64,000 bases of DNA from Betaproteobacteria bacterium (GTDB lineage Bacteria > Pseudomonadota > Gammaproteobacteria > Burkholderiales > Casimicrobiaceae), in contig PLYT01000093.1 of NCBI GenBank assembly GCA_003153475.1, positions 1-64,000 of the forward strand. Reading direction: 5' to 3'. Within the stretch, counting starts at the first letter, position 1, and every line of letters starts with the position of its first letter. This document shows positions 1-64,000 of this stretch, in pieces. The notes under the pieces were generated by a model that saw only the letters and a program-made list of their open reading frames with translations, was not told where the DNA came from and ran no database searches. A program made the position numbers and the translations under genes.

Positions 1-1168
1 CCGGCTTGACGTTGCGCACCTTGTACAGGTCTTCGTAGACCCACGATCGCCGCATCGCCGCCGGGTAGTCGGCGAGCTCGTCGTGCGAGCGATTGTCGGC
101 CAGTGCCGCGAACGCAGCTTCCGCGCCGAGCATGCCGGTCTTCATCGCATTGTGTGAGCCCTTGATGCGCGGGAGATTGACGAAGCCCGCGGCACAGCCG
201 ATCAGTGCGCCGCCTTGGAACACCAGCTTCGGGATCGATTGCAGGCCGCCCTCGTTGATGGCGCGCGCGCCGTACGACAGTCGCCTGCCGCCGTCGAACG
301 TCCCGCGGATCGACGGATGCGTCTTGAAGCGCTGGAACTCGTCGTAGGGCGACAGATGCGGATTGCGGTAATTCAGATGCACGACGAATCCGACCGCGAC
401 CTGCTGGTTCTCCAGATGATAGACAAACGAGCCGCCGCCGGTCTCCGTGTCGAGCGGCCAACCCTGCGTATGCAGCACTAACCCGGGCCGATGGCGATCG
501 GCGGCGACCTGCCACAACTCCTTGATGCCGATGCCGTACTTTTGCGGATCGACGCCGTCGCGCAAATTGAATCGTGCCATCAGCTCCTGCGACAGCGAGC
601 CGCGGCAGCCTTCGGCGAACAGCGTGTAGCGGGCATGGAGCTCCATGCCGGGCTGATAGTCGGGTTTGTGCGTCCCATCCCTGGCGATGCCCATGTCGCC
701 GGTCGCCACGCCGCGCACCGCGCCGGTCTCGGTAAAGAGGACCTCGGCGGCGGCGAATCCAGGATAGATCTCCACGCCCAGCGCCTCCGCCTGCTGCGCC
801 AGCCACTGGCAGACGTTGCCAAGGCTCACGACGTAGTTGCCGCCATTGCGCATCAGCGGCGGCAGCAGCCAGGCGGGAATCGGATACGCCTGCGTCGCCG
901 TCAGAATTTCGAAGCGGTCGTCGCTGACCGCCGTGTGCAGCGGCGCGCCAAGCGCCTTCCAATCGGGCAGCAGCTCGTTCAGCGCCTTCGGGTCGATGAC
1001 CGCACCGGAAAGGATATGCGCGCCGACCTCCGAGCCCTTTTCCAGTACGCAGACGCTGACCTCGCGGCCTCCCTCTCGCGCGAGCTGCTTCAGCCGAATC
1101 GCCGCCGACAGGCCCGCGGGGCCGGCACCGACGATCACTACATCGAACTGCATCGCTTCGCGCTGCAT
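1..1168 (-). CDS. Electron-transfer flavoprotein-ubiquinone oxidoreductase, 3' end cut off by the window
   Basis: This inner-membrane flavo-iron-sulfur enzyme passes electrons from ETF, reduced by acyl-CoA dehydrogenases, to ubiquinone. The reverse-strand reading frame is open from the ATG at 1168 to the window edge, giving about 389 residues of a family that is usually near 550. The N-terminus carries the FAD dinucleotide-binding motif VIVGAGPAG followed by the family segment EKGSEVGAHILSGAVIDP. The frame ends in KVRNVKPG, typical of the middle of the protein, so the C-terminal 4Fe-4S domain lies outside. The start is supported by AGGAG five bases upstream; a second in-frame ATG lies at 1153. 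The ORF track missed this gene because it has no stop inside the window. Confidence 0.93.
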   Translation of the reverse strand, partial: MQREAMQFDVVIVGAGPAGLSAAIRLKQLAREGGREVSVCVLEKGSEVGAHILSGAVIDPKALNELLPDWKALGAPLHTAVSDDRFEILTATQAYPIPAWLLPPLMRNGGNYVVSLGNVCQWLAQQAEALGVEIYPGFAAAEVLFTETGAVRGVATGDMGIARDGTHKPDYQPGMELHARYTLFAEGCRGSLSQELMARFNLRDGVDPQKYGIGIKELWQVAADRHRPGLVLHTQGWPLDTETGGGSFVYHLENQQVAVGFVVHLNYRNPHLSPYDEFQRFKTHPSIRGTFDGGRRLSYGARAINEGGLQSIPKLVFQGGALIGCAAGFVNLPRIKGSHNAMKTGMLGAEAAFAALADNRSHDELADYPAAMRRSWVYEDLYKVRNVKP

Positions 1169-1192
1169 GCCGCTCCTGGCCGACGACGTTGC

Positions 1193-1253
1193 GCCGGCGT
1201 TTGGCCGGCGTTTGGCCGTTGCGCCGGTGGCTCGTTGATCCAGCCATTATAAT
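1193..1253. promoter_or_regulatory. Divergent promoter region with a self-complementary -10 box
   Basis: The 109-base gap between the divergent ETF-QO and thioesterase genes holds the perfect palindrome ATTATAAT (1246-1253), which presents TATAAT on both strands. No convincing -35 box is seen on either side. Just upstream, 1193-1214 is two exact copies of the 11-mer gccggcgtttg, flanked on both sides by gttgcgccgg. A shared bidirectional promoter is an inference. Confidence 0.45.
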
Positions 1254-1277
1254 TGTGATTTCGCCGGCGACGCTCCG

Positions 1278-1703
1278 ATGACCGCGCAACGAAAGCTCGT
1301 TCACACCACGTGGGTGCCGATCCGCTGGGGCGATATGGACGCGCAGGGACACGTCAACAATACCGCGTATTTCCGCTACATGGAGCAGGCGCGCATCGAG
1401 TGGCTGATGTGGCTCGATGATCGCTGCGGCGGATTTCCGGGCCAGGGTTCGGTCATCGTCAACGCCAGTTGCACGTTTATCACACCGCTCACCTACCCGG
1501 GGACGGTCGAGGTGCGCATGTATGTCGATCCACCGGGCCGATCGAGCATCGGGACGCATTATGAGCTTCGCATCGGCGAGATCAAGCACGCGGAAGGGAG
1601 CGCCAAGCTGGTGTGGATCGACCAGCAATCGCTGCGCTCGGCGCCGCTGCCGGAGCGGGTAGCGACACTCGCCGCGCAGGGCGAAGCGGTGCCCGGACCG
1701 TGA
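1278..1703 (+). CDS. Acyl-CoA thioesterase, 4HBT/YbgC type hotdog fold
   Basis: The 141-residue protein has the length and layout of a single-hotdog acyl-CoA thioesterase, which hydrolyses acyl-CoA or 4-hydroxybenzoyl-CoA type thioesters in the cytoplasm. The segment WGDMDAQGHVNNTAYFRYME carries the family aspartate and the HVNN signature. Its stop overlaps the GTG start of the next gene (GTGA), so the two are probably translationally coupled. It diverges from ETF-QO, which fits a role in acyl-CoA metabolism. The natural substrate cannot be told from sequence. Confidence 0.88.
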   Translation: MTAQRKLVHTTWVPIRWGDMDAQGHVNNTAYFRYMEQARIEWLMWLDDRCGGFPGQGSVIVNASCTFITPLTYPGTVEVRMYVDPPGRSSIGTHYELRIGEIKHAEGSAKLVWIDQQSLRSAPLPERVATLAAQGEAVPGP

Positions 1704-2638
1704 ACGTCATCGCCATCGTCGTCGCGCTGGGCGTCGAGCAGTGGCGGACCTTTCGCTGGCGCGGCGCGCTGCAACAGGCGTTCATCCGCTATGCGCGATG
1801 GCTCGAGCACCGGTTCAACGGGGGCTCGGCGCAGCAGGGTGCGATCGCGGCCATGCTCGCCCTGGCGCCGCCGATCCTCGTCGCCGCGTGCGGATTCTGG
1901 GCACTCGATCAGCTGAACCCGGTGCTGGGCCTCGCCTGGAACGTGCTTATCCTCTATCTGCTGGTCGGTTTTCGTCATTTCAGCCACGCTTTCAGCGCGA
2001 TCGTCGAGGCGCTGAAGGCTGGCGATGCGATCGCTGCGCGCCGTTGCCTCGCGGCATGGCGCGGCAGCGACGCCAGCGCCGTCGGCGCCGAGGAAATTCC
2101 GAAGCTCGCCATCGAGCAGGGCCTCGAGGATTCGTATCGCCACGTCTTCGGCACTTTGTTCTGGTTTCTCGTGCTGCCGGGACCCGCGGGTGCGGTCCTC
2201 TACCGTGCCACGGTGCTGCTCGCCGCGCAGTGGCAGGGCGACGAGTCGACGCCTCTGGGCCAGCACCTGAGCGCGTTCGGGGCGCCGGTGCGTCGCCTGC
2301 TGCATTGGCTCGACTGGATCCCCGTGCGGCTGACCGCCGCGACCTTCGCCGTCGTCGGCGACTTCGAAGACGCGATTTATTGCTGGCGAACGCAGGCCGG
2401 GCAATGGCCCCGCCTGCACGAAGGCATCCTGCTGGCGAGCGGCGCGGGCGCGCTGGGCGTGGTCATCGGCGGTGCGATTACCGGCGCGACCGGCGAGCCC
2501 GAGTTCCGGCCAGAGCTCGGCATGGGCGAGCCGGCCGACAGCGACGTTCTGGCAAGCGCGGCTGGACTGGTCTGGCGGGCGCTGTTGGTATGGCTCGCCG
2601 TCCTCGTGGTGCTTACGCTCGCCTATTGGGCGCCGTAG
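1700..2638 (+). CDS. CobD/CbiB-family integral membrane protein
   Basis: The protein resembles the CobD/CbiB (adenosylcobinamide-phosphate synthase) superfamily, seen in segments such as FRHFSHAFSAIVEALKAGD and GLEDSYRHVFGTLFWF and in several hydrophobic stretches. I chose the GTG at 1700, which overlaps the thioesterase stop as GTGA and gives 312 residues starting in a hydrophobic helix. The longer ORF-track start at 1613 lies inside the upstream gene. No other cobalamin gene is present here, so a true role in B12 synthesis is unproven; stand-alone members of this family occur in betaproteobacteria. Confidence 0.75.
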   Translation: MNVIAIVVALGVEQWRTFRWRGALQQAFIRYARWLEHRFNGGSAQQGAIAAMLALAPPILVAACGFWALDQLNPVLGLAWNVLILYLLVGFRHFSHAFSAIVEALKAGDAIAARRCLAAWRGSDASAVGAEEIPKLAIEQGLEDSYRHVFGTLFWFLVLPGPAGAVLYRATVLLAAQWQGDESTPLGQHLSAFGAPVRRLLHWLDWIPVRLTAATFAVVGDFEDAIYCWRTQAGQWPRLHEGILLASGAGALGVVIGGAITGATGEPEFRPELGMGEPADSDVLASAAGLVWRALLVWLAVLVVLTLAYWAP

Positions 2639-2651
2639 GCCCCCTCGCGCA

Positions 2652-3590
2652 TCACCAGGTTTGCGCGCGCCGCCCGCTGTCCGAAAGCAACTGACGGAGC
2701 AGCGCCAATCGCCACGGCTTGACCTCGCCGCGCGCGATCGCTTCCCGGATTGCGCAACCGGGCTCGCTGTCGTGGCGGCAATTGCGAAAGCGGCAGGTCC
2801 CCAGCAACGGACGCAACTCGACAAAGCCGCGCTCGATCGCGTCGGCGGGAAGATGCCCGAGGCCGAACTCTTTCATGCCGGGCGAGTCGACGATCCAGCT
2901 CGACGCATCGATGAGGTAGAGCGTGGTCTCGGTCGTCGTGTGACGCCCGGTGTGCAGCGCCGCCGAGACTTCGCCGACCCGCGCCGCGGCCGATGGAAGC
3001 ATCCGGTTGATCAACGTCGACTTGCCCATGCCGGATTGTCCGATCAGCACGCTGTGCTGGCCAACCAGGAGCGGTGCCAGGGCACCCGCGCCTTCGCTGG
3101 CGGAGATTTCGACGACCGGGTAGCCGAGTGCCGCAAATTGCGCGAGCCGCGGCCGGATCGCCGCGAATGCGGGCAGGTCGCGCTTGTTGGCGATGAGGAC
3201 AAAGCGGCAGCCGGCGGACTCCGCAGCAACGATCCAGCGGTGCACCAGCTCGTCGTCGAACGGCGGATCGGGCGCGACCATGCCCAGCACCTGTGTCACG
3301 TTGGCCGCGATAAGCTTTTCGCGTCTTGCGTCGGAGCGATAAAAAAGCGTGGTCCGCGGCTCGATTGCCTCGATCACCCCCTCTCCGGGGCCCGATTCCA
3401 CCCAGCGCACGCGATCGCCGCAGGCGATCGCCAGCGTGCGTCCTCGCAGCACGCATGAGATCGTGCTGCCGTCGTCCGAGCGGACCAGGTAGTGCCTGCG
3501 GAATGTGGCGGTGACGAGTCCCGCCGCGCCGATCACGTCTCGCGGCGTGGCGGCGTCCGCGGCGGTCGCCGAATCAAGGGCTGCGGGCAA
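2652..3590 (-). CDS. rsgA: Ribosome small-subunit-dependent GTPase A
   Basis: RsgA (YjeQ) is a circularly permuted GTPase that helps late 30S subunit maturation. The order of motifs is permuted as expected: NKRD (G4) near residue 135 comes before the P-loop GQSGMGKST near 184, then DSPGMKEFGLGHL (G3). The C-terminus has the zinc-binding set of Cys and His residues (CRFRNCRHDSEPGC). Length, 312 residues, is normal. The track start is a TTG at 3590 overlapping phhB by 17 bases; a GTG at 3536 is an alternative. It is the last gene of the M48 protease-phhB-rsgA run. Confidence 0.95.
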   Translation of the reverse strand: MPAALDSATAADAATPRDVIGAAGLVTATFRRHYLVRSDDGSTISCVLRGRTLAIACGDRVRWVESGPGEGVIEAIEPRTTLFYRSDARREKLIAANVTQVLGMVAPDPPFDDELVHRWIVAAESAGCRFVLIANKRDLPAFAAIRPRLAQFAALGYPVVEISASEGAGALAPLLVGQHSVLIGQSGMGKSTLINRMLPSAAARVGEVSAALHTGRHTTTETTLYLIDASSWIVDSPGMKEFGLGHLPADAIERGFVELRPLLGTCRFRNCRHDSEPGCAIREAIARGEVKPWRLALLRQLLSDSGRRAQTW

Positions 3591-3948
3591 GCGACTCGAC
3601 CTTGGCTGCGCAGATGCAGTCGTTGAGCGTCACGCCGCCGGCGTCGTGCGTCGAGTAAACGACGTCGACGCGGTTGTAGTGGACCGACAGGTCGGGATGA
3701 TGATCCTGGCGATGCGCGACAAAGGCGACAGCGTTGACGAACGCCATCGTCCGATAGTAGTCGGCGAAAGCGAAGCTCTTGTTGAGCGCATTGTCCGCGT
3801 GCGTCCAGCCCGGCAGGGCGGGAAGCAGTTGCGCCAGCTCGGCGGGTGCCAGCAGCGGAGCACCCGGGCGGCAATCGCGCTCGGCGAGCGCGGTCGAGGC
3901 GCCGGGGTCAGCGGTGGGTCGTTTCGTTGCCTTGTTCGATGCGCTCAT
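3574..3948 (-). CDS. phhB: Pterin-4a-carbinolamine dehydratase
   Basis: The enzyme dehydrates 4a-hydroxytetrahydrobiopterin, the cofactor product of aromatic amino acid hydroxylases. The core HHPDLSVHYNRVDVVYSTH carries the family histidines and the spaced Tyr and Val residues, preceded by the usual PGW segment. The 124-residue length includes a short variable N-terminal extension. It overlaps rsgA by 17 bases and follows the M48 protease gene. No phenylalanine hydroxylase is in the window, so the partner must be elsewhere. Confidence 0.92.
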   Translation of the reverse strand: MSASNKATKRPTADPGASTALAERDCRPGAPLLAPAELAQLLPALPGWTHADNALNKSFAFADYYRTMAFVNAVAFVAHRQDHHPDLSVHYNRVDVVYSTHDAGGVTLNDCICAAKVESLARSP

Positions 3949-4018
3949 CGAAACCGATAGTATTGCCCGTTGGAGTGCGCGGCGATATGCACGGCGTCGC
4001 GTCGGGACCTGCCGGTAT

Positions 4019-5281
4019 TCACGCGCTGCTCGTTTCGAGCCGCGCGATGCGTGCGGCGGCAGGCGGGTGCGAATCGTAGAAGACCGAGTGCAGCGGATCG
4101 GGCGTCAAGGTGCTTGCATTGTCCTCGTAGAGCTTGACCAGGGCGGCGACCAGCGCCGGTCCGGAGGCGTGCGCGGCGGCGTAGGCATCGGCCTCGAATT
4201 CGTGCCGCCGCGAGTACAGCGATGTCAGCGGCGCGCCGAGGAAAGTGAACACCGGCAGCGCCAGCATGAACAGCACCAGCGCGACGCCGTAGCGCGGCGG
4301 CGCGACCGGCACACCGAGTCCTGCGTAGAACCACGGCTCGCCGACCAGCCATCCGAGCAACGCCAGCAGCACGAGGCTCGCGGCGGCGAACCAGGCGATG
4401 CGCTTGACCACATGCTTCAACTTGAAATGGCCGAGCTCGTGCGCGAGCACCGCCTCGATTTCCTCGGGCTGCAGGCGCGAGAGCAGTGTGTCGAAAAACA
4501 CGATGCGCCGCGCCGCGCCGAAACCGGTGAAATAGGCGTTGCCATGACTCGAGCGCCGCGAGCCATCCATGACGAACAGTCCTTTGGCGGCGAAACCGCA
4601 GCGCGCCAGCAAGCGCTCCACACGTGCGCGCAAAGACTCGTCGGCCAACGGCCGGAACTTGTTGAACAGCGGCGCGATGACCGTCGGGAAGAGCACGAGC
4701 ATCAGTAACTGGAAAGCGACCCAGGCGAGCCACGCGTAGAGCCACCAGAGCGTGCCGGCGCGCGCCATCAGCCACAGTATCAGCGTCAGCAGCGGAATGC
4801 CCAGCAGAGCGCCGAGCACCGCACTCTTGGCGAGGTCGGCGAGCCAGAGCCCGAGCGTCATCCGGTTGAAGCCGAAACGTTCCTCGATGACGAAAGTGCG
4901 GTACCACGAGATAGGCAGTCCGATCAGCGCGGCGAGCAGCGTCACGGCGACGACCAGGAGGACGTCCTGCCACAGCGTGCCGACCGGCAAAAGATCGGCG
5001 CGGACCGCGAGCGCCGCAAGTCCGCCACCCAGCGTCAGCGCCAGCAGCACGATCGTATCGAGCACCGTGTCTAGCATGCCCAGACGCGTCCGCGCGATCG
5101 TGTAATCGGCGGCCTTCTGATGCGCCGCCAGCGTGATGCGCGTGGAGAAATGCGCGGGCGGCGCGGAGCGGTTGGCGGCGACGTGCTGCACCTGCCGGCG
5201 CGCCAGCCATAACTGCATCACCAGCGAGACCGCCAGCGCGAGCAGGAAAAGAAGGGTGAACCAGGGGATGGATTGCGGCAT
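4019..5281 (-). CDS. M48 family membrane metallopeptidase, Ste24/CaaX protease 1 type
   Basis: The 420-residue zinc protease has the Ste24-type layout: several N-terminal transmembrane segments, the zinc motif HELGH at about residue 281, two further hydrophobic stretches, and the third ligand in SRRHEFEADAYA. The segment preceding the zinc site (SHGNAYFTGFG) is also typical. Bacterial members act in inner-membrane protein quality control; there is no protein prenylation to serve. It leads the run that continues into phhB and rsgA and diverges from orn across a short gap containing a perfect palindrome. Confidence 0.93.
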   Translation of the reverse strand: MPQSIPWFTLLFLLALAVSLVMQLWLARRQVQHVAANRSAPPAHFSTRITLAAHQKAADYTIARTRLGMLDTVLDTIVLLALTLGGGLAALAVRADLLPVGTLWQDVLLVVAVTLLAALIGLPISWYRTFVIEERFGFNRMTLGLWLADLAKSAVLGALLGIPLLTLILWLMARAGTLWWLYAWLAWVAFQLLMLVLFPTVIAPLFNKFRPLADESLRARVERLLARCGFAAKGLFVMDGSRRSSHGNAYFTGFGAARRIVFFDTLLSRLQPEEIEAVLAHELGHFKLKHVVKRIAWFAAASLVLLALLGWLVGEPWFYAGLGVPVAPPRYGVALVLFMLALPVFTFLGAPLTSLYSRRHEFEADAYAAAHASGPALVAALVKLYEDNASTLTPDPLHSVFYDSHPPAAARIARLETSSA

Positions 5282-5312
5282 GCGACGCTCGACCGGACCA
5301 GCGATGTGCGAG

Positions 5313-5326
5313 AATAAGCGCTTATT
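5313..5326. promoter_or_regulatory. Perfect 14-bp palindrome AATAAGCGCTTATT between divergent genes
   Basis: The sequence AATAAGCGCTTATT is fully self-complementary and is AT-richer than its surroundings. It sits in the 63-base gap between the divergent M48 protease and orn genes and overlaps possible -10 boxes on both strands (TAAAAT on minus, TATTTT on plus). It may be a dimeric regulator site or only the melted part of a double promoter. Confidence 0.4.
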
Positions 5327-5344
5327 TTACGCCAAGTGAAAATA

Positions 5345-5914
5345 ATGGCGCAGGACGCCCATCTGCTGGTCTGGATCGACATGGAAATGACGGGCTTGCG
5401 GCCCGAGACCGACCGCATCATCGAGGTCGCGCTGGTCGTGACCGACGCGGCGCTCGCGACCGTCGCCGAAGCGCCAGTGCTGGTCGTGCACCAGGACGAC
5501 GCGACCCTGGCCGGCATGGACTCGTGGAACCAGTCGACACATGCGCGATCGGGCCTGATCGACAAGGTGAAGGCGTCGACCCTCGACGAGGCGACGGTGG
5601 AAGCGCGGATGCTTGCGTTCCTGCGCGAACATGTGCCACCGCGGATCTCGCCGATGTGCGGGAATTCGATCTGCCAGGACCGTCGCTTTCTCGCGCACTG
5701 GATGCCGGCGCTCGAAGATTATTTTCATTACCGTAACGTCGACGTCTCGACGCTGAAGGAGTTGTGCAAACGCTGGCAGCCCGACGTGGCGAAGGCCTGG
5801 GTGAAGCAAGGCAAGCACGAGGCGCTCGCTGATATTTACGAGTCGATCGACGAGCTTAATTACTATCGCGAACATTTCATTGGCCGCAGCGCCCAGCGCG
5901 TCGAGCCGTCCTAG
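5345..5914 (+). CDS. orn: Oligoribonuclease (DEDDh 3'-5' exonuclease)
   Basis: Orn degrades 2- to 5-nucleotide RNAs, including pGpG, to mononucleotides in the cytoplasm. The first exonuclease motif is seen in WIDMEMTGL (Asp and Glu ligands) near the start, followed by [13 protein letters not shown] and [12 protein letters not shown]. The last motif, with the general-base His and final Asp, is KHEALADI. I prefer the ATG at 5345, giving 189 residues like the family, over the GTG at 5336. The Nudix gene starts 8 bases after the stop, so the two probably share a transcript. Confidence 0.96.
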
Positions 5915-5922
5915 CCTGCTCG

Positions 5923-6492
5923 GTGAAATTCTGCAGCCACTGCGGCTCGGCCGCGCTCGCACGACGCATTCCGGAAGGCGACACGCTGGCGCGCTACGTA
6001 TGCGCGGGCTGCGGCGCCATTCATTACCAGAATCCCAAGACCGTCGTCGGCTGCCTGCCCGAGTGGGAGGGTCGCGTGCTGCTGTGCAAGCGCGCGATCG
6101 AGCCGCGGCACGGCTTGTGGACGCTGCCGGCGGGATTCCTGGAGAACGGCGAGACGATCGAGGCCGGCGCGGTCCGCGAGACCATCGAAGAGGCGCGGGC
6201 GCAGGTCGAGATCGGCGCGCTGTACACAGTGATCAGCTTGCCGGACATCAACCAGGTCTACATGATGTTCCGCGCGTGCCTGCTGGATCTGGATTTCGGC
6301 CCTGGCCCGGAGAGTCTCGAAGTACGGCTTTTCGCCGAGGAAGACATTCCCTGGGGCGATATCGCGTTCCGTACGATTGCGCGGACCTTGCGCAATTATT
6401 TTCTGGACCGCAAGCTCGGCGCCTTTCCGTTGCACGTCAGCGCGCTGTTCAAGCGTTCGCCGCGCGAACCGGCGTTGCAGGCGGCCGCCTGA
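5923..6492 (+). CDS. Nudix hydrolase with N-terminal zinc ribbon
   Basis: The 189-residue protein starts with a zinc ribbon (CSHC near residue 4 and CAGC near residue 28) and then a Nudix domain. The Nudix box is seen as [21 protein letters not shown], with the REx2EE core that binds magnesium. This two-part layout is shared with NADH-pyrophosphatase-like and related ADP-ribose-type hydrolases; the exact nucleotide substrate is unknown. The start is a GTG eight bases after orn. Confidence 0.9.
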
Positions 6493-6499
6493 CCAGGCG

Positions 6500-6904
6500 T
6501 CACGGAGCGTTGCCTGGTTCGCCCGGCGCATTGCAGGCGACCAGGTCGACGACGCTGCCTTCGGCGGCAGACGGCACCAGGGCGCCAAGCGTGCGACAGC
6601 GGTCTTTCCAGCAGAGCGTCCAGTCGTCGGTGTACGTCGACTGCGTCAACGGTAACGCCGCGATGGCACGCGGCGGCGGAGTCCACGTCCACCAGCCGCC
6701 GCGCAGCACGGCGCCCTCGGGCGGCTCCATGCCGGCGCCGATGCCCTGAATGCGTGCACCGGTCAACAGCAGGTAATCGCCGGCGATGTGATAGGTCTCC
6801 TCCCAGCGCGTCTTCTCGACCGAATGCTGCCAGGCCAGCATGAATTCGTTCGTTGGCAGTGTGGCACGAACGACTCCGGCGACCAGCAGGCAAACCGCAT
6901 TCAC
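6500..6904 (-). CDS. DUF1850 protein of a TAXI-TRAP transporter operon
   Basis: The 134-residue protein opens with a short hydrophobic signal-like segment and then has features of DUF1850, such as FMLAWQHSVEKTRWEETY and ARIQGIGAGMEPPEGA. DUF1850 genes are known neighbours of fused TRAP permeases, as here, but the molecular role is not established. The GTG start overlaps the permease stop (GTGA). The Nudix gene converges on it with a 7-base gap. Confidence 0.82.
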   Translation of the reverse strand: MNAVCLLVAGVVRATLPTNEFMLAWQHSVEKTRWEETYHIAGDYLLLTGARIQGIGAGMEPPEGAVLRGGWWTWTPPPRAIAALPLTQSTYTDDWTLCWKDRCRTLGALVPSAAEGSVVDLVACNAPGEPGNAP

Positions 6905-8991
6905 GCCTTTTGCGGTAGTGCCCGCGTACGAAACAGATGCCAAACGACGAACGCGGCGCATAGAGCGAAACCCGCCTCGTCGGTCCACGGGATCGCGACC
7001 ACCAGCAGGAACGCGGCGATGGTCACGAATATGCGCTCGCCCCAGTTGAGCGGCGCGCGCAGGTAGCCGATCGAGGCGGCGCCCCACAGAAGGATCGCAA
7101 TGATCGCCTTGAACACGACATACACGGTATCGAGCAGGGTTCCGGACTGGAGCATCAACGACGGATCGTAGACGGCCATATACGGAATCACGAACCCGGC
7201 GATCGCGATGTGCGTCGCTTTCCAGCCGATCTTCATCGGCGAGGCCTTGGCGATCGATGCCGCGGCGAATGCCGCCAGCGCGACCGGTGGCGTCAGGTCG
7301 GCCATGATCCCGAAATAGAAAACGAACATGTGCGAGACGATCAACGGCACCTTCAGCGTGAGCAGTGCGGGTGCCGCGATCGCGCTGGTGATGATGTAGT
7401 TGGGAATGGTCGGTATGCCCATGCCAAGCACTAGGCACACGGCCATCGTCAAAAACAAGGACAGGAACAGGCTTTTCGAGCCGATGTCGAGCACGAACCC
7501 GGCGAAATTCGACGCCGCGCCGGTGAGCGTCAGCACGCCTATGATGACGCCGACGATCGCGCAGGCAATACCGACGGCGATCGCTTGTCGGGCGCCATCG
7601 ATCATGCTGCTCCGCATGATGGCCAAGGTCTTGCGGCCGCCGCGGATGACGAAATTGAGCGCGACCAGAAGGGCGATGGCGACGATCAACGGCCAGATCC
7701 CGTACTTGAAGAAGCTCGCCGTCGCCAGGCCAAGGATCACCCAGAACACGATTCGGAACAACACCGACCCGAAGCCGGCGGCGATGCCGGTGCCGAGGAT
7801 CAGCATCGCCGTCAACGCGAGCCCGACGATGCCGGAGAACATCGGCGTGAAGCCGTCGAACAGCATGAAGACCAGCACGGCGAGTGGCAGCATCAAATAC
7901 CATTTGTCGCGGATTGCCTTCCATGGATTCGGGCAATCGGCCTTGGGCAGGCCGTGCAGGCCTTTGCGCCCGGCCTCCAGGTGCACCATCAGGAACGCCG
8001 TCAGGTAGTAGAGGAATGCCGGGATGACGGCCGCCTTGACAATGGTCACGTAGGGCACGTTAAGTGTCTCGGCCATGATGAACGCGACGGCGCCCATCAC
8101 CGGCGGCATGATCTGGCCCCCCATCGATGAGGTGGCTTCGACGGCGCCGGCAAAAACCGGCGAGTATCCGAATCGCTTCATCAGCGGGATCGTGAACTGC
8201 CCGACGGTCAGCACGTTGGCCACGCCCGAGCCGCTGATCGTACCCATCAGGCCCGACGAGATCACGGCGACCTTGGCCGGACCGCCGCGCGCATGGCCGA
8301 CGAAGCCGAGCGCGATGTTGTTGAACAAGCCGATCATTCCGGCATGCTCGAGGAAGGAGCCGAAGAGGATGAACAGAAATATGTAAGTTGCCGAGACCAG
8401 CGTCGGAATCCCATAGATGCCTTCGCTGCCGAGGTAGAGCTGACCGATGATCTGATCGAAGCCGTAGCCGCGGTGCGCGATCGCCGACGGCAGATACTGA
8501 CCCAGCATGCCATAAGCCAGGAAAGTCGCGCAGACGATAGGCAGCGCGATACCCAGCACGCGCCGCGCCGCCTCGAACAGCAGGACGATCACGATGGCAC
8601 CGACGACCAGGTCGGCAACGGTAGCATCGCCGGAGCGCTGGATCAGATCGGACTCGAACACCCAGTGGTAGAAGGCCAATGCGAAGGCTAGGACGGCGAT
8701 CGCTGCGTCGTACCAGACGATGCGGTCCCTGGCGGCCTTGCGGCCGACCGGGTAGATCAGGAACGCTAGCAGCATCAGGAAACCGACATGCAGCGAGCGC
8801 GTGACCAGACTCGACAGCGGACTGAACGCTGCAATGAATAGCTGGTAGGTCGAAAAGGCCAGCGCGACGCCGCTGACGATCTTCGCCGCGAGCCCGCTCA
8901 GCTCGCGCTTAACGCCGGTTTCGTCGAACGCGGCGTCGGAAGCCGCGTGGATGTTGGGCGTTCCTTTGGGCGCTGCGTCGGGCGCGGCCAT
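6901..8991 (-). CDS. TRAP transporter permease, 4TM/12TM fusion
   Basis: This large membrane protein combines the small (DctQ-like) and large (DctM-like) TRAP permease subunits in 696 residues, with many hydrophobic helices. DctM hallmarks include GFVGHARGGPAKVAVISSGLMG and GMGIPTIPNYII. It uses an ion gradient to import an organic acid delivered by the periplasmic TAXI protein encoded just upstream. I set the start at the ATG at 8991 (MAAPDAAPKG); the ORF-track start lies inside the upstream gene. The substrate is unknown. Confidence 0.93.
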   Translation of the reverse strand: MAAPDAAPKGTPNIHAASDAAFDETGVKRELSGLAAKIVSGVALAFSTYQLFIAAFSPLSSLVTRSLHVGFLMLLAFLIYPVGRKAARDRIVWYDAAIAVLAFALAFYHWVFESDLIQRSGDATVADLVVGAIVIVLLFEAARRVLGIALPIVCATFLAYGMLGQYLPSAIAHRGYGFDQIIGQLYLGSEGIYGIPTLVSATYIFLFILFGSFLEHAGMIGLFNNIALGFVGHARGGPAKVAVISSGLMGTISGSGVANVLTVGQFTIPLMKRFGYSPVFAGAVEATSSMGGQIMPPVMGAVAFIMAETLNVPYVTIVKAAVIPAFLYYLTAFLMVHLEAGRKGLHGLPKADCPNPWKAIRDKWYLMLPLAVLVFMLFDGFTPMFSGIVGLALTAMLILGTGIAAGFGSVLFRIVFWVILGLATASFFKYGIWPLIVAIALLVALNFVIRGGRKTLAIMRSSMIDGARQAIAVGIACAIVGVIIGVLTLTGAASNFAGFVLDIGSKSLFLSLFLTMAVCLVLGMGIPTIPNYIITSAIAAPALLTLKVPLIVSHMFVFYFGIMADLTPPVALAAFAAASIAKASPMKIGWKATHIAIAGFVIPYMAVYDPSLMLQSGTLLDTVYVVFKAIIAILLWGAASIGYLRAPLNWGERIFVTIAAFLLVVAIPWTDEAGFALCAAFVVWHLFRTRALPQKA

Positions 8992-9014
8992 GAGGGTGCC
9001 GGTCCGGCCGCGAC

Positions 9015-9962
9015 CTACTTCAGCAGGCCGACTTCCTTGTAGTATTTCTGCGCCCCCGGATGCAACGGGACCGGCATGCCTTCCAGCGCATGCTTGAGAT
9101 CGATCGCCTTGGCGGCCGAATGCGCGGCGGTCAGCTGATCGAGGCTTGTCCACAGTGCCTTGGTCATTCCGTAGACGACTTCGTCGCTGACGTCCTCGTG
9201 CGTGACCAGGAAGTTCTGCACCGCAGCCGCGGGAACGTCGGCGGTCTGCCCGCGATACGTGTTGGCCGGAATGACCGCCGGCAGATAGGCAGGATCGTTG
9301 GTCTTCTTGATGACGTCCGCCGGAATCGCGACGACGACGATGTCGACCGACGAAGCAAGGTCGCGAAGCGCCGATACACCCAGTCCCGCTGACTGCAGCG
9401 TGACGTCGATCTGCCGGTTCTTCATCAGCTCGACGCTCTCGCCGAACGGCAGATACTCGACCTTGGCGAAATCCTTGTACGACATGCCCGCTGCGGCGAA
9501 GATCGCGCGCGCGTTGAGCTCGGTGCCCGATTTCGGCGCGCCGACCGAAACGCTCTTGCCCTTGAGATCGGCGAGCGTCTTGATGCCCGAGTCGGCACGC
9601 GCAACGATCTGGATGTAGTTGGGGTAGATCGCCGCGATGCCGCGCAGTTTTTTCAGCGGCGTCTTGAATCCGGCATCCTCATTGCCTTTCCACGCGTCCG
9701 ACAGCGAGTCGCCGAGCGTGAAGGCAATCTCACCGCGGCCGGCCTGTAGCAGATTCAGATTCTCGACCGAGGCCTTGGTCGCCTGGACCGAAGTCTTGAC
9801 CTGCGGCATCGCCTTGCCGATCGCGTTGGCCAGCGCAACGCCCAGCGGGTAGTAGACGCCGCTGGTGCCGCCGGTCAGCACGTTGATGAACTGGTCGGCG
9901 GCAACCGCCGGACCGGCGGCCAGCGCCAGCGCGAAGGCGCAGCGGAGAAGGAGCTTGCTCAT
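9015..9962 (-). CDS. TAXI-family TRAP transporter solute-binding protein
   Basis: This is the periplasmic binding component of the TRAP system. A signal peptide ending in AVAAD is followed by the TAXI hallmark INVLTGGTSGVYYPLG. Later segments such as LKGKSVSVGAPKSGTELNA are also typical. The start at 9962 is supported by GGAGG four bases upstream and gives 315 residues. It is the first gene of the transporter operon, with a 23-base gap to the permease. Confidence 0.94.
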   Translation of the reverse strand: MSKLLLRCAFALALAAGPAVAADQFINVLTGGTSGVYYPLGVALANAIGKAMPQVKTSVQATKASVENLNLLQAGRGEIAFTLGDSLSDAWKGNEDAGFKTPLKKLRGIAAIYPNYIQIVARADSGIKTLADLKGKSVSVGAPKSGTELNARAIFAAAGMSYKDFAKVEYLPFGESVELMKNRQIDVTLQSAGLGVSALRDLASSVDIVVVAIPADVIKKTNDPAYLPAVIPANTYRGQTADVPAAAVQNFLVTHEDVSDEVVYGMTKALWTSLDQLTAAHSAAKAIDLKHALEGMPVPLHPGAQKYYKEVGLLK

Positions 9963-10042
9963 GAAACCTCCGGGATCGAATGGTGTGCGGTGGGCCGGCC
10001 GCGTCCCGCCAGGCGGTTTCGCCCGCAAACAGCGCGGCACCC

Positions 10043-10048
10043 ATTATA
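10043..10048 (-). promoter_or_regulatory. Probable -10 box for the TAXI-TRAP operon
   Basis: On the minus strand the sequence GCTATAATGG gives an exact TATAAT about 80 bases upstream of the TAXI start codon. No good -35 box lies at the usual distance, so this rests on the -10 alone. Confidence 0.4.
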
Positions 10049-10151
10049 GCGCAGCCGGCGGCAGGCATCGGGCCGCCGCCCGGAGACCGGCTCGCCCGTC
10101 GGCACCGCGGCGTCCGGCGGCCGGGCATGTGGAACCAGCTTGATGCGCGCT

Positions 10152-10568
10152 TTAGCGCCTGCTGCTGTTGTTGAGCCACTCACCGACAATGCGCTGCATG
10201 CCTATCGCGCGCGGGACGAAGCCGCAGGCGGCATAGAAATCCCGCCGATCGTCGGTGAACAGGTAGACGTGCTGGCCCGACAGCGCCTGGCAGAGCATTT
10301 CGACCACGCGCCGTCCGATGCCCCGGCGGCGATAGGCGGACTGCGTCCAGACGTCGACAATATAGGCGTTGCACACGCCGTCGGACAGCGCGCGTCCGGT
10401 GGCGACCACCTTCGTGCCATCGCGTGCGATGACGCAGCGGTAGCTGCTGCGAAACGACGCTTCCATCTGATGAGGCGTGCGGCCGTTGTCGAAGCGATCG
10501 GCGGCCAGCGACGCGATCAGCGCCGCCCAGTCGACGCCCTCGACCGAAATCGAATAGTCGATGGCCAT
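10152..10568 (-). CDS. GNAT-family N-acetyltransferase
   Basis: The 138-residue protein has the acetyl-CoA binding motif A seen as VDVWTQSAYRRRGIGRRVVE, where RRRGIGR is the pyrophosphate loop, and the later GNAT strand VYLFTDDRRDFYAACGF. The acceptor substrate is unknown. Its ATG shares one base with the TGA of the phosphomannomutase gene (TGATG), so it is the last, coupled gene of the minus-strand run. Confidence 0.87.
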   Translation of the reverse strand: MAIDYSISVEGVDWAALIASLAADRFDNGRTPHQMEASFRSSYRCVIARDGTKVVATGRALSDGVCNAYIVDVWTQSAYRRRGIGRRVVEMLCQALSGQHVYLFTDDRRDFYAACGFVPRAIGMQRIVGEWLNNSSRR

Positions 10569-11968
10569 CAGAACGGCAGCGCCCGGCCCGGCACCGCCTC
10601 GCCGAGCACGCGCCGGAACTCATCCTGGATACGCTTGAGCGCGGTGGCGTCGTCCGCCTCGAAGCGCAGGACGATCACCGGCGTCGTATTGGACGCGCGC
10701 GCGAGCCCGAAGCCGTCGGCGTATTCGACGCGCAGGCCGTCGATGCGAATGACGTCGACGGCGCCCGGAAAGCTTGCCGTCGCGGCGAGCCTGTCGATCA
10801 GCGCATGCGGCGATGCATCGGCACAGTCGATATTGAGCTCCGGCGTGCTCAGGCTGTCGGGAATCGCGTGCAGCGCGGCCGACGCGTCGGCGTCGCGGGA
10901 GAGAATTTCGAGCAGGCGCGCGCCGGCATACAGGCCGTCGTCGAACCCATACCAGCGTTCCTTGAAGAACGTATGCCCGCTCATTTCTCCGGCGAGCTCC
11001 GCACCGGTCTCCTTCATCTTGGCCTTGATCAGCGAATGCCCGGTCTTCCACAACAGCGGCTTGCCGCCGTGGCTTTCTATCCAGGGCTTGAGCTTGCGGG
11101 TCGACTTGACGTCGTAGATGACCGTCGCGCCGGGACGCCGCGCCAACATGTCGGCGGCGAACAGCATGAGCTGCCGGTCGGCATAGATCGTCCGTCCATC
11201 CTTAGCGACGACGCCCAGACGGTCGCCGTCGCCATCGAAGGCGATGCCCAGCTCGTTGTCGGTGGCCGCGAGGCAGGCGATCAGGTCGCGCAGGTTCGCC
11301 GGCTGCGAAGGATCCGGATGATGATTCGGAAAGCGGCCGTCGACGTCGCAGAAAAGCTCGGTGACGACGCAGCCCAGGCGCCGGAACAGCGCCGGCGCAT
11401 ACGCGCCCGCGACGCCGTTGCCGCAATCGACGGCGATTTTCATCGGGCGCGCCAGCCGGACATCACCGGTGATCCGATCGAGATAGGCCGGCCCCACGTC
11501 GGCGGTGCGCAGCGTACCGGCGCCGCGCGCGAGCTCGCCGGCCTCGATGCGCGTGCGCAAGGCCCTGATCTCGTCACCTGCGAGCGTGTCGCCGGCGATG
11601 ACCATCTTGAGCCCGTTGTAGTCGGGCGGATTGTGGCTTCCGGTGACCATCACGCTGCACTGCGTGTCCAGATGCTGCGCGGCGAAGTAGCTCATCGGTG
11701 TCGTGACCATGCCTATGTCGACGACGTTCGCGCCACTCGCGCGAATGCCGGTCGAGAGCGCGTCCGCGAGCTCCGGGCCCGACAGTCGTCCGTCGCGACC
11801 GACGACCAGCGTGTCGCGGTCGCGCTCCAGCGCCAGCGTGCCCAGCGCCTGGCCGATCGACTGCACGATAGCCGGGGTCAGCGTCTTGCCGACGACGCCG
11901 CGAATGTCGTAAGCCTTGAAGATATCGGCGGGAAGGATCATCCGAGGGATTGAAGCATGGGTCGGCAT
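10568..11968 (-). CDS. Phosphomannomutase/phosphoglucomutase (AlgC/ManB type)
   Basis: The enzyme interconverts hexose 6- and 1-phosphates to supply nucleotide sugars for exopolysaccharide and LPS. Motifs are complete: the catalytic phosphoserine loop TGSHNPP near residue 109, the metal loop DGDGDR near 245, the sugar loop GEMSGH, and the C-terminal phosphate-binding RASNTTP. The 466-residue length matches AlgC-type enzymes. An ATG nine codons in (11941) is an alternative start. It is coupled to the downstream GNAT gene. Confidence 0.93.
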   Translation of the reverse strand: MPTHASIPRMILPADIFKAYDIRGVVGKTLTPAIVQSIGQALGTLALERDRDTLVVGRDGRLSGPELADALSTGIRASGANVVDIGMVTTPMSYFAAQHLDTQCSVMVTGSHNPPDYNGLKMVIAGDTLAGDEIRALRTRIEAGELARGAGTLRTADVGPAYLDRITGDVRLARPMKIAVDCGNGVAGAYAPALFRRLGCVVTELFCDVDGRFPNHHPDPSQPANLRDLIACLAATDNELGIAFDGDGDRLGVVAKDGRTIYADRQLMLFAADMLARRPGATVIYDVKSTRKLKPWIESHGGKPLLWKTGHSLIKAKMKETGAELAGEMSGHTFFKERWYGFDDGLYAGARLLEILSRDADASAALHAIPDSLSTPELNIDCADASPHALIDRLAATASFPGAVDVIRIDGLRVEYADGFGLARASNTTPVIVLRFEADDATALKRIQDEFRRVLGEAVPGRALPF

Positions 11969-11998
11969 CGCACGCCGCCGCTGCGCGGCGACACGCGC

Positions 11999-12964
11999 CT
12001 AGGGCGCTGGCGCGAAGAATTGTAGCAGGCGGCTCGGCAGCCAATTCATGCCTTCGGGAAACGCCGACGTCGCGAAGCCCGCGTGGCCGCCATGCGCGGG
12101 CTGTTCGAGCGTCACGGCGCGGCTGACCGACTCGGCGCCGGGCAGCGAGGTCCACGGAATGAACGGATCGTTTTTCGCATTGAGCACCAGCGTCGGCACG
12201 GCAATGCCGCCGAGCCACGGCTTGCTGCTGGCGCGGTGCCAGTAATCGCCGACGCCGCGAAAGCCGTGCAGCGGCGCGGTGACGACGTCGTCGAACGTAT
12301 GCATCGACGTCGCCCGGCGTATGGCCGCGGCGTCGAGTGTGCCGGGAAAGCGTTGCGCCATCGCGACCGCTTTCGGCACCAGCGTCGACAGGAAGTGCCG
12401 CGCGTAAATGCGGTTGAAGCCCTGGCCGATCGCCGTGCCGGCCGCGGCCAGATCGAGCGGAGCAGAAACGGCCGCTGCGGCGACCAGGATCGAGCGCGCG
12501 CGCTCCTGCTCGCGTCCGAGCCAGTTGAGCAGCGCGCTTCCGCCAAGCGACACCCCGACCGCATACAACGGCGCTGCGGGCAGGCTCGCCCTGACCGTCG
12601 AGAGCATCCAGCCGATCTCGGCGTAGTCGCCCGAATGGTAGGCGCGCGGCAGGAGGTTCGGCTCGCCGCTGCAGCCGCGAAAATGCGGAACGACGCCACG
12701 CCAGCCTATCGACTGCAAACCGCGCATCAGCGCGCGCGCATAGTGCGACGAGGAATTGCCTTCGAGCCCATGGAACAACACGACCGTCGGCGTGCCCGGT
12801 GACGCGGCATTTCCGTCCTGCCAGTCGAAGTCGACGAAGTCGCCGTCGGGCGTATCGACACGCTCGCGGCGCAAAACGACCGCCGGCGGGCGGAACAGCG
12901 CCGGATAGATCGTTTGCGCATGCGCGCCGGCGAGCCAGCGCGGGGGCAGATAGCCGTCGCTCAT
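11999..12964 (-). CDS. YheT-family alpha/beta hydrolase
   Basis: The 321-residue protein opens with the YheT-type segment LPPRWLAGAHAQTIYPALF and has LFHGLEGNS (oxyanion region), the nucleophile elbow GVSLGGSALLNWLG, the acid segment NAKNDPFIP and the catalytic His in PAHGGHAGF. Family members are predicted lipases or esterases of unknown physiological substrate. Its ATG overlaps the stop of the polyphosphate:AMP phosphotransferase gene (ATGA), so I chose 12964 over the longer track start. Confidence 0.9.
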   Translation of the reverse strand: MSDGYLPPRWLAGAHAQTIYPALFRPPAVVLRRERVDTPDGDFVDFDWQDGNAASPGTPTVVLFHGLEGNSSSHYARALMRGLQSIGWRGVVPHFRGCSGEPNLLPRAYHSGDYAEIGWMLSTVRASLPAAPLYAVGVSLGGSALLNWLGREQERARSILVAAAAVSAPLDLAAAGTAIGQGFNRIYARHFLSTLVPKAVAMAQRFPGTLDAAAIRRATSMHTFDDVVTAPLHGFRGVGDYWHRASSKPWLGGIAVPTLVLNAKNDPFIPWTSLPGAESVSRAVTLEQPAHGGHAGFATSAFPEGMNWLPSRLLQFFAPAP

Positions 12965-14457
12965 TGCTCGAGCGATGATTCGATGCGGTGCACGATCGTC
13001 TTCAGGATCTTGATCCGCGCGTAGTGCTTGTCCTCGGCTTCGACCAGCGTCCAGGGCGCGAGTATCGTGCTGGTGCGGTCGACCATGTCGCATACCGCGA
13101 TCTCATAGTCGTTCCAGCGCTTGCGATTGTGCCAGTCTTCCGGCGTGATCTTGAAGCGCTTGAACGGCGTGTGCTGACGCGCGCGGAAGCGCGTGAGCTG
13201 TTCGGCCTTGCTGATCTGCAGCCAGAACTTGACGATGATGACGCCGCCTTGCGTCAGCTGCTCCTCGAACTGGTTGATCTCGGCGAAGGCTCGCATCCAT
13301 TCGCCCGCGGGGCAAAGCCGCTCGACCCGCTCGACCAGCACGCGTCCGTACCACGATCGATCGAACAGCGTGATGCCGCCGCGCCGCGGGATCTTGCGCC
13401 AGAAGCGCCAAAGGTACGGGTGCGCCAGCTCCTCGTCGGTGGGCGCCGCGACCGGAACCGTCACATACTGGCGCGCATCGAGCGCGCCGGTGACTCGGCG
13501 TATCGCGCCCCCTTTGCCGGCGGCATCGACCCCTTCGAAGGCGACGACCAGCGAACGCTCGCCGAAACGCTTGTGCCGCGACAGCCGGGCGAGCTCGCCC
13601 TGCCATTTCTCGAGCTGCACCGGATAGGCTCGGGCAGACAGTTTTTTCGACAGATCGAGATCGCGAATCAGCTTGACGTTGTCGATCGCCGAGGGCGCCA
13701 CCGGCGTGACCGGATGTTTGGGCTCCTTGGCGCGGGCCGGCTGAACCGGCCGCGCGGTCGCCCGCATCGCATCGAGCAGGATGCGGCCGACGGTCAGGTT
13801 GCGGTAGTGCTCGTCGGTCCCCTCGACCACGTACCATGGCGCCGCGGTGGTCGATGTCTCACGCAGCAGCGTCTCCCACAGTACATAGGACTTGCGATAG
13901 GCGTGGTAAGCCTGCCAATCGTCGTGGCTGACACGCCAGGAAGTGCGCGGATCGCGCTCGAGCGCCTTCAGGCGCTCTTTCTGTTCGGCTTTGGACAGGT
14001 GTATCCAGAACTTGAGCAGCACGACCCCTTCGTCGCTCAACATCTGCTCGTGCTCGCGGATCGCCTGCAAATGCGCTTCGAGGCGATCGTCCTCGATGCG
14101 GCCATGGATCCGCGCGCGCATCGACTCGTTGTACCAGGCGTGCATGAATATGCCGAGCCGGCCGTTGGGTGGCAGCGCCTGCCAGTAGCGCCAGGGTCCG
14201 GGGTGCACCGCTTCCTCGGGTGTGCGCTCGCCGAACGCGACCACCTGGATGTGCCGCGGGTCCATCCACGCGGTCAGCGTGTTAGCCGTCTCTCCACGCC
14301 CGGCGCCGTCGACGCCGGAGACGATGACCAGCACCGGGCCGCGCCGGACTCGCGACAGATCGAATTGCGCGAGCAGCAGCGATTCGCGAAGCCTGGGTTC
14401 TTCCCGGGCGTAGACGTCCTTGGCGACGCGATGGCCGATTTCCGCTGATTCGAGCAT
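12961..14457 (-). CDS. pap: Polyphosphate:AMP phosphotransferase, tandem PPK2 domains
   Basis: The protein has two PPK2 domains in 498 residues, the layout of enzymes that phosphorylate AMP to ADP with inorganic polyphosphate. The C-terminal copy has a normal Walker A (GVDAAGKGG) and the lid and Walker B-type segment TLFDRSWYGRVLVERV. The N-terminal copy has a changed Walker A (GVDGAGRGE, Lys to Arg), as expected for the inactive half of such tandem enzymes. It lies 16 bases after the CYTH-CHAD gene and overlaps the YheT gene by 4 bases. Confidence 0.93.
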   Translation of the reverse strand: MLESAEIGHRVAKDVYAREEPRLRESLLLAQFDLSRVRRGPVLVIVSGVDGAGRGETANTLTAWMDPRHIQVVAFGERTPEEAVHPGPWRYWQALPPNGRLGIFMHAWYNESMRARIHGRIEDDRLEAHLQAIREHEQMLSDEGVVLLKFWIHLSKAEQKERLKALERDPRTSWRVSHDDWQAYHAYRKSYVLWETLLRETSTTAAPWYVVEGTDEHYRNLTVGRILLDAMRATARPVQPARAKEPKHPVTPVAPSAIDNVKLIRDLDLSKKLSARAYPVQLEKWQGELARLSRHKRFGERSLVVAFEGVDAAGKGGAIRRVTGALDARQYVTVPVAAPTDEELAHPYLWRFWRKIPRRGGITLFDRSWYGRVLVERVERLCPAGEWMRAFAEINQFEEQLTQGGVIIVKFWLQISKAEQLTRFRARQHTPFKRFKITPEDWHNRKRWNDYEIAVCDMVDRTSTILAPWTLVEAEDKHYARIKILKTIVHRIESSLEQ

Positions 14458-14473
14458 GTTCGCCGCGCCGGCT

Positions 14474-15988
14474 CTAGGTCCAGAAACGCTTGGTCTTGGC
14501 GAATTGTCGCCAGGACTTGGGCAAGCGTTCGAGCTCGCGCGCGCTCATCGATGCCGTCCAGCCGCGGACGATGCCGGCGGCGTGCGATAGCTCGGCATCG
14601 TTCCTGACCGGTGCCATGAGCTCGTCGAGCAGACGCGCTGCCGCCGCCATGTCGTTCAGATTCCCGAGCGTGCCCTGCAGCGCCGAAAGCGCGTCGATGT
14701 AGTCGTTGGCGCCGGCACGGCGAAACAGCGGCGCAAAAAACTCGGCGGCGTAGCGCAATTTTTTCGCCGCGACTCGCACGCGGTGCCTCCCGGCCGCGTC
14801 GGCTTGGCGAAGACGCTTGCCGCGTTTTCGCAGCCGCCGCTCGCTCCTGTCCAGCGAAGCGCGAGCCAGAACGGTCGCCGCCGGATCGGGTGCGGCAAGC
14901 TCGAGGCCGGCGCAGAACCTGCCCAGGGCCAGCAGCAGGCAGCTGAAGCGCTGCGACCCGGCCTCGGATTGCGCTTCCAGGCGAAGGAGGCGCCGCTTGC
15001 GGGCAGCGCGCAATCGCAGGCGACCGAAGGCGCGCAGCTCTTTATCGTGAAGATGCGGGGCGACCGCTGCCAGCGTACCGGAGGCAAACACGTCCCAATC
15101 GCGCGCCGGACCGAAGACTTCGCCCAGTGCGGCCAGACCGCTGTCGAGCGAGGCGGCTTCGGCTGCGCCCGGCGCGCCTGCGGCGAGCTTCAACAGCGAG
15201 CGCATGCGTCGGACCCCGACGCGGAGCTGGTGCAGGAATTCGCCGTCCCGCCCGTCGCGCAGGACTTCCGCGTTGCCGCCGATCTGGGCAAGACAATCGA
15301 TCGCGATCGCCGCCAGCGCGTGCGGAGCGGCGACGTCGAGCGAGAGCGCAACCTTGCCCGCGCGCACCGGGCGCGCCGGCCGCGATCGCGCCAGCGCGTA
15401 GCCCCGCTCGGCCTTGCTCGCGTGGGCGAGCGTCAGCGGAATGTCGGCACAGAGTGCCAGCGCCAGGTCGTAGAGGCGCCGGGCATCGCCTTCGACCAAC
15501 TCGATTTCGATTTCGCACAGCGGCGAACGCTTGCGGCCGGCTCGGACGGCGCCGCGATCGAACGACAAGGTGGCACGCGTCCCGTCGGCGAATTTCAGTG
15601 CGCGCTCGGTGCGCGTGATCTCGGTCGTGAAAACCGGCGCGAGCCGCGCCGAGGTGTCGGCAAACAGCGTGGCCCAGGGGGTTTCGGCCAGCTTGCCAGG
15701 ATCGAGGCGCGGGCGCAGCAGCGGCCACTCGTATTCGGTGCGTCGGTGCATCCCCGCGGCCGCGTCGCCGCTGCCCTTGACCGTCTGCAACCAGCTGGCG
15801 CCGCGTCGACGCAGCCGCAGCGCGACGCCGCGCTCGAAGAGCTCGCTGGTCGGCGTGTCGTAATAGCGACTGACGATCGACGTCGAGCGGGCGCGGCCTG
15901 CGTTCGCCTCGATCAGCGCCCGATGCCGGCGCACGGCGGCGAATGCGCCGGGCGCGGCCGATAGCTTGAGTTCGACCTCGGTAGGCAT
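14474..15988 (-). CDS. CYTH and CHAD domain protein
   Basis: The N-terminal CYTH (triphosphate tunnel) domain begins with the signature EVELK at residue 4. The C-terminal CHAD domain has the conserved basic helices HQLRVGVRRMRSLLKL and HRVRVAAKKLRYAAEFF. CHAD domains bind inorganic polyphosphate, and CYTH domains act on triphosphates. I chose the ATG at 15988 (504 residues) because it places the EVELK motif at the very start. It sits between the DAHP-synthase homologue (16-base gap) and pap, consistent with a polyphosphate role. Confidence 0.92.
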   Translation of the reverse strand: MPTEVELKLSAAPGAFAAVRRHRALIEANAGRARSTSIVSRYYDTPTSELFERGVALRLRRRGASWLQTVKGSGDAAAGMHRRTEYEWPLLRPRLDPGKLAETPWATLFADTSARLAPVFTTEITRTERALKFADGTRATLSFDRGAVRAGRKRSPLCEIEIELVEGDARRLYDLALALCADIPLTLAHASKAERGYALARSRPARPVRAGKVALSLDVAAPHALAAIAIDCLAQIGGNAEVLRDGRDGEFLHQLRVGVRRMRSLLKLAAGAPGAAEAASLDSGLAALGEVFGPARDWDVFASGTLAAVAPHLHDKELRAFGRLRLRAARKRRLLRLEAQSEAGSQRFSCLLLALGRFCAGLELAAPDPAATVLARASLDRSERRLRKRGKRLRQADAAGRHRVRVAAKKLRYAAEFFAPLFRRAGANDYIDALSALQGTLGNLNDMAAAARLLDELMAPVRNDAELSHAAGIVRGWTASMSARELERLPKSWRQFAKTKRFWT

Positions 15989-16004
15989 CAGACGCGCTGC
16001 AAAC

Positions 16005-17126
16005 CTAGTGCGGTCGGTGGCTTGCCGCCAGCGCCGCGCGTTTGACGTAGGCTTCTCGCGCGACGGCGACATCCTCCAGAAAGTGCGGCAGCTCGGACAG
16101 CAAAAGCGCCTGCGGCCCGTCGACCAGCGCTTTCGCCGGATCCGGGTGGAAGTCGACCAGCACCATGTTCGCACCCGCGACGACGCCCTGGGCGACGACG
16201 TGGAAAATATCGAGGATGCCGTCGGGCGCGATCGCCCGCGTTCCCACCGAGTGGGACGGGTCGATGCACACCGGCATCCGGGTCAGCCGCTTGACCACCG
16301 GAACATGCGAGAAGTCGACGAAATTTCGATGCGGGTCGCCCATGTTGGTCTTCATCCCGCGCAAGCCGAACACGACCTTGCGATTACCTTCAGACGCCAG
16401 ATATTCGGCGGCGTTCAGTGATTCGTCGAGGGTGATACCGAAGCCCCGCTTGATCAGCACCGGAAATTCCTGCTGCTTGCCGACCAGCTTCAGAAGCTCG
16501 AAATTCTGCGTGTTGCGCGTGCCTATCTGCAGCATGATCCCGGTCGGGTTGCCGGTCGACTTGAGCGCCGCGCGGATCTCGTCGACGTGCGATTCGTGCG
16601 TGACCTCCATCGCGATGACGCGAATGCCGTACTTGCCGGCGAGCTCGAAGACGTACGGCAGGCACTTGGCGCCGAAGCCCTGGAACGCGTACGGGTTGGT
16701 CCGCGGCTTGTACGCGCCCATGCGCGTGCAGACCTGACCGTGACGCTGCAGCGCTTGCATCATCATGCCGGCCGACTCCGGAGAATCGACGGCGCACAGG
16801 CCCGCGAATACGTTCAGCGTGTCCTGGCCGAAGCGCACGCCGTTGTAGTCGAACGATGCGGGCCGGTCGTCGCCCTGCTGGTGCCGGCCGAGGACGCGAT
16901 ACGCTTCCGAGACGCGGACGACTTTTTGCACGCTGGGCAGGACTTGCATCTGCTCGACGGTCAGCGCCGCGGTGTTGCCGATCAGATAGATCTCGGTCAG
17001 CGTGACCTCGGCGCCGACTTCGCGATGGACGCGATATTGGATGCCCGGAAGACGGTCGAGTTGTCCCGCCAGCGTGCGGTAATCGGGGCTTTCGGGGCTG
17101 GTGTTGGGTTCCAGGATCAGGATCAT
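16005..17126 (-). CDS. DAHP synthase-like enzyme (AroA-I-beta type) with N-terminal ferredoxin-like domain
   Basis: The fold is that of 3-deoxy-7-phosphoheptulonate synthases of the Thermotoga/Bacillus type, which join PEP and erythrose 4-phosphate at the entry to the shikimate pathway. An N-terminal regulatory-like domain spans roughly residues 1-80, followed by the barrel with GAYKPRTNPYAFQG, IGTRNTQNF, LIKRGFG and DPSHSVGTR. Two core motifs differ from the usual form: AGLCAVD replaces AGPCSVE, and VDFHPDP replaces VEVHPEP, so the metal-ligand Glu is Asp. The Cys, His and final Asp ligands are kept. It may be a DAHP synthase or a related aldolase. Confidence 0.8.
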   Translation of the reverse strand: MILILEPNTSPESPDYRTLAGQLDRLPGIQYRVHREVGAEVTLTEIYLIGNTAALTVEQMQVLPSVQKVVRVSEAYRVLGRHQQGDDRPASFDYNGVRFGQDTLNVFAGLCAVDSPESAGMMMQALQRHGQVCTRMGAYKPRTNPYAFQGFGAKCLPYVFELAGKYGIRVIAMEVTHESHVDEIRAALKSTGNPTGIMLQIGTRNTQNFELLKLVGKQQEFPVLIKRGFGITLDESLNAAEYLASEGNRKVVFGLRGMKTNMGDPHRNFVDFSHVPVVKRLTRMPVCIDPSHSVGTRAIAPDGILDIFHVVAQGVVAGANMVLVDFHPDPAKALVDGPQALLLSELPHFLEDVAVAREAYVKRAALAASHRPH

Positions 17127-17258
17127 GGCGACGGTCGCACGTGGGTTTTTCGTTGAAATTCATTCATTTGGCTCATTCTAGTCCGAAATGGCCAGCCGCG
17201 ATGCTGCAGTGCGGTAGCGAAATATGCCACACGCTGACCGCCCGCCCGCGCGAAATCG

Positions 17259-17288
17259 TTGCGAGCCGCGTTCCGGATGCCGTAGACT
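17259..17288 (+). promoter_or_regulatory. Possible sigma-70 promoter for the first psiF gene
   Basis: TTGCGA and TAGACT are separated by 18 bases and end 54 bases before the start codon. Both boxes are imperfect, so this is tentative. Confidence 0.3.
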
Positions 17289-17342
17289 GGCCGCGAAAGT
17301 TCCAGCACTGGTCCCCGACACTGCCCCAGGAGGCCCGACGAC

Positions 17343-17648
17343 ATGAAAACCCTAATCGCTCTGACGCTGGCAGGATTATTCGCCTGCGGCACCGCCTTTG
17401 CCGCGGACACCAAAGCCGCGGACACCAAAGCCGCCGACACCAAAATGACGCCGCAGCAGGAGAAGATGACGTCCTGCAATGCCGAAGCGACCGGCAAGAC
17501 CGGCGACGAGCGCAAGGCGTTCATGAAGACCTGTCTTTCGGCCAAGCCTGAGAAGAAGGAAAGCAAGATGGCGATGTGCAACAAGAAAACTGCCGGCATG
17601 AAGGCCGATGAGCGTGCGAAAGCGCAGAGCGAGTGCATGAAGGGCTAG
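17343..17648 (+). CDS. PsiF-repeat periplasmic protein
   Basis: The 101-residue protein has a signal peptide ending AFA, then two PsiF-type repeats: KMTSCNAEATGKTGDERKAF and KMAMCNKKTAGMKADERAKA, each with a Cys pair spaced for a disulfide. E. coli psiF is phosphate-starvation inducible, but the molecular function is unknown. A 15-base unit coding for ADTKA is repeated three times right after the signal peptide. AGGAGG precedes the ATG, and a strong terminator follows. Confidence 0.9.
   Translation: MKTLIALTLAGLFACGTAFAADTKAADTKAADTKMTPQQEKMTSCNAEATGKTGDERKAFMKTCLSAKPEKKESKMAMCNKKTAGMKADERAKAQSECMKG
17400..17444 (+). repeat. Three tandem 15-bp units inside the first psiF gene
   Basis: The unit gccgcggacaccaaa occurs three times in frame (third copy with one base change), coding for AADTK repeats at the mature N-terminus. 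The near-identity suggests recent slippage. Confidence 0.9.
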
Positions 17649-17701
17649 CAAGGTTTGCCAAACTCGGCCGGGTGACCCTCCTGTCCATCCGGCCGTACTG
17701 A

Positions 17702-17740
17702 CAAGGCGGCGCCGGGGCAATCCGGTCGCCGCCTTGTTTT
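17702..17740 (+). terminator. Intrinsic terminator after the first psiF gene
   Basis: CAAGGCGGCG and CGCCGCCTTG form a perfect 10-bp stem with a 15-base loop, followed by TTTT. It begins 54 bases after the psiF stop codon. Confidence 0.85.
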
Positions 17741-17863
17741 ATCCCCCGCTCGACCGCGTGCATCGGCCATTCGTACGATGTACCCCGCGCCGACCCGAGC
17801 GTTAATGGAAACGTGGCCGATACCGGTCCACGCACCTTCCAACCACGCTTCGAGGAGATCGCC

Positions 17864-18127
17864 ATGAAATCGCTTTATTTCGCCGCCCTGATCGGCCTGT
17901 TCGCCTGCCAGGTCGTTTATGCCGCCGATGGCACCGCCGCACCCAAGGCAAAGACGCAGTCGGCCGGAAAGATTGCCGACACCAGCACGCCAGCCGGTCA
18001 GGCGACCAAGCCGATTGCGATGTCGCAGCAGGACCGGATGCGGATGTGCAGCAAGCAGGCGACCGGCAAGAAGGGCGCGGAGCGCAAGACGTTCATGAAA
18101 TCCTGTCTGACGACCCGTAAATCGTAG
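17864..18127 (+). CDS. Second PsiF-repeat periplasmic protein
   Basis: The 87-residue protein has a signal peptide (LIGLFACQVVYA) and one clear PsiF repeat, DRMRMCSKQATGKKGAERKT, with its Cys pair. It is a paralogue of the gene just upstream but has one repeat rather than two, and a longer linker. I chose the ATG at 17864, which has GAGGAG about nine bases upstream, over the track start at 17813. A terminator separates the two genes, so each may have its own promoter. Confidence 0.88.
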   Translation: MKSLYFAALIGLFACQVVYAADGTAAPKAKTQSAGKIADTSTPAGQATKPIAMSQQDRMRMCSKQATGKKGAERKTFMKSCLTTRKS

Positions 18128-18135
18128 AGCATGTG

Positions 18136-18176
18136 GCGCAGGCAGGGCGGAGGTTCGCCGTGCTGCCTGCGCCTTT
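18136..18176 (+). terminator. Hairpin terminator after the second psiF gene
   Basis: GCGCAGGCAG and CTGCCTGCGC form a perfect 10-bp stem starting 8 bases after the stop codon, followed by CTTT. The U-tract is short. Confidence 0.6.
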
Positions 18177-18207
18177 CGCCGGGTGGCGGCGCCACACCGG
18201 CAGTCTT

Positions 18208-19392
18208 TCATGCCTTCTTGCGAACGAGCAGGCCCTTCAGGTAATCGCCTTCGGGAAATTCGAGCGCGACCGGATGGTCGGCGCTCGCCGAAAAGCGGCC
18301 GATGATCGCCGCATCCGCGCCTGCATCCAGCGCGGCACCGGCGACGATCTTCTGGAACAAGTCCGCCGTAACCCCGCCCGAGCATGAGAATGTCGCCAGC
18401 AGGCCGCCGGGGCGCAACAGCTTCAGCGCGAGCAGGTTGATGTCCTTGTACGCGCGCGCCGCCTTGTCGATGTGGCGCGCCGTCGGCGCGAACTTCGGCG
18501 GGTCGAGCACGATCATGTCGAAGCTCTTCGCGCCGTCGCGAATCTTGCGCAATTCGGCGAACACATCGGCGTCTCGCCATTCGCAGCGCGCGTCATCGAT
18601 CCCGTTCTGCGCAACGTTCTGGCGTGCCCGCGTCAGCGCGTCGGCCGAGCTGTCGATCGCGAGCACCGAGCGTGCGCCGCCGGCCAGCGCGGCGACGGTA
18701 AAGCCTCCGGTATAGCAAAAGCAGTCCAGCACGTCGCGCCCCGCGGCGACCGCGCGGATGCGATGTCGGTTTTGCCGTTGGTCGAGAAAGAACCCGGTCT
18801 TCTGGCCGGCGATGACATCGATGTCGTAGCGCAGGCCATCCTCCAGCAGGATAATGCGCGCGGGCAGGACGCCGGCCGCGATGCCGGTGCGCGAGGGCAT
18901 GCCTTCGAGCGCTCGCACCTCTGCGTCGGAGCGTTCGTAGACGGCCGCGCAGCCCGTCGCTTCGACGAGCGCGCTGACGATACTGCCGCGCCAGGCCTCG
19001 CCGCCCGCACTGTGCAACTGCATGACGACGACTTCGCCGTAGCGGTCGGCGATGACGCCGGGCAGACCGTCCGATTCGGCATGCACCAGCCGGCATCCGG
19101 TATGCGTAGCGTCGAGCATCGGCGCGCGTGCCGCGACGGCGGCGCGCACGCGGCCAGCGATGAATGCATCGTCGATCGCCTGGCGCGCATCGAAGCTCCA
19201 TATGCGTGCCCGGATCGCCGAGGCGGGACTCCAGGCTGCGCTTGCCAGGAATGCGCCGTCGGCGGAGTAGATCGCGACGGTCTCGCCCGCGGCGGGTGCG
19301 CCTTCGACCGCGGCGATGGCACCCGAGAAGACCCAAGGGTGCTTCTGTCGGAGCGACTTTTCCCGTCCGGGCTGCAGCGTGACCCGATGCAC
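18208..19392 (-). CDS. rlmI: 23S rRNA m5C methyltransferase, RlmI family
   Basis: The 394-residue protein has an N-terminal PUA-like domain (GREKSLRQKHPWVFSGAI), a linker, and a SAM-dependent methyltransferase domain with LDCFCYTGGFTVAA (motif I) and the catalytic motif IVLDPPKFAPT. E. coli RlmI methylates C1962 of 23S rRNA. The start in the track is a GTG at 19392. The gene stands alone between the psiF genes and the VIT1-type transporter, which is 15 bases upstream in the same direction. Confidence 0.92.
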   Translation of the reverse strand: MHRVTLQPGREKSLRQKHPWVFSGAIAAVEGAPAAGETVAIYSADGAFLASAAWSPASAIRARIWSFDARQAIDDAFIAGRVRAAVAARAPMLDATHTGCRLVHAESDGLPGVIADRYGEVVVMQLHSAGGEAWRGSIVSALVEATGCAAVYERSDAEVRALEGMPSRTGIAAGVLPARIILLEDGLRYDIDVIAGQKTGFFLDQRQNRHRIRAVAAGRDVLDCFCYTGGFTVAALAGGARSVLAIDSSADALTRARQNVAQNGIDDARCEWRDADVFAELRKIRDGAKSFDMIVLDPPKFAPTARHIDKAARAYKDINLLALKLLRPGGLLATFSCSGGVTADLFQKIVAGAALDAGADAAIIGRFSASADHPVALEFPEGDYLKGLLVRKKA

Positions 19393-19407
19393 GCGAAACG
19401 CCTAAGC

Positions 19408-20445
19408 TCAGCCGGCGCTGACGCCGAGCAAGTGGCCGACGGCGAAAGTCACGGCGGCCGCGAGTCCGCCGAGCAGCAGCATGCGAGCGCCGGACGGTAC
19501 CGCGCCGCGGCCGGTGAACAGCGACAGCGTCGCACCGACCGCGAACAGCGCGAGCGCAGTGAGCAACCCCGTGATCGCCAGCGCATGGTCGCGCGCAGCG
19601 AAGATGAACGGCAGCAGAGGAATGCTCGCACCGATGGCAAACGAGAGAAAGGAGGAGACCGCGGCCTGCCACGGAGAGCCGAGCTCGTCGGGGTTGAGGC
19701 CGAGCTCTTCGCGCGCCAGCGTGTCGAGCGCATGCTCGGGATCGGCCACCAGCCGCTTGGCGAGCCGGCGCGCCTCGCCGGGCGCGAGGCCCTTCGCCTC
19801 ATAGATCAGCGCGAGCTCCTGCGCCTCGGCGTCGGGGTATTCGGCCAGCTCGTCGCGCTCGAGGCCGATCTGGTATTCGAACAACTCTCTTTGCGATCGC
19901 ACCGAAACGAATTCGCCGGCAGCCATGGCGAATGCGCCCGCGGTGAGGCCGGCGACGCCGGTCAGCACGACCAGCCCCGGATCCGAGTTGGCACCGGCGA
20001 CGCCGAAAATGAGGCTCGCGTTCGACACCAGTCCGTCGTTGATGCCGAATACCGCCGCGCGCAGGTAGCCGCCGCCGCCCAGTCCTCGATGCCGCCGCTC
20101 GATGCTGCCGGCCACCGGCGCCACGTGTCCGCCCGGTTCGCCTTTGGTATAGATCGCCATCCCGCGCACCTTCATCGCGGCGAGAATGCCGCGAAGCGGT
20201 GCGGGGCCGAGCAGCTTGACCAGATGCGCCACCAGGCGCGTGCGCAAATCGGGAACGAACGGCGGCGGCGCCGGCTTGCCGCTGGCGGTGAGCTGGGCGC
20301 GCCAGATCGTCGCCTGCGCTTCCGCTTCGCCCCCCAGGCGCATGAAGAGATCGGCGCGCGGCGTGCCCGCTTCGGCCGTCGCACAAGCCCGGTACAGGAA
20401 GGCGGAGCGCTGCTCCTCGGTCCAGCTTTCGAGCGGATTGCTCAT
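19408..20445 (-). CDS. VIT1/CCC1-family Fe/Mn transporter with N-terminal helical domain
   Basis: The C-terminal half is a VIT1/CCC1-type transporter, with FGINDGLVSNASLIFGVAGA and MAAGEFVSVRSQRELFEYQI (the metal-site helices and loop). The first 110 or so residues look like a shortened remnant of the ferritin/rubrerythrin-like domain found in MbfA-type proteins, but I do not see the full set of ExxH di-iron motifs. The start at 20445 gives 345 residues; the track ORF runs far into the neighbouring gene. It probably moves iron or manganese out of the cytoplasm. Confidence 0.87.
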   Translation of the reverse strand: MSNPLESWTEEQRSAFLYRACATAEAGTPRADLFMRLGGEAEAQATIWRAQLTASGKPAPPPFVPDLRTRLVAHLVKLLGPAPLRGILAAMKVRGMAIYTKGEPGGHVAPVAGSIERRHRGLGGGGYLRAAVFGINDGLVSNASLIFGVAGANSDPGLVVLTGVAGLTAGAFAMAAGEFVSVRSQRELFEYQIGLERDELAEYPDAEAQELALIYEAKGLAPGEARRLAKRLVADPEHALDTLAREELGLNPDELGSPWQAAVSSFLSFAIGASIPLLPFIFAARDHALAITGLLTALALFAVGATLSLFTGRGAVPSGARMLLLGGLAAAVTFAVGHLLGVSAG

Positions 20446-20504
20446 CGTGCGCTGGTCAAAACGATAACTGGCGATGCATGCGGGCGTGCGAGTGAACGAG
20501 CCGA

Positions 20505-21473
20505 TCAGCTCGGCGCGCCGACGAGTCCGTCGATCCGGGTCATGATGTCGGCCTCGAGTTTGGGCACGACGGTGAGCGCGCCCATGTTCTCGACGACCTG
20601 CGATGGCCGGCTGGCGCCGGTGATCACCGAAGTGACATGCGGATTTTTCAGGCACCACGCGAGCGCAAGCTGTGCCAGCGTGCAGCCGAGGTCGGCGGCG
20701 AGCGGCGCGAGCGAGCGGACCTGCGAGATCCTGACCGGGTCGATGATGCGCTCGGCCAGCCATTCGTAGCCTTTGATCGTTGCCCGAGACCCGGGCGGAA
20801 TGCCGTCGTTGTATTTGCCCGACAGCAGCCCCGACGCCAGCGGGCTCCAGGTCGTGAGACCGATGCAAGGGTCGCGATAAAGCGGCACGTATTCGCGCTC
20901 GACGCGCTCGCGATGAAACAGGTTGTATTGCGGTTGCTCCATCACCGGCTTGGCCAGGTGATGCTTGTCGGCGATATGCCATGCCGCCATGATCGAAGCC
21001 GGGTCCCACTCCGACGTTCCCCAGTACAGCGCCTTGCCGGCCCGGATCATGTCGTGCATCGCCCAGACGGTTTCCTCGATCGGCGTGTCGGGATCCGGCC
21101 GATGGCAGAAAACCAGGTCGACGTGCTCGAGCTGCAGCCGTTTGAGCGAGGCGTCGATCGCCTGCATCAGATACTTGCGGTTCAGCGTGCTCTTTTCGTT
21201 CGGCCCGTCATTGAGCCCCCAGAAGAACTTGGTCGATATGACATAGGATTCGCGCCGCCAGCCGAGCTTCCTGAGCGCGCCGCCCATGATGACTTCGGAT
21301 TGCCCGCGGGCATAGACCTCGGCGTTATCGAAAAAATTGACGCCGGCGTCGTGTGCGGCGGCCATGCACTCGCGCGCGGTCTCTTCGGCGAGCTGGTTGC
21401 CGTAGGTCACCCACGACCCGAACGACAGCTCGCTGAGCTTGAGACCGGAGCTGCCGAGCCGGCGGTACTGCAT
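20505..21473 (-). CDS. Aldo/keto reductase, Kv-beta-like family
   Basis: This 322-residue NADPH-dependent reductase has the catalytic set Asp-Tyr-Lys-His in [21 protein letters not shown] and [10 protein letters not shown], and the C-terminal cofactor loop [14 protein letters not shown]. The sequence is closest in style to the YghZ/Kv-beta branch of the superfamily. I chose the ATG at 21473, which has AGAGG upstream, over the track start. Substrates are probably small aldehydes or ketones but are not predictable. Confidence 0.92.
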
Positions 21474-21569
21474 TTTCGAACCTCTGGGCCACACGTTGCG
21501 CCGCGAACGCGACGCCGGAGCGGACATTCTACCTCAAGCGTGACCGATGCCCGCCTTCGCCGGCAAGCG

Positions 21570-21575
21570 TACAAT
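21570..21575 (+). promoter_or_regulatory. Possible -10 box for the S9 peptidase gene
   Basis: TACAAT lies 54 bases upstream of the start codon in the divergent gap after the aldo/keto reductase. No clear -35 is seen. Confidence 0.25.
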
Positions 21576-21629
21576 CCGCCGGCGCGCCACGAGCGCTTGT
21601 CCCAGACCAATCGTTGCCATGGAAATCCC

Positions 21630-23648
21630 ATGCCCATGAAAAAGCACCCGCTCAGCGTCGCCGATCTGTGGTCGATCAAGCGTGTCGGCTCTCCGACTTT
21701 GTCTCCCGATGGACGACACGCCTGCGCGACCGTTACCGCCTTCGACATGAAGACCAACGAAGGGCGCACCGAGCTGTGGCTTTTTCCCTGCGACGGCGGC
21801 AAGGCGCGGCGGCTTACCGCGGGCGACAAGGATTCCGGCCCACAGTGGTCGCCCGACGGCAAGTGGATCGCGTTCACCGCCAAGCGCAAGGACGACGACG
21901 AAGCGCAGGTCTACCTGATCGCCCCGGACGGCGGCGAGGCGCGACGACTGACGACCTTGTCGACGGGCGCGCTGGCGCTGCGCTGGTTTTCCGACAGCCG
22001 CCGTATCGCCTTCGTGTCGTGGGTCTGGCCGGACCTTCGAAACGACAAGGCGCAGGCGAAGCGCAAGCGCGAGCGCAAGGAGTCGAAGATCAAGGCTCAT
22101 GTGACCGAGCGCACCGAGCCTCGCTACTGGGACCACTGGCTCGCCGACGGTCGCGAGCCGCATGTATTCGCCGCCGACGCGGGTAGCGGCAAGTCGCGCG
22201 ATCTTCTTGCCGGCACCGGCCTCTCGCTTCAGCCGTGGGATCCTTCCGCCGAGCATTACGACTTGAGCCCCGACGGCAAGGAGCTCGCGCTGACGGTGGA
22301 CCTCGGTAAAGAGCCGCGGATGATGAATTCTGCCGACATCGTCGCGGTCCGTCTGGCGACCGGCCGCCACCGTACGCTGACCGAGGGCAGTGGATTTTCC
22401 AGCGAGCATCCGCGCTATTCGCCGGACGGCAAACATCTGGTCTGGCACGCGTTCAACCTGAAGCGGGCGTTCAACGATCAGGGTCGTCTCATTCTTTGCG
22501 AGCGCGCCACCGGCCGTACGGGGCGTCTAGCCGCCAGACTCGACCGCGCGACCAGCCATGTCGATTGGGCGCGCGACGGCGCGGCGCTGTACATGCTGAT
22601 CGAGGATCGCGGCCGGCAGGGACTGTGGCGGCTGGACTTGAAGGATGCGATGCCGGCGCCGGTCGCCGCCGGCGGGACGCTCGGCGGCTTCGCCGTGTCG
22701 GGCGACGGCAAGAGAATCGCGTTCGATCGGGCGAGCCTGTCGCATCCGGCGGCGCTGTTCGCGATCGGCGCCGATGGACGGGGCGAGTTGCCGCTGGAAT
22801 CGCCGAATCGCGCGCTGTTCGATCGCGCCGCGATCGGAGCGACGCGCGAATTCACCGTGAAAGGCTGGGGCGGCGACGACGTGCAGGTGTGGGTGACCTA
22901 TCCGACGAATTTCGATCCCAAGAAAAAATGGCCGCTGCTGCACTCGATCCACGGCGGTCCCCACGCCGCGCATACCGACGGCTGGCATTACCGCTGGAAT
23001 ACGCAGCTGTTCGCCGCCCACGGCTATGTCGTCGTCGGCGTCAATTATCACGGCTCGTCGGGTTTCGGACAGCAGTGGCTGGAAACGATCACCGCGGATT
23101 ACGGCCGCAGGGAATTCGCCGACACCGAAGCGGCAACCGACTTCATGCTCCGTCGCGGTTACATCGACCGCAACCGGCTGGTCGCGACCGGCGGCAGTTA
23201 CGGCGGCTATATGGTCGCCTACATGAACGGGCACACCGACCGCTATCGCACGTTCGTCTGCCATGCCGGCTGCTACGACTGGGTCAGCATGATGGCCACC
23301 GACGGCTACCTGTTTTTCGCCAAGGAGCTGGGCGCGTTTCATTGGGACAATCCGGCGCGGGTGATGCAGCAGTCGCCGCATCATTTTGCCAAGCGCTTCC
23401 GCACGCCGACGCTGGTCATCCACGGCGAGCTCGACTATCGCGTCCCGGCGACGCAGGCACTTCAGTACTACAACACGCTGCACGCCAGGCAGATTCCCAC
23501 GCGCCTGGTGTACTTCCCCGACGAAAACCACTGGATACTGAAGCCGCAGAATTCGCGGCTCTGGTATCGCGAATTCTTCGACTGGGTCAAGCGCTACGCC
23601 GCGCCCGGCCCGTTGCGCCGGGGTCAGCGAACGCGTTTGGCGGGGTAG
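21630..23648 (+). CDS. S9 family prolyl oligopeptidase-like serine peptidase
   Basis: The 672-residue protein has an N-terminal beta-propeller made of WD40/PD40-like repeats (for example DSGPQWSPDGKWIAF) and a C-terminal alpha/beta hydrolase domain with the nucleophile elbow GGSYGGYM, the acid in HGELDYRVP and the His in PDENHWI. This is the acylaminoacyl-peptidase (S9C) layout. There is no signal peptide, so it should act on cytoplasmic peptides. The ATG at 21636 is an equally good start. The track ORF begins 1 kb too early, inside the opposite-strand reductase. Confidence 0.92.
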   Translation: MPMKKHPLSVADLWSIKRVGSPTLSPDGRHACATVTAFDMKTNEGRTELWLFPCDGGKARRLTAGDKDSGPQWSPDGKWIAFTAKRKDDDEAQVYLIAPDGGEARRLTTLSTGALALRWFSDSRRIAFVSWVWPDLRNDKAQAKRKRERKESKIKAHVTERTEPRYWDHWLADGREPHVFAADAGSGKSRDLLAGTGLSLQPWDPSAEHYDLSPDGKELALTVDLGKEPRMMNSADIVAVRLATGRHRTLTEGSGFSSEHPRYSPDGKHLVWHAFNLKRAFNDQGRLILCERATGRTGRLAARLDRATSHVDWARDGAALYMLIEDRGRQGLWRLDLKDAMPAPVAAGGTLGGFAVSGDGKRIAFDRASLSHPAALFAIGADGRGELPLESPNRALFDRAAIGATREFTVKGWGGDDVQVWVTYPTNFDPKKKWPLLHSIHGGPHAAHTDGWHYRWNTQLFAAHGYVVVGVNYHGSSGFGQQWLETITADYGRREFADTEAATDFMLRRGYIDRNRLVATGGSYGGYMVAYMNGHTDRYRTFVCHAGCYDWVSMMATDGYLFFAKELGAFHWDNPARVMQQSPHHFAKRFRTPTLVIHGELDYRVPATQALQYYNTLHARQIPTRLVYFPDENHWILKPQNSRLWYREFFDWVKRYAAPGPLRRGQRTRLAG

Positions 23649-23833
23649 TCCTCGTCGATGTTGTCGCGAAAAAAACTCCACGGCGATGACGCGCCGGCGA
23701 AGCGCTGCCAAGTCTCCGCGGTGACGCCGGAATACTCGAAGATTCCATTGGTCAGCTCGACCACCAGCACGCGCTTGCGCTCGTCATAGCCGGCGGCACG
23801 CAGGTTGCCACCCGACAGCCGTTTCATTTCCAT
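23624..23833 (-). CDS. KTSC domain protein
   Basis: The 69-residue protein consists of one KTSC-like domain, recognised by the patterned NLRAAGYDERKRVLVVELTNG followed by an aromatic-rich half (FEYSGVTAETWQRF). The fold is small and its function is unknown, though it is often found beside RNA-binding or lysyl-tRNA-synthetase-like genes. The 3' end overlaps the converging S9 peptidase gene by 25 bases. The start may be the third codon instead. Confidence 0.78.
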   Translation of the reverse strand: MEMKRLSGGNLRAAGYDERKRVLVVELTNGIFEYSGVTAETWQRFAGASSPWSFFRDNIDEDYPAKRVR

Positions 23834-23904
23834 CGCATCGACTCCGGGAGCATCGCATCCACCCGGTTACATCGAGTCCATGCCAATCACACCGACCGCG
23901 GATC

Positions 23905-24291
23905 TCACGACTTGGGCTTGGGTGGGACGTAGGGCGTGCAGCCTTCGAGCTTGCTCGGGACGCCGTTGTCGATCAGCACCAGGTCCATGCCTTTGCCGTG
24001 CAGCTCAAGACTCGCATTGCTGTACCGAATGCCGGAAGGGGCAGGAATCTGATAAAGCGTGATGGCTTCGGCGTTCGAGGTCAGCAGCCGGACTTCGCCG
24101 GGCTCGAAACGCATGATCAGGCGCTCGCCGGCCAGCTGACAGATGAAGGTCGGCTTCGCCGCATCCTCGGCTTCTTTGGCCGCGTTGTTCTCGCAGCCGG
24201 CAAGCTGGACCGCGAGCGCGAACGCTGCCGCAAGCCATACGAGCTTGCGTCCCGGTCCATGCCTGCCAACGGCGCATACGGCGCGCGGCAT
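23905..24291 (-). CDS. MliC-like lipoprotein (c-type lysozyme inhibitor fold)
   Basis: The 128-residue protein has a lipoprotein signal peptide with lipobox LAGC near residue 30 and then a domain that resembles MliC: FICQLAGERLIMRFEPGEVRL, then a strand with the conserved SGIRYSNAS and a final Cys that can pair with the first. MliC proteins inhibit host lysozyme and help peptidoglycan integrity. It starts 2 bases after the lipocalin stop, so the two envelope proteins are probably made together. Confidence 0.72.
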   Translation of the reverse strand: MPRAVCAVGRHGPGRKLVWLAAAFALAVQLAGCENNAAKEAEDAAKPTFICQLAGERLIMRFEPGEVRLLTSNAEAITLYQIPAPSGIRYSNASLELHGKGMDLVLIDNGVPSKLEGCTPYVPPKPKS

Positions 24292-24293
24292 CG

Positions 24294-24902
24294 TCACTGC
24301 ACCGCGCCCGGAGCCGGCGTTGGCGGCGTTATCGCCTGCACGATGTCGCACAGCCGCGCGGGCTGCTGCCTGCCGGTCGTCTGAACGGTCAGGACCATCG
24401 AGCACAAATCGAACTGCGCTTCGGCCAGCGCCGCGGCGGCGCTCTTGAGGTCGGCATCGGACAGCGTGGGGTTGCGGGCAAGGATCCGGGCGTAGCGCAG
24501 CGATGGGTGCCCGACGACCAGCCAGTGCCCGTCGGGGGCGCGCGCGACGACGATCGACTCGCGGCCAAACGGGTACCACCAGATGCCCAGCAGGTGCACG
24601 CTCGTAATCTTGAGCACCGAGGGCAGGGCGGGGTCCATCGGTCTCGCGCGAGCCTCCGAGCGCTCGGCCGTCCCGTCGACGCGAAGGCATTTGCTCTCGA
24701 GCATCAACGCGCCGTTGTCGCCGCTCGAATATTCGGTTCGCGTGTCGCGCGCGCAGCGGCTTTGCAGGAACCCGCGGATCGATGCGATCTCGTACCAGGT
24801 CGCCAGATAGCCGTCGAGCTTGAAATCGGGAACCGGCGTCAGCGCGACGGCCGGTGTCAGCGGAGCAAGCATGAAAAGCCCCATCAGGCAGCAACGCTTC
24901 AT
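24294..24902 (-). CDS. Bacterial lipocalin (Blc-like)
   Basis: The 202-residue protein has a signal peptide (LAPLTPAVA) and the lipocalin signature GYLATWYEIASI, followed by the second motif region LLGIWWYPFG and the third DGHWLVVGHPSLRYARILAR. Blc-type proteins bind hydrophobic ligands in the envelope; unlike E. coli Blc, no lipobox Cys follows the signal peptide, so it is probably soluble in the periplasm. It heads a two-gene unit with the MliC-like lipoprotein. Confidence 0.88.
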   Translation of the reverse strand: MKRCCLMGLFMLAPLTPAVALTPVPDFKLDGYLATWYEIASIRGFLQSRCARDTRTEYSSGDNGALMLESKCLRVDGTAERSEARARPMDPALPSVLKITSVHLLGIWWYPFGRESIVVARAPDGHWLVVGHPSLRYARILARNPTLSDADLKSAAAALAEAQFDLCSMVLTVQTTGRQQPARLCDIVQAITPPTPAPGAVQ

Positions 24903-24976
24903 CCGGTCCCTACGCCTTGTTGGGTCGGCAAGTGCGCGATCTTGGCGCATTTTGCCAGAGATCGCGCGCGAACGCG

Positions 24977-26356
24977 TCAGCAGTCGACGACGTTGACCGC
25001 CAGGCCGCCGAGCGAGGTCTCCTTGTATTTCGCCATCATGTCGCGCCCCGTCTCGTACATCGTCTTGATGACGGCGTCGAGGGAGACGCGATGAGCACCG
25101 TCGCCGCGCAGCGCCAGCGACGCGGCGTTGATCGCCTTGACCGCACCCATCGCATTGCGCTCGATGCAGGGTATCTGCACCAGTCCGCCGATCGGGTCGC
25201 AGCTCATGCCCAGATGGTGCTCGATGCCGATTTCGGCGGCATTCTCGATTTGCGCATTGCTGCCGCCCAGTGCCGCGACGAGGCCCGCCGCCGCCATCGA
25301 GCAGGCGACGCCGACCTCCCCCTGACATCCGACTTCGGCCCCCGAAAGCGAGGCGTTGCGCTTGCAGAGCCCGCCGATCGCCGCGGCGGTGAGCAGGAAC
25401 GCGACGATGCCGTCTTCGTTGGCGTCCTCGTAGAATTCGCGGTAGTAGCGGATTACGGCCGGAATGATGCCTGCGGCGCCGTTGGTCGGCGCCGTCACGA
25501 CGCGGCCCCCGGCGGCGTTCTCCTCGTTGACGGCAATCGCATAGAGGCTCACCCAGTCGAGCGTCTCGGTCGGATTGCTCTCCTGCTGCGCGCGCTTGGC
25601 GAGCAGGGCCTGGTGCAGGCCCTTGGCCCGGCGCCGGACATTGAGGCCGCCCGGGAGGATGCCTTCGTTGCGCAGGCCCCGTTCGATGCATTCGTTCATG
25701 ATCGCCCAGCGCTCGAGCAGCCCGAAGCGAACCTGATCGGGGCTGCGCAACGCGAGCTCGTTGATGCGCATCATTTCGGGAATCCGCTTGTGCGCGGCGT
25801 CGCCCTGCTTCAACAGTTCGGCCGCGCTGCTGAAGGGGTAGGGCACGCGCAGGCGCTGCAGCGCGTCGGGCAGCTGCTCGATTTCGTTTTCGGCGACGAT
25901 GAAGCCGCCGCCGACCGAAAAATACACTTTGCGGGCGAGGCGAGTGCCGCCGGCGTCGAGCGCGGTGAAGCGTATGCCGTTGCTGTGGAACGCCAGCGAC
26001 TTGTCGACGCGAAACCGCAGGTGTTCATCGTCACGGAAGGTGATCGCGTGCCTGCCGTCGAGCAAGAGCGTTTGCGCCTCGCGGATCTGCCGCACCTTGT
26101 CGTCGACCAGGTCGGGATCGACGCGGTCGGGCGTCTCGCCCGAAAGCCCAAGCAGGATCGCACGATCGGTACCATGGCCGCGACCGGTCAGCGCGAGCGA
26201 ACCGTACAGGTCGACGAAGACCTGCGTGACCTCTTCGAGCCGCTGACTGGCAGTGAGCTCGTGGACGAAGCGGTAAGCGGCGCGCATCGGTCCTACCGTG
26301 TGCGAGCTCGATGGCCCGAGACCGATCTTGAATAAATCGAAGGCGCTGACGAACAA
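24977..26356 (-). CDS. sdaA: L-serine ammonia-lyase, iron-sulfur type
   Basis: The enzyme deaminates L-serine to pyruvate using a 4Fe-4S cluster. The beta-domain signature [18 protein letters not shown] lies at the N-terminus, and the cluster cysteines are seen in [20 protein letters not shown] and GMSCDPIGG. Length and order match the one-chain SdaA type. The start is uncertain: a TTG at 26356 gives 459 residues, close to E. coli SdaA, but lacks a good ribosome site. The ATG at 26422 would add 22 unusual residues and overlap the divergent Sel1 gene. Confidence 0.9.
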
Positions 26357-26415
26357 GGAGGCGGAATCCGGCGGGTGATAGACTGAACAGCCATGATTGT
26401 ACTCCGGGAGCGCCG

Positions 26416-27081
26416 ATGACATCCGGGTTCGCGCGGTTCTCGCGGCATGCGCTGGTCGCCGTGCTGCTGACCGGAATGGCTGCGTCGATTGCCGCTGCGG
26501 CCAGCGCCGGCTGGCTCGCTTATCAGCGTGGCGACTTCGCTGCCGCGCGTGCTGCCTACGAGCGCGACGCACGGTCGGGAGACCGGCTCGCGCAATTCAA
26601 CCTTGCGACGATGCTCCTGCATGGCGAAGGCGGTCCCGCCGATCCGGCGGCGGGTATCGACTGGCTGCGCAAGGCGGCGGAGGCCGGCATGGCGCAGGCG
26701 CAGTACAGCCTGGGCCTCCTCTATGAAGGCGGAACCGGCGTCACGCGCTCGCTCTCCGCGGCGACCGATTGGTGGGAAAAGGCTGCGGAGCAAGGCCACG
26801 TCGACGCGCAGGTCCAGGTCGGCACGCAGTACTTTCTCGGACGCGGTGCACCGAAGGATTGGACGCGCGCCGCCAAGTGGTACGAAGCGGCCGCCGAGAA
26901 CGGCGACGCCGGGGCGCAATATCTGATTGCGAGCTTCTATGAGCACGGCGACGGCGTCGCGCCGGACTTGAAGCGCGCGCTCGTCTGGTATCTGCAGGCC
27001 GCGCGCCAGGGCGACGCCGGTGCGGCATTGCAGGCGGACGACGTCGCGCGCCGGCTGGGTGTCGCGCTGCCGGGGCGCTAG
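26416..27081 (+). CDS. Sel1-repeat periplasmic protein
   Basis: The 221-residue protein has a signal-like N-terminus and about five Sel1-type helical repeats (for example [18 protein letters not shown] and [18 protein letters not shown]). Such repeats mediate protein-protein contact. It diverges from sdaA with almost no spacer and its last 4 bases overlap the converging aceK gene. The partner is unknown. GGGAG precedes the start. Confidence 0.88.
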
Positions 27082-28880
27082 TGCGGCGGCTCCAGCGCGC
27101 TGACCGGTGTCGGGGTCGCTGGCGCGCGCTCGGCGCAGGCATGGGCAAAGCGGATCGGGTCGGGATACGACAACACTTCTGGGGGCAACTCGGCAGCCTG
27201 TTGTTGCATCCGCTGCCACGACCGCGCATCCAGCAGGTCCGCGTTGACCCGCAGAAAATCGGCGCACACTTCGGGATCGGTTAGCAGAAACGTCGCGAAC
27301 TCCTCCGGAAAGATGTCGTTGGCCCCGACCGGATACCATACCTCGTCCGACATTTCGTCGTGCCCGGCGGAGGGCTGTGGGATCGCACGAAAGCGGCACG
27401 AGCTCATGTACTCGATCTCGTCGTAGTCGTAGAAGACGATGCGACCGAAGCGCGTGACGCCGAAATTCTTGAACAGCAGGTCGCCGGGGAAGATATTTAC
27501 CATCGCCAGCTGACGGATCGCCTCGCCGTAGTCGGCGATCGCGTGCTCGCGCTGGCGCGGCGAGGCGGATTGGAGGAACAGGTTGAGCGGGTTCATCCGC
27601 CGCTCGATGTACACATGACGGATGACGATCATGTCTCCGTCTTCCTCGACGAGCGACGGCGCGACCGCCTCGAGCTCCGCGATCAGCTCCGGCGTGAAGC
27701 GGGCGCGCGGAAACGCAACGTCCGAATACTCGAGCGTGTCTGCCATCCTGCCGACGCGGTCGTGGTGCTTGACCAGCACGTACTTTTCCTTGACCCGCTC
27801 GCGCGTCGTCTCCTTCGACGGCGCGATCCTGTCCCGGATCACCTTGAACACGTACGGGTACGAGGGCAGGGTGAACACCGTCATCACCAGTCCCTTGATG
27901 CCCGGGGCGACGATGAAGCTGTCGGTCGAATGCTTGAGGTGATGCAGGAAATCCCGGAAGAACAGCGTCTTGCCCTGTTTCTGCAGACCCACCATCGTGT
28001 ACAGCTCGGCCTCGGTGCGCTCGGGCGCGACATTGCGCAGGAAAGCGACGTAAGCCGACGGCACTTCCATGTCGACCAGGAAGTACGCGCGGTTGGCCGA
28101 GAACAGCAACGCGAGCTGCTCAGCGTCCATCAGCAGCGCGTCGACATAGAGCCGGCCGTCCGCGTCGTGCTTGATCGGAACGACGAACGGATACGCGTTG
28201 TAGCCGTTGATCACGCGTCCGACCACATAGGCGGTGCGATTGCGGAAGAACAGGCTCGACAGCACCTGGATCTGATGATTGGCCTCGAGCCGGAACGGAC
28301 GCGGAAAGCGCTGGCGGAAAGCCGCCAGAAGATTGGCAAGATCGGCGCGAAAATCCGCAAAGCGGCGCTCGAGCCGGAAGTCGAGCACGATATCGATAAG
28401 GGCCTGTCGCAGTCCGTGCTGGCGCGGGTAGTACGAGCGATACGAGGGCGGGTCGGCGTCGATGTGCTCGGTCGAAATCGCCGGGCGCACGAACAGGCAG
28501 CGATTATGAAAATAGCTGCGATCGAGGATCTTGCACGATACTGTATTGAAGAACGTCTCGGCGCACTCGGGCTGCTTGTGATCGATCAACAGCGCGACGT
28601 AGTGGCGCTTGACCTCGGCCCAGCGTGCGTCGTCGCTGTCGCCGCAGTCGAACTCGTTGCGCAACCGCGCGACGGTTTCGGCGACCCGGCGATCGTAGAA
28701 ATCGATGCGCTCGCGCGATACGTGGCTGATCGCCAGCCAGTTGCCCGCCTCAAAGTGGCGCTTGGCTGTGGCGGCGCAATCGCGGAACAGAGCATAGTGG
28801 CGATTGAAGCCGTCCAGCGTGGCTTGCGCGATCGCCTGCGGGGTCGCCGGTCCCCTCATGCAGGCGATTGCTTCGGACAT
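27078..28880 (-). CDS. aceK: Isocitrate dehydrogenase kinase/phosphatase
   Basis: AceK phosphorylates and dephosphorylates isocitrate dehydrogenase, switching carbon between the TCA cycle and the glyoxylate bypass. The 600-residue protein has the whole AceK layout, with the ATP-binding segment APGIKGLVMTVFTLPSYPYVFK and the catalytic-core segments FPGDLLFKNFGVTRFGRIVFYDYDE and YPVGANDIFPEEF. No aceA or aceB gene is next to it. It is slightly longer than the E. coli enzyme. Confidence 0.95.
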   Translation of the reverse strand: MSEAIACMRGPATPQAIAQATLDGFNRHYALFRDCAATAKRHFEAGNWLAISHVSRERIDFYDRRVAETVARLRNEFDCGDSDDARWAEVKRHYVALLIDHKQPECAETFFNTVSCKILDRSYFHNRCLFVRPAISTEHIDADPPSYRSYYPRQHGLRQALIDIVLDFRLERRFADFRADLANLLAAFRQRFPRPFRLEANHQIQVLSSLFFRNRTAYVVGRVINGYNAYPFVVPIKHDADGRLYVDALLMDAEQLALLFSANRAYFLVDMEVPSAYVAFLRNVAPERTEAELYTMVGLQKQGKTLFFRDFLHHLKHSTDSFIVAPGIKGLVMTVFTLPSYPYVFKVIRDRIAPSKETTRERVKEKYVLVKHHDRVGRMADTLEYSDVAFPRARFTPELIAELEAVAPSLVEEDGDMIVIRHVYIERRMNPLNLFLQSASPRQREHAIADYGEAIRQLAMVNIFPGDLLFKNFGVTRFGRIVFYDYDEIEYMSSCRFRAIPQPSAGHDEMSDEVWYPVGANDIFPEEFATFLLTDPEVCADFLRVNADLLDARSWQRMQQQAAELPPEVLSYPDPIRFAHACAERAPATPTPVSALEPPH

Positions 28881-28900
28881 CGCGAGGGCATCGCGCGAGC

Positions 28901-29248
28901 CTATTGCACGATGTCCTTCTGCCGGGTCAGGTTGTCGGCTTCGATTTTCGCCTTGATCTCGGCGGTGTAGGTGTTGTACTCAGCGACGACGCGATTGGCG
29001 GCCGCGGTCGCGGCCTCGGCGATCGCCTTGTTCTGCTCGACGTATTGCTTGACGCACTCGCCGTAGGCTTTGAATTTCCGGTTGAACGTCGTCATGTTCG
29101 GGTCGATCGCGAGCCGGCCAGAGAACTCGGGTTTGACGCAGGTATTCGGCGGAACAACGGGTGGAGCGGCGGCCGGCGCCGGCGTTTGTGCCGCGGCGCC
29201 GAGCGAGAATGCGGCGATGGACAGGGCGAAAACTGGGCTAAGACGCAT
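28901..29248 (-). CDS. Small periplasmic protein of unknown function
   Basis: The 115-residue protein has a signal peptide cut after AAA and a Pro/Ala-rich linker. It then has a domain with two Cys residues (NTCVKPEF and YGECVKQYV) and a helical, Ala- and Glu-rich C-terminus that may form a coiled coil. I do not recognise a named family. It lies 20 bases upstream of aceK in the same direction and might be co-transcribed. Confidence 0.65.
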   Translation of the reverse strand: MRLSPVFALSIAAFSLGAAAQTPAPAAAPPVVPPNTCVKPEFSGRLAIDPNMTTFNRKFKAYGECVKQYVEQNKAIAEAATAAANRVVAEYNTYTAEIKAKIEADNLTRQKDIVQ

Positions 29249-29343
29249 GCGGACCTCGTGACTTAAGGCGAAAGACGAATTTTATGCCGGCGCGCAACGC
29301 CTGGGAAGAAACTCCGGCCGCAGCGCTCTGCCGACGGGTCCGA

Positions 29344-30024
29344 CTAGCGCAGCAGCGCCGCGACGATGGCGACGCCTGCCGCGACCAGATCACCGGCCAG
29401 CCCGGCGCCGATGCGCAACCCGCCCGCGTCGGAGCCTCGCATCGTCAGGGCGTCGGCCAGGCGATCGACATCGACGGTCTTGCGCTGCACTTCGGCCGTG
29501 TTGAGCTCACGCAGTGCCTTGCCGATGGCCTCGGGATCGACAATCGCCAGCGGCGAGCCGCAGTACGGACAGACGGCGTCGTGCTGGAGGTCGATCGGCG
29601 CACCGCAATTCGAGCACTGCATGTTGCGAACGCTCGCTTTGAGCGTTGCGAGCTCGCCGCCGGACAGCGGCCCGACGAAGTTCTTCTCCAGCAGGAATTG
29701 CACGAACGGCGTCAGGCGGCCGTGGCCCCAGCCGCAGCGGTAATAGCTGAAATGGGTCGTGCGTTGCAGGTCGTGGGTCAGTGCGAGACGCGAGTTGCAG
29801 CGTGGGCAATCGAGCAACTCGGGCAGCGGATTGCGCGTCGCCGCGCGATGCGCATCGAACGCCTTGAAGACCTCGATGACCCCGCCCGGCGCGAGTTGCG
29901 TGCTCTCGTGCTCGTCGAACCAGACGAGCTGGCAGGGGAAGCAGAAATCGAGCGCCACCTGCCCGAGCAGCAGCCGCTCGAACTCGAGCGTCTGCATCGA
30001 GGCCCCGCAACCGGGGCAGTTCAC
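29344..30024 (-). CDS. Multi-zinc-ribbon protein with C-terminal membrane anchor
   Basis: The 226-residue protein has CPGC, CFPC, CPRC, CSNC and CPYC motifs, so at least two zinc ribbons, the first resembling the TFIIB-type zf. A hydrophobic C-terminus (LAGDLVAAGVAIVAALL) looks like a tail anchor. The start in the track is a GTG with no obvious ribosome site. Function is unknown; zinc ribbons of this kind are often adaptors for protein or nucleic acid binding. Confidence 0.7.
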   Translation of the reverse strand: MNCPGCGASMQTLEFERLLLGQVALDFCFPCQLVWFDEHESTQLAPGGVIEVFKAFDAHRAATRNPLPELLDCPRCNSRLALTHDLQRTTHFSYYRCGWGHGRLTPFVQFLLEKNFVGPLSGGELATLKASVRNMQCSNCGAPIDLQHDAVCPYCGSPLAIVDPEAIGKALRELNTAEVQRKTVDVDRLADALTMRGSDAGGLRIGAGLAGDLVAAGVAIVAALLR

Positions 30025-30082
30025 GCGGCGCGCGTCCGGGCCGAAGCCCCGAAGTACAGCCGACGCGCGCCCAGGACAGAGA

Positions 30083-30280
30083 CTAAGTGCGTGCCCGATC
30101 GATCGTCGGGCAGTGGACCCACTCTACGTAGACCCCCCTTGCCTGTGCGGCACGGTCGATAGTCTGCATTCTTGCGTAGTCGCAAGTCACCGCCGGCGAA
30201 ACGTTCTCGGCCTTCTGCATCGGAAGCGACGAACAGCCGCTGGCGATGGCGACGACCGTCAAGGCAAGGATGAGCTTCAT
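30083..30280 (-). CDS. Small lipoprotein of unknown function
   Basis: The 65-residue protein has a short signal peptide with the lipobox AIASGC and a mature part with two more Cys residues (VTCDYARM and VHCPTIDR) that could form a disulfide. AGGAGG precedes the ATG at 30280, which I chose over the track start at 30304. I do not recognise the family. Confidence 0.7.
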   Translation of the reverse strand: MKLILALTVVAIASGCSSLPMQKAENVSPAVTCDYARMQTIDRAAQARGVYVEWVHCPTIDRART

Positions 30281-30405
30281 ATCGTGACCCTCCTGCGCCC
30301 CCAACTATAGGCAAAAGAAACGGCCTGGGCAAGCCCCGCCGGCCGGCTGAAATCAGCCGCTCGCCGGTCGCGCCGTTGCGCCCCGGTCGCCGGCCGGCGC
30401 CGGAA

Positions 30406-31278
30406 CTAGAGGTTGCGTGTGGCGAAGGTGTCGCACTGGCGCAGGTCGCCGGAATCCAGGCCTGTCCTGAACCACTTGACACGCTGCGCCGACGAGCCGT
30501 GCGTGAAGCCTTCCGGGACGACGTAGCCGCGCGACTGCTGCTGGATCCTGTCGTCGCCGACCGCGGCCGCCGCCGCGATCCCCGACTCGACATCCTTGGC
30601 ATCGATGATGTTGCGCTGGATCGAGGAATGCCCCCAGACGCCCGCCAGGCAGTCGGCCTGCAGCTCGATCCGCACCGACATGTCGTTCCGCGTGCGGTCC
30701 GGTGCGCCGGCCATTTTTTTCTGCGCGGCATCCATCAGGCCGAGCTGGTTCTGCACGTGGTGGCCGACTTCGTGCGCGATCACATAGGCGCGGGCGAAAT
30801 CGCCGGGCGCGCCGAAGCGCTGCGAGAGCTCCTGGAAAAAGCTCAAGTCGAGATAGACTTTGCGGTCCCCAGGGCAATAAAACGGGCCCGCCGCCGCACT
30901 GCTGAAGCCGCAGGCCGAGGCGATCTGGCCACGATAGAGCGTGAGCTTCGGCGGCTGGTAGCGCGTGCCCATTTGCTGGAAGATGCCGCGCCAGACGTCC
31001 TCGGTGTCGCCGAGCACGCGCGCGACGAATTCAGTCTGCGGATCTCGAGTTGCGGGTGTGCCGGGCGCCGGCTGCGGTGCCTGAGTCTGCACGGCCGGAC
31101 TGCCGCCATCGGTGAGCAGCGCCAGCACGTCCAGCGGGTTCTTGCCCAGCAGCAGGCTGACGATGACGACCAGTACGATCGCGCCGCCCGACAGGCGCAG
31201 GCCGCCGCCGAACATGCCCGGACTGCTGCCGCTGCTCTCCTCGACGTTGTCGCTGCGCCGGTAATCCTGCCATCGCAT
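30406..31278 (-). CDS. YpfJ-family neutral zinc metallopeptidase
   Basis: The 290-residue protein has one N-terminal transmembrane segment (GAIVLVVIVSLLLG), a Pro-rich linker, and a zinc peptidase domain with HEVGHH and a later Glu ligand in IELQADCLAG. The N-terminus MRWQDYRRSDNVE is typical of the family, as are the conserved Cys residues near FYCPGD. It should sit in the inner membrane with the active domain in the periplasm. The physiological substrate is not known. Confidence 0.93.
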   Translation of the reverse strand: MRWQDYRRSDNVEESSGSSPGMFGGGLRLSGGAIVLVVIVSLLLGKNPLDVLALLTDGGSPAVQTQAPQPAPGTPATRDPQTEFVARVLGDTEDVWRGIFQQMGTRYQPPKLTLYRGQIASACGFSSAAAGPFYCPGDRKVYLDLSFFQELSQRFGAPGDFARAYVIAHEVGHHVQNQLGLMDAAQKKMAGAPDRTRNDMSVRIELQADCLAGVWGHSSIQRNIIDAKDVESGIAAAAAVGDDRIQQQSRGYVVPEGFTHGSSAQRVKWFRTGLDSGDLRQCDTFATRNL

Positions 31279-31333
31279 CGTTGCCGCTCCTGGGGGTCAC
31301 ATTGGCCGGAGTCTACGCGCCGCGCTTCCGCCG

Positions 31334-32217
31334 TCAACCGAGCTCGTCGATCGAGCGCGGCCAGCTGGCCTTCAACAGACGCGACAGTGCGCGATCGGCC
31401 AGCACTGCGCCGTGCGTCTGGCAGTGGACGCAGTAATTGGTTTCGTTGTCGGCGTAGACGATCCGCTGCACCGGTGCGCCGCAGTCGGGACAGGGCTTGC
31501 CGAAGCGCCCGTGCACGGCCATCTGCGGCCGGAACGCGGTGACGGCCTCGGGAAAATCGTCGCCTGCTTCGCGCCGCAGGCGCTCGGTCCATTCGGCGAG
31601 GATCGCCTGAGCCGCGGTGAACAGCCGCGCGGTGTCCTGCGCACTGAGCTTGGCAGTCAGCGCCAGCGGCGAAGGCGTGCGCGATGCAGGATCTCGTCCG
31701 AATAGGCGTTGCCGATGCCGCTGAACCGCCTGGGATCGGTCAGTGCGCGCTTTAGCGTATGGTTCTCCTGGCGCAGACGTGTCGCGAACGTCGCCGCGTC
31801 GATGTCATGGAGCTCGACGCCCCCGCGGTCGAACGCAGCCAGCGCGGTGCGGCCGTCGACGAAGTGAAGCGATGCGCGCTTGCGCGTGCCCGCTTCGGTG
31901 AACACCAGCACGCCGGTGTCGAACGCGAAAGTCGCCAGCGTAATGCGCGCTGGCGGCTTGGCCCCCGGCAAAATCCAGCGCAGCCGGCCGGCGATCATCA
32001 GATGCAGCACGAGGAAGAGCTCGCCTTCGAGCTCGATCACGATGCGCTTGCCGAGGCCGCGAACGGCGGCAACGCGCCGCCCCTGCGCCTCGGCGATCGG
32101 CGGCACGGCGGTGCGCAGCACAAAGGGACTGGCCAGCCGGATTTGCTCGAGTCGCCGCCCGGCGATGCGCCGCTCGAGCGCTTCGACGTACACGTCGACG
32201 TCGGGCAACTCCGGCAT
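31334..32217 (-). pseudogene. Fpg/Nei-family DNA glycosylase broken by a one-base frameshift
   Basis: The first frame, from the ATG at 32217, begins PELPDVDVYVEALE with the catalytic N-terminal Pro and Glu, has the beta-hairpin Lys in GLGKRIVIE, and reads through IGNAYSDEILHRAR before stopping at 31657. The other frame carries the missing C-terminus, including the zinc finger CPDCGAPVQRIVYADNETNYC, and ends at 31334. The frames join near 31672-31676, where one base appears to be missing between RARL and SPLALTAKL. This is either a true inactivation or an assembly error. The intact protein would excise oxidised bases. Confidence 0.88.
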
Positions 32218-32227
32218 GCTCGAAAGC

Positions 32228-32767
32228 CTAGATGGGGACGAGCGCGCCGATGACGGCGCCTGCGGCGAGCAGCCACAGCGGATGGATGCGCGTGGCAAGC
32301 GCCAGTACGACGGTCGCCGCCGTCAGCCCGATGGCGATCGACGAATGGTCGACAGTGCGCGCGAGTATGAATCCACTCGCGAGTACCAGTCCGACGGTGA
32401 CCGGCGCGAGCCCGTGCTGGATCGCCTTGCGCAGTGGCGCGTCGCGAAACCGGTCCCAGACATGAGCTATTGCGAATGTCAGCGCCGACGAGGGTGCGCA
32501 AATGGCGATCGTACAGACCAGCGCACCGACAAAGCCGTCCACCTTCCATCCGATCAGGCTGACGATCAGCATGTTGGGGCCGGGTGCCGCCTGTGCGATC
32601 GCGAACGCCTGCGCGAAGTCGGTATCGGTCAGCCAATGCGCGTTTTCGACGACGCGGCGATGAATCTCGGGAATCAGCGCGTTGACCCCGCCTATGGCCA
32701 GAAACGACAGCAGCGCGAACTGCTGTGCGAGGTCGGCCAGCAACGGCAGGTTCAGCGCCGCATCCAC
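32228..32767 (-). CDS. Chromate transporter, second half-size subunit
   Basis: The 179-residue membrane protein is one of the two half-length ChrA-type (CHR family) subunits, with the loops SFLAIGGVNALIPEIHRRVV and AIAQAAPGPNMLIVSLIGW. The first subunit lies directly upstream; with a GTG start at 32767 they overlap by 16 bases. CTG or the longer track start are alternatives. Such pairs form a heterodimer for chromate or, in some organisms, other oxyanions. Confidence 0.9.
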   Translation of the reverse strand: MDAALNLPLLADLAQQFALLSFLAIGGVNALIPEIHRRVVENAHWLTDTDFAQAFAIAQAAPGPNMLIVSLIGWKVDGFVGALVCTIAICAPSSALTFAIAHVWDRFRDAPLRKAIQHGLAPVTVGLVLASGFILARTVDHSSIAIGLTAATVVLALATRIHPLWLLAAGAVIGALVPI

Positions 32768-33303
32768 CAGGCAACGGCGATCGACAGCGGCGCCAGCACT
32801 GCCAGCGCCCAAAGCAGCGGAATGCGCAGGAGCCCGATCGCGACGAACACCAGTGCCGCCATCGCGATCTGCCAGACGATGCCCTTGAGCGGCTGCGCCA
32901 TCCTGATGCCCGTGGCGAGAATCAGCCCAGTCGCCGCCGCGGACACGCCGGTAGTCGCGGTACGCACCGTCTCGATCGCGGCGAATTGCGCGTACAGCGC
33001 AGCGAGCGCGAGGACGATCAGGAACGGCATCAGCATCAGGCCGAGGGCCGCCGCGACCGATCCCCAGGGCCCGCGGAAGCGATTGCCGACGATGATCGAG
33101 ACGTTGACGATGTTCGGCCCCGGGAGGAACTGCGACAGCGACAGCACCTCGATGAATTCGCGCTCGCTCAGCCAGTGGCGCTGCTCGACCAGCATGCGTC
33201 GCGCGAATGGCAGCACGCCGCCGAATCCCTGCACACCGACGATCAGGAAGCCCGAGAAAAGTCCTCGCAGCGAAGGCGGCGGCGCGACGGGATCGGCGCT
33301 CAA
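32752..33303 (-). CDS. Chromate transporter, first half-size subunit
   Basis: The 183-residue membrane protein has the CHR-family features GVQGFGGVLPFARRMLVEQ and SQFLPGPNIVNVSIIVGNR. It pairs with the next gene, which has the opposite membrane topology in known short-CHR pairs. The track start is a TTG at 33303 with a weak ribosome site; no better start lies upstream. The two overlapping genes are probably translated together. Confidence 0.91.
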   Translation of the reverse strand: MSADPVAPPPSLRGLFSGFLIVGVQGFGGVLPFARRMLVEQRHWLSEREFIEVLSLSQFLPGPNIVNVSIIVGNRFRGPWGSVAAALGLMLMPFLIVLALAALYAQFAAIETVRTATTGVSAAATGLILATGIRMAQPLKGIVWQIAMAALVFVAIGLLRIPLLWALAVLAPLSIAVAWWMRR

Positions 33304-33320
33304 TCGCGACCGCCTGGCGC

Positions 33321-34436
33321 TTACGGCTTCAGCGCCCGGTACAGGAAAGGCAGGCTGACATTCATCCGGTAGTCGACGTCGGAGTGATTGTCATCGTATT
33401 CCTCGTAAGTGTGCGCTATGCCGGACTGGGAGAGTCGCGCCGACAGGATTCGCGTGCCGTAATGAATGTGATACTGGTCGCGCCAGCCGCAATCGATGTA
33501 GATGCCGGCGAGTGATTTGAGGTTGACCTTGTACTTCGTGACCAGGTTGATCGGGTCGTGGGCAAGCCAGTTCTTCCAGCGCTTCGCGATCAGTTCGCCG
33601 GTCTCCAGATTGAACGGAAGCCGGAACCCGAGCGGGGCCTTCGGATCGGGATCGTAGGTTGCGGCCATGCACAGGTTCATGATCGTGTGGCCTTCGGCGA
33701 CCGACAGCTTCTCGGCTTCCCAGACGTGCTCGAGGAAACGCTTGATTCGCCCATCGTCGCAGCCGTCGGCAAGATGGGCACGCTGTCCTTCGCGCAGCGC
33801 ATCGTAGCGGCCGGGCTTGCGCTTGACCGGCCGGAACCGTGCCAGATCGTTCAGCGTATTCGGCCAATCGTGCCAGTAGACGAAATTGAAATACGAATCG
33901 CCCGAATGATCGGCGATCGCTCCCCAGTACTGCGCGTATTTCATGCCGTGGATGATCGCGCCGTAGCCGCCGGACGATTTGCCGAAACAGCCACGGTGGT
34001 CGCGGCTGCTGAGCGTACGAAACTCGCGGTCGACGAACGGGATCAGCTCGCGCGTCAGATAGTCGGCGTAGTTGCCGATCGCAGACGAGTTGACATACTG
34101 GTTGCCGCCGAGTGCAGTGAAGCAGTCCGGGAAGACGATGATCGCCGGTCCCATCTTGCGCTCGTGGATCAGTCGTGCCGCGCGCTCGGGGACGTTGTCG
34201 GAAAACGGCTTCCAGTTGACATGCGCGAGGCCCGAGCCGGTGAATCCGACCAGATCCCACAGCACCGGAAAGCGCCGGCCGCGACCTGCACCCGCTCCGC
34301 TGTCGTATTGCGGTGGCAGCCAGACGCCGAGCTTGCGCACATGAGGATCGCCCAGCGCGTTGCCGTCGAGAATCTTCGACGTGTGCTCGATGACGACGAG
34401 CCTGCCTTCCGGACCCTTGCGGCGTTTGAGCGCCAT
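33321..34436 (-). CDS. Putative esterase, esterase-D / enterochelin-esterase-like fold
   Basis: The 371-residue protein has an alpha/beta hydrolase core of the putative-esterase family: RRFPVLWDLVGFTGSG, the segment AIIVFPDCFTALGGNQYVNS, the nucleophile elbow GCFGKSSGGYGA and the probable catalytic His in DDNHSDVDYR. There is no signal peptide, so it should be cytoplasmic. The family covers S-formylglutathione hydrolase and siderophore esterases; I cannot assign a substrate. It stands between the chromate transporter and the thiolase. Confidence 0.85.
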   Translation of the reverse strand: MALKRRKGPEGRLVVIEHTSKILDGNALGDPHVRKLGVWLPPQYDSGAGAGRGRRFPVLWDLVGFTGSGLAHVNWKPFSDNVPERAARLIHERKMGPAIIVFPDCFTALGGNQYVNSSAIGNYADYLTRELIPFVDREFRTLSSRDHRGCFGKSSGGYGAIIHGMKYAQYWGAIADHSGDSYFNFVYWHDWPNTLNDLARFRPVKRKPGRYDALREGQRAHLADGCDDGRIKRFLEHVWEAEKLSVAEGHTIMNLCMAATYDPDPKAPLGFRLPFNLETGELIAKRWKNWLAHDPINLVTKYKVNLKSLAGIYIDCGWRDQYHIHYGTRILSARLSQSGIAHTYEEYDDNHSDVDYRMNVSLPFLYRALKP

Positions 34437-34487
34437 CCCAGGTTGCCTCGCGCGGTTGCGGAGGCGAAATTGTAGCGCAGAGCTGCT

Positions 34488-35777
34488 TTAGCGCTCGAGG
34501 ATCGCGGCGACGCCCATGCCGCCTGCCGTGCAGATCGAGACGAGCCCGCGTCCCGCGCCACGCTGCTGCAGTTGCTTGGCCAGCGTCCCGACGATGCGCG
34601 CGCCGGTCGCGGCGAATGGATGGCCGAGTGCGATGCTGCCGCCGCGGGGATTGAGCCTGGCGCGATCGATCGGGCCGAGCGCGCGATTCCGCTTTAGCAT
34701 CGAGCGGCAATAATCCTCGGACTCCCAGGCGGCGAGCGTGCAGAGAACCTGCGCGGCGAACGCTTCATGAATCTCGTAGATGTCGAAGTCCTGCAGCGTG
34801 AGGCCGGCGCGATCGAGCATCTCCGGCACGGCGTAGGTCGGCGCCATCAGCAAGCCTTCCGGCGGACCGAGGATGCCGGCGAAATCGACCGCGGCGACCG
34901 ACCAGTGCGTCAGATAGGCCTGCGCCACGAGTCCGCGCGCGTTGGCCCAGGCATCGGAGGCGAGCAGCACGCAGGAAGCCCCATCGGTCAGCGGTGTGCT
35001 GTTGCCCGCGGTGAGGGTGCCAGCGGCGGATCGATCGTACACGGCTTTAAGCGCCGCGAGCTTTTCCGGGGTCGTGTCGGCTCGCACGTTGTTATCGCGC
35101 CCGAGGCCTGCGAAAGGCGCAACCAGATCGTCGTAGAATCCGCTGTCCCAGGCGCCGGTGGCGTTCACGTGACTTCGATACGCCAGCTCGTCCTGCTCGG
35201 CGCGGCCGATGCGCCATTGCTTGGCCATCCGTTCGCAGTGCTCGCCCATCGACAGTCCGGTACGCGGCTCGACCACTCCGGGCGTGGCGGGCTTCAGATC
35301 GGCTGGCCTCACTTTAAGCCACGGCCGGATCCGCGCGCCCCAGGTCTTGCCGCGGCCACTGTCAAGGGCGATGCGGTTCAGCGCGCGACCGTAGCCAACG
35401 GGGACGTCGCTGGCCGTGTCGACACCGCCGGCGATGCCGGCTTCGATCTCACCCAAAGCGATCCGCTGACCGATCTGGATTGCCGTCGTAAGGCTCGTGC
35501 CGCACGCGCGCTGGACATCGTAGGCAGGCGTGCGCGGGTCGAGACCCGCCCCCAGCGCGGCTTCGCGCGTCAGGTTCCAGTCGCGCGGGTGCTTGATCAC
35601 AGCGCCAGCCGCGACTTCGCCCAGCCGCGTGCCTCGCAGCCCGAAGCGCTCGACCAGCGCCGCAAACGCCGCGGTCAGCATCTCCGGGTTCCCGGCGTCC
35701 ACATACCGGGCGTTGCTCCGCGCAAAGGGAGTCCGCGCGCTGCCGATCACCGCGACTCGGCGCAAGGTCCCGGGCAT
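34488..35777 (-). CDS. fadI: Acetyl-CoA C-acyltransferase (FadI-like thiolase)
   Basis: The enzyme cleaves 3-ketoacyl-CoA in beta-oxidation. The 429-residue protein has the nucleophile Cys in VQRACGTSL, the His in EIHEAFAAQ, the GHPFAATGAR loop and the C-terminal catalytic Cys in CTAGGMG. The size and sequence fit the FadI branch of long-chain thiolases. GGAGGAG precedes the ATG. No fadJ partner is adjacent here, so it may work with an enzyme elsewhere or in another acyl-CoA pathway. Confidence 0.88.
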   Translation of the reverse strand: MPGTLRRVAVIGSARTPFARSNARYVDAGNPEMLTAAFAALVERFGLRGTRLGEVAAGAVIKHPRDWNLTREAALGAGLDPRTPAYDVQRACGTSLTTAIQIGQRIALGEIEAGIAGGVDTASDVPVGYGRALNRIALDSGRGKTWGARIRPWLKVRPADLKPATPGVVEPRTGLSMGEHCERMAKQWRIGRAEQDELAYRSHVNATGAWDSGFYDDLVAPFAGLGRDNNVRADTTPEKLAALKAVYDRSAAGTLTAGNSTPLTDGASCVLLASDAWANARGLVAQAYLTHWSVAAVDFAGILGPPEGLLMAPTYAVPEMLDRAGLTLQDFDIYEIHEAFAAQVLCTLAAWESEDYCRSMLKRNRALGPIDRARLNPRGGSIALGHPFAATGARIVGTLAKQLQQRGAGRGLVSICTAGGMGVAAILER

Positions 35778-35943
35778 CGGCTCCTCCTAGGGGGCACCAA
35801 AACGACAATTCTAGCTGCCGGGGCCCAGGTGGGAGGAAGTAATGCCTATTGCAAGTTTTGCCGCATGGAGGCATGTTGTTGTCTGCAACTGCGGGACTTT
35901 CTGCCTCGGACGCTGTCTTACGACAAAGACAGGGAGATATGCG

Positions 35944-36816
35944 ATGCTTGATGCACGAACGCCGGAACCGCGTGCGGCGGGCGCGCCAGCCCAGAGCTGG
36001 CGTGCGCGCGGCGCCTGGCAGCTTGCCGACATCGATTATGCCGGCGCCGACCGCGGACGCGCGGCGGACGACACGACGCTGTTCCAGATGATCACGATGG
36101 CCTCGTTCGTCGAAACGGGATCGGACCTTTACGCCCACAATCTGGTGTCCTACTTCGACGACGACGAGGTCGTTGCCGGCTGGCTCGCCGAGTCCTGGGA
36201 GCACGAAGAGGTGCAGCACGGCGCAGCCCTTCGCGCCTACGTCGAGCGCGTCTGGCCCGATTTTGACTGGCAGCGCACCTACGACCGCTTTTTCGACGAA
36301 TACCGCCAGACCTGCACCGTTCCCGAGCTCGAACCCGCCCGCGCGCTCGAGCTTGCCGCACGCTGCGTCGTCGAAATGGGGACGGCAACGCTGTATGGCG
36401 CGATGGGCGCCTACGCGGACGAGCCGGTGCTCAAGGACCTGACGGCGCACATCTATGCCGACGAGGTCCGCCACTACAAGCATTTCTACCGCTATTTCCG
36501 GCGCTATCAGGAGCGCGAACGCCACGGCCGCTGGCGGGTCGCACGCACGATGACGCGCCGGCTGCTGCAGACGGCCGACGACGACGGCCGCATCGCCTTC
36601 CGCCACCTGTGGCAGGCGACCCGGCGCGGAAACGGCACCTCGGTCGACGACGAATACCGGGCGTTTCGTGACCGCATTTCATCGGTGGCGCGACGGTTTG
36701 CGCCGCGCGACCTGCCGGTCGAGATGTTCCTGCGGCCGCTGCGCCTGCCGCCGGTCGCGGCGCGGGGCGCCCGAAGCTGCGCCGGAACGCTGTTTCGCTG
36801 GTGGCTGGAAGCTTAG
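35944..36816 (+). CDS. Ferritin-like di-iron protein
   Basis: The 290-residue helical protein carries the two ExxH-type metal motifs of the ferritin superfamily: WEHEEVQHGAALRAY in one helix pair and ADEVRHYKHFYRYF in the other, with additional Glu residues in ASFVETGSD and CVVEMGTATL. This fits a di-iron oxygenase or oxidase rather than an iron store. The ATG at 35944 has GGGAG about eight bases upstream; the track start is 34 codons too early. No partner reductase is adjacent, so its substrate is unknown. Confidence 0.78.
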   Translation: MLDARTPEPRAAGAPAQSWRARGAWQLADIDYAGADRGRAADDTTLFQMITMASFVETGSDLYAHNLVSYFDDDEVVAGWLAESWEHEEVQHGAALRAYVERVWPDFDWQRTYDRFFDEYRQTCTVPELEPARALELAARCVVEMGTATLYGAMGAYADEPVLKDLTAHIYADEVRHYKHFYRYFRRYQERERHGRWRVARTMTRRLLQTADDDGRIAFRHLWQATRRGNGTSVDDEYRAFRDRISSVARRFAPRDLPVEMFLRPLRLPPVAARGARSCAGTLFRWWLEA

Positions 36817-36843
36817 GCGCCGCGCAGCGGCCTGGCGGGCGCT

Positions 36844-37416
36844 CTAGCTCGCGCGATTGCCGATCAACGCGAGAAACTCCTCGCGCGTCGCCGCCGACTC
36901 GCGGAAGGTCCCCAGCACCGACGAGGTGATCATCACCGAATTCTGTTTTTCGACGCCGCGCATCATCATGCACAGATGCCGCGCCTCGATCATCACGCCG
37001 ACGCCCGTCGCGCCGACCGAATCCATCACTTCCTGCGAGATTTGCTCGGTAAGCCTTTCCTGAAGCTGCAGCCGGCGCGCGTACATGTCGACCAGGCGGG
37101 CGAGCTTGGACACGCCGAACACGCGGCCGCTGGGTATGTAGCCGATGTGGCAGCGCCCGAAGAACGGAAGCATGTGGTGCTCGCACAAGCTGTAGACCTC
37201 GATGTTCTTCACGATGACCATGCTGTTGGTCGCCTGCGTGAACACCGCGCCATTGATCAGCTTCTGCGCATCGACCCGGCTGCCGGAGGTGAGAAATTCG
37301 ATCGCCTGCGCAACGCGTTGCGGCGTCTTCAGCAAGCCCTCTCGGTGCGGATCCTCGCCGATCTCGATCAGCAGCTCGCTGATCAGCGATTCGATCTTCT
37401 TGGTGTTGGGTTTCAT
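36844..37416 (-). CDS. folE: GTP cyclohydrolase I
   Basis: FolE makes 7,8-dihydroneopterin triphosphate from GTP, the first step to folate and tetrahydrobiopterin. The 190-residue protein has the zinc and catalytic segments [13 protein letters not shown] and [11 protein letters not shown], and the conserved [16 protein letters not shown] chose the ATG at 37416 because residues before it ([10 protein letters not shown]) do not fit the family. It converges with the ferritin-like gene. Its product feeds the same pteridine pool used with PhhB. Confidence 0.95.
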
Positions 37417-37534
37417 CGCTTGGATCCCGTTGGACGAATGACGCAAGCGATTATCCCATGCGCCGCGGTTCGGCCGGCCCGCAAAGCGGGCCGGTGCGAT
37501 AATGTGACGCTGGCATCAGCGGAGGAAACCTCGG

Positions 37535-38203
37535 ATGGGAACCATGACTGAAATCTCCGCCGGCGACGGATTTCACCTGAGCGCGTACCGCGCCGACCCG
37601 GAAGGCGCGCCGCGCGGCGGCCTGGTCGTCGTCCAGGAAATTTTCGGGGTCAACAGCCACATTCGCAGCGTTTGCGACGGCTACGCCGCCGACGGCTACC
37701 AGGTGATTGCGCCGGCACTTTTCGACCGCTACGAAAAAGGCGTCGACCTGGGCTACACGGCGGCGGACATCGCACTGGGCCGCGACTACAAGGCCAGGGC
37801 GAATGCCGATGCGGCGCTGCTCGATGTCGAGGCTGCGCGCGCCGCGGTCGCGGCGGCCGGTCGCGTCGGCGTCGTCGGCTACTGCTGGGGCGGCTTCATC
37901 ACCTGGCTCGCCGCATGCCGTCTGAAGGCCGTTGCCTGTGCGGTGCCCTATTACGGCGGCGGGATGCTCGAAGCCGTTGCCGAGCAGCCGAAATGCCCTG
38001 TCATTGCGCACTTCGGCGAGCGCGATCATGTGCTGCCCGTTGCCGGTGTCCGCACTTTCGCCGCAGCGCACCCCGACGTCGGCGTCTACATCTACGCCGC
38101 CGACCACGGCTTCAACTGCGACCAGCGCGCTTCCTACGACGCCGCCGCGGCGACGCTGGCGCGACAACGGACGATCGACTTTCTTCGCCGGCACGTCGGC
38201 TGA
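37535..38203 (+). CDS. Dienelactone hydrolase family protein
   Basis: The 222-residue alpha/beta hydrolase has the dienelactone-hydrolase nucleophile elbow GYCWGGF with Cys in place of Ser, the acid in FGERDHVLP and the His in AADHGFNC. The start of the domain (VVVQEIFGVNSHIRSVCDGYA) is also typical. The enzyme opens dienelactones in chlorocatechol degradation, but many family members have other roles. GGAGG precedes the ATG. It is directly upstream of a MarR-GNAT regulator. Confidence 0.92.
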   Translation: MGTMTEISAGDGFHLSAYRADPEGAPRGGLVVVQEIFGVNSHIRSVCDGYAADGYQVIAPALFDRYEKGVDLGYTAADIALGRDYKARANADAALLDVEAARAAVAAAGRVGVVGYCWGGFITWLAACRLKAVACAVPYYGGGMLEAVAEQPKCPVIAHFGERDHVLPVAGVRTFAAAHPDVGVYIYAADHGFNCDQRASYDAAAATLARQRTIDFLRRHVG

Positions 38204-38287
38204 GCCCCGCCGATTAGTTGACAAAAGCAACTGGTTGGCGGGACAGTGGCATCGGTGGCCCGCTTTGCGGGCCGGAGGGTCGATGCG

Positions 38288-39244
38288 ATGGCCACGCCGA
38301 CAGCGGACAAGGCAGTGCGCGAGGCGCGGATCGCCGCGCTGCGCCGATTCAATCGCTTTTACACGCAGCGGATCGGCGTCCTGCAGGAAGGCCTGCTCGA
38401 CAGCCCGTACTCGCTGGCGCAGGTGCGCGTGCTCTACGAGCTCGCGCACCCGGAACCGGCCGACGACGCGCCGACCGCAAGCGAGCTTTCGGCAACGCTC
38501 GGTCTGGACGAAGGCTATCTGAGTCGGATCGTTCATGGGTTCGAGGCCACGGGCATGCTGACCCGCCGCCCGAGCGCCGTGGATGCCCGGCGGCAATTGC
38601 TGGCGCTGACGCGCAAGGGCCGGGCAGCGTTCGCGCCGCTCGACCGGCGATCGCACGACCAGGTCGGTGCGCTGCTGGATACGCTTGCCCCGGGCGATCA
38701 GCGTCGACTGGTCGCAGCGTCGGCGGCGATCGAGCGGCTGCTCGATGCAGGTACGTCGCGACAACGGCCGATCGAGCTGCGCGCGCCGCGTCCGGGCGAC
38801 ATCGGCTGGGTCGTACAGCGTCACGGCGAAGTGTATGCCCGCGAATACGGCTACGACGCGCAATTCGAGGCGCTGGTCGCCGCCATCGCCGCCCGATTCG
38901 TGCAGCAGTTCGACGCCCGGCGCGAGCGTTGCTGGATTGCCGAGTGCGGCGGGATGAACGTGGGCTCGGTTTTTATCGTGCGGCGGTCGGCGGATGTCGC
39001 CAAGCTGCGCCTGCTGCTGGTCGAGCCCGAGGCGCGCGGCTGCGGCTTGGGCGCGCGGCTGGTCGGACAATGCATCCGCTTCGCGCGGCGAGCAGGCTAT
39101 CGCAGCATCGTTCTATGGACGCAAAGCGAGCTCGCCGCCGCGCGGCGCCTGTACGAGCAGGCGGGTTTTCGCTGCACGCGCCGCCGGGCGCATCACAGTT
39201 TCGGTCGCGACCTGGTCGCGGAGACTTGGCGCTTGGTCCTCTAG
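38288..39244 (+). CDS. MarR-family regulator fused to a GNAT acetyltransferase
   Basis: The 318-residue protein has an N-terminal winged helix (PTASELSATLGLDEGYLSRIVHGFEATGML, then the wing ARRQLLALTRKG) and a C-terminal GNAT domain with VEPEARGCGLGARLVGQCI. The combination is a known bifunctional architecture. It may sense or modify a small molecule. GGAGGG precedes the ATG at 38288, which I chose over the track start. It lies 84 bases after the dienelactone hydrolase. Confidence 0.9.
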   Translation: MATPTADKAVREARIAALRRFNRFYTQRIGVLQEGLLDSPYSLAQVRVLYELAHPEPADDAPTASELSATLGLDEGYLSRIVHGFEATGMLTRRPSAVDARRQLLALTRKGRAAFAPLDRRSHDQVGALLDTLAPGDQRRLVAASAAIERLLDAGTSRQRPIELRAPRPGDIGWVVQRHGEVYAREYGYDAQFEALVAAIAARFVQQFDARRERCWIAECGGMNVGSVFIVRRSADVAKLRLLLVEPEARGCGLGARLVGQCIRFARRAGYRSIVLWTQSELAAARRLYEQAGFRCTRRRAHHSFGRDLVAETWRLVL

Positions 39245-39247
39245 TGT

Positions 39248-39274
39248 GTGTCGCGCCGGGGAGGGCCGCGACAC
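39248..39274 (+). terminator. Hairpin just after the MarR-GNAT gene
   Basis: GTGTCGCG and CGCGACAC form a perfect 8-bp stem four bases after the stop codon. No U-tract follows, so it may be only a weak or Rho-assisted end. Confidence 0.35.
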
Positions 39275-39377
39275 GGCGCGCAAGGCCGGGTTACACTAGG
39301 CCGGCCCGCATTGCTCGCAACGCGGCGCGATCGAGGCGGCGCATGCGGCGGATTCGACGGCCAACGGAGGACGGACG

Positions 39378-40262
39378 ATGAAATGCACGACCTGCGGTTA
39401 CGAAACGCAGCCGGGCGCCAGGTTTTGCGTCCAGTGCGGGACGACCCTGCCGGCCGAACCGGCGCCTGTTGCGGCGCCTGCCCCCGCTGCGATGACTCCC
39501 CCAAGCCCTGCGCCAGCGCCATCGGTGGCGGCGCCGGCGAAACCGGCGCCAGCCGCCTCGAGCGCAACGATTCCGCCGCGTACCCCGGCGCCGCCTGCGG
39601 CCACCACTGCCGCCACACCCGCGCCCGCTGCCGCACCGATGTCCGTTGCCGGCGGCCCGCCGAAGCTCGGCATGATTGCCGCGATGCTCGCATTGGTTGC
39701 CGTGCTCGGCATCGGCGGGTTTGTCGCTTACCGGGTTTCGCTATCGAGCGGAGCGCAAGACAAGACGACAGAGACGGACGCCGGCAAAGCGCCGGACGCC
39801 GCCGTCGCGCCTGCACCCGTCGACGCCGCGAAAGACGCAAGCGCCCCGGCAGGTGCTGCGCCGGACGCAAGCAAGGATCAACCTGCCGCAGCCGCCGCCC
39901 CGGACGCCTCGAAATCCGCGGCCCAGAACAGCACCGGAGCAGGGACCCCGACCAAGGGAACGCCGGCCGCCACGGCAGCGAAAGGGGCGCGACCGACGAC
40001 AACAACCGGTACCACCGCTACCGGCTCGAGCGAAACGCCGGCTCCGGCGCCCGCTGCGGTGGCGCGAACGCCGACGCCGGCGTCGGCCGCGGCACCGCAA
40101 CCCGACCGCTGGCAGCAGATGCACGAAGCGATGTTGCGCTGCAAGCGCGAGGATTTTTTCCGTCGCATCGGGTGCGAGCAAAGCGTCGGGCTGCAGTATT
40201 GCGAGGGTTATTGGGGCAAGGTGCCGCAGTGCCCGGGCGTGGCCAGGGAATCGGGACGCTGA
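39378..40262 (+). CDS. Zinc-ribbon single-pass membrane protein with Cys-rich C-terminal domain (copy 1)
   Basis: The 294-residue protein has an N-terminal zinc ribbon (CTTC and CVQC), a Pro/Ala-rich linker of about 65 residues, a transmembrane helix near residues 97-115 (MIAAMLALVAVLGIGGFVAY), a second low-complexity Ala/Thr/Pro linker, and a C-terminal domain of about 45 residues with DRWQQMHEAMLRC, GCEQSVGLQYC and GYWGKVPQCP. The same C-terminal domain ends the gene at 41753. The expected topology puts the ribbon in the cytoplasm and the Cys-rich domain in the periplasm. Function is unknown. GGAGG precedes the start. Confidence 0.82.
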   Translation: MKCTTCGYETQPGARFCVQCGTTLPAEPAPVAAPAPAAMTPPSPAPAPSVAAPAKPAPAASSATIPPRTPAPPAATTAATPAPAAAPMSVAGGPPKLGMIAAMLALVAVLGIGGFVAYRVSLSSGAQDKTTETDAGKAPDAAVAPAPVDAAKDASAPAGAAPDASKDQPAAAAAPDASKSAAQNSTGAGTPTKGTPAATAAKGARPTTTTGTTATGSSETPAPAPAAVARTPTPASAAAPQPDRWQQMHEAMLRCKREDFFRRIGCEQSVGLQYCEGYWGKVPQCPGVARESGR

Positions 40263-40343
40263 TCGACTCCAGGGGCTGGTCAACTTGACGACCAAGGCCG
40301 GTCCGTCGAGAATGAAACGCCGCAGATTTTCAGGGGGAAAACA

Positions 40344-40514
40344 ATGAGATTATTCGCGGGTGCCGTCGCACTGCTGTTCACGTTGCCGGCGTTTGCCGGC
40401 GGCAACGGGGCCATATTCTTCCAGGTCCCGACGCTCGATGAATTCGGGCTGGTCGGTTTGATCGCCCTGGTCGGTATTGCCGCCGGCCTGGTCGTACGTC
40501 GCCGCAAAAAGTAG
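40344..40514 (+). CDS. 56-residue microprotein: signal peptide plus IPTL-CTERM-like tail (copy 1)
   Basis: This gene is absent from the ORF track. ATG at 40344 follows AGGGGGA by about six bases. The product has an 18-residue signal peptide (LLFTLPAFA), a short bridge (GGNGAIFFQ), the motif VPTLDEFG, a hydrophobic helix (LVGLIALVGIAAGLVV) and a basic end RRRKK. The layout after the bridge is that of the IPTL-CTERM protein-sorting signal (IPTL, then helix, then Arg cluster). Almost nothing else is left, so the tail may be the entire cargo. A near-identical tandem copy follows. Confidence 0.85.
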   Translation: MRLFAGAVALLFTLPAFAGGNGAIFFQVPTLDEFGLVGLIALVGIAAGLVVRRRKK

Positions 40515-40575
40515 TCGTCATTTCACCCGACGCGGGCCGCGGCATCGGGCCGCCGCGTTGATCGAGGGAGAGAAC

Positions 40576-40746
40576 ATGAAAGTCTTCGCGACTGCTGCTG
40601 GGCTGCTGTGCTCACTGCCGGCATTTGCCGGTGTCAACTCGGCCATTTTTTTCCAGGTGCCGACGCTCGACGAATTCGGGCTGATCGGCTTGGTCGTCGC
40701 CGTGGGCGTCGCTGCCGGCTTGGTCATCCGCCGCAAGAAAAAGTAG
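40576..40746 (+). CDS. 56-residue microprotein: signal peptide plus IPTL-CTERM-like tail (copy 2)
   Basis: The ATG at 40576 (GGGAG upstream) starts a product of exactly the same length as the gene before it. The signal peptide ends LPAFA, the bridge is GVNSAIFFQ, then VPTLDEFG, the helix LIGLVVAVGVAAGLVI and the end RRKKK. The residues IFFQVPTLDEFGL are identical in both copies while the signal peptides differ. The pair therefore looks like a tandem duplication under selection for the tail. The track ORF has a false 33-codon extension. A fatty-acid-hydroxylase-type gene follows 52 bases later. Confidence 0.87.
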   Translation: MKVFATAAGLLCSLPAFAGVNSAIFFQVPTLDEFGLIGLVVAVGVAAGLVIRRKKK

Positions 40747-40798
40747 CGTCAGGAGCGCAGCTGCACGGCGAGCGTGCTCGCGTGCGGCTCGGACCACG

Positions 40799-41608
40799 AT
40801 GGCGATGAACGACATGTTGTCGCTGCTTCGAGTCGCCTATTACGGGCTGATGGCGGGCACATTTGCTTTCCTGCTGCTGTGGGAGGACGGTGCGCCATTG
40901 GTGGCAGGCATGCCCTCGCGGCGGCGCCACGTTCTACGCAACCTTGCCATGTTCGTGTGCGTGGTCGCGGTCGCGGACGGCCTGGTCGGCGGATGGCTGC
41001 TGGACATTCCGTCGCGGCTGACAATCACGCCGCCGGGCTTGTTAACCCCGTTGCCGCTAGCCATCCAGCTGATCGTCGCGTTTGTCGTGATGGACCTGTC
41101 CACCTACGCGTTTCATCGGCTGCTTCACGCGCAGCGCTGGCTCTGGCTGATGCACTCGGTGCACCACTCCGACGCGTACCTCGACGTCAGCAGCAGTATT
41201 CGCCATCATCCGGTCGAAGTGGCGCTGGATGTCGCCCTGAAGCTGGTGCTGTACCTGTTACTGGGACTGCCGCTTTGGATGGAGGCGGCGCGCACGTTGC
41301 TGATCAATCCGCTGAGCATGGCGCAGCACGCCAACATCGCCTATCCGCCCTGGATCGAGCGTCCGCTGCGCTGGCTGCTGGTCACTCCGCAGATGCATCG
41401 GGTCCACCACATCCCCAACGAGGCGGAGACCAATTCCAACTTCGGACAATGCTTCTCCTTCTGGGACCGGATGTTCGGCACCTACCGCGCAGCGGATCCG
41501 GCGCTCCCGCCCCGCTTCGGCCTGGCTAACCTCGGCGGGGAGACATTTCAGTCGATCGCCGGCATGCTCCTGACCCCCGTCCGGGCGTGGCGGCTGCGCA
41601 CGCTGTAG
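40799..41608 (+). CDS. Sterol desaturase / fatty acid hydroxylase family membrane enzyme
   Basis: The 269-residue polytopic protein carries the histidine boxes of the fatty-acid-hydroxylase superfamily: HRLLH, HSVHH and HRVHH, with a further HH in SSIRHHPVEV. These bind a di-iron centre that hydroxylates or desaturates a lipid. The N-terminus has two hydrophobic segments before the catalytic core. The start may be the ATG at 40805. The gene lies right after the two microproteins, so it may be expressed with them, and its lipid substrate is unknown. Confidence 0.88.
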   Translation: MAMNDMLSLLRVAYYGLMAGTFAFLLLWEDGAPLVAGMPSRRRHVLRNLAMFVCVVAVADGLVGGWLLDIPSRLTITPPGLLTPLPLAIQLIVAFVVMDLSTYAFHRLLHAQRWLWLMHSVHHSDAYLDVSSSIRHHPVEVALDVALKLVLYLLLGLPLWMEAARTLLINPLSMAQHANIAYPPWIERPLRWLLVTPQMHRVHHIPNEAETNSNFGQCFSFWDRMFGTYRAADPALPPRFGLANLGGETFQSIAGMLLTPVRAWRLRTL

Positions 41609-41691
41609 CCATTGCCGGCGTCATGGCCGGCCTCATGCCCGACGCCGCGGCCGGAATGGCGCCCGGTGGCGACAAGCGCCCATTATGACGA

Positions 41692-41697
41692 TATCAT
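41692..41697 (+). promoter_or_regulatory. Possible -10 box for zinc-ribbon copy 2
   Basis: TATCAT lies 55 bases before the start codon inside an AT-rich island (TTATGACGATATCATA) that also contains short inverted arms. No -35 is seen. Confidence 0.25.
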
Positions 41698-41752
41698 AGC
41701 GACCGTGCCGGGCCCCAAACTCCCGGTCCGAGAGTCCGACCCAGGGGAGCCG

Positions 41753-42580
41753 ATGAGTTGCCAGATCTGCGGACGGCGCAGCGCGCCGGGGTCCAAGCTT
41801 TGCGCCGACTGTCGTGCCGCGCGCAAGCGCGCCTTCGATGCAACGATCACTCAACCGCTGATGGCGATGGCCGGCGCGGGCACGGTCTCGCGCACGTTGG
41901 CGCGGCTGCGCCGGGCGGAGGCCTCGCCAGAAGCCAAGGCTCGGCGGGGCGCCCGCAAAGCCAAGGCCGCCGCGGAAAGCGCAGCCCCGCCGGTGGTCGC
42001 GCCGACGGCTGCTCGGAAATCGGCCGGCTCGCGGTCCTTGCTGTGGATTTTATTGTCGATCGGCGTCGCGTTCGCGGGGATCGCGGGCTGGTATCTGCCG
42101 AGTCGCGCGCCCGCCACGCCCGAGGCCGATCGGGACTCGTTCGCGACGCCCTCGGCGCCCCCCCAAGCCGGCGCCGACGTCGAATCGCCACGCGCCACGC
42201 CCGTCGAGACGGCCCCGCCGGCGGCGACGCTGCCGCCGCTCCCCACGATCGTCGAGCGCGAGCTCGTTCCCTATGCGCCTCCAGCCGGCAGGCCGGCGAC
42301 GCCCAAGCGCGGCGCCGTGGCGGCGAAGGCAGCGCCGCCGCCCGAACCGCCGGCCGAAGTCGAAGTCGTTCGCGTGCCGACCCCGGCGCCCGCGCCGCCC
42401 GTGCCGCAGCCGGTGCCGCGAGTCGATCCCTGGCAGCAGATGAACGAAGCGATCGGCCGTTGCCCTGACGGATTCCTGGGCCGCGTCGTCTGCGAGCAGC
42501 GGGTTCGCCTGCAGTATTGCGAAGGACATTGGGGACAGGTGCCGCAATGCCCCGGGGGCCCGAGCGCCGAGCACGATTGA
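41753..42580 (+). CDS. Zinc-ribbon single-pass membrane protein with Cys-rich C-terminal domain (copy 2)
   Basis: The 275-residue protein has an N-terminal zinc ribbon (CQIC and CADC), a basic Ala-rich region, a transmembrane helix (LLWILLSIGVAFAGIAGWYL), a long Pro/Ala linker and a C-terminal domain with DPWQQMNEAIGRC, VCEQRVRLQYCEGHWGQVPQCP. It shares the topology and the last domain with the gene at 39378, though the ribbon and linkers differ in detail. AGGGGAG precedes the ATG at 41753; the track ORF starts 47 codons early. Function is unknown. Confidence 0.83.
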   Translation: MSCQICGRRSAPGSKLCADCRAARKRAFDATITQPLMAMAGAGTVSRTLARLRRAEASPEAKARRGARKAKAAAESAAPPVVAPTAARKSAGSRSLLWILLSIGVAFAGIAGWYLPSRAPATPEADRDSFATPSAPPQAGADVESPRATPVETAPPAATLPPLPTIVERELVPYAPPAGRPATPKRGAVAAKAAPPPEPPAEVEVVRVPTPAPAPPVPQPVPRVDPWQQMNEAIGRCPDGFLGRVVCEQRVRLQYCEGHWGQVPQCPGGPSAEHD

Positions 42581-42615
42581 TGCGCGCGGCGGGGCGCGGC
42601 GAGTCGTGCCGCGCG

Positions 42616-43374
42616 CTAGCCCCGGCCCACAAAGGGCATCTTGGTCGCCATGATCGTCATGAACTGAACGTTGGCGTCCAACGGCAAGCTCGCCATGTAG
42701 GCGACGGCGCTCGCCACGTGCGCAACATCCATCAGTGGTTCGACGGCGACCTGGCCATTGGCCTGCGGCACACCCTTGGCCATCCGTGCCGCCAGGTCGG
42801 TGGCCGCATTGCCGATGTCGATCTGGCTGCAGGCGATGTCGTATTTTCTGCCGTCGAGCGAGCCCGACTTGGTCAGCCCCGTAATCGCGTGCTTGGTCGC
42901 CGTGTACGGTGCCGAGTTGGGGCGCGGCGCATGCGCCGAAATCGAGCCGTTGTTGATGATCCGTCCGCCGCGGGGATCTTGGCTTTTCATCATCCGGAAC
43001 GCTTCCTGCATGCACAGGAAAACGCCGGTGAGATTGATGTCAACGACGGTCTTCCACTGCTCGACGCTCAAGTCCTCGAGGTTGATGCCTGGCGCGCCGA
43101 CGCCGGCATTGTTGAACAGAAGATCGAGACGGCCGTGCGTGTCCTTGACCTTGGCGAACAGCGCCCGGACCGACGCCGGGTCGCTGACGTCGGTCGGCAC
43201 GGCCAGCGCCCGACTTGCCGTGCTGCCGGCAGCGCTCACCGTCTGGTCGAGCGCGTCGGCGCGGCGACCGGCGAGCGCCACGGAATAGCCGTCTTTCAGC
43301 AGCGCAAGCGCCACGGCGCGGCCGATGCCGCTGCCGGCGCCGGTAACGATCGCGGTTCTGGTGGACGAGGTCAT
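42616..43374 (-). CDS. SDR-family NAD(P)-dependent oxidoreductase
   Basis: The 252-residue classical short-chain dehydrogenase has the cofactor motif [11 protein letters not shown] near residue 11, the NNAGVG segment, and a Ser-Tyr-Lys active site in [22 protein letters not shown]. The start at 43374 has AGGAGA upstream. The substrate is unknown. It is downstream of the cytidine deaminase and nitrilase genes on the same strand and may share their transcript. Confidence 0.9.
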
Positions 43375-43411
43375 CGCAGGTCTCCTGTGGCGTGTTCGAT
43401 GGTTGAAAGCG

Positions 43412-43849
43412 TTAGAGATGAGCCGGCCCGAACGCTTCGGGCAACAGCTCGGCAAGATGGTAGCGGCGGTCGGCGGCGCTGTCGTCGCTGCAGCAGACGA
43501 TAAGCGCATCGGCGCCGAACTCGGAGAGCACCTGGCGGCAGGCGCCGCACGGCGGCGTTGCCCCGCGGGTCGGCGTGTATACGACGACCGCGTCGATCCG
43601 GCGCGCGCCGTCGGCGACGGCGCGGAAAATCGCATTGCGCTCGGCGCAGATCGACAGGCCGAACGATGCGTTCTCGACATTGGCGCCGGTGTGGATCCGG
43701 CCGTCTGCAGAAAGCACCGCGGCCCCGACGCCGAAGCGCGAATACGGCGCATAGGCGTGGCGCGCGGCCTCGATCGCGCCTTGCTTCATCGCCGCGAGCG
43801 TTGCCGGTGGGATCTCTCGCGCCGCAGCGCGCTCTTGACGGCGAGCCAT
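43412..43849 (-). CDS. cdd: Cytidine deaminase
   Basis: This zinc enzyme deaminates cytidine and deoxycytidine. The 145-residue protein has the zinc and catalytic motifs CAERNAI and PCGACRQVL and the nucleoside-binding [10 protein letters not shown]. Its size fits the homotetrameric class. The N-terminal 20 residues are a little longer than usual, and a later ATG at 43789 is possible. It follows the nitrilase gene by 12 bases. Confidence 0.93.
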
Positions 43850-43861
43850 CGGAAGTTGCCT

Positions 43862-44797
43862 TTAGTCGAAGCTGACCGGCGACTGGCGTTGCCGGTTGAC
43901 GTGCAGGCGGAAGACATCCGGACGCGCGTAGTGGCCGGCGACGTCGATGCGGCGCCGCGCGGCGGCAACCGCGTCGAGATCGATGTCGGCGTACAGGATT
44001 CCGGCTTCCCGGCGCAAGGGTCCGGCGACGATTTCCCCCCCGGGCGCAACGACGACCGAGTCGCCGTCCTGGATCCACTCGTCGGCATCCGGGTAGAGCC
44101 GCGCCTTGCAGGGAAAATCGGCGGGCAGGTCGCGCGCATTGAGCAGCGTTCCGCTGCCGACGACCCAGCAGCAGCCTTCGCGTGCGATATGCTGCATCGT
44201 GCCGATCCAGCCATCGCCGCTGTCGTAGGTCGGCGCGATGTAGACCTCGACTCCCTGCGCGTACAGCGCATAACGCGCGAGCGGCATGTAGCTCTCCCAG
44301 CAAAGCAGCGTCCCGACGCGACCCGAGGGCGTGTCGACGACGTTGAGTGTCGAACCGTCGCCGAAGCCCCAGACCATCCGCTCCGGATTGGTCGGCATCA
44401 ACTTGCGGTGCTTGTTGAGCAGACTGCCGTCGGGGCCGATGACGACGACCGTGTTGTAGATCGTGCCGCGGCTTCCGTCCTCGTCACGCTCGGTCATGCC
44501 GCAGACGATCGTCACTTGATGCTCGCGCGCGGCGGCGCACAGCGGGGTGAGATCGCCGCGCCCGATGCTCACTGCGTTGTCGACGAGTCGCGCATGCAGC
44601 TTCGCCGTGAGGCCGCCGTCGGGACCGGGACGAAGGCGCCAGATCCACGCCGGATAGCAGGGCACGAACGACTCGGGCAGGACGATCAACGCCGCACCGG
44701 CTGCCGCCGCGGTGTCGACCCATCGCACCGCTTCGCGCAAGCTTGCGGCGCGATCGAGCACGACGGGAGCCTGCTGGATGATCGCGAGCTTGGGCAT
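43862..44797 (-). CDS. Nitrilase-family carbon-nitrogen hydrolase
   Basis: The 311-residue protein has the catalytic Glu-Lys-Cys triad in VLPESFVP, NKHRKLMPT and LLCWESYMPL. The Trp-Glu after the Cys is seen in nitrilase-branch enzymes, so a nitrile is a likely substrate, but amidase or cyanide-related activity cannot be excluded. I chose the ATG at 44797 (MPKLAIIQ), since the track ORF has an unrelated N-terminal extension. It is the first gene of a three-gene minus-strand run. Confidence 0.91.
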   Translation of the reverse strand: MPKLAIIQQAPVVLDRAASLREAVRWVDTAAAAGAALIVLPESFVPCYPAWIWRLRPGPDGGLTAKLHARLVDNAVSIGRGDLTPLCAAAREHQVTIVCGMTERDEDGSRGTIYNTVVVIGPDGSLLNKHRKLMPTNPERMVWGFGDGSTLNVVDTPSGRVGTLLCWESYMPLARYALYAQGVEVYIAPTYDSGDGWIGTMQHIAREGCCWVVGSGTLLNARDLPADFPCKARLYPDADEWIQDGDSVVVAPGGEIVAGPLRREAGILYADIDLDAVAAARRRIDVAGHYARPDVFRLHVNRQRQSPVSFD

Positions 44798-45079
44798 CGG
44801 AGGGTCCTTGCCGGAAGCGTGAGATGCTTTGGACGAATGCGGCGGGCGTCGGAGTGGCTCGTCGTTTCCCGTCGAGCCGCTGAAGCCGTCGCATCGCGTC
44901 GTCGCCATCAGTTTAGCATTGCCCGCAACGGTGCCGTTCCGTGCGACGCGACCCGGAACTTCCGATCCGACGACGGCTCGAATCTCTGGTTCCTGCTACC
45001 CTTGCCGCGGCGGTCGACGGTTTGCGCAGCCCATCCCGTGATGCCGCAGGCGCTCGTTTCGACCACGGATTGATCACCG

Positions 45080-46642
45080 ATGGCAATGGCAAGCGTACCG
45101 ACACCCGAACGCGCTGACGCTCGCGCGCCGGCGCTGACGTCCCGACAGGCCTTCCTGCGCGTCTTTCCGGGCGTGATGGTCGCGATGTTCCTCGCAGCCG
45201 CCGACCAGACGATACTGGCCAGCGCGTTGCCGGCGATCGCGAGCTCGCTTCACGGCTTTGCCGACATCTCCTGGGTGGTCGTCTCGTACCTGCTGGCGGC
45301 GACGATCGCGGCGCCGCTGTACGGACATCTCGGCGACCGCTTCGGCCGCAGGCGGATGCTGCTCGGCGCGCTGGCGATTTTTTCAGCGGCTTCGCTCGCG
45401 TGCGCGTTCGCGCCGACCTTGTTCATGCTGATTGTCGCGCGGGCAGCGCAGGGTCTGGGCGGAGGCGGCCTGATGACGTTGGCGCAGGCGTTGATCGGCG
45501 AGCATGTCTCGCCCCGCGAGCGGGGCCGGTTTTCGGGCTATTTCGCCACCGTCTTTGTGCTGGCGAGCACGTCGGGACCGGTGCTCGGCGCCTATCTTAC
45601 CGAGCATCTGAGCTGGCGCGCGATCTTCGCGATAAACATACCGCTCGGCGTCGTCGCCGCGTTGCTCGCCCGTCGCATCCCCGACGTGACTCTGCCGCGC
45701 GAAGGACGTTTCCGGCCGGACATCATCGGCGCGATGCTCTTCGTGCTGGCTACGCTTTCGCTCCTGTTTGCGCTCTCGTCCGGAGGCCACCGCTATGCGT
45801 GGGCGTCGTGGCAGATATTGACGCTGGCGTGTGTCGCCGCGGCCGGATTTGCACTGTTGCTGCGGTGGGAGCGCCGTGCCGCCGATCCGGTGCTTCCGCT
45901 GCGGCTGCTGGGTACACGCGCGATCGCGCGCTCCGATGCCGTCGTCGTGTGCTTCGGCGCGACCTTGTTCTCGACGATCCTGTTCCTGCCGCTGTACCTG
46001 CAGCTCGGTCGTGGTTTCGCCATCGGGCAATCGGGTTTGTTGCTGCTGCCGATCACCCTGGCGATGGTCGTCTCGTCAGCCATCACCGGCAGGCTGGTCA
46101 CGCGCACCGGCAGCGTAACGATATTTCCGCAGCTCGGGATGAGCATCGCCACGCTGGCATTCATCGCTCTCGCGGCAGCGGTCGGCTCCGCGCCGACGTT
46201 TGCGATCATGGGATTGACCAGTGTCGTCGGCATCGGCATCGGCATGGTCATGCCACCGACGCAGGTCACCGTGCAACTCGCGGCGGGACCCGCGTCGCTC
46301 GGCGCAGCGACGGCATCGATCGCGCTGTCGCGGACGATCGGCGGCGCGGCCGGTGTCGCGTTGATCGGCGCAGTGCTGATCGGCGCGCTGGGCGTTGCCG
46401 GCGATTCGCTGCCGGCGCTGTTGGCGCGCGTGCTCGAAGCGGGACCGGACGCTGTCGCGCAGATGTCGCAGGCCGAGCGCGCAACGATGGGAGCCCGGTT
46501 CGATCATGCCTATCGCATCGTCTTTGGCCTGCTGGCCGGCGTGACGGTAGTCGGCGCGGTGCTGGCGCGCACCATTCCGCGTCCCGACTGGTCTATGCCT
46601 ATTCAATCGACCGAGCGCGCGGCCAATGACGGCCCGCGCTGA
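45080..46642 (+). CDS. MFS multidrug efflux transporter, DHA2 / EmrB-QacA type
   Basis: The 520-residue protein should have 14 transmembrane helices, as in the EmrB/QacA group. MFS motif A is seen as GHLGDRFGRRRMLL between helices 2 and 3, and the drug-export motif C as STSGPVLGAYL. The segment AAADQTILASALPAIA in helix 1 contains the DHA2-type acidic residue. Substrates are likely toxic organic compounds. The gene is preceded by a 282-base intergenic region that separates it from the divergent nitrilase; I see no clear regulator nearby. Confidence 0.93.
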   Translation: MAMASVPTPERADARAPALTSRQAFLRVFPGVMVAMFLAAADQTILASALPAIASSLHGFADISWVVVSYLLAATIAAPLYGHLGDRFGRRRMLLGALAIFSAASLACAFAPTLFMLIVARAAQGLGGGGLMTLAQALIGEHVSPRERGRFSGYFATVFVLASTSGPVLGAYLTEHLSWRAIFAINIPLGVVAALLARRIPDVTLPREGRFRPDIIGAMLFVLATLSLLFALSSGGHRYAWASWQILTLACVAAAGFALLLRWERRAADPVLPLRLLGTRAIARSDAVVVCFGATLFSTILFLPLYLQLGRGFAIGQSGLLLLPITLAMVVSSAITGRLVTRTGSVTIFPQLGMSIATLAFIALAAAVGSAPTFAIMGLTSVVGIGIGMVMPPTQVTVQLAAGPASLGAATASIALSRTIGGAAGVALIGAVLIGALGVAGDSLPALLARVLEAGPDAVAQMSQAERATMGARFDHAYRIVFGLLAGVTVVGAVLARTIPRPDWSMPIQSTERAANDGPR

Positions 46643-46742
46643 CCGCCCTGGCGCCGATCGCTGTGCTGCAGGCGCGCATTGACAATGCCTGTGCCTCGGA
46701 ATAAAAAGAATGGCGATCAACGAGGTCGACCAGGAGGAAAGC

Positions 46743-46994
46743 ATGGCGAAGGCAAAAGCAAAGGCAAAAAACAAGAAACCCGCGACGGGCGAGAGCGTCT
46801 ACCGGATCACCGAGCTGGTCGGCACAAGTCAGGTTTCATGGGAGGACGCGGCCCGGCGGGCGGTCGAAACGGCGGCGGGCTCGCTGCGCGATTTGCGCAT
46901 CGCCGACGTCGTCAAGCTCGATATGAAGGTCCAGAACGGCAAGGTCGCGGCGTATCGCGCCCGTGTCGCGCTGTCGTTCAAGTACGAGGCCTGA
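46743..46994 (+). CDS. Dodecin with Lys/Ala-rich N-terminal extension
   Basis: The 83-residue protein ends with a dodecin domain: VYRITELVGTSQVSWEDAARRAVE then the strand NGKVAAYRARVALSFKYEA. Dodecins are hollow dodecamers that bind flavins or, in some bacteria, CoA. The first 14 residues (AKAKAKAKNKK) are very basic and not part of the usual fold. AGGAGG precedes the ATG at 46743; the longer track start adds an unlikely leader. It follows the MFS transporter by 100 bases. Confidence 0.9.
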   Translation: MAKAKAKAKNKKPATGESVYRITELVGTSQVSWEDAARRAVETAAGSLRDLRIADVVKLDMKVQNGKVAAYRARVALSFKYEA

Positions 46995-47064
46995 AGGCTG
47001 CTTGGGGCTGCGACAGCCTATGGCCGCCGCGCATTGCGGTCGCCCACGCGCTGAACGGTTGTCG

Positions 47065-47496
47065 CTAATACGCCGGCGTCGAGCCGGCGCGCGACGAGCT
47101 CACCTCGGCGGGCGCCGCCGAGGGGACGCCGGTACCGCTGGTGCCTACGCCGCCTGCCGCTGCCCCGCCCGGCGTCACTCTGCCGCCGCTGCGGCCGAGA
47201 TAGGGCCGCATGCCCGCGACAATATCTTCGACGCTCGATGTGCCCGAGCCGGCTGCCGTCGGCGCGACCTGAAGACAGCGGTCGGTGTCGATCACCATCA
47301 GATATTCGCCGCGCTGACGCATCGCCGCACGGGCCCTGGAGCCGCCGTCGCTCAAATCGAGCGGCGGTGTCGTATCGCGATAAATCACCTGGTCGTTTCG
47401 ATCGAACACGATATTGCAAACCATCGACTCGGCCGGAAGAGAGGCGGCGCCGACGACCAGGCCGAGAGCAGCCGCTAGAAACGGAATCTTGTGCAC
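47065..47496 (-). CDS. Secreted protein, possibly DUF4124-like
   Basis: The 143-residue protein has a signal peptide (FLAAALGLVVGAASLPAES) and one short segment (VIYRDTTPPLDLS) that resembles DUF4124-type proteins, followed by a Gly/Ser/Ala-rich low-complexity tail. I chose a GTG start at 47496 with AAGGA upstream, in preference to the track start. Function is unknown, and the family call is weak. Confidence 0.6.
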   Translation of the reverse strand: MHKIPFLAAALGLVVGAASLPAESMVCNIVFDRNDQVIYRDTTPPLDLSDGGSRARAAMRQRGEYLMVIDTDRCLQVAPTAAGSGTSSVEDIVAGMRPYLGRSGGRVTPGGAAAGGVGTSGTGVPSAAPAEVSSSRAGSTPAY

Positions 47497-47592
47497 GGTA
47501 ATCCTTAAGGCAACCGAAGGCATGCATCGTATGCCTGCAGAACATGCGATGCAACCTTCATGCGAACCCGAGCGACATCACAGGAGAATGGC

Positions 47593-49158
47593 ATGGCCAA
47601 AGCAGGCAAGGCTCGAGGCGTGGTGTTGCCCGGAAGCGCCAAGGCGCCGTTCGCTGCGGCGAAGTATGTGGGTCCCGCGCGCAAATCGGACCGGGTCGAA
47701 GTGACGGTGCGGCTGCGACGCAGGAAGGCGCTGCGCTCGCCTGCCGGCGGCACGGCGTTCCGACGCATCGGCTACGAAACCTTTCGCGCCGAGCATGGTG
47801 CCGCGCCGCGCGACGTCGCCAGGGTGGAAAAATTCGCGCATGCGCACGGCCTGGACGTCACCCGCGTGAGCCTCGCGCAGCGCGCCGTCGATCTCTCCGG
47901 AACCGTCGCCGCAATGGAGGCGGCGTTCGGCACCAGGCTCAGCTGTTACCGCCATTCGGGACGCGAATTCCGTGTGCGGACCGGCCCGATCGTGATTCCC
48001 TCGGAACTCGCGGAGATCGTCGAAGGCGTGTTCGGCCTCGACAACCGTCCCCACGTCGAGCCGCACTTCCGCATCGCGAAGACGACGGGCAGGAACAAGG
48101 CTCGCGCGACCGTGACGGGCTTCACCCCGCTCGAGGTTGCCGCCTTGTACGCGTTTCCGAAAGCGTACGACGGCAAGGGTCAGACGATAGCAATCCTGGA
48201 GTTCGGCGGCGGCTACCGGGCGGCCGACCTGACCCGATATTTTTCACAACTCGGCGTTCCGATGCCGTCAGTCACCGCGGTGTCGGTCGGTGGCGCGCAC
48301 AATGCGCCGACCGGCAATCCGAACAGTCCCGACGGCGAAGTGGTGCTCGACATCGAGGTGGCAGGTGCGATCGCGCCGGGAGCGAAGATCGTCGTCTATT
48401 TCGCGCCCAACACCGACGACGGTTTCATCAACGCGCTGTACGCGGCGATCCACGACAATCTGCGGCGGCCGGCGATCGTATCGATCAGCTGGGGTAGCGC
48501 CGAGACCAACTCGACCTTGCAGTCGCTGAAGGACTACGACGCCGCCTGCATCGATGCTGCGGCTCTGGGCATAACCGTCTGCGCCGCGGCGGGCGACCAC
48601 GGATCGAGCGACACCGACCCGCCCGGCAAGCGTGCGAACGTCGATTTTCCGGCTTCGTCGCCGCATGTGCTCGCTTGCGGCGCGACGCGCCTTCTGGCCA
48701 GCAACCAGGCGATCGTCGCCGAGACGGTCTGGAACACGCACGACGGCTGGGCGACCGGCGGCGGCGTGAGCGAGATCTTTGCGCTTCCCGCGTACCAGAA
48801 AGGCGCCGGCGTGCCGAAGTCGGCGAACAAGGGCGGCAAGGCGGGCCGCGGCGTTCCCGATGTCGCCGGCAACGGCGACAGCGAGACCGGCTACCGGATT
48901 CTGGTCGATGGCGTTCAGCAAGTGGTCGGCGGCACCAGCGCGGTCGCGCCGCTCTGGGCGGCCCTGATCGCATGCCTCAACCAGGCCAAGAAAACACGCC
49001 TGGGATTCGTGCACGGCAAGCTGTATGCGCTGCCCGCCGGCAAGGGCCTGCGCGACATCACGATCGGCGACAACGGGGCCTACAAGGCCAAGGCCGGTTG
49101 GGACGCCTGCACCGGCTTGGGCGCACCCGACGGCGAGGCGCTGCGCAAGGCCCTCTAA
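47593..49158 (+). CDS. Kumamolisin-like S53 peptidase with prodomain
   Basis: The 521-residue protein has a pro-kumamolisin activation domain (about residues 30-165) and a sedolisin catalytic domain. The catalytic Glu and Asp lie in PDGEVVLDIEVAGA near residue 249, the oxyanion Asp in AAAGDHGSSD near 335, and the Ser in GGTSAVAPLWAAL near 450. The C-terminal Ca-binding loop is DITIGDNGAYKAKAG. These enzymes are acid-active and self-processing. There is no classical signal peptide, as in known Bacillus kumamolisin, so secretion may be unconventional. AGGAGA precedes the ATG. Confidence 0.92.
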   Translation: MAKAGKARGVVLPGSAKAPFAAAKYVGPARKSDRVEVTVRLRRRKALRSPAGGTAFRRIGYETFRAEHGAAPRDVARVEKFAHAHGLDVTRVSLAQRAVDLSGTVAAMEAAFGTRLSCYRHSGREFRVRTGPIVIPSELAEIVEGVFGLDNRPHVEPHFRIAKTTGRNKARATVTGFTPLEVAALYAFPKAYDGKGQTIAILEFGGGYRAADLTRYFSQLGVPMPSVTAVSVGGAHNAPTGNPNSPDGEVVLDIEVAGAIAPGAKIVVYFAPNTDDGFINALYAAIHDNLRRPAIVSISWGSAETNSTLQSLKDYDAACIDAAALGITVCAAAGDHGSSDTDPPGKRANVDFPASSPHVLACGATRLLASNQAIVAETVWNTHDGWATGGGVSEIFALPAYQKGAGVPKSANKGGKAGRGVPDVAGNGDSETGYRILVDGVQQVVGGTSAVAPLWAALIACLNQAKKTRLGFVHGKLYALPAGKGLRDITIGDNGAYKAKAGWDACTGLGAPDGEALRKAL

Positions 49159-49335
49159 GCCAGCGCTAGGCGTGCGCCGAGAATGCTGGTGATGGCTGCG
49201 GCGGACACGCTGTCGGCCGGAGGCTGACAGCATCGCGGGCCGGAATCCTCTAGACTTTAGCTGGCGCGGCGCGAAGCGCGCCAGCGGAATCGTAGGCGGA
49301 CGTGCGCGCAGCTTGTGCCTGCTACGGAGGCGACG

Positions 49336-50310
49336 ATGGACATTGCACGGCGCATCGGTATCTTCTTTATTGCATCGGCCGCGGCGGCGGGCACGCTCGC
49401 GCGCGCAGCATCTTCCATACCGGTCTTTTTCGACGTGTCGCGGGGAGCGCACCCGCACGACGTCGCCGCAACACCGGTCGCCGGCGGCCCGGTCTACTAC
49501 ACGGCACAATCGACCGGCAAGCTCGGCATCCTCGATCCGAAGTCGGGCAAGTTCGAGGAGATCGCCCTGGGTGCGCGCTCGGCGCCGCACGGCGTGATCG
49601 TCGGGCCCGACGGCGCAGCCTGGATCACCGACGGCGGCCAGAATGCGATCGTGCGCGTCGATCCGAAGTCGCATCAGATCAAGAGTTGGCCGCTGCCGCG
49701 CGATGCCGCCAATGCCAACCTCAATACAGCGACGTTCGACAACAGCGGCAGGATCTGGTTTACCGGCCAAAGCGGAATCTACGGCCGGCTCGATCCCGCG
49801 TCAGGCGACATGCGCGTGTGGAAGGCGCCCCGCGGAAGCGGCCCCTACGGCATCACGACCACTCCGGGCGGTGACGTCTACTTCGCCTCACTCGCCGGAA
49901 ACTACGTCGCGCGCGTCGACCCGTCGAGCGGCGAGGCGACGGTGATCGATCCGCCCACGCCCGGGCAAGGCGCACGCCGCGTGTGGTCCGATTCGCGCGG
50001 TCGGATCTGGGTCAGCTACTGGAACACCGGTCAGGTCGGTATGTACGATCCGGCAGCGCGCAACTGGCGCGAATGGAAGCTGCCCGGCACCGCGCATCCG
50101 TACGCGGTTTGGGTCGACGACAAGGACAAGGTCTGGTTAAGCGACTGGAGCACCAATGCGATCGTCCGCTTTGATCCGGTCAGCGAAAAGTTCGACAGCG
50201 TTCCGTCCGATCGCGGCCGGGCCGACGTGCGGCAAATGCTCGGTCGGTCGGGCGAGGTCTGGGGCGCGGAATCGGGGCTCGATCGCCTGGTGATGATACC
50301 TGCGCCGTAG
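49336..50310 (+). CDS. Secreted Vgb-like beta-propeller protein
   Basis: The 324-residue protein has a signal peptide (FIASAAAAGTLARA) and a seven-blade propeller of the virginiamycin B lyase/streptogramin lyase type, recognised by repeated units such as GPDGAAWITDGGQNAIVRVDP and DDKDKVWLSDWSTNAIVRFDP. Vgb cleaves streptogramin B antibiotics, but most homologues are uncharacterised. I do not claim a resistance function. CGGAGG precedes the ATG at 49336. Confidence 0.82.
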   Translation: MDIARRIGIFFIASAAAAGTLARAASSIPVFFDVSRGAHPHDVAATPVAGGPVYYTAQSTGKLGILDPKSGKFEEIALGARSAPHGVIVGPDGAAWITDGGQNAIVRVDPKSHQIKSWPLPRDAANANLNTATFDNSGRIWFTGQSGIYGRLDPASGDMRVWKAPRGSGPYGITTTPGGDVYFASLAGNYVARVDPSSGEATVIDPPTPGQGARRVWSDSRGRIWVSYWNTGQVGMYDPAARNWREWKLPGTAHPYAVWVDDKDKVWLSDWSTNAIVRFDPVSEKFDSVPSDRGRADVRQMLGRSGEVWGAESGLDRLVMIPAP

Positions 50311-50408
50311 GCGCGATTGCTGCATCTGCGTTTGCGAGCTGCACGCCGAAGGTCTTATCCTCTGTACCGCGCGCTGTGTCTGAAAATCGTGAAAAACCAG
50401 GAGAAGCC

Positions 50409-51074
50409 ATGAAGACTTCAGTGACAAGAATCACCGTCGCCGCCATGTTTGCCCTCGCCGCGACGGCCGCGCTGGCCGGCGAAATCATTCTCTACGAAAA
50501 TCCCGGGTTCCAGGGCCGGCGAATGACTTTGCGGGGAACCACGCCCGACCTCGACCGGACCAACTTCAATGACCGGGCGGAATCGATTGTGGTGCGCGAC
50601 GGTGTCTGGGAAGTCTGCACCGACGCGCGCTTCGCCGGCCGGTGCGTCCGGCTGCAGCCCGGCGAGTATCCAAGTCTCGACGGGTCGCTCAACAACCGCA
50701 TCTCGTCGGCGCGCGAGGTCGCCCAAGCTCCCGTTCCGCCGCCACCGCCGCCGCCCGTAGCCGGCCCGGGCTACGGCGGTCCGGCGCGGGCGGTGCTGTA
50801 CGAGGGCGAGGGTTTTCGCGGGCGGTCGTTCGAAATGCAGCGCGACGTCGTGCGCAATCTCGATCGCACCAGCTTCAACGATCGTGCGGCGTCGCTAAGG
50901 GTGTACAGCGGCTACTGGATCTTTTGCAGCGATGCGAATTTCGAAGGCGACTGCCAGACCTTCGGGCCGGGAGATTATCCGAACCTGCCGGGCAATCTCA
51001 ATCGCCGGATATCGTCGGGCCGCCGGATAGCCGATCGCTATCCGTACGGAGGCGCGCCGAACTGGGGACGATAA
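50409..51074 (+). CDS. Secreted beta/gamma-crystallin protein, two domains
   Basis: The 221-residue protein has a signal peptide (FALAATAALA) and two crystallin domains joined by a Pro-rich linker (PPPPPPPV). Each domain has the first Greek-key motif (YENPGFQG; YEGEGFRG) and a second one with Cys pairs (CTDARFAGRC; CSDANFEGDC). The Ca-binding signature NNRISS is intact in the first domain, while the second has NRRISS and may bind weakly. The role in the envelope is unknown. AGGAG precedes the ATG. Confidence 0.88.
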   Translation: MKTSVTRITVAAMFALAATAALAGEIILYENPGFQGRRMTLRGTTPDLDRTNFNDRAESIVVRDGVWEVCTDARFAGRCVRLQPGEYPSLDGSLNNRISSAREVAQAPVPPPPPPPVAGPGYGGPARAVLYEGEGFRGRSFEMQRDVVRNLDRTSFNDRAASLRVYSGYWIFCSDANFEGDCQTFGPGDYPNLPGNLNRRISSGRRIADRYPYGGAPNWGR

Positions 51075-51219
51075 GGGCTGGCGAACCGGTTTCGCCTCGG
51101 CGCGGCTGCGGCGGCCGCGCCCGGGGCGCTCGTACACGACCGCGTCGAGCAGGCGGCCGGCGCGTGATTGGATAGAATGCGGCATTAACGACCTGGACTG
51201 CCGAAAGAGGCCTGCCGCG

Positions 51220-51495
51220 ATGGACACCTGCCCGCATTTCGCCCAAATCCGCGACGTCACGCCCAGCGCTAACGGATGCGAGGACTGTCTTAAGACCGGC
51301 GACGACTGGGTGCACCTGCGCTTGTGCCTGACCTGCGGCCATGTCGGCTGTTGCGACGAATCGAGGAACAAGCATGCCACGCGGCATTTCAAGGAGACCG
51401 GACACCCAATCATCCAGTCATTCGAGCCGGGTGAGACGTGGGGTTGGTGCTTTGTCGACCGCGCTTTTTTCGAACGGCTGCCGGTAACGTACTGA
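51220..51495 (+). CDS. UBP-type zinc-finger protein
   Basis: The 91-residue protein is a single ZnF-UBP domain: CPHFAQIRDV, GCEDCLKTGDDWVHLRLCLTC, GHVGCCDES and the His-rich KHATRHFKETGHPI. In eukaryotes this domain reads free ubiquitin C-termini, but bacteria without ubiquitin must use it for something else. It lies 57 bases upstream of a cNMP-domain flavoprotein, a pairing I recognise from other bacteria. Whether they physically interact is unknown. Confidence 0.88.
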   Translation: MDTCPHFAQIRDVTPSANGCEDCLKTGDDWVHLRLCLTCGHVGCCDESRNKHATRHFKETGHPIIQSFEPGETWGWCFVDRAFFERLPVTY

Positions 51496-51552
51496 GGAAC
51501 CGACGGCCTTTCGAGCGCAAGCGGCGTCGAAAGATCACGCCATCATGGGCCG

Positions 51553-53301
51553 ATGATTACCGGCGAGATGCTCCGTGTAGTGCCGCTGCTGGCGGGTGTC
51601 TCCGACACCGAGCTCGACACCATCGCCGGGCGCGCCGCCGACATCAGCCTGCATTCCAACGAGTGGCTGATCCAGGAAGGCGAGCTGCCGTCGTTTTTTA
51701 TCCTGATTTCCGGTCGACTGACCGTCTACAAGTCAGTCGCCGGCGTCGAGCGTGCGATCACCGAGTACGGTCCCGGCGACTACGGCGGCGAGTTGCCGCT
51801 GCTGCTCGGGTCGCCTGCGATCGCGAGCGTCCGGGCGGCCGAGCCTTCGCGTGTTTGCCGACTCGACGCCGCGGACTTCCGCGATCTGATCGTCGCGTGT
51901 CCTGAGCTCAACGCGCGCCTGCTGCGAACGATGGCGACGCGAATCGAGGGGCTGCAGCAGCTGGCGACCGAGGCGCCGCTGGCGACGGTGACCATCATCG
52001 GTCACCGCTACGATCTCGCCTGTCACGATCTGCGCGACTTCCTGGCGCGCAATCACGTCGCGTTCCGCTGGTACGATCCGCGCGATCCCGAAGCGCGCGT
52101 CGGGTTGACGGCGACGCCACAGCCGGATGAGGTTTACCCGGTGGTCGTTTTCCCCGACGGAATGCGCCTGGTCACGCCGTCGTTTCGCGACGTCGCCGTG
52201 CACCTGGGACTGCAGACGACGCCATCGCACAGCATCTACGACGTCGCGATCATCGGTGCCGGCCCGGCCGGCCTGGCTGCCGCCGTATATGGCGCTTCCG
52301 AAGGGCTCAACACGATCCTGATCGAGCGGCAAGCGCCCGGCGGACAGGCAGGCACGTCGTCGCGGATCGAAAACTACCTCGGTTTCCCGACCGGCGTCGC
52401 CGGCGACGAGCTGGCCGCACGCGCGCTGAGACAGGCGAAGCGCTTCGGCGCCGAGATTCTGGTGGCGCGCGGCGCGACCGGCATCGACATGGCATCGCGC
52501 GATGCGACGCATGCGATCATGCTCGAGGACGGCGAGTACGTCCGGACGCGCAGCATCGTCATTGCTACCGGCGTTGCATGGCGGGAGATCGATCTTCCGA
52601 ACGCGCCGATGCTGGTCGGACGCGGCCTGTACTACGGCGCGGCACGCACCGAGGCACTGAACACGCGCGGTCTCGACATCTTCATGATCGGCGGTGGCAA
52701 CTCGGCGGGGCAGGCGGCGATGTTCTTCGCCAACTATGCGCATACGGTCACGCTCATCGTGCGCGGGCCCTCGCTCGAGCGCAGCATGTCGCAATACCTG
52801 ATCGACCAGCTCGCGAGCCGGACCAACGTGCGTGTCAAGGCCCGCAGCCAGGTGGTCGCGCTCGAGGGGACCGATCGATTGGCGGCCATCGTCGTCGAGG
52901 ATCGCGCGACCGGCCAGCGCCGGCGCGAGCCGACCGAGGCGCTGTTCGTGTTCATCGGCGCCGACGCGGAGACCGCGTGGTTGCCACAGGCGGTCATCCG
53001 CGACGGGCGCGACTACCTTTGCACCGGGCGCGACGTCATGGACCTGGTCGCGGGCCAGCAAGGGACATGGCCGTTATCGCGCGATCCCTACCTGCTCGAA
53101 ACCAGCGTACCGGGTGTGTTCGCGGTCGGCGACGTGCGTCATGGCTCAGTTAAGCGCGTGGCGTCCGGTGTGGGCGAGGGCAGCATGGCGATCGCGTTCG
53201 TGCATCAGTATCTGGCCGATCCGCCGTCTTTCGCCGAGTCGGGGGCAGACACAGCCATTGGCGGAGCGGATCTGCTGTCGCAGGCGCTGCTGGGCGCGTA
53301 G
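51553..53301 (+). CDS. Cyclic-nucleotide-binding domain flavoprotein, thioredoxin-reductase-like but without the redox CxxC
   Basis: The 582-residue protein has an N-terminal cNMP-binding domain (EGELPSFFILISGRLTVYKS, then GPGDYGGELPLL), a glutaredoxin-like middle, and a thioredoxin-reductase-like half with the FAD motif IIGAGPAGLAAAVYGA and the NADPH motif IGGGNSAGQAAMFF. The place of the redox CxxC (CATC in E. coli TrxR) is taken by GLYYGAARTEA, so it cannot reduce thioredoxin in the normal way. It ends with FAVGDVRHGSVKRVASGVGEG. The upstream zf-UBP gene is its likely partner. Confidence 0.9.
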   Translation: MITGEMLRVVPLLAGVSDTELDTIAGRAADISLHSNEWLIQEGELPSFFILISGRLTVYKSVAGVERAITEYGPGDYGGELPLLLGSPAIASVRAAEPSRVCRLDAADFRDLIVACPELNARLLRTMATRIEGLQQLATEAPLATVTIIGHRYDLACHDLRDFLARNHVAFRWYDPRDPEARVGLTATPQPDEVYPVVVFPDGMRLVTPSFRDVAVHLGLQTTPSHSIYDVAIIGAGPAGLAAAVYGASEGLNTILIERQAPGGQAGTSSRIENYLGFPTGVAGDELAARALRQAKRFGAEILVARGATGIDMASRDATHAIMLEDGEYVRTRSIVIATGVAWREIDLPNAPMLVGRGLYYGAARTEALNTRGLDIFMIGGGNSAGQAAMFFANYAHTVTLIVRGPSLERSMSQYLIDQLASRTNVRVKARSQVVALEGTDRLAAIVVEDRATGQRRREPTEALFVFIGADAETAWLPQAVIRDGRDYLCTGRDVMDLVAGQQGTWPLSRDPYLLETSVPGVFAVGDVRHGSVKRVASGVGEGSMAIAFVHQYLADPPSFAESGADTAIGGADLLSQALLGA

Positions 53302-54662
53302 GCGACGCACTGGCGCGGCGCCACGCGGCCGAAGAGGTCTTCCATTTCGCGACGCGCCATGAGAGCGCTGAGCGTTTCGTCAATCGCGACGTCGGACCAG
53401 CGTAGCACGCTGCCCTGAGTGATCGGGGACAGCAACCTGACGCCGTGCGCGAGGCCGAGCGGCAACGCGCCGGCGGCGAGCGACGCAGCCGCCGGCAAGA
53501 GCTTCCCCCATACCGTGTACCCGCCTTCGCCGTCGAGCGTCTCACCGGCCTTCAGGTCCCGCTTGGCGGTCGCGACGGCGTCGGCGTTGAAGCAGGTGGC
53601 CGCACCGGTCGCTTCGCCGCGCAAGCCGACCGACGCGACCGAGATGCCGACCTCGAGCCCGATAAGGTGCCAGCGCTTGTAGAGGCAGGCATAGCGGCCG
53701 CTGTCGTCGGTCCGGACCATGTACTCGCGAAAGCAGTTGCGCAGGTATTCGGTCTCGCCCTCGAACACGACGAAGACGCCGAAGCGGATGTCGTAGGCGA
53801 TCGCGCGGCCGTCCCGCTCGACCGACGAGATCACTTCGACCTGCCCCTTGCCGTGCAGCATGCCGCCTTCGCCGATCGGCCGGCACACGTTCGGAATCCG
53901 GTCGATCGAGGCAGGCGGGTAGGTCAAGCCATCCGGAGGCGCCGACAGGCCGGTCGCGTTGCACACTGCCGTGCACTCGATCGCCGGTTTCGACCCGTCG
54001 AGAAACGAGTTGAACATCCTGGCGTTGAGGCCGCCGATTCGGGCCTGCTCCGGCGTGAGCCCATAATGGCCCCAGACCGTTTCCGGCGTCGACTGCGCAA
54101 AGTGCGGCAGCCACTTGTGGCCGCGCCCCGCCGCGACAACGCCGAAGCCCGCGGCCCGCGCCCAGTCGACCAGGTCGCAGATCAGCGCCGGCTGATCGCC
54201 GAAGGCAAGGCTGTAGATGATGCCCGCTTCGGCTGCCTTGCGAGCGAGCAGCGGCCCGCACAGCGCATCGGCCTCGACCGTCACGTTGACCACGTGCTTA
54301 TGCTGGCGAAAGGCTTCGAGGCAGTGCTCGACCGCTGCGATCGGGTTGCCCGTGCATTCGACGACGATGTCGATTTTCGGATGCCGCACCAGCGCCTGCC
54401 AATCGTCGCCGACGTGCGTCGTGCCTTGCGCGAGCGCGGCATCGACCGATGGTGCAGCGCTGCGTCCGGGGCGCCAGCCGATCCTCGCGAGATTGGCGAG
54501 TGCGGCGGCGGGGTCGAGATCGGCGATGGCGACGACGTGCACACCGGGCGTCTTCGGGACCTGCGCCAGGTACATCGCGCCGAACTTGCCGGCCCCGATC
54601 ATGCCGACGCGTAACGGCGTGCCCTGCGCGGCGCGCTCGTTCAGCTTGGCGTAAAGGCTCAA
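53205..54662 (-). CDS. COG4091-type NAD(P)-dependent homoserine-dehydrogenase-like oxidoreductase with SAF domain
   Basis: The 485-residue protein has an N-terminal Rossmann fold (VGMIGAGKFGAMYLAQV), a homoserine-dehydrogenase-like middle, and a C-terminal SAF-like domain (AKRDLKAGETLDGEGGYTVWGKL). Such proteins are called predicted homoserine dehydrogenases but the substrate is not known. I chose a TTG at 54662 with AAAGGTG just upstream; the track start lies inside the dioxygenase gene. Its last 97 bases overlap the 3' end of the converging flavoprotein gene. It follows the dioxygenase gene by 17 bases. Confidence 0.83.
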   Translation of the reverse strand: MSLYAKLNERAAQGTPLRVGMIGAGKFGAMYLAQVPKTPGVHVVAIADLDPAAALANLARIGWRPGRSAAPSVDAALAQGTTHVGDDWQALVRHPKIDIVVECTGNPIAAVEHCLEAFRQHKHVVNVTVEADALCGPLLARKAAEAGIIYSLAFGDQPALICDLVDWARAAGFGVVAAGRGHKWLPHFAQSTPETVWGHYGLTPEQARIGGLNARMFNSFLDGSKPAIECTAVCNATGLSAPPDGLTYPPASIDRIPNVCRPIGEGGMLHGKGQVEVISSVERDGRAIAYDIRFGVFVVFEGETEYLRNCFREYMVRTDDSGRYACLYKRWHLIGLEVGISVASVGLRGEATGAATCFNADAVATAKRDLKAGETLDGEGGYTVWGKLLPAAASLAAGALPLGLAHGVRLLSPITQGSVLRWSDVAIDETLSALMARREMEDLFGRVAPRQCVAYAPSSACDSRSAPPMAVSAPDSAKDGGSARY

Positions 54663-54679
54663 GCCGGCACCTTTAGCGT

Positions 54680-55522
54680 TCAGCCGGCGAGCGCCGGCTG
54701 CAGCGCGGCTTCGGGCGTGCCGTCGCGCCACGGCAGCGCGACCGGGTAATCGCGCAGCAAGCAATCGTCCGGCAGACACTCGATCGGCGTGAAATCCCGG
54801 TGCGCGATGTATTCGGGGCGCTTGAAGCGCCGGATGTGATTGGAAACCGCGCACAGGCTCAGGTACACGCTGACGCGATTCCATGGCGACAGATTCGACG
54901 TCGAGGCGTGCACCAGACAGGAGTGGAACAGCAGCATCGATCCGGCCGGCCCTTTCGGCGCGACGATGCCGCCGCGGCCGACCAGGCTCGCGATCGTCGC
55001 ATGATTGATCGTCCACAGCGGATAGCTGGTCGTCGAGGTGTCGTGCTCGGCATCGATGACGCCGAGCTTGTGGCTGCCGGGGATGAACATCAGCGGGCCG
55101 TTGAACTCGTTGACCTCGTCCAGGAATATCGCGATGTTCATCGCCCGCGGCTCCGGCATCTCGTCGTCGTTTTTCCAGGTGCCGAAGTCCTGGTGCCATT
55201 GCCATACGTCACCGTCGAAAGCCATCTTGCCGTTGATCTTGAACTGGTGCATGTAGACCGGCTCGCCGAACAGCGCAACGACCGGCTCGATCATCCGCGG
55301 ATGGCGCGCCAGCCGCGCGAACGGCGCGCTGTACATGTGCGCGGCGAAGTTGGTGCGCACCGCATCGCTGCCCTTTTCCCTGACGTTCTCGACGCGCCGT
55401 TGCGCATAGAGCCGGGGCACTTCTTCACGCAGGACATCGATTTCGCGCGTCGTGAACAGCGAATCGAAGAAAAGATAGCCTTCGCGGTCGAAGCGCTCGA
55501 TCTGCTGCGCGTTCAGTTGCAT
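54680..55522 (-). CDS. Phytanoyl-CoA dioxygenase family Fe(II)/2-oxoglutarate enzyme
   Basis: The 280-residue protein has the facial triad HxD in VWQWHQDFGTW and the distal His in SCLVHASTSN, followed by the Arg/Ser that binds 2-oxoglutarate. Family relatives hydroxylate phytanoyl-CoA or ectoine, or act in natural-product pathways. AAGGAG precedes the ATG. The downstream COG4091 gene probably works with it, for example on a hydroxylated amino acid or polyol, but this is inference. Confidence 0.88.
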   Translation of the reverse strand: MQLNAQQIERFDREGYLFFDSLFTTREIDVLREEVPRLYAQRRVENVREKGSDAVRTNFAAHMYSAPFARLARHPRMIEPVVALFGEPVYMHQFKINGKMAFDGDVWQWHQDFGTWKNDDEMPEPRAMNIAIFLDEVNEFNGPLMFIPGSHKLGVIDAEHDTSTTSYPLWTINHATIASLVGRGGIVAPKGPAGSMLLFHSCLVHASTSNLSPWNRVSVYLSLCAVSNHIRRFKRPEYIAHRDFTPIECLPDDCLLRDYPVALPWRDGTPEAALQPALAG

Positions 55523-55592
55523 TTTGTAGCTCCTTCAACGGACACGCCGTCAAGCGCTTTGCCGTGCTTTGTCCCGGCGTTCAGCGACTGAC

Positions 55593-55622
55593 ACAATGCG
55601 ATCATCCGGCAAGCGCTGTCAA
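55593..55622 (-). promoter_or_regulatory. Promoter candidate for the dioxygenase-COG4091 operon
   Basis: On the minus strand TTGACA (55622-55617) is an exact -35, followed after 18 bases by CATTGT (55598-55593), a modest -10. The predicted start is about 65 bases before the dioxygenase ATG. Confidence 0.45.
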
Positions 55623-55742
55623 TCGGCGGCGCCGCGGCGAGCGCCGCAACGGCCCTGCTTGGCGCTGCGACCCCTTTGCCCTAAGCTCCTACGGCGACAG
55701 GATCTCCTGTAGCGGTGACAACGTCGACGGCAAGCTTCCTGG

Positions 55743-56918
55743 ATGCACACCTTGGCAGGCCACGCGCAGCGGCGGCTGCAGTTCGAAGGCTGGCGATTCA
55801 TCCATCATTCGTATGCGCTGGTGGCTCAGGCGCACTGCCTGTGTCTGCTGCGGCGCGGCGACATCGATCTGCGATTCCGCGATCTGCCCTATTACTATCC
55901 GGATTGGAAGCCGACCCGGGGCATCGTGGCGGCCGCGGACGAGCGCGCGCTTGAGGCGTTGCGCGCTCCCGAGGCGGGATTCCTGCCCGAGGCGACGTTC
56001 AGCATGCGGGCCGAGGAGAGCGACTTCACCGCGCCGCCATCCGGCCGGAAGTTCGTCTTCGGGACGCCCGAATACCGGGTCCTGCAGGACCGGCAACGCG
56101 GCGGATTGTCGTCAGGCGCTGAATTGCCCGACACGATCGACATCGTCACACCGTCGCATTGGTGCGTCCCTGCCTACGAGCGGTTCGGTATTCCGCCGTC
56201 GCGCATCCACGTCGTTCCGCACGGCATCGATCCGGGCGTGCTGCACGCCGACGCCGCCGGTCGCGCCGCTGCGCGCGCGGCCCTTCATGTCGAAGATCAC
56301 GAGCAGGTGTTTCTGTCGGTCGGCGCGATGACGCCGAACAAGGGCATCGATCTGCTGTTTGGCGCGTTTGCGCGCGTGGCCGCCGTCGAACCCCACGTCC
56401 GCCTGGTGCTCAAGGGAGCGGACGGGCTGTTTCCGTCCAGAGACTTCGTCAAGGCGGCGCTGAACGAGCTCACCGCGGCGTCGCGCGAATCCGTCATTGC
56501 CCGCATGATCTACACCGGCGGAACCTATTCGTGCAGCAAGATGGCCGATCTGTATCGCGCTGCCGACGTCTATGCGGCGCCCTACCGCGCCGAAGGCTTC
56601 AACCTCCCGGTTCTCGAGGCAGCCGCCTGCGGCGTGCCGGTCATCTGTACGTCCGGCGGGCCCACCGACGACTTCATCGATCCGGCGTCATGCGGCCGAA
56701 TCCGCAGCGGGCTGGATCGGCCGCGCCTGAGCGGGGACCGCGTCGGCGATGCGCTCGCGCCGGATGCCGAGCACCTGTTCGAGCTGATGGAGGCCGCGGC
56801 GCGCCAGCGCGACACCTGGCGCGCGATGGGCGAGCGCGGCGCCGCGCATGTCCATCGGCATTTCACCTGGAGCGCCGTGACCGACCGGCTAGTTTCCTGC
56901 CTGTTCGCCGGTGCGTGA
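55743..56918 (+). CDS. GT4-type glycosyltransferase
   Basis: The 391-residue GT-B protein has the C-terminal nucleotide-sugar domain of GT4 enzymes: VFLSVGAMTPNKGIDLLFGAF and the EX7E motif in EGFNLPVLEAAACGVPVICT. The N-terminal acceptor half is shorter and less typical, without a membrane segment. It probably adds a sugar to a polysaccharide or lipid on the cytoplasmic face. It diverges from the dioxygenase gene across a 220-base gap. The acceptor is unknown. Confidence 0.85.
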   Translation: MHTLAGHAQRRLQFEGWRFIHHSYALVAQAHCLCLLRRGDIDLRFRDLPYYYPDWKPTRGIVAAADERALEALRAPEAGFLPEATFSMRAEESDFTAPPSGRKFVFGTPEYRVLQDRQRGGLSSGAELPDTIDIVTPSHWCVPAYERFGIPPSRIHVVPHGIDPGVLHADAAGRAAARAALHVEDHEQVFLSVGAMTPNKGIDLLFGAFARVAAVEPHVRLVLKGADGLFPSRDFVKAALNELTAASRESVIARMIYTGGTYSCSKMADLYRAADVYAAPYRAEGFNLPVLEAAACGVPVICTSGGPTDDFIDPASCGRIRSGLDRPRLSGDRVGDALAPDAEHLFELMEAAARQRDTWRAMGERGAAHVHRHFTWSAVTDRLVSCLFAGA

Positions 56919-56936
56919 ACGCGCTCTCCGGCGACT

Positions 56937-57332
56937 TCACTCGTCGACGATGCGCCGGCGCGCCGTCTTGATCTCGCCGCGACGCACTTTGCTATCGACC
57001 CGCCTGCGCTGCGAGCCCGCGGTCGGCTTGGTGGGCTTGCGTGGCCGCGGCACAGCGGCCGCCCCATCGACCAGCCGCTGCAGGCGCGCCAAAGCGTCGG
57101 CGCGGTTTTGGTCGAGGCTGCGGTAACGCTGGGCCTTGATGATGACGACGCCTTCCGCGGTGATCCGCCGGTCGCCATGCCCAAGCAGGCGAGCCTTGAC
57201 GGTTTCGGGCAAGGTCGAAGCCCGCACGTCGAAGCGCAAATGCACGGCATTCGAGACCTTGTTGACGTTCTGTCCGCCGGCACCCTGTGCGCGCACGGCC
57301 GTCATTTCGACTTCGTCGAGCGCGATGCGCAT
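56937..57332 (-). CDS. arfB: Peptidyl-tRNA hydrolase ArfB (ribosome rescue factor)
   Basis: ArfB (YaeJ) releases nascent chains from ribosomes stalled without a stop codon. The 131-residue protein has the catalytic GGQ in RAQGAGGQNVNKVSNAVHLRF, and a basic C-terminal tail (RKPTKPTAGSQRRRVDSKVRR) that enters the empty mRNA channel. I chose the ATG at 57332. It follows the methyltransferase gene by two bases, and converges with the glycosyltransferase gene. Confidence 0.93.
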   Translation of the reverse strand: MRIALDEVEMTAVRAQGAGGQNVNKVSNAVHLRFDVRASTLPETVKARLLGHGDRRITAEGVVIIKAQRYRSLDQNRADALARLQRLVDGAAAVPRPRKPTKPTAGSQRRRVDSKVRRGEIKTARRRIVDE

Positions 57333-57334
57333 CG

Positions 57335-58003
57335 TCAGGATGCTCGGGCGACGGTGGCGAGCCAGGGTTGCTGCACGCGCGGCAATCCGGCGGGACGGTA
57401 GTAGTGCTCGATCTCGACGAAGCCGGCGCCGGCAAGGTAGTTGTGCCACGTCTCGTAGCGAAGATAGGCGCCGTAACGCCCGCGGTTCCATCCCTCACTG
57501 TCGTCGCCGTGCGGATTCGAGGTGAACAACACGCCGCGAGGTTTAAGCGTCGCGCGAATCTGCCGAAGCACGCGCGGCAATTCCTGCATCGGCACGTGGA
57601 ACAGCGCGGCGTTGGCGAAAACGCCATCGAAACGTCGCGGTGGCAGATTCATGCTCAGAAAGTCCTGTTCCCAGACCTCGCAACCGCTGTATTCGCGCGC
57701 CATCGCCGCGAAGCGGGCCGACCCTTCCAGCCCGACCGGCGCATGTCCGAGCGCGCGCAACGCCTTCAGATCGCGTCCGGGGCCGCAGCCCAGATCGAGG
57801 ATTGCAAAAGGAGGCTCGCCTTCGATAGGTTTCAGCAGCGCCGCGATGTTCTGGCTGACGTCGTGATCGCGCGTGCCTTCCCAGAAGCTTTCCGCGCGCT
57901 GGTCGTAATGCGCAAGCGTGCGCGCCGCGATTGCCGCCAGCTCGTCCGGGACGAGCCTAATCGGCGGCTCAAGGCGCTGACTATCAGTCGGCCGGTCCGA
58001 CAT
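57335..58003 (-). CDS. Class I SAM-dependent methyltransferase
   Basis: The 222-residue protein has the SAM motif ILDLGCGPGRDLKALRALGH near residue 66, acidic EG at the end of strand 2, and the post-motif FANAALFHVPMQEL. The acceptor is unknown. The ATG at 58003 overlaps the alpha/beta hydrolase stop by 20 bases and was chosen over the track start. It lies between the hydrolase and arfB in one minus-strand run. Confidence 0.88.
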   Translation of the reverse strand: MSDRPTDSQRLEPPIRLVPDELAAIAARTLAHYDQRAESFWEGTRDHDVSQNIAALLKPIEGEPPFAILDLGCGPGRDLKALRALGHAPVGLEGSARFAAMAREYSGCEVWEQDFLSMNLPPRRFDGVFANAALFHVPMQELPRVLRQIRATLKPRGVLFTSNPHGDDSEGWNRGRYGAYLRYETWHNYLAGAGFVEIEHYYRPAGLPRVQQPWLATVARAS

Positions 58004-58970
58004 ACTGCGGCTCCGGCTGCGTGAAATAGGCATGCAGGATGTGGTAGGCGATCAGGTAGTTCTTCTGCTGGAAACTCGCATGCGAAATGCCGGCCATGAT
58101 CGAGAACTGCTTGTCGGGATGGGGCAGGCGCTTGAAGAATTCGATCAGATCGTCGAGCGCCGAGATGCCGTCGTATTGTCCGCGCATGATCAGTGTGGGC
58201 ATCGTCAGCCGCACCGGGTCGACCAGGGGAAGCTTCGAGCACATGTCGATATAGGTGCCATTGGGCATTGAGTCGTCGAGCGCGAGAATCGCATCGGCGA
58301 AGGCATCGACGACGCGCCTGTCGGCCGTGTCGGGATGATCGCGTTCGAAAATCGAATGGACGAATGCACGATCGATCGGACGGCGCCGGGCGGCGAGGAA
58401 TTCGGGCAGCTTCTTGCGGCGCTGCTCGAGCGTCGGCGCGCCGGCACCGGTCCAGACGAAGGCATCGAGCGCCAGCCGCCGGACGCGTTCCGGGTGACGC
58501 TGCGCGAACAATGCCGCCCGCAGCGCCCCCGACGAAATGCCGTAGATCATCGACCGGCGAACGTCGCGCGTGCGCAGAATATAGTCGGTTGCCGCGGTCA
58601 AGTCGTCGGCGCCGTTGGCGATGTCGGCATGGGTGTCGCGCCACTTGTCCGAGCGTCCATAGCCTTCCATGTCGACGCACCAGCAGACGAATCCCCGCCG
58701 CGCGAACCAATCCATGACCGACGAGTCGGGGCGGCCGGGAACGGTCAGGTCGAACGTCGGTTGCGATGCCATCGACGAGCCGTGGACGAACAGCAGCAGT
58801 GGCTTGCCCTCATGCGAGCCGACAAATTTTTCCCAGAGAAACAGGCGGACTTGCCCCTTGTGCGTCCAGTGCTCGCTGCCTTCGACGCGTTCGTCACCGG
58901 TTGGCTCCGTGGCGTCGCGGCGGCCCACTTCCGGGCCGGCCCCGGCGGTTGCGGTGGTTGGCCTAGTCAA
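57984..58970 (-). CDS. Alpha/beta hydrolase
   Basis: The 328-residue protein has the oxyanion segment LLLFVHGSSMASQP, the nucleophile elbow IYGISSGALRA, the acid segment LIMRGQYDGISA and the His in AGISHASFQQ. It starts with a TTG that overlaps the Bug gene stop by 8 bases, suggesting coupling to import of a substrate. There is no signal peptide. The specific ester or amide substrate is unknown. Confidence 0.87.
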   Translation of the reverse strand: MTRPTTATAGAGPEVGRRDATEPTGDERVEGSEHWTHKGQVRLFLWEKFVGSHEGKPLLLFVHGSSMASQPTFDLTVPGRPDSSVMDWFARRGFVCWCVDMEGYGRSDKWRDTHADIANGADDLTAATDYILRTRDVRRSMIYGISSGALRAALFAQRHPERVRRLALDAFVWTGAGAPTLEQRRKKLPEFLAARRRPIDRAFVHSIFERDHPDTADRRVVDAFADAILALDDSMPNGTYIDMCSKLPLVDPVRLTMPTLIMRGQYDGISALDDLIEFFKRLPHPDKQFSIMAGISHASFQQKNYLIAYHILHAYFTQPEPQYVGPAD

Positions 58971-59949
58971 TTTTCGCTCCGGTCTCGCGGATGATCCTTG
59001 CCCACTGGTCTTTTTCAGCCCGGAAGAACGCGCCGAACTCGGCGGGCGTCGAGCCCACGGGTTCGATGCTGGCCTGTGCCATATAGCGTTTGACTTCGTC
59101 CTCGGCTAGGACCTGCAAGACGGCATGGTAGAGCTTGTCGACGACGCCGACCGGCGTGTTCTTCGGCGCAAAGAGGCTCATCCATACGTAAGCCGCATAC
59201 CCCGGGACGCCCGCTTCGGCCACCGTCGGCACGTCGGGCAATTGCGGCGCGCGCCGGGTCCCGGTGACGGCAAGCGCGCGGAGCTTGCCGGCGTTGATGT
59301 GGCTGAGCATGCCGGCCATGCCCGGAATCGACAGCGAAACCTGGCCGCCGAGGAGGTCGCTGGTTGCCTGTCCGCTGCCGCGATATGGAACGTGATTGAG
59401 CTTCATGCCGGTCATCGAGCAAAGCAGCGCGGCGAACAGGTGCTGCCCGCTGCCGTTGCCGGATGAGGCGTAATCGATCTGGCCGGGACGCGCCTTGGCG
59501 TAGGCGATGAACTCCTGCAAGGTTTTCACCGGCAGCGCAGGATTGACGACGACGACGCCCGGTTCGCGCCCGATCAGCGAGACCGGCGCGAAATCGTCGA
59601 CCGGATCGAACCCAAGGTGCGGATACAAGGTCGCGCTGATCGCATTGGTCTGCGAGGCGAGCAGCAAGGTGTAGCCATCGGGCGCAGCCTTGGCGACCGA
59701 CTCGCTGCCGATCGTCGCGCCCGCACCGGGCTTGTTCTCGACGAAGACCGGTTGCCCGAGGCGCTTCGACAGCTCTTGCGCGATCAGCCGCATCGGGCCA
59801 TCGACTGCCCCTCCTGGCGAGAACGGCACGATGACGCGCACCGGCCGGGTAGGGTAGTCCTGCGCCTGCACGCGACCTGTGCTCAGGACCCCTATCGCCA
59901 GCACTAGGGCGGCGGCGAGCCCGGCGTGCGCGTGCGATGGCGGGAGCAT
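58963..59949 (-). CDS. Bug/TctC-type periplasmic solute-binding protein
   Basis: The 328-residue protein has a signal peptide (VLSTGRVQA) and the Bug hallmarks YPTRPVRVIVPFSPGGAVDG, VENKPGAGATIGSE and the later LRALAVTGTRRAPQLPDVPT. Bug proteins bind carboxylates or other acids for tripartite tricarboxylate (TctABC) transporters or sensing. No TctA or TctB gene is adjacent, so it is an orphan copy like many in Burkholderiales. The overlap with the alpha/beta hydrolase gene hints at a shared substrate. Confidence 0.92.
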   Translation of the reverse strand: MLPPSHAHAGLAAALVLAIGVLSTGRVQAQDYPTRPVRVIVPFSPGGAVDGPMRLIAQELSKRLGQPVFVENKPGAGATIGSESVAKAAPDGYTLLLASQTNAISATLYPHLGFDPVDDFAPVSLIGREPGVVVVNPALPVKTLQEFIAYAKARPGQIDYASSGNGSGQHLFAALLCSMTGMKLNHVPYRGSGQATSDLLGGQVSLSIPGMAGMLSHINAGKLRALAVTGTRRAPQLPDVPTVAEAGVPGYAAYVWMSLFAPKNTPVGVVDKLYHAVLQVLAEDEVKRYMAQASIEPVGSTPAEFGAFFRAEKDQWARIIRETGAKID

Positions 59950-60156
59950 GGGCGTTCTTTCGGGCGCGGCCGATGGCTATTGTCCGGTCGCAGATGGACG
60001 CCGACTCAGCTGCCGCAGTACCGCGATTTTTCCAGTTATCGGCGAGCAGAGCTAGTGTCGCCGCCGCACGCGGCGAGCTGCCCCGGAGCGATGCCGGCGC
60101 GAAACGCCCGCTGCCGGCACGCGGACGCGGGCCAGCGCGTTGCCTCTCGGGCCCTA

Positions 60157-61566
60157 TCAGTCTCGCGTGCCGCTGCGAAGCCCCGACGTCGACCTTGGTG
60201 CGTGGGTGCGGGTCGATGTTCCGTTGCGCGCGCCATGCCGCGGCGGCGAGGCTGCGGGGGCGTGTCTGCTCTTGTTTCCTACATGCAAACCATGCGCGGC
60301 AGGCGTGCCGCGGGCCTGACCCATGCCGCGATGTCCTGCCGACGGCGAGCGGCGCTGTTGCCCCTGCGGTTGGCCGCGGCCTTGTCGTTGGAGGATCGGC
60401 TGCGGCCGCGCGCGAGGATCCGGTTCGAAGCCGGCGATGACTTCCTGCGGAATCTGGCGCTTGAGCAGCCGCTCGATGTCGCGCAGGAACTCGTGCTCGT
60501 CGACGCAAACCAGCGAAATCGCCTCGCCCGTGGCTCCGGCGCGTCCCGTCCGCCCAATGCGGTGAACGTAATCCTCAGGCACATTCGGCAAGTCGTAGTT
60601 GATGACATGCGGCAACTGATCGATGTCGATGCCGCGTGCGGCGATGTCGGTGGCCACGAGCACCGGCAGGCCGCCCTCTTTGAATTCGGCCAGCGCGCGC
60701 GTGCGCGCACCCTGGCTCTTGTTGCCGTGGATCGCCAGCGCCCGAATCCCATCGTGGCCCAGTTGCTCGGCGAGCTTGTTGGCGCCGTGCTTGGTACGCG
60801 TGAAAACGAGCACCTGACGCCAATCGTTGCCGCCGATCAGTTTGGCGAGAAGCTCGCGCTTGCGATCGCGATCGACCGGATGGATCTTCTGCTGAATGAT
60901 GTCGACCGTGGCATTGCGCGGCGCGACCTCGATCATCGCCGGGCGGTCGAGCAGCGAGTCAGCCAGGGTCTTGATCTCGTCGGAGAAGGTCGCGGAAAAC
61001 AGCAGGTTCTGGCGTTTGCGAGGAAGCAACGCCAGCACTCGCTTGATGTCGCGAATGAAGCCCATATCGAGCATTCGGTCGGCTTCGTCGAGGACGAAGA
61101 TCTCGATCCGCGACAAGTCGAGGTTGCCCTGGCCGTGGTGATCGAGCAGGCGCCCCGGGGTGGCGACGAGGATGTCGACGCCACGCTTGAGTTGCGCGGT
61201 TTGCGGGTTGATGCCGACGCCGCCGAAGACGACCATCGACGTGAGCTTCAGGAATTTGCCGTAGACGCGCACCGACTCCTCGACCTGCGCCGCGAGCTCG
61301 CGCGTCGGGGTCAGGATAAGCGCGCGCAAGGGCCGATGCGATCCGCGCCCTCCGATGGCCAGCGCGTCGTTGGTCGATAGCCGTTGCAGCATCGGGAGCA
61401 CGAAACCGGCCGTCTTGCCGGTGCCGGTCTGCGCGCCGGCCAGCAAATCGCCGCCGGCAAGCACTGCGGGAATGGCCTTGGCCTGAATCGGCGTGGGTGT
61501 GGTGTAACCGTGCGCGTTTACCGCGCGCACGAGGGCATCGGATAGTCCGAGCGAAGCAAATGACAT
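60157..61566 (-). CDS. rhlE: DEAD-box RNA helicase RhlE
   Basis: The 469-residue protein has all DEAD-box motifs: the Q motif [28 protein letters not shown] and [10 protein letters not shown]. The sequence matches RhlE, an RNA helicase linked to ribosome assembly and RNA decay. The C-terminal 90 residues are Arg/Gln/Pro-rich and low-complexity, typical of an RNA-binding tail. It is preceded by an unusual 215-base gap with a strong hairpin. Confidence 0.93.
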
Positions 61567-61732
61567 GAGAGCCTTGGAAAAACGCTCGGCATGTCGTCAA
61601 CTTTGCTGACGTCCAGTCACAGCCAAACGGCGTGTACGGCGGAAAGGTCGGATTCGACTGCGGCAGGGGACTGGAGCAAATGCCGCGGGCGAATCATAGC
61701 AGAGCGCGCCCGCGGCCGCTTGTTTTTTTGCG

Positions 61733-61757
61733 GGCCCCGCCTCGAGACGGCGGGGCC
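61733..61757. other. Strong hairpin in the rhlE upstream region
   Basis: GGCCCCGCC and GGCGGGGCC form a perfect 9-bp stem with loop TCGAGAC, next to TTTTTTT on its 5' side (plus strand). On the minus strand, where both flanking genes lie, it is followed by A's, not U's. It is therefore not a standard terminator for either gene. It may mark the end of the 61782 gene or be part of the rhlE leader. Confidence 0.5.
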
Positions 61758-61781
61758 ACGGTCGTCGATAGACGTTGCCCG

Positions 61782-62129
61782 CTAGAAAAGCATGCGGTCG
61801 GCGACAAGCAAGAGCAGGCCAAACGCAATCACGACGCCGGCGACGCCGAATCGTCCGGGCGCCGCGACCGCCGGCGTCGGCTGCGCCATTTCTTTGCGCG
61901 CAGGCCGCGCCCGCTCGATCGAGCCCTCGCCGACATACATCGCGCGGACGGCGTCCACGTTGCGGCGCGAGAGGGCCGCTTTGGACTCGGCGCGATTGGC
62001 CAATGCACGCTGGGCGGACACAAGAGTGAGAGCCCTGACGAGCGCTTTCGCTGTCATGGCGATTCCGCTGCCGGAAAGCGAAGAAAGATCGGGCGAAGAC
62101 GGGTACGGCGATTCGGTGGCTTGCGACAT
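61782..62129 (-). CDS. Small protein with C-terminal membrane helix, unknown function
   Basis: The 115-residue protein has no N-terminal signal peptide but ends with a helix (FGVAGVVIAFGLLLLVA) and a short basic-free tail (DRMLF), the form of a tail-anchored membrane protein. The ATG at 62129 has GAGGAG nine bases upstream; the track start is 40 codons earlier. I do not recognise the family. It lies between rhlE and prfC. Confidence 0.65.
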   Translation of the reverse strand: MSQATESPYPSSPDLSSLSGSGIAMTAKALVRALTLVSAQRALANRAESKAALSRRNVDAVRAMYVGEGSIERARPARKEMAQPTPAVAAPGRFGVAGVVIAFGLLLLVADRMLF

Positions 62130-62476
62130 GGTGAGCTCCTCGACTGCGGGATGCTTGCGTCCGTGAACCAGACAGATGTCATGTATCCCGATGCCACGAC
62201 AATAGCTAACCGAGGCGTTGCGCCGAAACGGATCAATCGGCGGCAGCAATCGGGAAAATTCACGAATTTCCTGGCGGCGGCGCGCCGGCGGCGGTTCATG
62301 CGCATTGAACCAGAGCGTTATAAGTTACTGTATTGATGGAGCAATAAATGGTCGGCGTCTTCCCACGGCGGGGCCGCCGGTGCGAATTCCGTCCGCCGCG
62401 TCGCGTATAATGCGTTCTCCGTGCGCCGCCCGCCGTTTCAGGCCGGCGGCGTTTTTATTTTTAGCGGCGAATCATC
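62130..62476. other. 347-base divergent intergenic region before prfC
   Basis: No convincing gene is seen. The region holds a -10-like TATAAT (62406-62411, plus strand), a hairpin with a U-tract directly before prfC, and upstream AT-rich stretches such as TTATAAGTTACTGTATTGATGG. The left end contains the ribosome site of the minus-strand gene. A leader RNA for prfC is the simplest reading. Confidence 0.55.
62424..62462 (+). terminator. Intrinsic-terminator-like hairpin in the prfC leader (attenuator candidate)
   Basis: CGCCGCC (62424-62430) and GGCGGCG (62445-62451) pair, then after one C-C mismatch GCC and GGC pair around the loop GTTTCA. The run TTTTTATTTTT follows at once. It starts about 13 bases after TATAAT and ends 14 bases before the prfC ATG. 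No plus-strand gene lies upstream to be terminated, so it looks like a leader attenuator. Confidence 0.6.
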
Positions 62477-64000
62477 ATGAATCAAGCCAGGTACTCGCTC
62501 GAACTCGTGCGCGACGTCGCGCGCCGGCGGACGTTCGCCATCATTTCGCACCCGGATGCGGGCAAGACGACGCTGACCGAGAAGCTGCTGCTCTACGGCG
62601 GCGCGATCCAGATGGCCGGCACCGTCAAGGCGCGCAAGAGCTCCCGGCACGCGACGTCCGACTGGATGGAAGTCGAAAAGCAGCGCGGCATTTCGGTCAC
62701 GAGCTCGGTCATGCAGTTCGACTATGCGGACCACACGATCAACCTGCTCGACACGCCCGGGCACCAGGATTTCTCCGAGGACACCTACCGGGTGCTGACC
62801 GCGGTCGATGCCGCGGTGATGGTCATCGACGCAGCCAAGGGCGTCGAGGAACAGACGATCAAGCTGCTCGACGTCTGCCGCTTGCGCGCCACACCGATCA
62901 TCACTTTCGTCAACAAGATGGATCGCGAAGTGCGCGAGCCGCTGGCGCTGCTCGAGGAGATCGAGTCGGTGCTGCGCATCGACTGCGCGCCGATCAGCTG
63001 GCCGATCGGCATGGGCAAGCGCTTTCGCGGCGTGTTCGACCTGCGGCACGATCGCCTGCTGCGCTTCACCGCCGGCGAAGAGCGCATCGGCGATCCCGAG
63101 GACAGCGAGCTGATCGAAGGGCTTTCCAATCCGCGACTCGACCTGCTCTTTCCGGACGAAGTCGCGGCCTTGCGCCATGACGTCGATCTGATCCGGCATG
63201 CCAGCACGCCGTTCGACTTGCGCGAATTCCTGGCGGGGCGGCAGTCACCGGTGTTCTTCGGCTCGGGCATCAATAATTTCGGCGTGCAGGAGATCCTGCA
63301 GGCGCTGATCGAATGGGCGCCGCCCCCGCTGCCGCGCGATGCCGGCACCCGTATCGTGCAGCCGGCCGAAGCGCAATTTACCGGGTTCGTCTTCAAGATC
63401 CAGGCCAATATGGACCCGAAGCATCGCGATCGCATCGCCTTTTTTCGTGTCTGCTCCGGGCGCTATCGGCCGGCGATGAAAGTGGAGCATCAACGCATCG
63501 GCCGCGAGATGAAGCTCGGCAACGTGATGACCTTCATGGCCAACGAGCGCGTGGCAAGCCAGGATGCGGTCGCCGGGGACATCATCGGCATTCACAATCA
63601 CGGACTGCTGCAGATCGGCGACACCTTGAGCGAGGGCGAGGCGCTTAGCTTCAAGGGCATTCCCTATTTCGCGCCGGAGCTATTCCGTATCGCTCGGCCG
63701 CGCGATCCGTTCAAGGCCAAGCAGCTGCAAAAGGGCCTGCAGGAGCTCGGTGAGGAAGGGGCGATCCAGGTATTCGAGCGCGTGCACGGCAACACCTTGC
63801 TGCTGGGTGCGGTCGGCCAATTGCAGTTCGAGGTCGTCGCCGATCGCCTGGCGCGCGAGTACAAGGTCGACGCGATTTATGACACGGCCGCCATCTCGAC
63901 GGCCCGCTGGCTCACGTATCCCGACGAAGCGACGCGCCGGAATTTCGAAAAGGAGCACACGGCGTCGCTGGCCACCGACGTCGACGGCAATCCGGTCTAC
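62477..64000 (+). CDS. prfC: Peptide chain release factor 3, 3' end cut off by the window
   Basis: RF3 is a GTPase that recycles RF1 and RF2 from the ribosome after termination. The frame is open from the ATG at 62477 to the window edge, 508 codons of a family of about 530. G motifs are seen as [11 protein letters not shown] (G1), [14 protein letters not shown] (G3) and FVNKMDRE (G4); [14 protein letters not shown] precedes G3. The frame ends at [14 protein letters not shown], which is typical of the last part, so about 20 residues are missing. The ribosome site is weak and lies under the hairpin described above. Confidence 0.96.

Follow-up and report, generated by a model that had tools for sequence, protein, structure and literature searches.

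A widespread clade of predicted DAHP synthases with a remodelled metal site in Gammaproteobacteria

We analysed a window of 64,000 nucleotides (the whole stretch taken from contig PLYT01000093.1 of a Betaproteobacteria bacterium, in whose positions all coordinates are given) and focused on a gene at 16005..17126 on the minus strand (17126→16005), which encodes a divergent, type Iβ-related DAHP synthase homologue of 373 aa. The product combines an N-terminal ferredoxin-like (FXD) domain (residues ~1–74) with a (β/α)8 barrel (residues ~96–351), and matched both DAHP_synth_1 (PF00793; 150.7 bits, E = 4.9e-44, cut-off 25.5) and DAHP_snth_FXD (PF18152; 29.5 bits, cut-off 27) in Pfam, the latter being a ferredoxin-like regulatory domain that is a feature of a subset of type Iβ. 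No match to PF01474 (type II DAHP synthase) was detected in the protein. The Pfam matches confirm the original prediction of a DAHP synthase family member with an Iβ-like barrel and a ferredoxin-like domain. Several minus-strand motifs set the protein apart, including AGLCAVD for the canonical AGPCSVE (residues 108–114, 16785..16805), which contains the metal ligand Cys111, and Asp325 at the position of a metal-ligand Glu (VDFHP for VEVHP; 16152..16154). The stretch RMGAYKPRTN (residues 135–144, 16695..16724) keeps the PEP-contacting R135 and K140 and the E4P-contacting R142 and T143, and the metal ligands His292 (DPSH; 16251..16253) and Asp336 (ALVDGPQ; 16119..16121) are likewise present. When aligned with the DAHP synthases of T. 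maritima and P. furiosus, the equivalent of VEVHPEP reads VDFHPDP, and Cys111, His292, and Asp336 fall on the remaining metal ligands, so that the altered motif and the Glu-to-Asp change, with the Cys, His, and last Asp ligands kept, are as originally described.

The gene lies 16 nt upstream of a CYTH-CHAD protein gene (14474..15988, ATG at 15988, minus strand), which is followed by a polyphosphate:AMP phosphotransferase of the PPK2 class (12961..14457, minus strand; TIGR03708, 682 bits) and, further downstream on the same strand, by an α/β hydrolase and a phosphoglucomutase/phosphomannomutase. This non-aromatic context had been correctly anticipated. Two tandem small genes of the PsiF-repeat (phosphate-starvation-inducible) family (17343–17648 and 17813–18127, plus strand) are transcribed away from the DAHP synthase gene, in the vicinity of the polyphosphate genes; the minus-strand frames in that upstream region (17123–17638 and 17645–18580), which have no family matches, were rejected in favour of these plus-strand genes. 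We noted no conspicuous promoter, terminator, or RNA family in the surroundings of the gene. We then compared 116 related loci and found CYTH-CHAD in 5 and PPK2 in 3, all from close relatives, while other neighbours depended on lineage, including ispH downstream (29/116), aguA and aguB upstream (22/116 and 26/116), the hydrolase and PgmG (17/116 and 12/116), mfd, slmA, acetate–CoA ligase, and more. Candidates for a conserved operon partner (ispH, aguA/aguB, the hydrolase, mfd, and slmA) were each limited to some lineages across these loci and were discarded, and we therefore drew no functional link to the neighbours. In many gamma lineages, aguB (N-carbamoylputrescine amidase) sits directly upstream on the same strand, often after aguA (agmatine deiminase); loci with this arrangement include L144, L146, L157, L163, L165, L166, L172, L174, and L182.

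We further compared the protein with an assayed Iβ enzyme, in which the metal ligands are C36/H206/E232/D243, the PEP residues R60, K65, S119, R120, K141, and R171, and the E4P residues R67, T68, and D243 (PMC6362186). The alignment places C111/H292/D325/D336 at the metal ligands, R135, K140, T203, R204, K226, and R256 at the PEP positions, and R142, T143, and D336 at the E4P positions of the window protein. The S119/T203 position is variable among proven enzymes too, being Ala or Glu (PMC6362186), and besides it the Glu ligand is the sole change among the listed positions. Where DAHP synthases can be told apart from KDO8P synthases (R135, R204, and KPRT), the clade to which the protein belongs is DAHP-type. 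The marks of KDO8P synthases (KANR[ST], the Lys135 and Phe204 equivalents, and DATHSVQ) were not found in the window protein; KdsA, which is PEP-dependent and shares the barrel superfamily, carries KANR[ST], Lys at 135, and Phe at 204, whereas the clade has KPRT, Arg, and Arg.

Structural comparison pointed to the same family. The AlphaFold2 model (mean pLDDT 81, pTM 0.73) adopts the expected two-domain fold, its best Foldseek matches are the T. maritima and chimeric Iβ DAHP synthases (1rzm, E = 5.7e-27), and its barrel superposes on 1zco with a TM score of 0.86; by sequence, the closest solved proteins are the Iβ DAHP synthases 4grs and 1rzm. Since the loops at 143–149 and 258–269, which adjoin active-site residues, were modelled with low confidence, we left the metal geometry uninterpreted. 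With the type Iβ enzymes of T. maritima (1rzm/1vr6) and P. furiosus (1zco), the protein shares the ferredoxin-like domain and (β/α)8 barrel, the Cys, His, and Asp ligands, and the PEP- and E4P-contacting residues (RGGA[FY]KPRT, G[AST]R, K, and R). It differs from them in its identity of only ~32–37%, in the long and separate stem of its clade, in the Glu-to-Asp ligand change together with AGPCSVE → AGLCAVD and CERGIRTF → LRGMKTNMGDPHRN, and in insertions near residues 189–196 and 300–306. It also falls under the PRK08673 and TIGR01361 cut-offs (206.1 versus 267.75 for the latter); indeed, every NCBIfam DAHP synthase model that matched the protein scored under its cut-off, and the same five NCBIfam models were matched by all 54 members of alignment A1. 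Type Iα enzymes (AroFGH, TIGR00034) belong to the same superfamily and share the predicted reaction and the compared PEP and E4P residues, but they are separated from the clade by very long branches in the tree, their model has no match to the protein at E 0.001, and they carry Glu at the ligand position (34/34) where the clade has Asp. The tree placement proposed with the original prediction, run with 41 rows, recovered a monophyletic clade (100/99) with a stem of ~2.6 changes per site, which grouped with Iβ rather than with KDO8P synthases at weak support (81/71); the monophyly of Iβ itself reached only 45/0, so the clade could be either sister to Iβ or nested within it.

A scan of bacterial genomes revealed at least 576 relatives, of which the top 80 show 74–88% identity and belong to Beta- and Gammaproteobacteria, including Nitrosomonas, Nitrosospira, Gallionellaceae, Nitrotoga, Sulfuricella, and Thiogranum. 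In a sample of 370 genomes from Gammaproteobacteria (with the beta lineages counted in), 117 carry one orthologue each, with 56–78% identity outside the window's own genome, and all eight matches in a phylum sample of 398 genomes belonged to the Gammaproteobacteria class. Plasmid records (n = 11) carried only homologues of <60% identity (best, 38.5%). Among 160 orthologous loci, which were picked by similarity and not by motif and include a few genes fetched twice, L110, C111, A112, R135, K140, R142, R204, K226, R256, H292, D325, and D336 were invariant, and residue 143 was T in 157 and S in 3. By comparison, the canonical homologues (20 Iβ, 34 Iα, and 26 KDO8P synthases) had Pro at the 110 column and Glu at the 325 column in 80 of 80 cases. 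Because Leu110 and Asp325 are invariant throughout the 160 loci, the altered residues are neither errors nor chance; at the level of sequence they define a clade, whose divalent metal site is remodelled from Cys/His/Glu/Asp to Cys/His/Asp/Asp, accompanied by Pro→Leu and Ser→Ala in the residues flanking the Cys. By its own statement, the original prediction would be refuted if proven DAHP synthases of the clade commonly carried the changed residues; genomically these are universal in the clade, and biochemically no member has been proven by assay. Our literature searches nowhere found the clade described as a separate group.

Whether carriers depend on this protein for DAHP was approached through their other DAHP synthases. 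A canonical enzyme elsewhere in the genome, proposed earlier as a check, was indeed present: the window genome, at 73.6% completeness, additionally encodes two Iβ DAHP synthases of the canonical kind (L001 and L002), and it gave no PF01474 match. Neither these two genes nor the minus strand of the studied gene had featured in the original prediction. All 22 carrier genomes behind the named loci encode at least one further PF00793 protein, which by motif or score is a canonical DAHP synthase in 21; the exception is G051, where the additional match is an untyped fragment at a contig edge. The class sample of 370 genomes contained 21 carriers with two or fewer PF00793 matches, and these, together with G014, formed a set of 22 that we typed by motif. 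Only three of them encode a canonical DAHP synthase (G154, Iα; G231 and G336, Iβ), and type II enzymes are absent from all 22. In the remaining 19, the companion PF00793 protein is a KDO8P synthase (KANR[ST]/DATHSVQ; absent in G330), and aroB scored above its curated cut-off in 19/19. Missing sequence is an unlikely cause of this sole-candidate state, because these 19 genomes are 92–100% complete and the state recurs within families (three genomes in f99, four in f112, three in f105, and two each in f109 and f145). AroB consumes DAHP, and the altered protein is therefore the best candidate for DAHP supply in these 19 genomes. A limit on this argument comes from 25 non-carriers that have one PF00793 match or none and were screened for the type II enzyme alone: it is absent in 14 of them (G102, G131, G137, G221, G275, G302, G329, G355, G363, G386, G165, G267, G398, and G341), which may be either aromatic auxotrophs or further gaps.

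These results suggest that the clade very probably consists of functional DAHP synthases. They would form a subclass related to but diverged from Iβ, in which the metal site is remodelled, and would act as isozymes where a canonical enzyme coexists. In the comparison of DAHP synthases in PMC6362186, the metal ligands are reported to be fully conserved, and Asp could therefore impair or alter catalysis; moreover, the number of other PF00793 proteins in most sampled carriers leaves room for a canonical DAHP synthase, and the function of the protein could differ there. The original prediction raised a shifted substrate; in that case a neofunctionalised paralogue would condense PEP with another aldose phosphate into a different 3-deoxy-2-ulosonate. 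Such a shift would fit the altered metal ligand and flanking residues, the stem of ~2.6 changes per site, the lack of a conserved aromatic operon, and the canonical enzymes that coexist in the window genome and in 21 of the 22 carriers behind the named loci. It is nevertheless improbable, as the E4P-contacting R142/T143 and all PEP residues are kept (R135, K140, R142, T143, R204, K226, R256, H292, and D336 being retained) and 19 aroB-positive genomes would be left without a DAHP synthase. That the protein is the only candidate in many bacteria argues that the odd residues mark a working subclass and not a new substrate. The same two lines of evidence bear on a paralogue that has lost catalysis and persists as a regulatory subunit or metabolite sensor: the changed metal ligand, the conserved ferredoxin-like domain, and the other isozymes in many species would suit this role, but all other catalytic and substrate residues are invariant and the protein stands alone in the 19 aroB-positive genomes, which makes it very unlikely.

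Joint function or regulation with polyphosphate metabolism, also raised in the original prediction, draws on the short gap to CYTH-CHAD and the PPK2 gene that follows on the same strand; as this neighbourhood is limited to the closest relatives and gives way elsewhere to aguA-aguB, ispH, mfd, slmA, and others, we consider such a link slightly less likely still. The least likely reading, to which we give almost no credence, is a KDO8P synthase or its substitute. Membership of the same superfamily and the lack of a KDO8P synthase among the PF00793 matches of several Nitrosomonas and Nitrosospira carriers speak for it, but R135 is not K, R204 is not F, KPRT is not KANR, the Nitrosomonas and Nitrosospira genomes in question also lack the KDO transferase WaaA, and a true KDO8P synthase is present in other carriers. 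A role in the KDO pathway was therefore rejected on the absence of both WaaA and KDO8P-type residues.

Returning to the preferred reading of a working DAHP synthase, the sole-candidate status in aroB-positive genomes suggests that clade members would produce DAHP, and by analogy the ferredoxin-like domain may allow an aromatic amino acid to exert feedback control. Where a second DAHP synthase is present, as in the species of the window, the protein might by the same analogy serve as a differently regulated isozyme, and Asp325 may influence the choice of metal. A bolder and rather doubtful extension is that the clade forms a third type I subclass, whose Cys/His/Asp/Asp centre (with Pro→Leu, Ser→Ala, a nearly invariant His177, and an invariant Cys155) would confer a different metal preference or redox tolerance and, alongside a canonical isozyme, possibly acceptance of a second aldose. 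The clade is a real variant of a known enzyme and not a new kind of enzyme.

Overall, as judged from its predicted activity, the clade would represent a form of the first enzyme of aromatic amino acid synthesis that is widespread yet has been overlooked. Annotation models miss it at their cut-offs, and its recognition would therefore close apparent gaps in aromatic synthesis in many Gammaproteobacteria. A widespread clade with one metal ligand changed, which seems to be the sole pathway entry in some species, also offers a natural test of how variable this site can be. The Iβ subclass has been described as not usually seen in Gram-negative bacteria (PMC1173090), a statement that needs revision, given that both canonical Iβ enzymes and the clade occur in many of the genomes searched here.

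Several observations accompany these results. KDO8P synthase (among PF00793 matches) and WaaA are both missing from the genomes of L020, L038, L040, L043, and L055 (G031–G035) and from G049 and G050. An almost complete lack of Kdo2-lipid A genes has been reported for N. europaea (PMC3087551), in agreement with the Nitrosomonas and Nitrosospira genomes here. The orthologue match of L145, from the sole-candidate genome G248, starts only at residue 89, and the ferredoxin-like domain at its N-terminus seems to have been lost, to have diverged strongly, or to be disrupted by a frameshift. In favour of the DAHP synthase reading, the gene in G026 (L179) immediately precedes one for a type Iα DAHP synthase (6755–7843; TIGR00034, 463 bits), head to tail on the same strand.

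Follow-up and report, generated by a model that had tools for sequence, protein, structure and literature searches.

Tandem 56-residue microproteins with an IPTL-CTERM-like tail beside a membrane hydroxylase gene: candidate minimal substrates of exosortase H

The microprotein-hydroxylase locus

The window, meaning the whole 64,000-nucleotide stretch of DNA analyzed here, carries two tandem open reading frames of 56 residues each, as the initial annotation had described, and a gene for a membrane hydroxylase downstream of them. The features of the locus are as follows.

40285..40313, + strand: sigma-70-like promoter match (TTGACG-17-GAGAAT) from a consensus scan, upstream of microprotein 1
40344..40514, + strand: microprotein 1, 56 aa; predicted signal peptide at residues 1-18, bridge at 19-27, VPTLDEFG at 28-35, helix at 36-51, then RRRKK
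40576..40746, + strand: microprotein 2, 56 aa; GAGGGAGAG directly before the ATG
40799..41608, + strand: membrane fatty-acid-hydroxylase superfamily protein, 269 aa; PF04116; 52 bp downstream of microprotein 2

Both frames contain the parts that had been claimed for them, namely a signal peptide, a 9-residue bridge, VPTLDEFG, a helix and a basic end. Microprotein 1 consists of MRLFAGAVALLFTLPAFA (predicted signal peptide), GGNGAIFFQ (bridge), VPTLDEFG, LVGLIALVGIAAGLVV (helix) and RRRKK, and microprotein 2, in the same order, of MKVFATAAGLLCSLPAFA, GVNSAIFFQ, VPTLDEFG, LIGLVVAVGVAAGLVI and RRKKK. The predicted signal peptide lies at the N-terminus of each product, and the tail with its helix and basic end forms the extreme C-terminus. 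An AlphaFold model of microprotein 2, of modest confidence (pLDDT 70), places helices at residues 2-17 and 33-55 with an extended bridge between them. The open reading frame listing includes both microproteins, the second given as 89 aa with an upstream TTG start. The sigma-70-like consensus scan returned 2 matches in the region versus 0.2 expected, which is no proof of function.

The two microproteins are 71% identical overall. The segment IFFQVPTLDEFGL is the same in both, as initially noted, and the divergence described for the signal peptides and helices was borne out by 7 and 6 nonsynonymous changes, respectively, versus 0 in VPTLDEFGL. Between the copies 30 codons differ, 14 of them synonymously, with 12, 10 and 20 changes at codon positions 1, 2 and 3, and the NG86 estimates are a dN of 0.195, a dS of 0.708 and a dN/dS of 0.28. 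Additionally, a strict architecture filter (signal peptide, [VI]P[TA]L, helix and basic end) retrieved exactly 2 products in the window, microproteins 1 and 2, and 0 in 40 dinucleotide shuffles. As judged from these sequence comparisons, the pair is coding and under purifying selection.

Sorting tail and relation to known families

The tail had initially been called IPTL-CTERM-like, and this assignment was upheld by NCBIfam and missed by Pfam. With the NCBIfam model TIGR04174 (IPTL_CTERM), microproteins 1 and 2 scored 22.0 and 22.4 bits and both passed the cut-off of 20.5; the low scores are explained in part by the model being only 27 positions long. With Pfam PF18203, both fell below the gathering cut-off of 20.8, at 15.2 and 18.1 bits. 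Conservation in the microproteins is highest at the Pro and Leu of the motif, the helix and the signal peptide varying more freely.

The microproteins share the same tripartite tail with the substrates of the IPTL-CTERM/exosortase H system (TIGR04174, TIGR04177), and XrtH is encoded in the genome. They differ in that an IPTL-CTERM tail usually ends a large exported protein, whereas here it accounts for roughly half of the 56 residues, in that the window genes lie in tandem and have an enzyme partner, and in the F that the window copies carry at the W position of IPTLxxWG. A second comparison is with midcut-by-XrtH (NF033207), which aligned to the microproteins over positions 7-64 with 19.9 and 22.3 bits; the signal peptide, short bridge, motif, helix and basic stretch match the first third of that model. 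Its higher-scoring members, however, have a second helix and a C-terminal domain, both of which the microproteins lack. Membership in this family was ruled out, since the scores lie below the cut-off of 45 and the microproteins end right after the basic stretch.

Distribution of homologues

The initial annotation had called for homologues of equally short length in tandem arrangement, and these are present in other genomes. Full-length homologues are 54-66 aa long overall and come in 1-3 tandem copies, often in 2-3. By protein and profile searches, 11 of the 64 genomes from the host's taxonomic family have them, the window's own genome counted, with copies of 56-66 aa. Three copies occur at one locus of genome G020 (contig C420) and in G009 and G015, where the third is more divergent; G030 and G010 have two each, those of G010 being 3 kb apart. 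Full-length homologues scored 47-83 bits over nearly the whole profile, versus 37 bits at most for ordinary IPTL tails, a gap that is partly built in, the profile having been made from 18 of the same homologues. Microprotein 1 scored 80.7 bits against the profile of alignment A1, of which it is itself a member.

Other genomes of the same genus yielded no full-length homologues, and the sampled genomes of the order beyond the family gave no match at 1e-8. The class sample added two further families, one represented by G775 with two tandem copies and the other by G465 with three loci of 1, 2 and 3 copies; with 23-36 bits the G465 copies are weak matches, whose assignment leans also on architecture and context. 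Taken together, these sequence matches indicate that the microproteins form a genuine and conserved family, without a name so far, whose members recur in tandem.

XrtH in the host and carrier genomes

The assembly that contains the window is fragmented (3.26 Mb, 74% complete). It encodes one XrtH, on contig C37, at 215 bits against a cut-off of 86, as well as a few larger IPTL-like proteins. The nearby sorting or exosortase-like gene that the initial annotation had envisaged is absent, XrtH being on a separate contig from the microproteins. XrtH was not found adjoining the microproteins in any carrier genome; it lies elsewhere in every one of them, and a role as their neighbor was ruled out. 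Further IPTL matches in the host genome lie on contigs C16, C55 (4074 and 20702), C82 and C94. Those on C82 and at C55:20702 were considered as additional microproteins and rejected, as they are the tails of longer frames.

All 13 carrier genomes, 11 within the family and 2 outside it, have XrtH. The co-occurrence within the family is weak evidence, because 57 of its 64 genomes have XrtH in any case. Most genomes with XrtH are without the microproteins, and hydroxylation thus cannot be a general anchoring step.

Two types of partner genes

The PF04116 hydroxylase, which the initial annotation did not mention, is the more useful part of the finding. The window enzyme matches PF04116 with 105 bits (cut-off 31) and has the histidine boxes HRLLH, HSVHH and HRVHH, the histidine-box residues being invariant in hydroxylase alignment A2. 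Its nearest NCBIfam model is that of the ornithine lipid hydroxylase OlsE (NF052566), a member of the same superfamily from which the window enzyme differs in falling, with 89 bits, far under the equivalog cut-off of 475. Since OlsE is the nearest curated model, a lipid substrate would be reasonable. A sequence comparison with solved structures gave no confident relative, the only match being Scs7 at an E value of 0.13.

Fifteen of the 16 microprotein loci adjoin one of two partner types, the exception being the locus of G013. A PF04116 hydroxylase is the partner at 11 of the 16, across two families (the window, G020 with two, G030, G008, G010, G078, G022 and G465 with three); it follows the microproteins except at one of the three G465 loci, where it is about 1 kb off on the opposite strand. 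At 4 of the 16 loci, also across two families (G012, G009, G015 and G775), the partners are a gluconate-dehydrogenase-subunit-3-like protein and a GMC oxidoreductase. By sequence, the closest solved structures to the latter are FAD glucose and fructose dehydrogenases, and this partner, a different enzyme from the hydroxylase, is probably periplasmic. Tandem microproteins upstream of subunit-3-like and GMC genes were seen at L059 (7183-7911), L063 (7128-7802) and L197 (6394-6905); subunit 3 has a Pfam match in L063 and L197, and in L059, which has none, it was assigned by similarity to its neighbors. No cytochrome subunit was noticed in passing near these genes.

Tailed neighbors of related hydroxylases

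When the hydroxylase alignment was scanned against 84,980 species genomes, 17 loci were returned. All four matches of at least 48% identity have a microprotein upstream, these being the same records as G010, G020, G030 and G078 and adding no extra genomes. Within the family, all hydroxylase loci of at least 50% identity likewise have a microprotein upstream.

Beside more distant hydroxylases there is often a different exported protein, whose sorting-like tail has the same layout. At ten loci this is a protein of about 190 aa, several of which match choice-of-anchor D weakly. These are found at L154, L155, L136, L157-L160, L162, L164 and L167, with a tail such as DALGREGLTLLAAALFALTAWTSLRR. The tails of this group did not match the named sorting models in their own right, and may represent an undescribed XrtH signal. 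Tailed proteins of about 100 aa lie beside the hydroxylases of L161 and L165. The frames at these two loci (449-2713 and 1345-3137) exceed 590 aa and run from a hydroxylase into further sequence, apparently as fusions, and each is preceded by the gene of about 100 aa with a helix and basic end. Microproteins of 54-59 aa near distant hydroxylases have a VPEI ending in two Acidobacteria and a true PEP-CTERM in a Rhodospirillales bin; the positions of these microproteins are 4562-4735 in L137, 4572-4751 in L142 and 3612-3779 in L143. The L143 microprotein has a canonical PEP-CTERM tail (24.4 bits versus a cut-off of 16).

A tailed exported open reading frame was detected at 500 bp or less from 25 of 36 hydroxylases versus 26 of 178 other genes (odds ratio 13), by a crude detector written after the first cases had been seen and on hydroxylase loci that are related by descent. 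The match at L141 is probably false, L161, which was judged real by eye, was missed, and eight of the most distant hydroxylases have no tailed frame by this detector. On the hydroxylase tree, the tail and partner types are clustered, with 8 changes versus a shuffled mean of 19.8. The partner type switches several times while a tail persists, which speaks more strongly than any other result for a connection between enzyme and sorting tail.

Proposed function and alternatives

We tentatively favor, at a little short of an even chance, a reading in which the microproteins are minimal dedicated XrtH substrates that are cut to an anchored peptide and work with a tailoring oxidase. The initial annotation had already proposed a dedicated substrate, which is plausible; nothing was found in favor of the decoy role that it also raised. 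What the sequences back directly is purifying selection, the recurrence of the family, the similarity of the tail, XrtH in all carriers and the recurring partners. Counting against the reading are the miss with the Pfam model, the F in place of W, the separation of XrtH from the microproteins in all carriers, the many XrtH genomes that have no microproteins, the common descent of the hydroxylase loci, and the GMC oxidoreductase as the other partner, which makes a shared chemistry harder to see.

Beyond this, we infer co-transcription, export, cleavage, anchoring and all of the chemistry of the microprotein-hydroxylase system. The precursors would be exported by Sec and cut by signal peptidase after AFA. 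The single XrtH of the genome would recognize the tail of VPTLDE, helix and basic end and remove it near VPTL. The remnant would be about 9-13 residues long, consisting of GGNGAIFFQ or GVNSAIFFQ with a few motif residues, and would stay linked to an acceptor such as a membrane lipid. The PF04116 hydroxylase would belong to this pathway as well and would most likely hydroxylate either the lipid that serves as acceptor or the product once anchored, and in other lineages the gluconate-dehydrogenase-like GMC oxidoreductase pair would take the partner position.

An anchored peptide with a tailoring oxidase is suggested by the distant kinship of the partner enzyme to OlsE and by analogy with the lipid enzymes of archaeosortases and the dedicated MrtJ pair. 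In archaea, the processing and lipidation of archaeosortase substrates require the lipid-head-group enzymes PssA and PssD, and pssA adjoins artA in some methanogens (PMC7157517). The likeness lies in lipid-metabolism genes being tied to sortase-like processing, but the enzymes and organisms are different, and pssA lies beside the sortase gene artA rather than beside a substrate gene (PMC7157517). MrtJ and JDVT-CTERM form a dedicated sorting pair with one target (PMC11980579). This two-gene system likewise is a small conserved neighborhood with a dedicated sorting substrate, although its partner gene encodes the sorting enzyme (PMC11980579). In the present loci an oxidase takes that place, and the gene for the sorting enzyme lies elsewhere.

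It is also conceivable, if rather unlikely, that the microproteins serve the adjacent oxidase, as small subunits or regulators embedded in the membrane, with the tail a plain helix anchor and XrtH processing absent or incidental. Short hydrophobic proteins often act as enzyme subunits, the microproteins are tightly linked to the enzymes and not to XrtH, and the AlphaFold model of two helices joined by an extended bridge would, at its modest confidence, suit such a role. However, it is the motif Pro and Leu that are most conserved while the helix is variable, two unrelated enzymes alternate as the partner, and the PEP-CTERM microprotein of L143 beside a related hydroxylase points to the sorting tail itself.

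Improbable, in our estimate, is a third reading, in which the microproteins give rise to short exported peptides; signal peptidase and XrtH would do no more than trim the ends, and the hydroxylase or the GMC pair would modify the peptide directly, in a ribosomal lipopeptide or signal route. Both cuts would leave only about 10 residues, and the tandem copies with variable bridges look like precursor sets. Aromatic bridge residues are found in 9 of 12 hydroxylase-linked versus 1 of 7 GMC-linked copies, which are few and non-independent. Against this, we know of lipid and sterol substrates for PF04116 enzymes and of no peptide ones, the bridges are not strongly conserved between lineages, and no transporter or protease was noticed beside the window genes. 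Finally, it is very improbable, even with IPTL-CTERM tails common in these genomes, that the microproteins lack function, as remnants in decay or tail pieces duplicated from larger IPTL-CTERM genes; this reading was discarded on the dN/dS of 0.28 (purifying selection), the intact signal peptides, the full-length conservation across three families and the conserved partners.

On the dedicated-substrate reading, the microproteins would be a novel form of exosortase substrate, and within the searches made their enzyme partnership is unreported. The titles and abstracts searched on exosortases with hydroxylases or sterol desaturases appeared to contain no link between them, the literature search gave no relevant paper on XrtH or midcut-by-XrtH and a single mention of IPTL-CTERM, and no named family or paper describing the microprotein-oxidase pairing was found. 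More broadly, exosortases may produce a new class of short, membrane-anchored peptides, an extension that we regard as doubtful; these would derive from tandem, dedicated precursors of about 56 aa, from which signal peptidase would trim one end and XrtH (in other phyla, PEP-CTERM exosortases) the other, with the peptide or its anchor lipid tailored by the hydroxylase or GMC oxidoreductase.

To our knowledge, it is not yet settled to which acceptor bacterial exosortases attach their substrates. With a substrate that consists almost entirely of sorting signal, beside a lipid-hydroxylase-like enzyme, this anchoring chemistry could be probed in a small and tractable system. If the product is processed, about 10 residues should be left in its mature form, and mass spectrometry could then show directly what is attached at the C-terminus; the partner hydroxylase gives a hint of the acceptor lipid.

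Surroundings of the cassette

The microprotein-hydroxylase cassette of the window is flanked by genes for two zinc-ribbon, single-helix, Ala/Pro-rich proteins (39378-40262 and 41753-42580). Their C-terminal 43 residues are paralogous, with 65% identity, and the cassette lies between them as if inserted between tandem duplicates.
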